A stretch of 41,397 nucleotides of DNA from Saccoglossus kowalevskii (Eukaryota > Hemichordata > Enteropneusta > Harrimaniidae): contig NW_003107589.1 of the NCBI RefSeq assembly GCF_000003605.2, forward strand, positions 239,529-280,925. The letters run 5' to 3'. A program made the translations under genes and the position numbers. Below, piece after piece: positions 1 to 41,397 of the stretch (position 1 is its first letter; the number at the start of each line of letters is the position of its first letter). The notes below the pieces were generated by a model. That model was given only the letters and a program-made list of their open reading frames with translations, had not been told where the DNA came from and made no database searches.

Positions 1-2640
1 TTTATATACGTATAGCGGATGATTTTTTTTGTGAAAATTAGTATTTATTGATTTTCAGCCCCCAAGTGACTGTGGTTTGTCTATAGATCCCTGTCACTGA
101 CGTCATGTGGTACCGGTCGTGTGAGAGATGTTGACGCGTTTGCGTCATTTAGAATCCTCCGTATAAATCCGCACCAGTAAAAAGGCCCGTATCGAAACCC
201 GGGTGAAATCGAATAGGTTTTCTTTTGGGCCAGACGAGCGAAAAATAACATAACTAAAGACTTTTTTTTCATATAAGGTATATGATAAAACCTTTATGGA
301 CTGGATACGGCTAGTCCATAAAGAATAATGGAGCACTAGTTCTTACTGTAGACACATATATTCATAATATAACTTATTAGAGAAGTCGCCGGGTGTCTCC
401 ATTTGTCTCTTTGAATGTATGTTCACAAGTCTTTACCATCATTTCAATTCTGATCGCATCCCTCTTTGTTACATTGTCGTGAGTGTAAGTACGGGGCACG
501 GATAAGTAGGCGCAATATGTAACCTCACGAGGATTTCGGTTATAATAGTTCTCCCAATGGTTATATTATCGGTATAAAACGTTCGTAAACTCTCATATAG
601 TGTTGTATTACATCATCTGTAGGGCCACCCGTGCCGCGCAACTCAACTTATAAAACATTTTGTTCCTAATTATTTCGTTCCTTTTTAATCTTTATGTATG
701 TTTACCTGGTTGATATCGTAGTTATAGGTCGAAACTGACAATACACAATTTCTATAAACTACGCTCTCTAGTGACAGGACGCATCTGTGACGTCAAAATG
801 ACGTATCCTCGGGCGGAGCTACGTCACAAGATGTTCAAAGTTGCTAAGACATGCACCACTGTACCATGCATTTCTATGGGCTTTGCGCGAGCTGCTGTGG
901 GACGCTGGTCGAAGAGCCCGTGAAAATAGCTAAATTCTAGAAAACTGAACAACCAAATTTATATATGCTACGCACGCAGGGCTAATCTTGTTACACTGTT
1001 CAGGGGAGTCTCAACAACCATCCCAAAGTACCGTTTTCTCAGAGTTTTCGGCCTTTGTTTTCACCGCGATGGTTGCCAGACGGTGAAAATGGTGACAGCC
1101 CTATGTTCAGAAGAATTGAAAAATATTTGTTACGCCTCCTCTGCCAACATTTTTTATATAACAAAAAAACAATTATATTTAACGCAGTATTTACATCTCC
1201 TCGAAAATATACATTCAACAGATGTCGGTAAATCGTTCTGCCATCAGTGACAATTAGATTTGAGAAAAAAATTGAAAAAATCGAGGCAAGACCTTTAAAT
1301 GTTTAATGGACTATGTAGTTCTCTTAGGTCTTTGGTATAGGTTATCCCCAAATATTATTTAAAAGAATAGTGCGACTGGAAAATAAATAAATAAAATAAA
1401 TAAACAAACAAGGCCAATAAACATTCAAATAAAAAAATTAGAAGGAAAAAACAAGAGCAATAAAAAATGAAAAAGAAAAAAAATGAGAGGAAGAAAAATA
1501 AAAAAAAAACGAGGCCAATAAAAATTGAAACAAGAAACTGAACGAAAAAAAACAATACAGAAAAATGGTGCAATCTACTTGGGTTGGTCTAAATTCTATC
1601 ACGAAGATATTTTTGCGACAATATCTCCTAATTGAATTGTCACTATTTTGTATGAAGATTATATATACATTTCAATGTTTTGTTTTATACAAATTGTGAA
1701 ATATAGCGAACTGCACATTTGAAAATATAATCCAAAGATGGATATTTAAATATTTAAGACAATTGTAGCTAATTCTGTTAAAATGTCCATATGGAAATTG
1801 ACCCCCTAGAAAAATGAGTTTTGCTTGGAAAATAAGCATAAGCCTATGCGATCAATAATATAATTAGTTTTAGTTTATTGGGGTCACTGTAATGTTTTCT
1901 TTTCAAACAAACAGATAAAGAAACAAACTGATTGTGACGAGCGTGGAGTTGGCGAAGTATTCGATTCAAGTCAGATTATCGTCAGACTTATTTGATAAAG
2001 CATTTTTTTTTAAAATATCTTGTCCAAATGTGACCCAACTTGGTAGAACCATTCTTCGCTAATACCTGATGAGGTATGCACTCTACAATTTCGAGTTTCG
2101 ACTCAATTAACACGTTCATTTGCATATTTAATTATTACATCTAATATTTGTATATTTGTTGCTAATATATTTTGAACTGTAAATATCACCTAATTTAATA
2201 GAGATGTACTAAACGTTCAGCTATCAGAGATATAGTTTTGCTTTTTAATTTAAATAATTAATGAACTCATTAGCAAATTAAATTAGACATGCTGGCCAAT
2301 GCTGCCCTGCTGTACAAACATCAGCAGGAAGTTTTACCAAATGGAGTCATTTTCATAGGGCCTTCTGAACATCGGGCCGTAACCAGTGAAAATACCCGGA
2401 TATCTACCCCTGAGAATATGGATGAAGGCAATACGTTCAAATGGACTATATAATGTGTTTGGTTGTGTAATCGTTTAAAATATATTCAAATAGAAATTGT
2501 TATGGAAGACTACAGATCAAACCGATATCGACGCTTTGAACGTTATAAAAGCGCTTCGTCACTTGAGGGCGCGCTTTGTAGGAAAGCTGTTAAACTGTAG
2601 CGAACATTTCCGTACAACAAAACACAAATGAAACCACTGT
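1..2640. other. gene-free left flank
   Basis: I see no coding exon here. The stretch is AT-rich, with an A-rich tract at about 1380-1560 whose opposite strand reads as a meaningless F/L-rich peptide. CRE-like octamers occur at 98-105 and 788-795. Confidence 0.5.
788..827. promoter_or_regulatory. cluster of CRE-like sites
   Basis: A perfect palindromic CRE (TGACGTCA) lies at 788-795, followed by TGACGTA at 799-805 and TACGTCAC at 820-827, within a locally CpG-rich segment (about 780-920). CREB/CREM/ATF factors bind such sites. No transcript start is identified, so a regulatory role is inference. Confidence 0.35.
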
Positions 2641-2653
2641 GATGCTCAGAAGA

Positions 2654-2659
2654 TTTATT
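2654..2659 (-). terminator. candidate polyadenylation signal of the CFAP97D gene
   Basis: TTTATT on the plus strand reads AATAAA on the minus strand, about 185 bp past the stop at 2844. It is the most plausible poly(A) signal. Another TATTTATTATT stretch near 2721 is an alternative. Confidence 0.4.
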
Positions 2660-2843
2660 TCTTTGTCATTTTTAGAGAGTTTTAAGTCCCATTTGAAGAG
2701 CATTTGAGCAACTACTGAACTATTTATTATTCAGCAATTGCATCAATGCGTCGTAACACTGAGTGTGGAGTACCTGCTGAACGTTTTAGGCAGACTGCCA
2801 TTCTGAAAACGAAAAGAAGGAAAAAGGAGAAAGTTTTTAAATG

Positions 2844-3083
2844 CTATGTCAAGATCAAAATACTACAAATATATGAACAGCCTTGCCTCACGCCCTCGCC
2901 CCACGGGATACATACATAAGTTGGTACTTGTATTTTCAACGATGAGAGCGCACAACTGATATTACTCATCGTCGCGTTTCTGTAGTTTCTTCGGTCATCG
3001 ATTTTTTCATTCATCGGTTTCTCATGAATTCCGCCATACCAGTAAGGATATTTTGCAATATTCGCCATGTATTTCTTATTTAC
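2844..3083 (-). CDS. CFAP97D1/2: CFAP97D exon 5 (stop codon)
   Basis: Acceptor CCTTAG, then VNKKYMANIAKYP, matching the family's final RRYIRN-TRY-like helix, and an unrecognised tail to TAG at 2844. The first 15-20 codons are well supported; the distal part is less certain. Confidence 0.65.
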   Translation of the reverse strand, partial: VNKKYMANIAKYPYWYGGIHEKPMNEKIDDRRNYRNATMSNISCALSSLKIQVPTYVCIPWGEGVRQGCSYICSILILT

Positions 3084-5211
3084 CTAAGGGGAAGTTGGTG
3101 AAGATAAAGTAAATTACGAATCTAAACATTTGCAGCCGGGTTACTAGACCCCAGGGACTAGAGGGACCATCCCCCGGGACCATCCCTGATCAACCCGAGC
3201 ATTTGAAGAACCATTAGTTGCGCATGCGTACTAGTCACTAGTGACATGATACTTTATTCGATGGGGTGGCAACCATGTTCCGATCTCGAATCACTTTCTG
3301 GCATGAACGTATATTTTTGCATATATTACACAATAATTTGCATGACTTTTACATACAAATTTCCATAACTACTCGTATATTGTACCCGTAATTTGGTAGA
3401 ATATTTAAGTGATCTATACCATACGCCATCCAGCGCACACAAAAGAAAGACACAACCTGAAAGTACAAAACACCTACACTCCATTCGTCTTCCCACTTGA
3501 CATGGTTATAGTGCGCCTCTTTCATTAGAATACGTCTCAAAATGGCCTGGTTCTCGTGTGTAATGATTAGTAGCTCTCTTTGACGTTTTGTCTGATTCAA
3601 ACTACAAAAAGACAAACATTTTCAATCACGTCATTAGAAAATTAGATATGGCAATGGCGGTGCTGATAAAATTCGATGGTCATACTTGGATACCGAAACG
3701 TGGCACCTTGAACGTTCCCTGTAGCCGTATAATAGTATTTTATTGTCTGACTGTGTAAGTATAATATGATTCAGTACCTTTTTTGTTCATAAGCATTTCT
3801 GTTGTCCACCCGACCTCTGGTTCTCATGATATGGGACATCTTTTCTAAAAGAATGCGGTTGTCTCGCTCGATGGTTGCTAACCGTTCTTCTTCCATCTAC
3901 GACAAAAAAAATATACGCCAAACGTATGTAGACATGAATCAAAACACAGTCACGTGATCATGATGAAGATTGCCAAACATTTTCAACACACGTGACCCCG
4001 TTGAAAGGTATATTTTTCCCGCCAAAAAGTTGGTGCCGGACTGTGTACATTTGTATGTATATTTCTATAATTACATTGTAGGTTTGGACAAATTGGACCA
4101 CATCGATGTCATCTTCGCCAGCCAAGGACCATTTATTCGGCCGACGCCTCAACGTTCGTGGGCCCGCTATGAATGGCCGGCTTTAGTGAAACCGTGCGAT
4201 TCGGATGACGCATCGATCAGTGGCGGATCTAGGGGAGGGTTCGATTTTAAAGTTTGGACCCCCGATAAAAAAATCCTGTATCCGCCCATGTCGATGTATA
4301 CGTGATTATATTCGTCCAGTAAATAAACGAAAAAATAATTGCGTTTCCGAAGTCACCTAATAACACAGGGAGTACTAAAAAAATAAAATAAATAAAGTTT
4401 TTTTAACCCCTTCTGTGTAATATACTGTTCTTCGTGTCAATGGTCACCGCCGTTTATTTACGGTAGGTCCCGCTTATCCGTTACGTTCATCAATAATAAA
4501 GATTATTTAACAAACATTAAATTTACATATTCTTATCTATCATTGAGATAGTCTGGTTATAATAAATAATGTTTATCGCTTCTAGCAACTTTCACCAATT
4601 TTAGTATAGTCTCGATGCTCAGTGCACAGTGGTGTGTATATTACTTTGTATATATGTATAGTGCGCATATTGTAGTTTCAAATCGTATTCAAGACGACGG
4701 CCCCATACAACGGTAAATTAATGTCAATAATAATAAATAAAAGTGTTAATTACTCGCGTCTTACCTGTAGTTTCTTGAGTTTAAACTGTAAATGCATGTA
4801 TATATGGGGCGGTTTGTTGTCTATTACAGGCTTGGCTGAAATGAAAAAAAAAAGCGTCGTAATATATGTACTAATTTACGGCTTATCCCGATTGCAGTAA
4901 AAACAAACAAAAAACATTCCACGTGCCTCGACAGTTAAAACTAAAACAGTAAAACAGTGCTGGCTGACTCTTCAAAGCTTGCTTAGGATATGAGTTGTTC
5001 TTCATCATCGGCGTTTCATAAAATTAAATCCAGAATAAATGTCGTACTTCTGTATTATTCACAGAACATTAAAAGCCGTAATTTGCTCCCACTTACCGTT
5101 GCGTACCTTTCTCCTATGGGTATCGAATCGACTCTGGTCCCATCTTTTTTTCAACAGTTTGTTATTTGCCGGTGTTATTGGCTGGTAAGCACGATGGTGA
5201 CCACGATTCAT
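2844..5211 (-). CDS. CFAP97D1/2: CFAP97 domain-containing protein (CFAP97D1/CFAP97D2 type), five exons
   Basis: The minus-strand gene joins 5211-5097, 4835-4765, 3896-3778, 3601-3478 and 3083-2844. Phases match at all four junctions and give 222 residues. The start follows family architecture: a short N-terminus with HRAYQP and RWDQ, then AKPVIDNKPP, LKKLQ, EEERLATIERDNRILLEKM, TRGRVDNRN, SLNQTKRQRELL and ENQAILRRI, ending in WEDEW. This is the CFAP97/Hemingway-like domain, a mostly helical, charged region. From established knowledge, the mouse member CFAP97D1 is needed for sperm axoneme integrity and male fertility. The last exon carries a tail of about 60 residues beyond the homologous block, longer than I recall for vertebrates. 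It could be shortened by a further splice (GTACCA after codons SLKIQ). D1 and D2 cannot be separated by eye. The gene is divergent from CATSPER4. Confidence 0.88.
3163..3245. repeat. short direct repeat and palindrome in CFAP97D intron 4
   Basis: GGGACCATCCC occurs twice with 13-bp spacing (3163-3173 and 3176-3186). A perfect 12-bp palindrome, GTCACTAGTGAC, lies at 3234-3245 beside a GCGCATGCG core. The segment may be a decayed inverted-repeat element. Confidence 0.35.
3478..3601 (-). CDS. CFAP97D1/2: CFAP97D exon 4
   Basis: Acceptor TTGTAG, donor GTAGGT. It encodes SLNQTKRQRELL through WEDEWS and ends in phase 0. Confidence 0.88.
3778..3896 (-). CDS. CFAP97D1/2: CFAP97D exon 3
   Basis: Acceptor TCGTAG, donor GTACTG. 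It encodes the helical MEEERLATIERDNRILLEK core and TRGRVDNRN, ending with two bases of a Ser codon. Confidence 0.88.
4219..4291. repeat. small inverted-repeat element in CFAP97D intron 2
   Basis: GGCGGATCTAGG near the left end and a matching ATCCGCC near the right enclose about 60 bp of GC-then-AT sequence. This resembles the GGCGGATC-type ends of short non-autonomous DNA elements. Family not identified. Confidence 0.3.
4765..4835 (-). CDS. CFAP97D1/2: CFAP97D exon 2
   Basis: Acceptor TTTCAG, donor GTAAGA. The first two bases complete an Ala codon. It encodes the hallmark KPVIDNKPP motif and ends LKKLQ in phase 0. Confidence 0.88.
5097..5211 (-). CDS. CFAP97D1/2: CFAP97D exon 1 (start codon)
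   Basis: ATG at 5211-5209; 38 codons plus one base; donor GTAAGT follows 5097. It encodes the HRAYQP and RRKVRN segment before the conserved core. Confidence 0.85.
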
Positions 5212-5522
5212 TATTATTGATATAATTTGTGCTAGTTAAAACAGTTTTTTTGTCCCCCACTGCCGAAACGGTGTGTGCGCATATGACCTGTAGCCGTTAT
5301 GGAATCGAACTTTGGAATGCATTCCAGAATGGAGCGATTAGAAAGCTGTGGATCGACGCACTCACGTATTGCAGAAAACAGTTAAATGTTTTCTATTTTG
5401 CTAAATGTGACTATGCACAACGTAATTTATAAAGCTTGTTAGTGCAGACGCGTTTATTTGTAGATGTATTAAAACTTCGTTCATCAGAAATAATAGCTGA
5501 CGAGGTCACACGCAATATTGAC

Positions 5523-5544
5523 GCACGCGTTACCATACGCGTGC
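5523..5544. promoter_or_regulatory. 22-bp inverted repeat in CpG-dense block
   Basis: Perfect 8-bp arms GCACGCGT and ACGCGTGC flank the 6-bp spacer TACCAT, inside the most CpG-rich part of the divergent region. It could bind a dimeric factor. Function is unproven. Confidence 0.4.
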
Positions 5545-6120
5545 TACGCAGTACCCGAGCGCGCCCGTCGAGTCATGACGACACCTAGGGTCGTTCCATG
5601 TGGCGCGTGCTATGCCAGCGAGCTAACTAGCGATTTATTTACTCTAGTTTTGTAGGGATGGTTCACACTTGATTCAACATAACTTACAGATATATAGGTT
5701 TGGGTAAGTATGATTCTATTACCAAGAGTTTATAGTTATGCTAGCAGTTCCTGTGAAGTCAATGTTGAATGTCGTGTCATTTTGATATATGCCACTTTTT
5801 CATACGTCATAGGTGTAAACTGGAAAACCATATTTACAATGTCGATCAGCTTTCGATAAAGCGAGTAGTTGTATTATAAGAAAATTCGCATATACGCACG
5901 GCTCTTCTGGCTACTACTCGAAGTTTCCGCTGGTGCAGTTTTACGGGAAATAAAAGTTTTTTTTTTTTTTTACAATTTACAGTGAAAATTGAATTTTGCA
6001 GTGGATTGTGTCATCTAGTCGTTTTACAGTTTCGAAAATGTAATTTCCCTGGATTATTCTTTACGACTTTTTTTATTTAGATGTAAATTCTTGTACGTAC
6101 CGAGAAAAATGTCACATTTT

Positions 6121-6244
6121 ACAGTGTACGAACAAAATACTTGATTGATTACGTTGTACGTCTAGCCTGTGATTACAGAATTACGGAATTTATTTTTTCA
6201 ATTTACGTTGTACGAACAAAAAAATATTGCAATTACGTTGAACG
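6121..6244 (+). repeat. spaced ACGTTGTACG repeat upstream of CATSPER4
   Basis: Related 10-mers start at 6121 (ACAGTGTACG), 6151 (ACGTTGTACG), 6205 (ACGTTGTACG) and 6235 (ACGTTGAACG). Intervals are 30, 54 and 30 bp. After the first and third copies the sequence continues AACAAAA. A weaker copy (TTCTTGTACG) is at 6088. Confidence 0.5.
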
Positions 6245-6382
6245 AAAATAACCATTGCCCCCCTGAAAATAATGCCCACAAAAAAAACAAAAAAAAACAA
6301 CAATCATCCAGACAAGATTACATGAATGTGTGTAACCAGAGGTACATTACTTATTGTAACATCCAGTTTTCAGTCAATCCAG

Positions 6383-6631
6383 ATGGCTGCTACCACAAGA
6401 ATAGAATTGCCACTTGACAGTGTGCCAGCAATAGAATGTGAAGAAGAGGAACAGGACGAGCTTCGACCACTTCCTACTATGATGGGAGATAAACCCGGAC
6501 AAACCGATAAGCTTCAAGGAGCACGTCGAAGATCGACAATTTTTTCCACATTGTTGAGCGGAGATGGGGGAGCCGGTGAAACTGTTGCACTGGGGATTCG
6601 AAGACCCTCTCTCGTGGACAGAGTTCGCAAG
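6383..6631 (+). CDS. CATSPER4: CATSPER4 exon 1 (start codon)
   Basis: 83 codons; donor GTACGT. A charged, acidic-then-basic cytoplasmic N-terminus with no recognised domain. Confidence 0.8.
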
Positions 6632-9600
6632 GTACGTCACATTAGACATAGATGTAGTGACATGCATTTGCGATATATGAACTGTTTCGTCACACTCACT
6701 AACAATTGCTGAATTGCGTGGAAACGATAATTTCGTTCACTCTCGATAAATCACGCGTTTGGGTAGCTGCAGTTCTGTAGCTCACTTGGTTTCGTTGTCG
6801 GTTATTTCGTTCGTCGTGGTGTTAACGCGAAACCATGGACTGCAGCTACCGTTTGGGGCGTCTTCGCTCATACGGATCAGAATACGTATGCGCAATATTG
6901 GTATTTACGTAAACATTTAATCTTGAATTTGACCTATTTTGTATTCCACTATAAAATGAAAGCAACAGTGAATGCATGGTCCATACATTTCAAGGGAATG
7001 AGCTCCCACATTTTGACGTTTCCTTGGCATATTGCCCGAGTTTACATCGCCGCCGCGACGAGTTCGACCAATGACGTCTATGCAAATTGTTTTGTTTGTA
7101 ATTTTGAAATTTTTGTTGTTTTTTGTTTATTTGTGTTTTTTTTTTCTGATCTGTATCCTTACCATACAGCACCCACCGATGGTGCAGTTGTGTACGTAAT
7201 AAAGTTACTATTATTCATTTGTGTATGTTCACAGCTCAGTAACACGTGGGTGATGAGAACCCTTGAAGACAAGAAAAAAAATCTTTCATCCGAGTAAGTG
7301 TATTAGTTCGTTGAAATACCCCTCACGATACCCTGAACGTCTTGTCAGAATATAAAGATCCTCTACCAACATACTCAGTTGAAAATTACATCATATTTCT
7401 GATATTTACGTTGTTGTTAATTTTTAGATGGGAGATTCACCGACAGTTTACATTTGACGCTTCTGAGGTAAGAAGATTCAATTTTAAGTTTATATTGAGA
7501 GTAACTCCGGAAACAAGGAACTATTTATTTCGTTTTTTGCAGTCAATTTGTTTTTCCGCAATGTCCATAAAGCTTGATTGCGCCATGATAGTCGTTCCTA
7601 TGCAGTGTTGAGTGGACCAGTAACCGTCAAAGCCAGGGCACGCACACGTCACATTACTACGCACAATGTGTTCCTATGATTCTTATTTTATTTTATCGTA
7701 TACAGTTGTCACCATATCGCCATGAATGTACTTGTTTTGTTTGTAGTTAAAACAGGGGGCGTCAATGACGGATGTTTTCAAAGATGAAGTTCACGAAGAG
7801 GATTTCAACGATATTGTGGACCAAGATGATGAAAGGGTAGAAGCGTTCGTCTCTCAGGTGAACTGACTGACTTTAAAATTGATAGAAAACAGCGTGACAA
7901 GTTGGTAAAAACGTTCGAAACGTTGGCGGAGTAACCTAATTAATAACGGCCCCCGGAACGGCCCCTCACTGACGGCTCAAGTGTTTTCACATTCAGTAAA
8001 CTGAAGAACGGGGTCTTTGCGCCGCGCATGTGCGACATTTGTGTTGATAACACTCATTGATCAAAGTCGCTATCTTTGTTGTCGCCATCATGAGTCCCAT
8101 ACCTCGCGCATGCGTGACGCGACGACAACGCCCTTTAAGTTGGCACGTTACCATTTTCGAGTTGGCTCAATCCTTCCCTGATTCAATATGTTATCCATAT
8201 TACCCACATGGAAAATGATAACACAAAAGGCACTGAGAGGGATGTAGATACAAAACCATGCAAAAAAATGCGAATGGTAAATTTTACTATAAATGGAATT
8301 TGGCGATTTAGGTCATTTTTTACATTTAATTTGTTTAGGTTTATGTTTTGAGTTCAATTGCAGTAAATGTTTACTTACGGTTCCCCCTTCATCTGAGAGA
8401 ATTCCTAGTTATGTTTCCTATGCTGACATGATGACATTTTATTTCATCAGGAACTAGTTGGCAGGATGGTAGAAAGTGAAATGTTTCGATTCTTTATTCT
8501 AGTAATGATAGTGTTCAACGCTATTCTCATTGGTTTGCAGACAGACGAAACACTTGTGAGTATTTGTTTGAAGTTGAGCAATACTTCTGGATTCTGTGCC
8601 GATAACAATGGGTCTGGAAAAATGTTTTTGTTACCCGCCTATCGAGGTGTGGGATCTGTTTAGTCTGAGCAGCAATCTGTGTTCAGATTGAGCTTCTGTT
8701 GACATATGTTCACCAGCAAGGAGCATATTGAACTAAATAGTGCGCACTCTCCAGTCTATAACCTTCGTTATTCATACATACATACATACATATCCACAAT
8801 CTCCTTCTCATAGATCTTTGCTCTTTACGCAATAGTACCCATGTCACAGACAGCCTTCAATTTTGTGGTTAATCATCCTACTAAACACTACTCATTTTTT
8901 TGCAGTTGTTTTACCTGAAAAAGTACTACAAAAAATGTTGTGACAACCGAACTATTTATTAATGCATGAATCCACATCCGTCTCAAAGTTTTGCCACCAT
9001 AACGGGAGGACAATAATAACCGAGTTCAACTAATTTTTCTCGGTGACGCTGTTTTGATTTCAGTCGGAGGAGAATGCTGCTTTATTCTCCATCCTCGACA
9101 ACTCTGTTCTGGCAATATTTGTCTGTGAACTCTTACTAAAGTGGTACTATAATTTCTTCATATTTTGGCGAGTCAGCTGGAATATTCTGGACTTTGTCAT
9201 CATTGCGGCTCTTATACTTGGACCAAGTAAGTATTCTGCCGTTTTAGATCGCAAAATGGGACTCAATAAATCACACAACAATGTTTTTGGTTTATTATGT
9301 ACAATCACGTAGATATTTTCTCATGGTACAATTACATATCATTCGTATTTTTGTTACAGTTATATTTTTCAAAAATTGCTATATTAAAACAATTTCAAAG
9401 AACACAATGTTAAAGAAAAATTGCATTTTTGACACAGTTTAAAATTCACAATAAAGAAAGCCTATGTCCTCAGCTATGTGGCAAAATATCTATGCCGTGA
9501 GAACCTAAAAGGAGACGATATTGGGGTGGGACAAGTAATAAGACTTCGCTGTTTATTTACTCCATTACAGCATCGAAAGATGGTATTCCATTTTTGCATT

Positions 9601-12600
9601 AGAATCATGTTGTGACTGATTTGTTGGTTTCATTTCCCATGCTATAACTATAACCTGAAATATGTACCCCGTTTTGTCATTTCATTTCAATCATAGCTTT
9701 GAAGTTTTTGGGCAGCAGCAGAAGCTTGAGAATTCTAAGAGTGTTTAGAGCTTTTCGAAGTCTCAGAAGGTATGTTCTACGAAATCCTCATGTTTTGTTA
9801 TCATGATGTTTATCAACAATGCGAATATTGAGTAATGTCGCATTTTAGGACAATCTTAAATTATTTCTTGGGACTGGTCACTAATAGTTGAAGGATTTGT
9901 AATGTACTATCACTTGCAACTTAATTGTGTTTCGATAACTACATTATGCGTGTTATGTAATCACAGAAAAAACAGTAAACGATTAATTAAAAAAACGAAA
10001 ACATTTCTATCAAAATCATTATTAATATAATAATATATTAATTACTAGTAAAACAGTGAATGAGAAAAGTATAGGCACTTTTGTCAATTGTAATGGAATT
10101 TGTGTTTTGAATTTTGAATTATTCTTCGTTTCAAATTTTGTCTGGTGATATACTTCAAGAACTCTGCCAGGTGCCAAATACTATTTCTTTCTATCAGCAT
10201 TTCTATTACATGTATCTCTCTTTACTAGCGGCAGGATTTGTCATGTATATATGTCACGAGAATTTGTCAATTGACATCCAGTCCAATCTTTAATTAACTT
10301 GCATTAAACAATAATATTAAACAAATTTATATTTTTCTTGCATATTATACTTTTATGACAACCGCTGCATTGTTTTTTTCAGTGTCAGTGCACTGGCTGG
10401 ATTATCAGTCGTAGTGCAAACTATCGTCCAGTCCATACCGGGTACGTATCACACATTTACTAACCGTTTGTTTCAATGCGAAATATGTTTATACTGATCT
10501 ATCGTCAACCATGGCGACACAGTAACGGCGTACAGCCTAAGGTCACTATTTGTTGAATTTCACCGAATTTTCTTCGTTACCTTAGAAACTTGTGAGCTCT
10601 GGTAACGAGAAACAAAAAAACGTTTTAAAAAAAAACGTTAACTTGAAGTTTGGTTAAGGTAGAAGACTACGCATAAATTAAAATACCAAGGCAATATAAG
10701 GATATTGACCTAAAAAAAGTTGGGGGTCACAAGCCTTTTTTGAGAAATTGATGGTTGTGTTTTAGTGGAAAGTCGCCATTTTGACACTATTATAACACTT
10801 TTACCACATGATCCTATGGCAGCGATATTATGAAATATCTAAAAATCTAGCCAGGTGACATAGGCTGACAAAATCATATATTCTTAATGATGGAGTACTT
10901 TTTGTAGTTCTGAATTATTTAAAAATCTTGGTTTTAAAAAGTGTCAAAAAATTGCAATTTTTCTTTAATATTGTATAATATGGAATTGTTCTAAAAATAA
11001 CAATTTTCAAGAAATATTAGAACACTTTTCTCAAAAAGCTCAACTGTAACACAAAATAATGCTATTTCATTGCGCAATGGGACATTAGCTTCATGATTGT
11101 ATATAATAAACATTGTCGTGCGATTTATGACCAATTTTGTCGAAAATTATGACTAGGTTTCTACCTTAACTGTTAATTAAAGACCAAGTTAAAATTTGGG
11201 CGTGGTTCTGCAAAAGTGAGCGTGGTCCGTCATTTTCGTAACTCGATGTCTTTAACTCGAATTTAGCATCTCAAACATTAAACGTGTATTGGATCGTCAA
11301 AACACCTCCCTATAAGCTATTTTACCGTGCGTGGCGCACTTGTGCGCAAAATTGCAAAAAAAGGTGTGAGGCACAGATTTCAAACTGGCGCACGATAAAC
11401 TCTGTTTTTGCTTTATTTCGGGATTACGCAAAACGCTAAGCTATGTTTTTTTAGTTGTTTGGAAAAAGTCTACACTTGAACTTGTCTAAACTTTGTATCG
11501 ATATATTACAGCGGGGAGTCGTCACCTGCGCATGCGTCAGATGGCCATAGCGTGTCATTGTTCACAAACAAGCGTCTACCCATGAGACTTTGCGTTTTTA
11601 ACGTGTGTTGTTATCGTCGCTTGGGACTCAATCTCGCGCGTGCGCAGGTGACGACCCTCCCGCTTTAACGTATATTCGTGAGTACGGCTACTCGCCAGAT
11701 GCGGGTAAAACGTTGTTTTCAAAACGTCACGCCTGGTTACAATAAAATATGATATGAGTCCACTTGACATAACATAATTTACAAATCAACTCCCTAGTGT
11801 TGAGTAACCCCAGGTATTAATGAACTCATTGGCGCCGCTGTAAAATTAGGTGCGTTCGGACGTTTAAACTCACACATTCACAAGATAATAACGGTGTGAA
11901 ATATGTCTGTTTTTTTGATCGTATGTTTTGTTTCTATTTTTCTGAAGTGTATTTGGTTCTAGCAAACTATTAACATACTGTCGTAGCTTAGTAAAGTCTC
12001 GATGACGACATGACGATAGAGGGCACAATCCACGAATTGTTCGAAATCTTCTAAAATCGACACGAGGACACCCTTGTTTAATAATTATTTTGTATTTAAC
12101 AGATATGCTGAATATCAGTCTGCTATTGGTGGTTATCATGGTGGTTTTAAGCGCCGCTGGAGTTTCTCTGTTCGGCAATGACCTGCCTATGCATTTCGGA
12201 AATATGGGAACTGGTGAGTGACACATGATGTAGCAGTGACGTCATTGTGACAGGCCAGCAGCAGCTGATGTAACTTAGTTTTACGAATTTGAATATATGT
12301 GACGTAATCATATGCAGGTCTTTCTCTTTTTCTGTAACGTTAATAGTTAGAAACGATTTAATTAATTTTCCCATCCGATAAATATTTTACCCAAAAGTTG
12401 TTAATTTCTTATCGAAACCGACATACTAGTAGTTTGACGTTTGACGGATGCAATCAACATGTTAACACACTTTGTTGAACAAATGCTCATTCAAAGACGG
12501 TGTACATGTCTACTCCTCGGGCTGTAACTACTGAAGAGGAACGGTGACGGAGTGCCCTCAACAATTTCCATACCACCCTTTTATCCGTTCACTCATTCAC

Positions 12601-15600
12601 TCAATCAGTAAATAATGTCACAGGGTCACTGTTTCTCGGGCACCGTCTATCTTTTGAGTAATCACTCTAAATATCTATAAACGGTTACTGTATTTTCTTA
12701 AAACTCAAGTAAGTACTAAACAACTACTCAAATAGACATCTGATATATTCACTCGAAGTACGGTATGAGAATGTCTTCAGAAATATGAACGTGCTCCCGG
12801 CAATGCAACTTGTCATTGTGAACCATTGGAAAAAATGCCTCAGAACAGCTTCCCAATGAAATAATATCGGCTGCTAATCGAATTTCCACTTATATTTTTT
12901 TTCGCTGAGATGTGCATCATACTCTAGATCCGACTTGTGTATTTACATGAACGTTTTCACTTTGAACTTTCTATCATCTTGTATATTTGCAGCAATGTAT
13001 TCTTTATTCATATGCGTAACCCAAGATGGTTGGATGGGTATTTTCAGTGATTTCAAGACAAAGGTAAAGACATATTTTTCGTGATGCTGATATATTGATT
13101 TATATAATAAATTTATTTATAAATAAATAAATGTGTACATAATTATGACAGACCCCCCCCCCCGAAATGTAGAATAAACGAAGTCCTGCACATGTTTTTC
13201 CAATGTTTCATTTCAACTAATGGTATATTCAACAGAGCGAAGGCGACGCATACTTCACGATTGTCGGTGGAGTTTATTTCTTTATCTGTATTTTGATTGG
13301 TGCGTTCGTTTTTGCTAACTTGGTTGTTGCTGTTATGGTTACCAATCTGGTAAGTGGTGTTATCGCATCGTTATTGATTGATTGATTGATTGATTACATG
13401 ATGGGTACCTACGGAGATGTCTACTCACATACGCTCATTAACGATTACAAAGGGCAGGGACTTATCTGTCGATTACGGAGAGAACCCCGCCCGTTTTTAT
13501 ATAAAAGTAAGCAATTGTAAAACTGGAAGCTGACTAAATTGTACATTTTTAAAAATGTAGCTATCAAATATATATTAGAAATTCGGATACACTTTCATGT
13601 GAATTCACAGTTCCAATTGGCTGCCATACCCAGAAGGTATAATAGTGTTTACTATTGAAATCCCGTTTTATATGAACGAGCAACGTTGACAAAAACATGC
13701 TCAGTTATTGATGTAGCATCTTGTCGATAACTGCAAATCTGCCGAACAATCGGCAAAGGAACCTATTCAGACAACTTTTACGCCAATCTGAACCATGTCA
13801 ATATAGGCGTTTTAATGTTTTATACAGTTTTTTTTCTGACATTCGCGATTTAGATATATTCGATTCAGTCTGGCATAGTTTTTTGTTATTACTTTGGGTA
13901 TTATGATTTGTTGTCACTGTTTACGTAATGTAACTTTAAGAAACAAGTTGAGATTCGTTTGAGTTTTGTTCGATTCAATAAATAAGAAAGCATACATTTT
14001 CAAACAAATTATTTATTGGAAACTAGCAAAGAAAATTGTCAACAATCTCCTCGTTAACCCCCTTTTTATTTCACATTCAGAATTATAGTGTATTTTGTAT
14101 TTTTATTTACCGATACTATCTACATATCATATCAGTCGATCTCGATATCATATCCAAGACTCGGCCCAATCATGAATTTGCCATACAACTGATAAGCGAT
14201 ACAATTATACTTTTTACTATTATAAACTCGTCATGCATTGACAGTAATATTTGAGAACCCCCCGGTCATACTATTAAATATTCTATATTATACATATTCT
14301 ATAGCTCATTTTACGTCAAAGCATATATAGTATGTCGAAATTTCAATGAAGTAAAGTGAAACTCGAGTCCTATGTTGTTTTCGTGTCGTGTGTTGATACT
14401 CTTTACACGTATTGATTCGTCCTCAAGGATAAAGCTATGAAGGAAGTAAAAGAAGAAAAGAAAATGCGCGAAGATACGCTAGCCACCGAAAGCCCTAAAG
14501 TAAAAACCGGTGAGCGTAAGACAAGACAAATAACGACTCGACAAATTATATAGATCAATAGTACATACGCATTTAATCTCGAAGCGAGTATCTTTTCATA
14601 CGTAATCACAGAAAAAAAATGTGACAGCAATCCAAGGTGTGATTAAAGCAATTCGAGCTATTGTCATCTAATGTACAAAGCTAACAGAGTTCCATTGAAT
14701 ACACGTGAAACGTTCAAGCATCGGGCTTCAAAAACGTATATAGCGTTTCTTTGATTGTAATTATCGTCTTAACCACTGTAATTTAATATAGTTAACACTG
14801 TGTAAAGTATATCCGTGCTGCAATTCTTAAATTAATGAAAATCTCCCCAAGTGAAAATAGCGTGTCTTTTACATACACTAGATACTGTGCAAGAGAAAAA
14901 CGTGCCTGTCATAAGCGTCCAGGACGTTGTAGACTGCGTCGAGTTATCAATGCAGAACCCTCTCCATTACGGGGTACGTGTTGATTTTACTCATTTCACA
15001 CGATGTGCAATTTATTAGTTTTCCAATCGGTCAACTTTGCTGTGTATATATATAGTACAAAAACTGATTTGCATTATGCAAATCAATTCCAACTTGTCAT
15101 CCCTCATTATAATCTGTTCACCCAATGACAAATCGTATCGCTGAAATTTTCTGACAGCACAACTGCAACAGCATATTTCACTACTAGGATTCTAGTTTCC
15201 TTACTGCGAGTTTAGTTGGCAAAACTTTTGCATATAAGTTGCATATCTATGATGAAATCGAATCTGTGACGATTCAGGAGATGTGTTAGGCAAAATTATA
15301 TCATCATGATAACCACTAATATCACGTTAACTTGGCCAATCACAATGCTTGTAACAACAATGAGATATGCTAATTGTTTTATGAACCTATCATAATGCAG
15401 GACTTTTCACATCTCACCCATGAGAAGTATGAGAACTTTTTACTGGCTCTCTCAGCCATAGAGGATAATCTGGTTAAATATAAGCAACTACGTAATGAAT
15501 TGGACCAGGTGAGATAAATGCATGCATTGATTATCATATCAATTTGACTTTGAATTTTTCAAGTAAAACGAGTATTTTAAGGACTAGGGAAAACGAAATC

Positions 15601-17258
15601 CATTTATCGGAGAAGAGACATCACATTTGTCAATCCATATTTTGAAAACATGAATTGTTTATTACAACATGCATACTATTTGCCGATTTATTAGTTATCG
15701 ACGCATGCTGATTGGCCTACCTGGCATGTTCTCTTTTGATGTCAGTTTCAATTCACATGCCTTTTTGCGCTTGTTATCTCGGTCCTAGATTTTTGAAGTC
15801 ATTTGGGATTTGAATATGCAGGCCATTGATGAAGATCACAACTCTGATTCAGATAACGAATCGTCTGATTCTCAACCGGATAATACCACTACTTCCACAC
15901 CCATTCCCATCGATCTCATAGGGGTAAGTAGAGCCATAACTAGTATCCACACATCTTGGCAGAAATTTAGGATTTCAAAATCGGAATACTCATGCACAAT
16001 GACAGACGTCGCATCGCACCGTGTTCGCAATAGATATATTTGAACTCTCTCCACAAAGACTAACATCGTTTACTGTACACGCCCAGACTGTATATAAGAA
16101 AAACAAAATATCGAATTACAGGGGAAATGCCGAAATAAACTATACCTAAAATCAAAACATTTGTGTGTACAATATTCAGTTGATAAGTGTCTGCAATATA
16201 TTTCTAAGAATGAGATATGTGCGTAATTAATGAAGTCACATGATTAGCTATTTTTTATTCGAATTACCTCAACCACGAGGAAAACATCCAGTCAATAAAA
16301 GCGCATCTTCATTAATCTTTTGAAGTTTTGCCATGTACATAATTTATGAAGCCACGTGACCACTTTGTAGTTTATCTGAATTTTCTTATCTTCGTGGGCA
16401 ACCTCCGGTTTGTAGTATTTATTTGCAATCTAATTTCTGGGAATTAGATATGTGCATAATTAATAAGGTCGTGTGACCCATGAATAGTTAATCAAAATCT
16501 TTAGTAAGTGTGTATTTGCAATAGATCTATACACAATTAACGATGTAAATGTCCACAATATACAGTTCTACATCCTTCGGATATCCCATAATGCATTGTA
16601 AAATCACGTGACATTCATTTGTGACCTCTCAAATAAAGACTAACATCCCTTATACAAAATATTGTGTTTAATACACCGGCACAAATCCAGGCAGATCCTT
16701 AATGACCTCTCAATGATAGTGTCCAAATCCAGCGGGGCCACTCTCCGCGTGACGTCGTACCATCATCGTGTTTAAAACGCGGTTTTAGGGGTGCTTTTTT
16801 GGAGTTATTTAGAATTCTAAATTCGTCGTTCTCAGAATCCAAGTAATAATGTGACGATTCAAGTCGAAGTTTCGGTAAAACCTATCAGGTAAATCAAAAA
16901 CTGTGTAGACTAAATAAACAGGTGTTAAAACTGAACACATTTTCCCTCCACCGATTCATTAAGAAATACGTGAAGCGAACGTTTCTTTCTTTTTTACCTG
17001 CTACCCATAACAATTTATCTGTCATTGTATCTGCAGAAACGTGGCGACATTTTGTCGAACTTGATGGCAATGGAGAAAAGCAACTACATAACCTCAAAGT
17101 CAGCAAACATCGGAACAATAATCCAACAGAGTGCGCAGGTCATCGATAAGACTATGCATGGTCCGATGCCAAGCAGAAGCCGTGGCTACATCAACAGGGC
17201 GAAATTCGCTCAGATGGAACAAAAGTTAAAACAGAAGTTCGATGAGGACGATGCCTAG
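6383..17258 (+). CDS. CATSPER4: cation channel sperm-associated protein 4 (CatSper4), sixteen exons, complete
   Basis: Sixteen exons join in phase into 586 residues. CatSper4 is one of four pore subunits of the alkalinisation-activated Ca2+ channel of the sperm flagellum, needed for hyperactivated motility (established knowledge). Seen here: a hydrophilic N-terminus (1-153); S1 about 165-184; S2 about 199-217; S3 about 225-242; S4 with Arg at 251, 254, 257, 260, 263 and 266; S5 about 288-311; pore filter TQDGW at 333-337, fitting the CatSper T/S-x-D/E-x-W signature; S6 about 355-385. The C-terminal tail contains a helical segment (452-479), an acidic Ser/Asp/Asn stretch (480-500) and a final block with LMAMEK. 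The pore ([11 protein letters not shown]), S6 and the tail helix match CatSper4 rather than CatSper1-3. Human CatSper4 is shorter (about 470); the excess lies in the N- and C-tails. ATG at 6383 is chosen because the previous in-frame ATG (6326) adds residues of no evident relation. Confidence 0.93.
7235..7293 (+). CDS. CATSPER4: CATSPER4 exon 2
   Basis: Acceptor TTCACAG, donor GTAAGTG; ends with two bases of Glu103. N-terminal tail. Confidence 0.8.
7428..7467 (+). CDS. CATSPER4: CATSPER4 exon 3
   Basis: A 40-bp microexon between TTTTTAG and GTAAGA, encoding [13 protein letters not shown]. Its length fits both neighbouring phases. Confidence 0.78.
7747..7857 (+). CDS. CATSPER4: CATSPER4 exon 4
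   Basis: Acceptor TTGTAG, donor GTGAAC; 37 codons. An acidic pre-S1 linker comparable to the segment before S1 in human CatSper4. Confidence 0.82.
7999..8138 (+). mobile_element. MITE family B, internally deleted copy
   Basis: The left part resembles the B terminus (GCGCATGTGCGACATTTGTG). The right part resembles its other end (CTCGCGCATGCGTG, then CCTTTAA). The middle found in the 23250 copy is missing. It lies in CATSPER4 intron 4; the left boundary is approximate. Confidence 0.5.
8451..8555 (+). CDS. CATSPER4: CATSPER4 exon 5 (S1)
   Basis: Acceptor ATCAG, donor GTGAGT; 35 codons. Transmembrane segment S1 ([18 protein letters not shown]). Confidence 0.92.
8772..8792 (+). repeat. (CATA)n microsatellite
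   Basis: About five CATA units in CATSPER4 intron 5. Confidence 0.7.
9064..9226 (+). CDS. CATSPER4: CATSPER4 exon 6 (S2-S3)
   Basis: Acceptor TTTCAG, donor GTAAGT; ends phase 1. Contains S2 with CELLLKW and S3 with WNILDFVI, both typical of voltage-gated cation channels. Confidence 0.93.
9697..9769 (+). CDS. CATSPER4: CATSPER4 exon 7 (S4 voltage sensor)
   Basis: Acceptor CATAG, donor GTATGT; phases 1 in, 2 out. Encodes [16 protein letters not shown], with arginine at every third residue. Confidence 0.93.
10383..10441 (+). CDS. CATSPER4: CATSPER4 exon 8 (S4-S5 linker)
   Basis: Acceptor TTTCAG, donor GTACGT. Encodes the S4-S5 linker ending QTIVQSIP, as in human CatSper4 (ILQSVP). Confidence 0.92.
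10654..11169 (+). mobile_element. MITE family C, copy 1
   Basis: About 516 bp with terminal inverted repeats TTAAGGTAGAA and TTTCTACCTTAA, AT-rich and without coding capacity. Internal sequence matches the reverse complement of the 21788-22279 element. It lies in CATSPER4 intron 8. The ends include TTAA, suggesting a TTAA target. Confidence 0.7.
11506..11668 (+). mobile_element. MITE family A, copy 1
   Basis: 163 bp with inverted ends (GTCGTCACCTGCGCATGCG on the left, TGCGCAGGTGACGACCCTCC on the right), followed by CTTTAA. The centre is inverted relative to the copy at 22955-23117, which has the same length. Located in CATSPER4 intron 8. Confidence 0.78.
12103..12213 (+). CDS. CATSPER4: CATSPER4 exon 9 (S5)
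   Basis: Acceptor TAACAG, donor GTGAGT. S5 ([20 protein letters not shown]) and the pore turret start. Confidence 0.92.
12993..13063 (+). CDS. CATSPER4: CATSPER4 exon 10 (pore)
   Basis: Acceptor TTGCAG, donor GTAAAG. Pore helix and filter [10 protein letters not shown]; Asp335 is the expected Ca2+-coordinating residue. Confidence 0.94.
13236..13349 (+). CDS. CATSPER4: CATSPER4 exon 11 (S6)
   Basis: Acceptor AACAG, donor GTAAGT; 38 codons. S6 gate helix with [19 protein letters not shown] and TNL at its end. Confidence 0.93.
13372..13395 (+). repeat. (GATT)n microsatellite
   Basis: Five to six GATT units just after the exon 11 donor, in CATSPER4 intron 11. Confidence 0.8.
14428..14509 (+). 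CDS. CATSPER4: CATSPER4 exon 12
   Basis: Uncommon AAG acceptor (CCTCAAG), donor GTGAGC; ends phase 1. Lys/Glu-rich cytoplasmic helix directly after S6, matching the position of NLEQMMK in human CatSper4. Confidence 0.82.
14882..14973 (+). CDS. CATSPER4: CATSPER4 exon 13
   Basis: Acceptor CACTAG, donor GTACGT; phases 1 in, 0 out. Cytoplasmic tail with no recognised motif. Confidence 0.8.
15401..15508 (+). CDS. CATSPER4: CATSPER4 exon 14
   Basis: Acceptor ATGCAG, donor GTGAGA; 36 codons. [18 protein letters not shown] aligns with the conserved tail helix of CatSper4 (human LEAIQENLRQYKE). Confidence 0.9.
15822..15923 (+). CDS. CATSPER4: CATSPER4 exon 15 (acidic insert)
   Basis: Acceptor ATGCAG, donor GTAAGT; 34 codons rich in Asp, Ser, Asn and Thr, probably disordered. 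Confidence 0.82.
16041..16660 (+). repeat. degenerate ~117-bp tandem array in CATSPER4 intron 15
   Basis: Related blocks (ATGTGCGTAATTAATGAAGTCACATGA-like, each with a CACGTGA/CATGA end) start at 16217, 16333 and 16450, 116-117 bp apart. A weaker one is near 16588. AAAGACTAACATC recurs at about 16052 and 16636. Boundaries are approximate. Confidence 0.4.
17037..17258 (+). CDS. CATSPER4: CATSPER4 exon 16 (stop codon)
   Basis: Acceptor CTGCAG; 73 codons plus TAG. NLMAMEK matches the human C-terminal SALVSMEK block; the end is basic then acidic (KQKFDEDDA). Confidence 0.9.
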   Translation, partial: KRGDILSNLMAMEKSNYITSKSANIGTIIQQSAQVIDKTMHGPMPSRSRGYINRAKFAQMEQKLKQKFDEDDA

Positions 17259-17516
17259 AAAAAGCCTTCAGCGGTCAAATGAGTCTTTTGAGACTCCATG
17301 ATGATTATCGCCATTTGTATTCAACGCTTCGATGAGCTTTCCGTTTTTAACGAAGACTTCTTACCTGTACCTTCTTTCCTGGGCCAATTATTGTCAATAC
17401 ATGCGGGCGGGATTAGTACTGAGCTGACAAACGTATTGATGGTGTGTAGTTTTCAAGACAACCTCTGGTAAAGAACGTACTCAGTCAAAGTTGTGAAACT
17501 ATTTTTGATTTAATTG

Positions 17517-17522
17517 AATAAA
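17517..17522 (+). terminator. polyadenylation signal AATAAA of CATSPER4
   Basis: Canonical AATAAA 259 bp after the stop codon, with a T-rich stretch downstream (about 17544). Implies a 3' UTR of roughly 280 bp. Confidence 0.7.
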
Positions 17523-19312
17523 CACAGAGCATACCGCCATCTTGTTTTTTTCCCCTATCATTTTGTTTTTGTGTATTATTTCTTCGCGTTAGGACAAGGA
17601 ACCTAGTTCCGATACTTATTTTCCGGCAAGTCTCTTCTTTTTGTAATGACGTAATCGTAGCACTTGCTTGATAAACGCTAGAAAGTATGCAAGACGCTCT
17701 CACCAGTCACAACTTATCACTACGGTACGGAAAGTATTAAATCCAAATCCAAACTCAAAGCTCATCTATTCCAAAAGCATATTTCGTATTTGAATTTTGA
17801 TCTACGGTATTTTTTTCAAGAAACTATTTGCGTTTATCTCAGTCCAAATAATGGGAAAGCTTCCAGCTAGCAAGACAAAGTAACCGTAACCGAAGTAGTT
17901 AATAGAATACTGTTACATCATGCAATTTTGCGGTGGACGGTTCGGAATTTGAAACGCCAAAACGTAGTCGTAACGCGTCGTGTTAGATATTATACAAAAT
18001 AATTTTTGGTCGTATATTTCCCGCCAACTGCGCAAAATTCAAAACATATACGATTACTGATATCACCCCAAACTCATAATATATTTAATATATAGTATTA
18101 CATGTTTGATATACGAACACGGCAACAAAATAAATATTTCAAGTGTTACATATTTTTGTTCAGGGGTCAATAATGAAACGTGTTTCAACGCTTGTCGGAA
18201 AATATATCAAATATCGCCTTGAAGGTTATGTGTCAAAAGACTACGAGATTATGACGAGATTACGGCAAAGTGCTTACTAACGGCAGTGCGACAATAGTAT
18301 CGGCTGATACGTCGCAGCGACGCTCAGCGGGGCGTACTGCCTGAGTGCATACTTTGCACCACTCTCGCCATACTCGTAGTCACAATTTAATAAGATAAAA
18401 CATCAAAAAACATATTTTACGAGATTCGTGCTTACGCAATCATTTGTGTTTAGTGACGTGTTTCTATTTCCGTCACATTTAGAGGTTAACCCGATAAAAA
18501 GAATTTACTTTCTTGTATATCGATTTTTTTTATGTTCGATATTCCCATTCGTCGACTGCGACGCAGACTGATATATAACGAAATTATTGTGAACCATTAT
18601 ATGTGGCAATCTGGTATTTTCGAGAAAGACGTTCTTGTTCTTGCATACTTAAATGAGTTAGTTAAGTATTCACTATTGGCACTTTTTTTGTATCTAAGGC
18701 CAAATGAGACAAGGCATAAATTCGGGCGATACATTCTTATTCACACGCTTCTTGCTGTACTGCGGGAAAAGAATTACACTTGGACGTGATTTAAACATTC
18801 AACACTTTTATTTACAGTTTTATGTATAAATTCGAATAATTTAGTAATAATATAATATTCTGTGAGTATAAACAACTTATTAAAGTTTTTATTTTAAAAT
18901 CAGAGCATCAAACACAAATGCAAGCAGTCGGAAACAAAGTCCTAAAAGACATAGAGAAGTACGCTGTGTTAAAAACAGTGAAGGAATTTGAAGAATGAAA
19001 ATTAGAGATATTAACTGAAGCCGCGGGATGGGGGGGGGGGGGTAACATCATCTGCTGCCACTCTTGTTTTCCAGCGGAATCAAAACATCGTGACTTTTCG
19101 CTGCCTCATTACTACCGTCTTTAGCGAGAACCACGAGGAAGAGCTTTCAAGGGATAGATAACATCGACATACTCGCATATATATATCACATTGAAGTACA
19201 AAGTTTTTATAAAAAGATCTGAAATTTTTGAACATAATTTGGGGGACAATATTGTAATATGTTTTGCAGTAAAATGCGTTGGAACTAATGCAAACAATTC
19301 GAATGAATAATA
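17523..19312. other. intergenic region between convergent genes
   Basis: No gene recognised. It holds one copy of a dispersed repeat near 18321-18400, a G-run at about 19030-19041 and AT-rich sequence. A possible peptide at 18532-18789 is not supported by homology. Confidence 0.5.
18321..18405 (+). repeat. dispersed repeat D, copy 1
   Basis: CGCTCAGCGGGG, then CTGAGTGCATACTTTGCA at 18341-18358, then AATTTAATAAGATAA recur in the same order and orientation at 24599-24705. Class unknown. Confidence 0.45.
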
Positions 19313-19318
19313 TTTATT
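19313..19318 (-). terminator. candidate polyadenylation signal of the GABA-B-like gene
   Basis: TTTATT (AATAAA on the minus strand), about 550 bp after the stop at 19866. No closer canonical hexamer was noticed. Confidence 0.4.
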
Positions 19319-19865
19319 TATTTACACAGTTTTGCTCTTCTATTTATATGCAATTGTAATTAACGTAGTGCCGACTACAAGGAAAATATAACACCAACCA
19401 CGTGACTTTTTCATTTGGAACACTGCAGTAATACGTGATCTTAAACAATAGAGATAGGTGGATAACACGTTAGCACGATAATTGATTATGTCACACATAA
19501 TTGCCATCATTGCGCGTTATACATTTGTAGTAAGTGTTGTTTGATAATGACCATACGAGTATCTTGTTAAATGGCTATTCACGGGGAATTGGATACACAT
19601 ACTTTTCGATATTTTAAATTGTAAGACACCATTTTCAAATTATCAATGTCTTTCCTGGTTGTAAGTACAGCACGTTATCACCGAGCTTGAATCCACAAAT
19701 ACAGTTAATCTAGATGAAACAATACTCCTGACGGAGGTCGGGAGACGTACATGACCCTGGGGCATGACCCATTTATAATACGTGAACAAACACGTACAAG
19801 TAGAAACTGTGAACTTTTGCCTCCAAGTTTTTTCTGACTCTTACATGAACACTAATGACCATTAT

Positions 19866-20045
19866 TTAATGCGACTCTAATTGGTTCTTTAAACGTTTGA
19901 ATTCCTCTTCGATGTCTTCACAAGTTCCGATCGAGTGCTTGAAAGGAGGATGGTTGGTTGTCTGAAATGTACCGTTGGTATGCAGCTGTTCTGTGTTCAC
20001 GTTCGTCGGGAAGACGTCACTGGATCCACCACGCAACTGTTTCAT
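19866..20045 (-). CDS. GABA-B-like receptor exon 15 of those visible (C-terminal tail, stop)
   Basis: Acceptor TTACAG; 59 codons plus TAA. Short hydrophilic tail ending in a brief heptad-like helix, CEDIEEEFKRLKNQLESH. Confidence 0.82.
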   Translation of the reverse strand: MKQLRGGSSDVFPTNVNTEQLHTNGTFQTTNHPPFKHSIGTCEDIEEEFKRLKNQLESH

Positions 20046-23000
20046 CTGTAAACATAATGATGTTATTATAATGTTGTTGCCTAAGTAAATCTGGTCGAAC
20101 AATCATTTAAAAAAATGGGGAGGAGGGGGCGTTTTTATTTTTATCAAAGTTTCTTAACTTCATCAACAAGGTCGCTGTGCAATGGCAAAATATATGAAAC
20201 ACTATATTTGACAATCTACATACGGGCACTATATTTAATATTCTGTCTTGAATACGTAAATCGGTAAAACAATATTTATATTCCTACCTTAGGTAGAAAT
20301 ACCACGCACAGTATTGAAGTTGTACAAGTGATAATACAAGCGGCAGACAAGGCATATTCCAAACTAGGGGAATCCTTCAGGAATATCATTTGCATGATTC
20401 CAATGATGGATAAAAGTAAAACACAGTACACTGAAGCTCCGATGTAGTGAGAGTCGTTCAAGGCTTCATATTTAACCTTGGAATAAAGATGACGTTAAAC
20501 ACGAAATGCATGTTAGTGAGACAGATACAATAGTCGTTTGGCATTTGCATAATATCACAGCAACGCCACAGACATATTTTGTTATAAACTTTTGTTTATT
20601 AACAGTAGCAGCGCGTTTACATCACGGATACATAATTGTAAATTGAGAGTAAAAATCAGATTTAATTTTTTTTTGTTCACATTTTGTTCGATGTTCGTTT
20701 TTTTCAAATATTTCTTTGAATGAAATTCTTTGTAATTGTCTTATCGCAAAAAACCTAACGATCTGAGCAACCTTCATAGAAGATCTCAATTTAAATAGCC
20801 AATCAGAGGAAGCTTTATATACAGCCATGGCATAATCATCGTCTCTGATTGGTAGACTAGGTTATTTGAAATGTCATAAACGAAAATAATCAATTAAAAG
20901 AAGAAGAAAAAAGCCCAAAAATATTTTAATCAGACTGATGCCGAACAAGCCCCAATACACGTTACTACTTTTGACCTTGATGTATAATTGGTAACATTAG
21001 AGTAAGCTAGTAGTGCTATGAGGTATACCTTCCTTGTTTCCCAGGCTAGAAACACTCCAAATAACAAGATGATTCCTTTATAACCGCATGATAGTCCTAG
21101 CCATATGACTTCGTTTTCTGAGTAACATTTGCGCAGTACGGGGAATATTAAAGCGTCTTGCTCTTCGTCCACCTGTTAATTATAGAACTCATCATTAAAC
21201 ATATCTGTATTAATTGAGAATATCTTTGTAACAGTAATTCATAATTATTTATTTTTAGGAATCATAAATATCCCGTTCCTACGAGACACACCTTTAACTG
21301 TGAATCACTTATATGACGTAAGTAGATATGAGGCACACGGTATTTTTTTAAATCTGTGCACAGCCGTCAATAACAAACACTGTTTTTCAAGATTTGATAT
21401 ATTCAAATTGACCAATTATTACACAACCAGAGTTGCCTATTTGTACGACATTGTTTGCCACATTTTTGTCACGGGGGGCGCGCATTTAATGTATATGAAA
21501 TGTACTGTGTTCCTCTCTGATTAAACTTCCAAGTCGATAACACTGTATTTATTACAATGGTTCAAAACATCTAATGTGCATTCAAAGATGAAACCTATGC
21601 TTTTTCTAATCTACATTCATTTCTCTTTGTTTTTGATATCCAGTTCAAGAAAATCATTGGTTTAATCACTTAAAAATTAGAAAATGTTATTGTTTTGATG
21701 ACCTAATTTATGCATTTGCATACAATTTGCATAATTAAATATAGCTAAAAACTTGGCAGGTTTACTGAAAGTTGATTGCACAAGTATTTAAGGTAGAAGC
21801 CTACTCATAACTTTTGCAAAATTGGCCTTAAATCGCATGACAATATTAGTTGGTTTATTTTGTAAAATCAGGAAGCTAATGGCACCATGATATAGCACGT
21901 ATTTTGAGAAACTTGTCCCAATATTTTTAGAACAGTTACACAGAGCGCAATGTTAAAAGTAAAATGTATTTTTTAATACTTTTTAAAACCCAGATTTGTG
22001 AAATAATTGAAGACATCAAAAAGTATCTCATTATTTGCAATATGTAATTGTCATAAAACTGAAATTTGAGATATGGCATATTATCTCTGCCATAGGAACC
22101 AAAGGTAAAAACGTCATATTACTGTCAAAATGACCACTATTCACTAAAATACAATAATAATTTTTTCATAAATTAAGCTGGTGATCACCAACTTTTTAAA
22201 TTCATTATCCTTATATTGCCCGGGAGTGCATTTTATTGAAAAATGAATATTTTTTTTAGGTATTTCTATTCTACCTTAAATTGCTACCCTGTCTATGTAA
22301 AGAACCTAGGCGACCATAATTCATCCAATCAGCATACATGTAATCCCCATGACAAAGGAACCAGTAAATATGCATATTTCACTTTTAGGATATTGTAAAC
22401 CTTCCATCTTCGGGAATGTACAACTTTGAATGCCATAGTACTGATTGAATGTCCGATATATATTAATATACTTGTGAAATGGTCAAGGTTTCGTTGAAAA
22501 CATAAATAGATTCGAGGGCAGAAACGTAAAAACACCTGGAAATACACTCTCGCTAGTCAGTTATGCTAAAATGACGGTAAATAAACTACCTTTTTCTGCC
22601 TGTTAATAAGCAGGCTTTCTTTCTTCATTAATGCAATGTCTTGACATTTTTTAAAAAGGTTAGCCACATCCCCCCACAATTCTGCCCACAACACTCCACG
22701 AAGGCCTTTAAGCAAACCACCATTAATAGACTAACGAGAAATATCTCACCCGTGTAACCATGGATACTGTGTTAGTAGTAACGGGGTCCACAGTGGTCCA
22801 AACTGTGAGTATTATAACATCAATAAACACTAAGATTCCCACGAATAAAAATAGATTCCAATCCAGTATATTCTGTGAAATTATTAAGTTATAGTTAAAA
22901 CAAACATAACATCATAATTTAGCAAAATAAAAAAAAAAAAACATTTAAAAAATGTTAAAGTGGGAGGGTCGTCACCTGCGCACGCGCGGGAATTGAATCC

Positions 23001-26000
23001 CAGGCGACGATAACAACACAGGCCAAAACGCAAAGGCTCATGGGTAAACGCATGTTTGTAAACAATGACACGCTATGGCCATCTGACGCATGCGCAGGGG
23101 ACGACCCCCCGCTTTAATCGACACACTTGCACGCATACACCTAGTACACGTACACTTATTAGGGATTGTCAACTCATGAATGGTGGGGGGGGGGAGTCTT
23201 CGAATGTGGATTCAGTTTGAATATCAAGATTCAATGCATCATTTTTTCATTTAAAGGGCGGCAGTCGTCACGCTGCGCATGTGCGATATTTGTGTTGATA
23301 AACATTGATTTTCCCACAATCCAATGCGCTCTTCTAATGAAAATTACAAGTATGAGGTCTGACCTGGGCGCGACCTACACTAATTACCGGCGGTAACTCT
23401 TTCGATACCTTCCAATCACCTAAAAAAATACTTAATTAAAGCTCGGTAACTATCCACTTTGTACTCGTTGATCTACGCAACAGTAAAAATCGCCATCTTT
23501 GTTTGTATAAGACACATATATCTCGCGCATGCGTGGCGCGAAGACTACCGCCTTTAAATGCTATTGATCATTGCAATAGTTTTGGTGTTCAAATCAAAAC
23601 AACGTCAATCCATATCAAAGAATGCTTAGAAGGGACTCCCGTGTGCTGAGAATATTGGAGGCATGTTAAACATTTATTCAAAAAACTTGGCAATTATTAT
23701 TTATCTGCTAATTGAGATGCACAACATTAAAATAATGTTTATTATGCAAATTAGGCAATTTCTATGCCCAAATACTACTCCAAAACTAGTAAGGTATTTA
23801 GCATTGTCCATAGGCAATTATATACTTATATACCAAGTATTACTGAAGAGAAATAATTGTTTTTTGAGATATAGGTTTGGAAATTAGGTAATTATTAGGT
23901 AAAGATATCAACCCCAAACTAATCATGTCTGTGCATTGTCCCGGGCAAACATTATTTATATGTGGAATTAAATAAAAAAATGACATTAAGTTTTGAGTCT
24001 TCACCAAGTATATATAGAGAAAATCTATAGATTGATTGGTAAGTGTGAGGTTGAGGAGTTTCCTCGCCATAAGTTGACAAGCTCATGTGTATAATCAATC
24101 GTGAGAGAAATACTATGGTCGCACGACATTCTGTATGAAATAAAGGCGATTACAACAGATCGGAAAGGCAATGTGCTAGTATTGTGGTTATTACTCACAA
24201 TGCGTTTCGTGGTTTTGCTGGTAAATATACGATGGACTCTCCAGGTCTTTGCGAACAGTGCACCGAACCCAATAGTGAATCCCAATGAAAAGACCCATGG
24301 CGATATCTAGAAAAAAAAGTTAAAATAACAAGACATTATATCACTTAGGGGAACAACACACGGGCGATATATCACCGAATTTCAATTAACATATCACGAA
24401 GAGTTATAATACGCAGTGCATTATATCACTGAAAGTAACAAAATATGGGCATTATATCACTGAAAGTAACAAAATATAGTCATTATATCACTAAAAATAG
24501 CAACACTAATATTATAAAACTGAGAGTAACAATACAATACCAATAACAATATTACTCTGCGTTGCTATAGTAGCAAAGCACGGCGGCTACCGTATTGACG
24601 CACAGCGGGGATAGTTGTGACTCGTATGGTCTGAGTGCATACTTTGCAGTATCCTCGGGACAACCTTATACATACTTTTCTGGCTAGCAATTTAATGAGA
24701 GATAACACTTTTTCATTGTGTGAACTTTTTGCGTTCAGGTAGTGAATATGTGATGGATTCAATTTCCAATGCGTCCAATGTAAACGGAAGACAGTGTTCC
24801 AATATGGCGCGAGCATGACTCGCTGTTTCCAAATAGAGTTGGCATTTGAACGGACGGACGGACGGACGGACGAATGAATTCTATCATTTTAGATATCAGA
24901 TACATACTAATGTAATTTAACAAAATACACTGTCATTTTCTGTTACAATTTGATACATTGTTCGTTATACCAACCTTGCACAATGCATCGTGTGTCTTGA
25001 CAGAATCGGCATTGTTTCCTAAACCATGTAAAATGACCGACGCGTACGCCATACCGCCACCAACGCAGATGAGATTGTTGATATTTGGACTTGACATCTT
25101 AATTACACTACCCAGAAACAAATATAATAAAATCTCCAATGAGGATATTAAGAAGAGAAAAATATCTTAATCACTACACGAATTTCATAAATTTGAGATA
25201 ATATTCATCAGCATGTTTGTGCATGTGCTTCTTATCGTATTCCATGTCTCATTTGTATATTGGAATGCCAATCCTTGGGCACGGCTTCCCTTGCAATTCA
25301 TCGCCGCCGATGTGCGATTTTGATGTTTTTCAGGGATATCTTTATCGATTTCAGCGACATATGAACCTTAGGAATAATTCCCTTAACAATCTTTTACGTA
25401 TATCATAACAATTCGGTAACCGTTACATCAGGAAAACGATTCCTGTGCACCACAAAGTTAAAAGAAGTCTATATATGCGATATTACATGGAAACGCACAT
25501 TGATGGTCTGGAACCATCGGTATACTGCGGAAACAATAGTATTACCATCTTTCCACAGGTTTTCATATCAAAAGTTAACTGTGGAGATGCAATACAGTAC
25601 TCTATAATTTAAACTAAATTTGATTTTGATTAGTCATGAACTAAATATGATACGGTCGCAGGGCACACAACATAGTTCGTTAGATCATAGATGCGTACTA
25701 GAGCATTTCACGGTTTCATCGAAGGAATACTCAACCGTGTTCTACAAATTGTGAACAGATGCATTTGTCAATACACAGTATCACACAAGATTATCACATA
25801 TGACATGTCCGTAGGAAGATACGCTAACAAAACATTATAATCTGGTAGCAGTCAAGTACAGGTTTAACGGTATTCTTCTGGGAACCTTTCTTTTAAACGC
25901 AATATTTTTTAGAAGTCCTTCTAATCTCAACGGAAGGAGAATAATAAACTACCCCTTCGGTACAATTCGACAAGATAAGAAAATAATCACTTATTTCTAT

Positions 26001-28736
26001 CGTAATACGTCAACACCCTGGGATTTATGCATCCAGGCAAGTCTTCAATTTATCGAATTGCTTGCCTCTACTGTTAGCGAAACAATGGATTGCCAAAGGG
26101 CACATGGTCTTTTATGGAAATGAAAAAAAACAAAACGTCACGACATGACACAAGTGAAAATACGTTTTTAAAATGGGTGGCAGAGTTCAATGTGGAGTAA
26201 TTTTGTTTATTCTGATACATTAGCATATTGCTCGTCGAACTATGCACAGCTGGTGGTGTTTGCTAAACAGTGGATCGCAGACAGTCACACTAATAATGGA
26301 AAGCATTAAGGTTGTGACACGAGTCAAAATATATGTGTATCAGTAGAAGTCAAGGCAATGTGAATAATACTGTGAATATTACATGTAGTGTATATACGTA
26401 CTTTAATATTTAAATGCTAAACCACTGAATACCCACTGAGATAAATTCTCAATGAATAAATAAATACGTAAATTTTTAATAATCTTTATCTACATGAATT
26501 ATATAATTAAAAATAAGAAAGAGAAATTTTGAAGGCGATAATCTAAAGAAAAAACGAATCGACTGACCGCAATACAGTAATCTACTGTACTTTGGCTCTT
26601 CTTTAATGCATAGTCTATTGTTATATTTGACAATAGGTATTTCCCACAAGAGCGGTCAAAATTCATAATAATCCCAATTCACGAAAAAGAACAGTACTCG
26701 TGACCCTAACAATTTCATAGATATCAGCCTCCTCGGCATGCTCAGCAAAATATTTATTGGTATCCCGGGCAAACTCAAACTTTGGGCAAATGAATATAAC
26801 AAAATTCCGGAGGTGCAGGCAGGTTTTAGGGAGTGGTATTATATTGGTCACGTATTCACTTTGACAGATATCGTTCAAAAATATCTATCACATAAGTATG
26901 GAAGATTATATTGTATACATGCCAACTTCCGGAAGGCATTAGTTTGATTGATTGATAGAAATTTTCCCATGTACTGGTTGAGTATAGACGGGATTAATGA
27001 AAATATTTTATTATGTATTTACGGCGATGTTGAATTGGCAGGTTTGTCAAATATTTAAAGGTTTGTGACAAAAGAGTATACACATTTATTATTTGCTGAG
27101 GACTACTACTTGGGCGCTTACCAAAGAGCACCTATAAAATGCTTTTGAATATGTATAACCATGGCATAACTAACAGGGCAAATAAAATAATGCAACTTTT
27201 GGATAATTTATGTTTTTCTACAGTTTTGGAGATCCCGGAAAAATTACTAATTTCTGCTTGAGTTGAAATCAATAATTGAGAGACACCATAGTGGTGATAG
27301 AGAGCACCAATCATCGTATCTAATTTTCCGAATAATATGGGTCAGAAGATTAGTGGACATGATGATGACAGAGAAAGGAACACTATGAGCGTGGGTTAAG
27401 GGTTGGATCTATAGTGAGCAATCGCAGCTGCAGCGACACTGTACACACCAAGTGATACATTAACCATATAACGTTACTATTTCTGAACATCAAGTCAAAT
27501 GTAAGAACGTCTGTGGCCAGATACTAACATCGTAGTAACACCGTATGTCTAGGCTCAGTCTCTCGATACTACTCACTTTAAGTGTATCACACCTACGTTT
27601 CACTATATATGCATAATACTGCATTAAAGCGTTCGGCACACACAATTATCCAGGTTTTCACATTCCTGAGCTTGTTATGCCATAGGCTTACAGTGATTAC
27701 ATTTATCATGTCCTTGAATTTGGTTGGCTGATCAGTTATTCTCTTACTTTCTACCCATTGAACACATCGGATTACAATTCTACCATGTCTTTTCCAGGTC
27801 AGGTGTGCCAACACATGGCGACATAGTAGTCTATCAGTGCTTTGACCAGTCCTTGCAACATCCTACCATTCTGTAAACCTATGATCACTGTACCATTATT
27901 GACAGTTGACAAGTAGAATTCTTTCACTCGTGGTGCTCGGTTAATGAATGCATTCCTAGCAATGAATATTACATTATCCTGTTCGCATTTGTTAATTAAG
28001 TTGTCTTCGCTATATTAACGTGAGCTATGTATACAGTCAACTCCACATCAACGATCTACAGTTTATTAAGCTTGAACAGTAAATAATATTTCGATATCAT
28101 TCCACCATTTGGTCTTTTCGGTTTTACATTATTAAAGCGCGGTAGTCGTTGCGCTGCGCATGTTCGACATTTGTGATGATAAACATTGGTTTTCCCACAA
28201 TCCAATGCGCTCCTCAAATGGAAATTACAAGGATGAGGTTTGACCTGGGCGCGACTTGCACTGATTACCGCCGTTTACTCCTTCGATACATTCCAATCAC
28301 ATGAAAATTACCTAATTAAAGCTTGGAAACGTGTCAGTTCGTACTCGTACTCATATCAAAGACTGATGCTTGGATGCTGTCAAAGCCCCAAAGTGATTGG
28401 TCTTCACATGCATACATTATATGGTGAATCATTGATTGGTCTTCACATGCATACATTATATGGCGAATCATTGATTGGTCTTCACATGCATACATTATAT
28501 GGTGAATCATTGATTGGTCTTCACATGCATACATTATATGGTGAATCATTGATTGTTCACTGCTGTGTGCATCCACACTTCAAACAATTCGAGCACATAA
28601 TCTGGCTCTGACACTGTATTCCGCTTTTTGAGCTTTTGTTTTGTTTCTGTTTTGATTTCTTGTTTGCCTGAGGAAGCACCGTCAGGATTTGTTGTTGTTA
28701 TTGGCTGTGATTATTGTGCATCTTCCTTTACTTTTT

Positions 28737-28809
<73 letters not shown>

Positions 28810-31800
28810 CCCCCCCCCACACGCACGCACCCCCCACACGCACGCACGCATGCATGCATGAATTTTGTTAGAGGGTACTTTGTTTTAAATAAGACAGCCT
28901 AACATTATTGTTCTGAATTGTATATGGTAACATTACTATACCTTCTCAGAAAATTAAAATTCAATGCAATGTTAGGCAGTATTTATCTCTGGCTCATATG
29001 GCTTTGATTTGTGGCACTGACCATCAGTTCGTGTAAATATTGTAAAACTAGAGCTTGACTAGAAATTTGGACCAGCAACTGAATTATTTACAAATTATGT
29101 TTACAAACAAGTTATGGCATAGCTGATGACACCCAAGTCGCTGAATAACGTTTGTTTTACAAGCATTCCGAATGATCGCACACATGATACAAGTCACGTT
29201 TTCCAAAGATTTATAGCCTCAGTATCGTACATTTTCACTCATCGCGCGTTTGTAACCATAGTGAATGCTTTTAAAAGACGTCTCTGGGGTCTAAACTGTG
29301 AGCAGACAATCATTTTGGTAATTATGCACAGCTCGACCCGTGGCTGAGAGGGAGGCACATCAAAGAAACCGACGCTCTCACAGGAAGACGTTGGACGTTG
29401 AAGGGTTATGCAGTCAACGTATATTGTACCCTGTTTCAAAACGCTCAGTATTTTCTCCGTGTGTGTGTTATTACCACAGTGCTAAGAGAATTATGAAAAC
29501 AAATTGCTAGACACTGTTTAGCATCCGACCGATCTCGCACACACAGTTAATACACCCGTAGGAATCGTTGTATGGTAGAAATATTACTTTCTTTCTTCAC
29601 TCATTTGTGAAATCACAGTGCTGGTAGTCACATCTATTTCGTTACAAACACAGAACAAGATTGGGCCACCGATCTTGAACGACAATATATTTGAGATGTG
29701 CGCACAATAATGGAAGACAGCCATTCTACTGGGGACACACAACAGTATCTCATCGATACAGATATTTTAAATTAGATATACATCTAAGTAAAATGGACAT
29801 GAAACTTATCAGAAGTGGAATACATACAGATGTTGCACACAGATTTGTTCGCATATATGCCCATTCTAATATGGTACAATACACTACCCCTCTGCCACCT
29901 AGCTCCCACCCATTTCTCTAAATGTCAACTTTCGCCCACAAAAAATGTTTTATTTGTTATCCTCATAACTTCAAGTAACTGTGACATGCACTTGCCATCT
30001 GTGTAGCAGACATGGTCAGACGTGCAATTCATTCTTAAACATTACATACCTTGAAATGCATCCACCGAATTAGATAGTACATATCTAATCGAAACATTCT
30101 ACAAAATGTATTGAAATAAACCTTACCGTTTCTTTCTATTGTATATGTTAAATATCATGACCAATATGGAAAAAATTATTCCACAAGAAGCCAATATTAT
30201 TGCCAAATCGATAACGACAGGAGACGTCTTAATTATAACAGTCACGTGATTGATCCTATCACGTGGGGCATCCGAAACACTTGTCCATCCATTGTCAAGT
30301 TCAAATAGATCTTCCGACAACGTGTATACCCCAAATATCTCCACTTGACCATCTGTGTGAAGAAAATAAAACATTACATACCATAATTTATCGATACAAG
30401 TATGTACATTAACCATAACATTAACATTAACACAACCCAAATCGGTCCGAACACGGGTCTCATATTCGTTTTGACATTGATACAGTCATCACACTCACCG
30501 CTTTGAACTTGTCTGAAAAGAACTTGTCCTATTCGGTCACCATTTTCATCAAACTGGATGACACCCTACAAACATATGGATAGATCTGTCATACACACAT
30601 GCAAGCAATTGTATTATACGTGTTTTTGCGCCAAATTGACTAATTGTTTAAGGAATGCTTTACTTCTTATTGATGACAGCTTCCATGTCTGATCTATTGA
30701 AAGGTGACTAGTGAGACGTGACCAAAGAATGGTAAATTTTTGTTCCTAATAGCCATCAAAAGACAATATAATAGTTTTGCCTTCAGATAGAATCGTGGAC
30801 TGTGAATCACATATATCCCACGTAAATACGTTTGACTGCATTTATTGCAATTAAAATACAATGTCGGCATATTTACGCCAAAACGTGTCGTGAGCCGTGG
30901 TGAAATTACAGTCGACAGAAGTGCTTTTCTTGTCGTGATTTCACATGCACTTAATTGTGATGATTACAGATTTGTTGCGCTTCTTAACATTTCTCAGTGT
31001 GGTGAATCTTCGCGAATTCTGACGAATTTGTTTTGTAATGGTTTACATGGATGCCGCTCCTGTTACAAATAGTTCTGGCCTCACTTACTGAAATGCCCAT
31101 AAAACGAGTATCCCTCAATGATGCATAAAATATGTCAGCCGTTTGCACGTCATAACTGAAGCTTGACAGATTCTTTCCAATAACAGCGAGTGAATCAATA
31201 GATTTGTTCAAAGCAAGCGCCAGCGCGTACACTGCATCAAACTGGTGGTAGGCGAACAGCGACTCTGGGAAGCCCAGTGCAGTCGCTAACCTGGCATACC
31301 TTTCTCCGAAATCATCGACGTCCTGAAAAATAAGGAATATCGATATCGCATCAACACACACACTAACCCAAAAACTATGTAAAATTTACATACTAACAAT
31401 ATAGCGATATTTATATTTTACATAGATTTATGCACAGTTGCATCTATAATTTTGAATACAGATGGGGTAGTGAAATGAAAATACTCACAACATTGATAGT
31501 ATTGTTGCCACGCTCGAAGTAAAACACAAAAAAGATGGCTCCCTCGGAGGCATTAAGAAGGTCTTCCGGGGAACATGTAAGACCGTCGTCAATCTGCCAC
31601 CATTCATCGTTAGTTTGAATTGACAATAACACGTATTTGGGACTTTTCATACCTAGACGATGCATCTAAAAATAAATAAGTGTATTTATTGTTTCGTGTG
31701 AAAAAAAAATATAATTGTTTGAGAATTAACCCAATTGGCAATAATTAACAGTCCCCATGAAAATATTTTGTTGGAAATGGTGATACCCTCTCGATCACTA

Positions 31801-34800
31801 TATTAATGAATGATTATTAAATCTTGTATCTTGTTATCGTATTGGTTACATAGATTACATTTTTAACAAACCACCGTATCAGCGTGTAATTGAACGGCAA
31901 ATCATAACGGTAATTAATTGTTTCACAGAAACGAGTTGCTGCAGTTGTCCAAATTTGATCCAAATTGTGCATGTTCATTCATGTCCTATCAGAAGGATTC
32001 TATATTTTCGTATTTGCAGGGTACAAAACCAGCATTTTATGTACATACATGTAGATGAATAATATGGTGCAAATTTAAGCAATCAAAATGTATAATGTTT
32101 TCAGTGTGATATGATCAATCCTAATGTTCAGAATTTTACCAATATGCGTTTTCGTTTTTGAAATAGATTTTAATCGCAATCGAAACGGCACGCCTGTATG
32201 CAAATGAGCAAGCCCAGTACGCACTGTGCAATACATATAATTCTGATGTTAGTCTTATCTGGCAAACAGCTGAAAATACATACATGTGATAAGTAGAATA
32301 TTAAAATGTGTAAGTCATAATATCAGATTTATAAAACTCAATCATTTGCATTTGTCGAAGGCTCGAAATGTAATAACACGACTACACTCTTTCAATTATC
32401 ATTGAACAAGGTAAATGGCACAAAGCTGAGGCTTTCTCTATAAACATCTGGAAATGCAGATCAGTATCATTAAAATTCCAATAATTGAATTCTCGAGCAT
32501 ATTGCCCCTTACCAATGAACTATGGTACACCTATTTTAATATACAGTTTCTAATATCATGTAATCGTGTCTGCAAAGGTTGCCCTAGCTCGTGGTTCAGT
32601 AAATATACTTGATGGGAATTTTACTATCTTTGCCGACGAGGCTAATCTATATCATTGGCATAATGTCAGTCGATCACTAGCTAGTATAGAGGTGTAAGTA
32701 TAGTGCTAATGATACTACAAATAACATGCATCAAAACGTCATTCATTGTCACTAGTGCTCAAAGCTAGGAGAGTAGGAAAAATGAACTAACATTTCACTT
32801 GAGCAGACTAATCAAATCAATCTGAGTTAACCCGACAGTTTACAGTTGGAACATTTATAGTCCAATTACATGTCCACGTCTACAGCCCACTAATCATGGA
32901 TCTATCTCGTTCTATTAAATCTAAGTCCGTTTTTTTTATGTAAACAACACATTGCTTGCCTTGACATTTCTACTTGAGCTAACGGCGATCGTATTTCTAC
33001 CTTGATTCACACTCAACCTAACGGTTATCATTAATTATTGACAGTATGAATCATCTCATCCAACAAAACGGAAGCATTTTATATAATTTTCTCAATTACT
33101 TCGGGTAGCGATGATACGAATTTTCGAAAAACCTGGCTGTTCAGGCGTTACTCAGGAAATAATTATCAAATTTGAGACATTTTACAGTAGGATAGAGACT
33201 ATTTTTTCGATTACGGCTTGAGGTTACGTCATTAATATATGGAGGTTATTAGCTGATACTGTGACAGGAAAAAGGGAGTTCACGAGGATTATGTGTAATA
33301 CTTATCCTTTTTATCACAGATTATTGTCTCAGTGTTGGTCCCAATAGAGATCATGACAGCAATACGTTCAGTATCACCGCCTTTTCAATGTTTGAACGGT
33401 GCGTCGACCAGTATATTGTTTTGCTGAATATCCACGATATACTAAACAACTGTCATTTCATTTTAATTCTAGGGGCGCACCACTACGGATATGTTCAGTT
33501 TTGGTGTATATGTTGTAAAGGGTAACGGTGATCAACTTAGGTACGCATAATATACAGTATGTTCTTTTTACCTGCCTATACTTTATAAACATTTCCATAT
33601 GCTGCTAATCGGAGGAAGTGCTATTGCCCGAAACGTCTAGCTGTTTTGAAAGGGTTTTGACAACAATTACGAAATATTGCCCGCTATTTCATTGGTGCTG
33701 TACATTCTCCCTGTTATTGCTCATGTTCTGTACTTTATTTTAATTTTATTTTTGTTTTTTAACCACAAGGCCTTTAAACCGGGAACTAACAACATAGCTG
33801 CGGAACTAAATTATGTACGCCGTGAGTTGTTGGGAGAGGTGTAACCCCAGAGAGGGTTAGTCCAATTTCCCACTGTATTCCCCAAAACTTATGTCAACTC
33901 GGGATTTATGCGGACATAATCTCCTCCCGCTATATTTTTAATGACTATTTGGTACGTTATTTAATTAATTTATGCTGCTCTTTTAACAAACCTAATTAAT
34001 TGGTGATTTGTGAATATTTTAAAATAATGTTTGCGATAAATCAACACTAAAAGTTTATTATTAAAAACATATATCACAGACTGAACAGCGAATATTGTAG
34101 AAACTAGAACATAGCACGTGTTCAGGGCAATACTTGGTAACGTTATACAGGGGTAGTTTCGATTATGAATTGGACGCGATCGCATCGCTGTGGATGTGTG
34201 AATACTGCATTGTTGTAATTAGATGTTAACACTTTTGGAGAAAAACGAGACAGATATTCTTATTTGCAGGTTTGTATGCTTAAACAAATATAATTTCATG
34301 AAATCAAAGCTTGTACATGATGGGAAAATGGCGTGCATCCACACATATATTTGATATTTAAAACTGCAATAGGAAGAAATAAGGAAATATGATATTATCG
34401 CATTCTGACCGAATACATATCACTCAATCATATTATATTTGAGCGTCGCATGGCATAGAACATCACTCGTGTCGGTTTTGCAATACATTCAACAACTCCA
34501 CTAAATGAGCCAATATTATGAGATTACTTATTTTGTACTTGATCACGTCAACAATGGCGTCAAATCAGCGAAAATAATACAACATAAATGACGTAATTGC
34601 TGTAATTTAGATATCTGATTTACTGATACTGTTTTTTATAGCGAGAACCCCAAGTACATGTACTTTTATAAGCTCCTTTGATGCAACAATCACGCCACAC
34701 TCATTTACAGCTCGCTATATAATAATAATAACATTTGCGTCTACTCGGTAACAGTCAAACATGACGACTTGCAAAACTTGCAAACTCTAGCATTATAATC

Positions 34801-37800
34801 CAGAGACTTCAATTTGTCATTGTACGTTTCCACACATCATGTAAATTGAAAATAATTGATGGCAACAACGTAACCTCCAGAATTGAGCATTATTCTGAGC
34901 CATGGGCGGTAATCAGGAGTACCCGATGACGTCAAACTAACAGCAGATCGTGAGATTAATATTTATTACATGATGCATATTTCAACAGATCTAAAAAGAA
35001 AAATAAGTCAGATTGATTTTAATTGGAACTATGAAATAACACCGAATACGAATACATCATTGCGCACGCCTAGTATGCTAATTTAGTTGACGTGACTGTG
35101 CCTAATTTCGAGGCAACGTTTTGCGTGCTTTTTGTGGCGGCTGCTCGTGTGTGATATTTGCTTCAATTCGTCAAAATTGTCTTCAATTTCGATCGATTAT
35201 TTTGAGCTACTGAATAATAATCCCGAAAATAAAACCTAAATTTGCCAACATGGAACTTTTATCGTAATCGTAGATATACAACTGTATATAAACCAAGAAG
35301 TCCCCGACAACCTTCTAGAAGCGCGTACAATGAAAAGACAAGTTTGACAACATTGTCGCCAAACAATGTGACAGTTTTCGATATGTACTTTATCACGTTA
35401 CATTGTTGAGACCCGCGTGTTTTAGACATTTATTGTTATAATTCTATATATAATGCAAGTGGTAATATTTATCTCCATACTAAATACATTTCCGGTGAGC
35501 CGCGCATAAATTCGTGCCACTCTTCGTGGGAATTCCTCACGGACTGTGAAACAGCCAGGATTTGATTTGACTTCACAATTATTGGCCTGGCGATCCCTTA
35601 TGCAAATGGTCCAAAACGCTTTCCGATCTTAAATACGCGCTCACAAATTACGATAAACACGAGAGAAAATTCATGATCCTACAATATCAGATTTATTTAA
35701 CACATGTTAGTAATTTTGTTACGTCCCGCTGACATTGACATGACATGTTACCAGATCCGTTGTGTGGTCAAGCCTAGCAGCACAACATAGTGCAATGTAT
35801 TTAAAAATGATTCGAATATAACTATCAACAAGTTAACGTTTTGTGACAACGCCTACTTTGTCATATCTGAGTGTGCTTGAATTGTATTTTTTTCAAAAGA
35901 GTTCTAAAGTAAACACGTTTTCCAAATGTCAGTGTTTTATGTTTTATAAATTAAAATGCATTTTGTGCCATATGTCGGTATGACTGTATTGTAATAGTTC
36001 ATAAAGAGATGGTATTAACTTCGAAAGGACTGCTTTAATGAAGGGCAGTACCACGTGTTTCCATAGACTTCGATCACACACTTGTAGCAACAAGTACATT
36101 TACACCATTCGTCAATATAAAACTAATTTCATACTATAATTCTATACAGAATTCCAAAACAATAATTTAATCTGACATCTTGATGTCCTCGTACGGTTCA
36201 CCTGGGATTATCACGCTACGCCTCATTGTACACGCCATAACGACAATCAACCGAACTACTGTACTGCACTGGTTTGCTCACTGACGTGTATGTTTTAATC
36301 ATGCGTTCTGGATACACTAAAACATGCAACCTCAGATATCGTGATAACACCTTGGCATCATGTAACCGCGATGACCCAAACCGCCAAGCTGTATTTTGAC
36401 TGAATACATCGATACATTCTCCGATGATGCGTCGCGTTTAAAGTTATATTCACACATACATTTCAGAAATAAGAAAATGAGTAGATTTTACAAAACGGTG
36501 AATGCATGTCAATTATCGTGAAAAGTGTCTTCTGAAACATCCTTTATTGGAAATGCAAAGCCTCAAATGAGTTGAAAAATCGTGTAGCCCCGACTGGTAG
36601 CTTTGTTGAATAGACCATTCTTGTATGTTACGGTACACGTAATTATCACCAGAATATGAAAAGTCACCACAGTTTTCGAATGCGGAAGGAGAATACCCAT
36701 AATGACGTGTATACAATAATGAACTATAAATTAGCCTTCTTTTTAAAAACCAGATGCATTCACATATACAAATGACGACCAAGGGAATTTCCAAATCTAT
36801 CCTATCCAAGCGTGATGAAGACGTAGCTAATATGTTTGTTTGAAATTGACTAGTTAACAATTAACTCAAGAGCATCGATAATGATGCATTCTAGTAATAA
36901 AATGTATAAACATATTCGATTCGTAAAATATTTATGAGTTTAATTAGATTATTGGCATGTACATGTTTCAACATACTGAAGCAATATGAAGGTATTATAG
37001 AGTGAATAGAACCAAACAGTGAATAGAAGAAAACAGAGGGAAGCTATTTACCTCACAGAATGCACGTCGAGCTTCTGGGCTGTAGAAATACCCTATTATT
37101 ATACGTATGTCAAGTTCCTGATATAATATAAAAAACTGAATTCTAGTATAATTGAAAAAAGATTCATGAAGTAACCGATGTAATTTATTTTGTAGCAAAT
37201 ATGACAGCACAGTTGACCAGAATATTGTAGTGTTAGTGCGTACTAGTATACTCTGAGCAGGACGGTCAATAATAATGCATTAATTTACAGTGTTTCACGT
37301 TCATAAATTGTCACGTGAACGACTGCCTGTTTATAGCTGCACTTTTGTTAAAACATACAATAAGTCGACGAAAATAACGGTAACGACTTTTGCGTGTGCA
37401 TAAGGTGAATCTAATCAACACTGCGTGGTGCTTGCATATATATTACTTCACAATCGACACGTACCTTAATTTTTTGTATCTGCTCAGAAGGGTCATCGAT
37501 AAAAGCTTCGTTCACAACAACGGTAATGTTGACATCTGTGAGCATGGCTTGAAGCTCGTGTGAGCCCTAGAAATTTAATATTGATGTTTTTCTTTCTCGT
37601 ATAGGATGAATATATTATTTAAATAACCGACACATTTGAAGAAATATAACGAAAATAGGACAATCAACTTTGCCATAAAAAACGAAAAATACATGCTAAA
37701 ATTTTGAGATATTGCAAAATATTATCGTCATATTAGTTGATCTAAACATACCACAAGTGTCTCGTAGTCTTTGTGATGATAGAGTATAGCAACCCTTGTC

Positions 37801-40398
37801 CATCTGTAATATTGGATCAAAGCCAACAGTGCCGGATTGAACGCCGTGATTGGTGTAATAGTTCGAAAATACAGAGGAAATGCTTCTGTGTTAGATAGAT
37901 CCGGGTTATAGTTACTACATGCAATCTGAAAATCAAAAAAAAAATATGCCACAGAAATTAAACACAATTAACTGCACATAGATCACTGAGGTAGAGGTCG
38001 CATGATGAAATTTTGTTCAGTATTGGTAAAGGCCAATAATAAAAGTATTATATATCATAAATCATGTCAAACAAACATACAAGCAAGCAATCCCAATAGA
38101 TAAGATATCTTGGCTAATCCTGAGACATTATACATAACAAATACGTCTAGTTGCATATTGTATTACAACATTCTGTGTTACTTTATAGACGATTGATAGT
38201 TTATCATTGAAACATTTCCCATGCTTCTTAAAATAACTCTTATAATGATGTATATCAATAACAATACTCTGATTAAATGTAGCTGCGTGGACCCTAATAA
38301 GGTTGGCAGAGGAAACGTAAGTACACTTAGGCACTTGGGAAATCTGTGATGTGAACTTCTAACAATAACTCATTGCAGATAGTTATTCTCAAATTCACAG
38401 TTGGGTATTCAGTTCATTGATTAACGGCTCCATTAAATATCGTTACTTGAGGCTGCCATTAAATATACATACTGGGATTATTAATGATGACACGTGCTAA
38501 GCAATTGAAGGTGTTCTTCATTTACGCATTCAAAGTATTCACAGCATAGAAGTGAGTGAATTAACGCTTGAAATGTATGGCGGGTGACCCTATTTACTAT
38601 ACATGAATCTACCGATCCTCACCGTGTAGTGCAAATTATTCTGCGATTTTTTTCGGCGAAACAGCTGTGTGCATTTAACGCGTGCCAAGCACGACACGCA
38701 AACGCGTTTGCAGTTAGTGAAACAACTCATACCAAACTGCCTATATCGTTTGTTATACAATGATTTCAATTATGTTGTTTAAGAGTGACTATAATTCTTA
38801 GTTAATTGAATTTGAATTTGCCAGCATGTTCATTATACCTGCGTAATTTGGTCCGTTAACCTAATTTAATTTTCCCAATTGACCTTGTACAGCAATGAGC
38901 AATTCTAACCCAAATAAGAAACTGTATTGAGCTGACATTCAAATTGCGGCGCGGAGTTTTGCTCTGCTCGTTATTCTACCTCGGCAAACAATCCTGTATT
39001 GCGTTCAGTTACTCGTGTTTGGTTCATTTTGCTCGAGCTGTTGTTGGCCATTAAACATAAGCTGTAATATGAATACCATTTAAATACACCATAGTTTATG
39101 TCACGCACTAACATATTGCCCATAACAGAACAACGGGAGAGTGCGCACACAAACTTTCTATGTACAATCACGGTTTACATAATCCACTGAACAAAATGTC
39201 GGTTTCACAATATAGTTCAAATGAAACATCATAATCATCATACATTCTTTACGCGAATTGTACAAGATGTTACGTTTATTGATATTGGATGAAGCACGAT
39301 TGCTGCTCGTCGCTTATTCTGCATGGATGGCAATGCGTCAAGCCATTGAAAGTATAACGAAGCATGTACTGAATAACATCAAATATTCACATCCGACATC
39401 ATGGTTTATTGAAGATGGACGCGACTAACCTGAATGAGGTTCCACCATTTGGTAGTCTCTGCTAATGCCATAGAAACGTGTGAGTTTGGTGCACCAATCA
39501 GTCCAACTACCGGGTCGTCATCTGCTAGGATGTATATCAAGTCTCGCATAGCGCTGCCACTATTGCTCTAGATATGCAATAACAAATACAGCGAAATGTT
39601 ATTGAAATGTTATACCAGCATTTATATTGTCTGATTATGCCACCCGTGGTTAAATACACGATATACCGTAGTTTAAATGACGTGAATAACACACAGTACG
39701 TTTTAATCCTGCTATCAACTGAAATAGAACACAGGGTGCGATGAAAAACATTTTTGTTCAAAGGAAAAGCAAGAGACAAATATTATTACGGAATACAGTG
39801 CTAATTGTCGTCTGTATTTTCTTTTTTCAAAATGTCGATTGTAATGATTTACTCCACGAATAAACCCAACAACGTAAAAACACGTGTACAAATTCGCGCC
39901 TCTGCTATATGATCGCTGTATGCTAGTTTCAGTTTCAGTTTTATTCAACAACGGTTGCAAAGCAAACGTTGCGCATGCTATAAACATGCGTTTAAGTGCT
40001 TTAAAGTTATTCTCAGTCTCCGATTTACTTTTAAAATGAGGTTGGCACATTTAGAACGGAATAACGCCCCGAAAGGCGAGTATACGAATTGATTTTGACC
40101 AGTTATTGCTCAAAAAAAAGTTCAAATCTCTGAGATGGGGGAGGAGGTTTATTCGTCAAATATATATAGATGTTTTGCCGTTCATTAATAAGCGAACACA
40201 AATCAATTAAAATCCTCACCGCAGTGTCAACGACTTTCATCTGCAAATCGTAGTCCTGTAGAAGACTTGTATCGTTATTGATATACTCCATCGCTAGCAG
40301 AACTGATGGATACAATCCACTGGCCCATGGGAAACTCTCTCCCGAGAGCGCAAAGAATCCGCCAAAGTATAACGGTGTAGTGGCAACTGCAACCCGAC
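19866..40398 (-). CDS. GABA-B-like metabotropic receptor (class C GPCR), fifteen exons, 5' exon missing
   Basis: Fifteen minus-strand exons (40398 down to 19866) join in phase into 746 visible residues. GABA-B receptors are Gi/o-coupled class C GPCRs with an extracellular Venus-flytrap domain, no cysteine-rich linker and seven membrane helices. Seen here: flytrap lobes (about 1-390) with WWNLIQ, LYFRT, DIRIIIGYFY, ARRAFCE and FDAVYALALALNK; TM1 about 425-447, TM2 456-480, TM3 503-528 (FAKTWRVHRIF), TM4 541-562, TM5 598-620 with GYKG and FLAWETR, TM6 632-655, TM7 664-685 ending FLPK; tail of 59 residues. The TM3-top Cys (DALCK) and ECL2 Cys (VLRKC) are kept. KMSSPNINNL and TM3 resemble subunit 2, while AFCE and ALALALNK resemble subunit 1, so the subtype is unresolved and symbol omitted. 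The first exon (signal peptide) is missing and probably lies past the window edge. Confidence 0.92.
20288..20476 (-). CDS. GABA-B-like receptor exon 14 (TM6-TM7)
   Basis: AAG acceptor (TTCCAAG), donor GTAGGA; 63 codons. ALNDSHYIGASVY aligns with ALNDSKYIGMSVY of GABA-B2; ends FLPK. Confidence 0.92.
20799..20852. repeat. inverted CCAAT pair around a TATATA in an intron
   Basis: CCAATCAGAG (20799-20808) and its perfect reverse complement CTCTGATTGG (20843-20852) flank TATATA at 20816-20821. It could be a cryptic promoter or the ends of a small element. Confidence 0.35.
21029..21172 (-). CDS. GABA-B-like receptor exon 13 (ECL2-TM5)
   Basis: Acceptor AACAG, donor GTATAC; 48 codons. Holds the ECL2 cysteine and IWLGLSCGYKG with FLAWETRK. 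Confidence 0.93.
21788..22279 (-). mobile_element. MITE family C, copy 2 (inverted)
   Basis: About 492 bp with ends TTAAGGTAGAAG and TTCTACCTTAA. Internal stretches such as ACAATATTAG and GAAGCTAATG match the reverse complement of copy 1 at 10654-11169. It lies between receptor exons 12 and 13. Confidence 0.68.
22750..22872 (-). CDS. GABA-B-like receptor exon 12 (TM4)
   Basis: Acceptor TCACAG, donor GTGAGA; 41 codons. TM4 then VWTTVDP, aligning with CWQAVDP of GABA-B2. Confidence 0.9.
22955..23117 (-). mobile_element. MITE family A, copy 2 (inverted)
   Basis: 163 bp, TTAA to TTAA, with ends GGGAGGGTCGTCACCTGCGC and GCGCAGGGGACGACCCCC. The interior (CAATGACACGCTATGGCCAT) reads as the reverse complement of copy 1 at 11506-11668. 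Located in the intron between exons 11 and 12. Confidence 0.78.
23250..23558 (+). mobile_element. MITE family B, full-length copy
   Basis: 309 bp from TTTAAAGGGCGGCAGTCGTC to the inverse GACTACCGCCTTTAAA. No coding capacity. The left two thirds match 28131-28352; its ends resemble family A. Confidence 0.7.
24199..24306 (-). CDS. GABA-B-like receptor exon 11 (TM3)
   Basis: Acceptor TTCTAG, donor GTGAGT; 36 codons. GFGALFAKTWRVHRIF is nearly identical to the GABA-B2 TM3/ICL2 motif. Confidence 0.95.
24333..24540 (+). repeat. ~31-bp minisatellite beside exon 11
   Basis: CATTATATCACTGAAAGTAA-type units of 30-31 bp; two nearly identical copies at about 24419-24480, with diverged units to both sides. 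It begins 27 bp upstream of the exon 11 acceptor in the sense of the gene. Confidence 0.65.
24599..24705 (+). repeat. dispersed repeat D, copy 2
   Basis: CGCACAGCGGGG, CTGAGTGCATACTTTGCA (24631-24648) and CAATTTAATGAGAGATAAC, in the same order as at 18321-18405. In the intron between exons 10 and 11. Confidence 0.45.
24849..24873 (+). repeat. (GGAC)n microsatellite
   Basis: About five GGAC units in the intron between receptor exons 10 and 11. Confidence 0.8.
24975..25107 (-). CDS. GABA-B-like receptor exon 10 (TM2)
   Basis: Acceptor GGGTAG, donor GTTGGT. The first base completes Arg455; IKMSSPNINNL opens TM2; ends at the ECL1 cysteine DALCK. Confidence 0.93.
26669..27030 (+). pseudogene. 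LINE reverse transcriptase remnant
   Basis: Plus-strand frame with DPNNF, ISLLGMLSKIF, IPEVQAGF, FTLTDIVQKYL and NFRKA, matching the fingers/palm order of non-LTR retrotransposon reverse transcriptases (PNN-RGISLL, QAGFR, KAF). A frameshift lies near 26688 and a stop follows the FRKA motif at about 26945; homology continues weakly to about 27030. It is a dead fragment, antisense to the receptor gene. Confidence 0.72.
28131..28352 (+). mobile_element. MITE family B, right-truncated copy
   Basis: Starts TTAAAGCGCGGTAGTCGT and follows the 23250 copy (TTTTCCCACAATCCAATGCG, GACCTGGGCGCGAC, TACTCGT). Similarity stops near 28352; the right terminus is absent. Confidence 0.68.
28395..28550 (+). repeat. 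39-bp minisatellite, four copies
   Basis: Exactly four 39-bp units beginning GATTGGTCTTCACATGCATA, nearly identical (one T-to-C change in copy 2). As the period is a multiple of three, reading frames stay open on both strands, but no gene is implied. Confidence 0.92.
28743..28807 (+). repeat. (CA)n microsatellite
   Basis: About 32 uninterrupted CA units, followed by C-runs and CACG/CATG-rich sequence to about 28860. Confidence 0.95.
30127..30352 (-). CDS. GABA-B-like receptor exon 9 (linker and TM1)
   Basis: Acceptor CACACAG, donor GTAAGG. A linker without the cysteine-rich domain, then VIIKTSP and TM1 ending FNIYNRKK, aligning with TLVIKT and FNIYNSH of GABA-B1. Confidence 0.92.
30499..30565 (-). 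CDS. GABA-B-like receptor exon 8
   Basis: Acceptor TTGTAG, donor GTGAGT; ends phase 1. GVIQFDENGDRIG matches the GxVxFDxxGxR strand of GABA-B flytraps. Confidence 0.9.
31089..31322 (-). CDS. GABA-B-like receptor exon 7
   Basis: Acceptor TTTCAG, donor GTAAGT; 78 codons. Contains FDAVYALALALNKSI, equivalent to YDAIWALALALNKT of GABA-B1. Confidence 0.93.
31489..31665 (-). CDS. GABA-B-like receptor exon 6
   Basis: Acceptor TTTTAG, donor GTGAGT; 59 codons. YVLLSIQTNDEWWQI then LTCSPEDLLNASEG corresponds to the GWY...W and NCTVDEM...EG stretch of GABA-B1. Confidence 0.88.
31666..37051. other. 5.4-kb intron within the ligand-binding domain
   Basis: No exon or recognisable transposon protein found. 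A locally GC-richer patch at about 35460-35640 carries ATGCAAAT. Sequence at about 33590-33920 looks repeat-like (CCCGAAACGTCTAGC), but no second copy is in the window. Confidence 0.5.
37052..37117 (-). CDS. GABA-B-like receptor exon 5
   Basis: Acceptor TATCAG, donor GTAAAT; 22 codons. ELDIRIIIGYFYSPEARRAF aligns with the DARIIVGLFYETEARKVF strand-helix of GABA-B1. Confidence 0.93.
37465..37566 (-). CDS. GABA-B-like receptor exon 4
   Basis: Acceptor TTCTAG, donor GTACGT; 34 codons. A flytrap lobe-2 strand with EAFIDDPSEQ, like the QSFFSDP segment of GABA-B1. Confidence 0.9.
37752..37925 (-). CDS. GABA-B-like receptor exon 3
   Basis: Acceptor TTTCAG, donor GTATGT; 58 codons. FPLYFRT and FNPALLALIQYYRWTRVAIL match the PTFFRT and W-W-K/R-RVA pattern. 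Confidence 0.92.
39430..39567 (-). CDS. GABA-B-like receptor exon 2
   Basis: Acceptor ATCTAG, donor GTTAGT; 46 codons. VVGLIGAPNSHVSMALAE and WWNLIQ of lobe 1; the cysteines normally present here are replaced. Confidence 0.9.
40220..40398 (-). CDS. GABA-B-like receptor first visible exon (lobe 1 start)
   Basis: Acceptor TACCAG, donor GTGAGG. The first two bases finish a codon from a missing upstream exon. GGFFALSGES and LYPSVLLAMEYIN match the first strand and helix of GABA-B flytraps. Confidence 0.9.
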
Positions 40399-41199
40399 CT
40401 GGTACACGTGAAATGTATAACACTTTATTTCATTTCCTGTAGATTATTACTTATACATATCATACACGTTCTCGACCCATTACTGGATGCATTACCCAGA
40501 CAAAGTGTACAAAACGTTACATATACTTAGGAATCTAAATAAACGCAATAGCAAAAAAAAAAAAAAAACACAATACATAGGGATAATCACTAAATATCAC
40601 ATTACACACAGCCAATGTCCATATTACATTCTCAAATGTTGTTAAATTGTGACTATATTCTGATGATTTAAACTATTACACACATTAAACAGGAAACAAT
40701 TCATTGACCAAAGTTACGACATGGTGCGATGCAAATAAACTGATCATAACTCAAATTATCTAATAATTGGAAGCAGTAAACATTACAAACATTGTGTTGG
40801 ATTTCTTTGAAAACCGATTAAAGAAGTACAAAATGCAAAGTTTCCATTGACAATCAATCAATTGTCGTGGCGATAGTAAAACTAGTGTATTTTTCTGAAA
40901 ATGTCCGCCCACAGCAAATTCTCTGGTTTAGACTTTTGTGGATATATATATACGCCCTAAGGATATATATCTCTTACAGAAATCAAGCGTTCGTATCTTT
41001 TAATGAACCTTTAATGATAGGACCACGTATTCAACCTCATCACTTTTGGAAGTTTAACATTTTTACTATCTACAAACAGCACAAGTTACAGCTTTGACTT
41101 TTTTGTCCATGATGTTGTCAACGGCAGGTTATCATTTTTTTAATTTAAAGATTGATCATTCATATAATACCAGGCAATCTCTATATATGTGTATTGTAT
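40399..41199. other. 5' part of receptor gene, no exon found
   Basis: I searched for a minus-strand signal-peptide exon with a phase-1 donor and found no convincing one. It contains an A-run at 40553-40568. Confidence 0.4.
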
Positions 41200-41397
41200 A
41201 TGCAATTTATTAACGCTTTGTTTGAAGAAAACAGAAAGAAATTAGAGGAGGTGCAGGCTGCTAACCAATTACTTGTGGAAGAGAACAGAGTCCTGAAATA
41301 CAGAGTCTCGGATTTAGAATGTAATCATAACGAATTAGATCAGTATATAAGAAGAGAAAACCTTGTCATTAGTGGTGTGCCACAAACAGAAAGTGAA
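41200..41397 (+). mobile_element. partial ORF1-like protein of a non-LTR retrotransposon
   Basis: The frame is open from an in-frame ATG at 41200 to the window edge (66 codons). The peptide is a Glu/Lys/Leu/Asn-rich coiled coil (NRKKLEEVQAANQLLVEENR) followed by YIRRENLVISGVP. The YxRRxNLxIxGxP signature after a coiled coil is typical of LINE ORF1 proteins. The 3' part lies outside the window; the 5' end is not defined. It could instead be a domesticated copy. Confidence 0.6.

Follow-up and report, generated by a model that had tools for sequence, protein, structure and literature searches.

Gene pair and its surroundings

The window analysed here (the whole stretch of 41,397 bp of Saccoglossus kowalevskii DNA) contains a CFAP97D-type gene on the minus strand and CATSPER4 on the plus strand, placed head to head with start codons at 5211 and 6383. 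The two start codons are separated by 1,171 bp, a distance between coding starts and not between mapped transcription starts. The features of the pair and of the DNA between them are listed below.

2844..5211, minus strand: CFAP97D gene, 5 coding exons (222-aa model, Hmw_CFAP97 domain, match to 8snb_4T)
5097..5211, minus strand: first coding exon of CFAP97D (donor GTAAGT; N-terminus HRAYQPITPANNKLLKKRWD matches 8snb_4T)
5212..6382, no strand: interval between the start codons, in which no gene was seen
5212..5928, no strand: part of the interval for which no other copy was found (a search of the 572 Mb genome gave a single candidate, the query locus)
5511..5640, no strand: CpG cluster (18 CpG in 130 bp, 57% GC)
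5929..6263, no strand: dispersed mobile element, short and terminal-inverted-repeat-like, left terminus missing (genome search, 7 copies compared)
6332..6345, plus strand: weak X-box-like sequence GTAACCAGAGGTAC (score 11.7 of 20.7, rank 7 in the window; not significant)
6383..6631, plus strand: first coding exon of CATSPER4 (gene model; in-frame ATG also at 6326)
6383..17258, plus strand: CATSPER4 gene, 16 coding exons, 586 aa (Ion_trans, match to 7eeb_D, TQDGW pore)

The CFAP97D exons (5211-5097, 4835-4765, 3896-3778, 3601-3478 and 3083-2844, minus strand) are separated by GT-AG introns with fitting phases, and the C-terminal tail of the 222-aa model is uncertain. The Pfam search detected the Hmw_CFAP97 domain (PF13879, E=1.9e-27) in this short protein, and the closest solved chain in the PDB was 8snb_4T, "Cilia- and flagella-associated protein 97" (E=9.1e-69, query residues 6-173); the queries of both searches had provisional C-terminal ends and predated the final model. 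The N-terminus aligns with 8snb_4T from residue 2 of that chain, the C-terminal tail is unaligned, and 8snb_4T has 231 aa versus 222 aa in our model. The next relatives were 9v10_Aa and 8otz_Z, both named CFAP97D1 (E of 2e-23 and 1e-22). 8SNB is reported as the sea urchin 48-nm doublet (PMC10973386), and the nearest relative of the window protein is a flagellar doublet-microtubule protein. A testis-only expression pattern was described in PMC7444823 for CFAP97D1 of mouse and human, and not for Cfap97d2 of mouse.

The genome was also searched with CFAP97D exon by exon, and all five candidates were scored, with four of them listed. Two of these four matches were exons 3 and 4 of the window gene itself, one match on contig C1861 (E=4.6e-8, open frame of 536 aa) was over the cut-off, and the match on contig C204 (E=0.42) looked like chance. 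No second CFAP97D copy was seen by this exon-by-exon search, which missed the first two exons of the window gene itself.

The CATSPER4 exons run from 6383-6631 to 17037-17258, and all 15 introns are GT-AG. We detected the six-segment ion-transport domain (Ion_trans, residues 164-390, Pfam E=9.4e-38). The closest solved chain, first of 162 PDB matches of which the best 60 were listed, was 7eeb_D, the mouse CatSper4 named "Cation channel sperm-associated protein 4" (E=2.9e-68). T-type Ca2+ channels came next, with E of about 1e-61 reached by summing several repeats; eighth was another CatSper4 chain, 9ubw_D (250 residues), and no CatSper1-3 chain was named among the best 60 of the 162. This ranking, which is that of a similarity search and not of a tree, places the protein nearer to CatSper4 than to the other channels.

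The pore motif TQDGW is encoded in exon 10 and aligned to the identical motif of 7eeb_D, in agreement with T-x-D-x-W, the CatSper Ca2+ filter motif (PMC5558725). The S4 segment (exon 7, 9697-9769) carries six arginines, one at every third residue, whereas only two such residues are given for CatSper4, printed as "neutral", in the review PMC5558725; as read from the sequence, the six-arginine S4 may provide stronger voltage sensing. The in-frame ATG at 6326 is preceded by a stop codon at 6323, and CATSPER4 might start at this ATG, in which case the spacing of the pair would be 1,114 bp. An AG dinucleotide immediately 5' of 6383 would permit a splice acceptor, therefore CATSPER4 may have a non-coding first exon upstream.

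The gene identities, strands and spacing had been proposed by the sequence-only reading and agree with the gene models, domains and closest solved chains; the positions it gave, 5097 and 6631, coincide exactly with the inner boundary of the first exon of each gene. An intervening gene, which it had named as evidence against its proposal, was not seen in 5212-6382: the 48 frames of at least 20 aa overlapping this interval, inspected by eye, yielded no third gene besides the pair, and the window contained 0 Rfam matches at gathering score and 0 tRNA. A hidden gene between the pair was rejected because no reading frame in the interval was convincing on inspection by eye, and a hidden RNA or tRNA was rejected on the Rfam and tRNA results. 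The two genes thus lie on opposite strands with no gene seen between them, as in bidirectional pairs.

In human, the two homologues are on separate chromosomes, as that reading had stated: CATSPER4 maps to 1p36.11 (table in PMC5558725), and CFAP97D1 maps to chromosome 17, given as 17p21, with the mouse gene on chromosome 11 (PMC7444823). The pairing may be lineage-specific, as it had proposed. CatSper was reported in Echinodermata in PMC6660944; the synteny given in this source covers SLC9C, ADCY10 and SLC9B, not CatSper4. None of the papers searched treats CFAP97D1 and CATSPER4 together. The mitochondrial COX1 of this genome (contig C4830, frame of 529 codons) contains TGA and TGG nine times each, AAA once, ATA ten times and neither AGA nor AGG; by eye, most ATA occupy positions at which other COX1 sequences usually have isoleucine. 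Given the known mitochondrial codes, this usage would weakly indicate Ambulacraria and, with AAA so rare, perhaps a hemichordate.

A class-C receptor gene, GABA-B-like by eye, occupies about 19866-40429 on the minus strand, tail to tail with CATSPER4. One of four receptor pieces was over the Pfam cut-off for 7tm_3, a second 7tm_3 match and an ANF_receptor match were below theirs, and one piece had no match; a fifth receptor piece had no match in the PDB, and the NCBIfam search gave no match. Four dispersed repeat pairs were detected in the window (11505-11669/22954-23118, 23243-23468/28122-28348, 10690-11169/21788-22220 and 9252-9444/10932-11139), and most of their stretches also match other sampled loci of the genome. 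Tandem copies of an approximately 39-bp unit, as judged by eye, are present at 28394-28558, near a long CA run (about 28740-28806). The open frame at the right end (41149-41397, plus strand) resembles the first ORF of a LINE by eye, and had no Pfam match over the cut-off.

CpG cluster, mobile element and motifs of the interval

The CpG cluster at 5511-5640 is the densest of the window; the runner-up has 16 CpG, starts from 11611 and overlaps a window repeat. Its distance to the start codon is 300-429 bp on the CFAP97D side and 743-872 bp on the CATSPER4 side. The cluster as a repeat was not supported, as 5212-5928 found only itself in the genome (a search that leaves out simple repeats and very common words). 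No 130-bp stretch with at least 16 CpG was detected in 20 sampled 10-kb loci, all of one contig and with 96,927 of 200,000 bases readable; this is a weak control because of the single contig, the readable fraction and the CpG o/e, which is 0.73 in the sampled loci versus 1.07 in the window. We suggest that the cluster is likely the CFAP97D promoter and possibly a bidirectional one.

The mobile element (5929-6263) lies between the CpG cluster and CATSPER4, and its right end sits 119 bp before the CATSPER4 start codon. It matches at least 39 other places of the genome with 88-96% identity; this count is a lower bound, obtained with the whole interval as the query (of 367 candidates 40 were scored, including the window locus itself), and repeats within 6264-6382 could escape such a search. 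The element had no match in the 20 sampled loci (96,927 readable bases). Subtraction of the 335-bp element brings the start codons to about 836 bp from each other.

Seven of the 39 copies were compared, and in all of them the right end is TTGCCCCCC, followed by unrelated DNA. The left end mirrors it in five of the seven, with GGCAAG within a run of G; copy L036 has only the G run at the left, and in copy L034 the left part is missing. The ends are GGGGGGCAAGGG-like in other copies. L036 is flanked on both sides by TCATTATAG, likely a target-site duplication, and the remaining copies are less clear by eye. This structure would fit a short terminal-inverted-repeat element, which we assume to be perhaps of the hAT kind.

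Scanning of 17 motif forms (5 full X-box, 1 RFX half-site, 2 FOXJ1, 2 A-MYB, CRE, TATA, NF-Y, SP, NRF1, YY1 and Inr, each as a general consensus) detected no strong RFX or FOXJ1 site in the interval. The best full X-box-like site was GTAACCAGAGGTAC at 6332, with 0.20 such hits expected per interval, and an RFX half-site, GTTACCAT, was found at 5529, inside the CpG cluster, with 0.11 expected. Both are mildly rarer than expected before correction and not significant after 17 tries. A shared regulatory signature was rejected, none of the 17 forms being convincing. The literature search found nothing linking CATSPER4, RFX2 and promoter, and nothing combining bidirectional promoter, cilia, head-to-head and RFX.

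Promoter arrangement of the pair

Both genes are certainly beyond chance, and the pairing itself is not clearly so. The number of divergent pairs with both genes flagellar that is expected by chance was computed as 0.4-7.9 per genome under assumed inputs (20,000-30,000 genes, 10-14% of them in pairs, 500-1,500 flagellar genes). The cilium gene set comprises 386 genes in one count (PMC10425847), and with about 386 flagellar genes the arithmetic from this count gives less than one such pair. The fraction of genes in divergent pairs was reported as 0.11-0.14 for four chromosomes of medaka (PMC11676430) and as more than 10% in human (PMC12672016).

Divergently paired genes described in PMC12672016, PMC11676430 and PMC3403606 likewise consist of two protein-coding genes in opposite orientation whose 5' ends are neighbours; in PMC12672016 and PMC3403606 the defining distance is one of less than 1 kb between transcription starts, whereas for the window pair it is that between start codons. 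The mouse Catsper1 promoter was described as bidirectional, with the starts of the Catsper1au lncRNA mapped 224 and 291 bp away (PMC5645346). In this system a CatSper pore gene likewise has an opposite-strand transcript starting upstream, but the partner is an lncRNA with mapped starts at these short distances, in contrast to the protein-coding axonemal partner in the window and its start codon 1,171 bp from that of CATSPER4.

We favor an ordinary divergent pair in which the two genes have partly separate promoters and the mobile element has changed the spacing, and assign to this reading a probability of about 0.6. This is because the CpG maximum is nearer to CFAP97D, in DNA for which one copy was found, the 335-bp repeat stands between the cluster and CATSPER4, no strong RFX site was detected, and divergent pairs are common, with several both-flagellar pairs per genome at the upper end of the range expected by chance. 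The CpG cluster would be the core promoter of CFAP97D, and CATSPER4 would be transcribed from a promoter of its own, within or immediately adjacent to the 119 bp that part the element from the first exon, or from a non-coding exon further up. Both genes would be active in sperm-forming cells, each via the general flagellar-gene programme and not via one common promoter. The transcription starts of both genes are guesses in this scheme. What counts against the ordinary divergent pair is the spacing without the element, which is within the range of true bidirectional promoters, together with the mildly rare motif hits at 5529 and 6332 and, if only about 386 genes are flagellar, the expectation of less than one such pair by chance.

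The shared germline promoter proposed by the sequence-only reading fits the locus less well, as the CpG cluster is toward CFAP97D, the mobile element parts it from CATSPER4 and no strong RFX site was detected. In its explicit form, one bidirectional germline promoter centred on the cluster at 5511-5640 would drive both genes, and the element would have been inserted later into the CATSPER4 5' untranslated region or promoter-proximal DNA, extending a distance of about 0.84 kb to 1.17 kb. In favor of this form, the interval contains the window's densest CpG cluster, in a sequence for which the genome search gave one copy, the spacing without the element is about 836 bp, and both genes have flagellar homologues. 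Co-expression was reported for 50.8% of divergent pairs in medaka testis (PMC11676430), bidirectional pairs in human and mouse correlate more than other neighbours do (PMC3403606), and mouse Catsper1 provides a precedent (PMC5645346); these reports count for the shared promoter and against the ordinary pair. The off-centre position of the cluster, the result for RFX and FOXJ1 with the 17 motif forms, and the non-coding RNA, not a protein gene, as the Catsper1 partner make the shared promoter a tentative second reading, with odds well below even. Its stronger version, in which this lineage has a structural gene of the sperm axoneme and a Ca2+ channel pore gene locked to one CpG-rich germline promoter and the insertion is changing the spacing, is unlikely.

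The mobile element itself might supply the CATSPER4 promoter, replacing or supplementing an older one: its right end is 119 bp from the start codon, and 39 other places share 88-96% identity with it. Its position is by itself weak evidence for such a role, which we consider quite improbable. Even less credible is an assembly artefact behind the head-to-head order, which the 4,830 contigs of the 572 Mb assembly might suggest; the window and the interval are inside one contig of 531,031 bases, and 5212-5928 matches only here.

As it stands, CFAP97D and CATSPER4 form a well-supported divergent pair, and the locus illustrates that a mobile element can inflate the distance between start codons. If the shared promoter were true, the assembly of the axoneme would be tied to the assembly of its Ca2+ channel through gene order, and the locus would provide a compact entry point for studying how sperm genes are regulated in a marine deuterostome.
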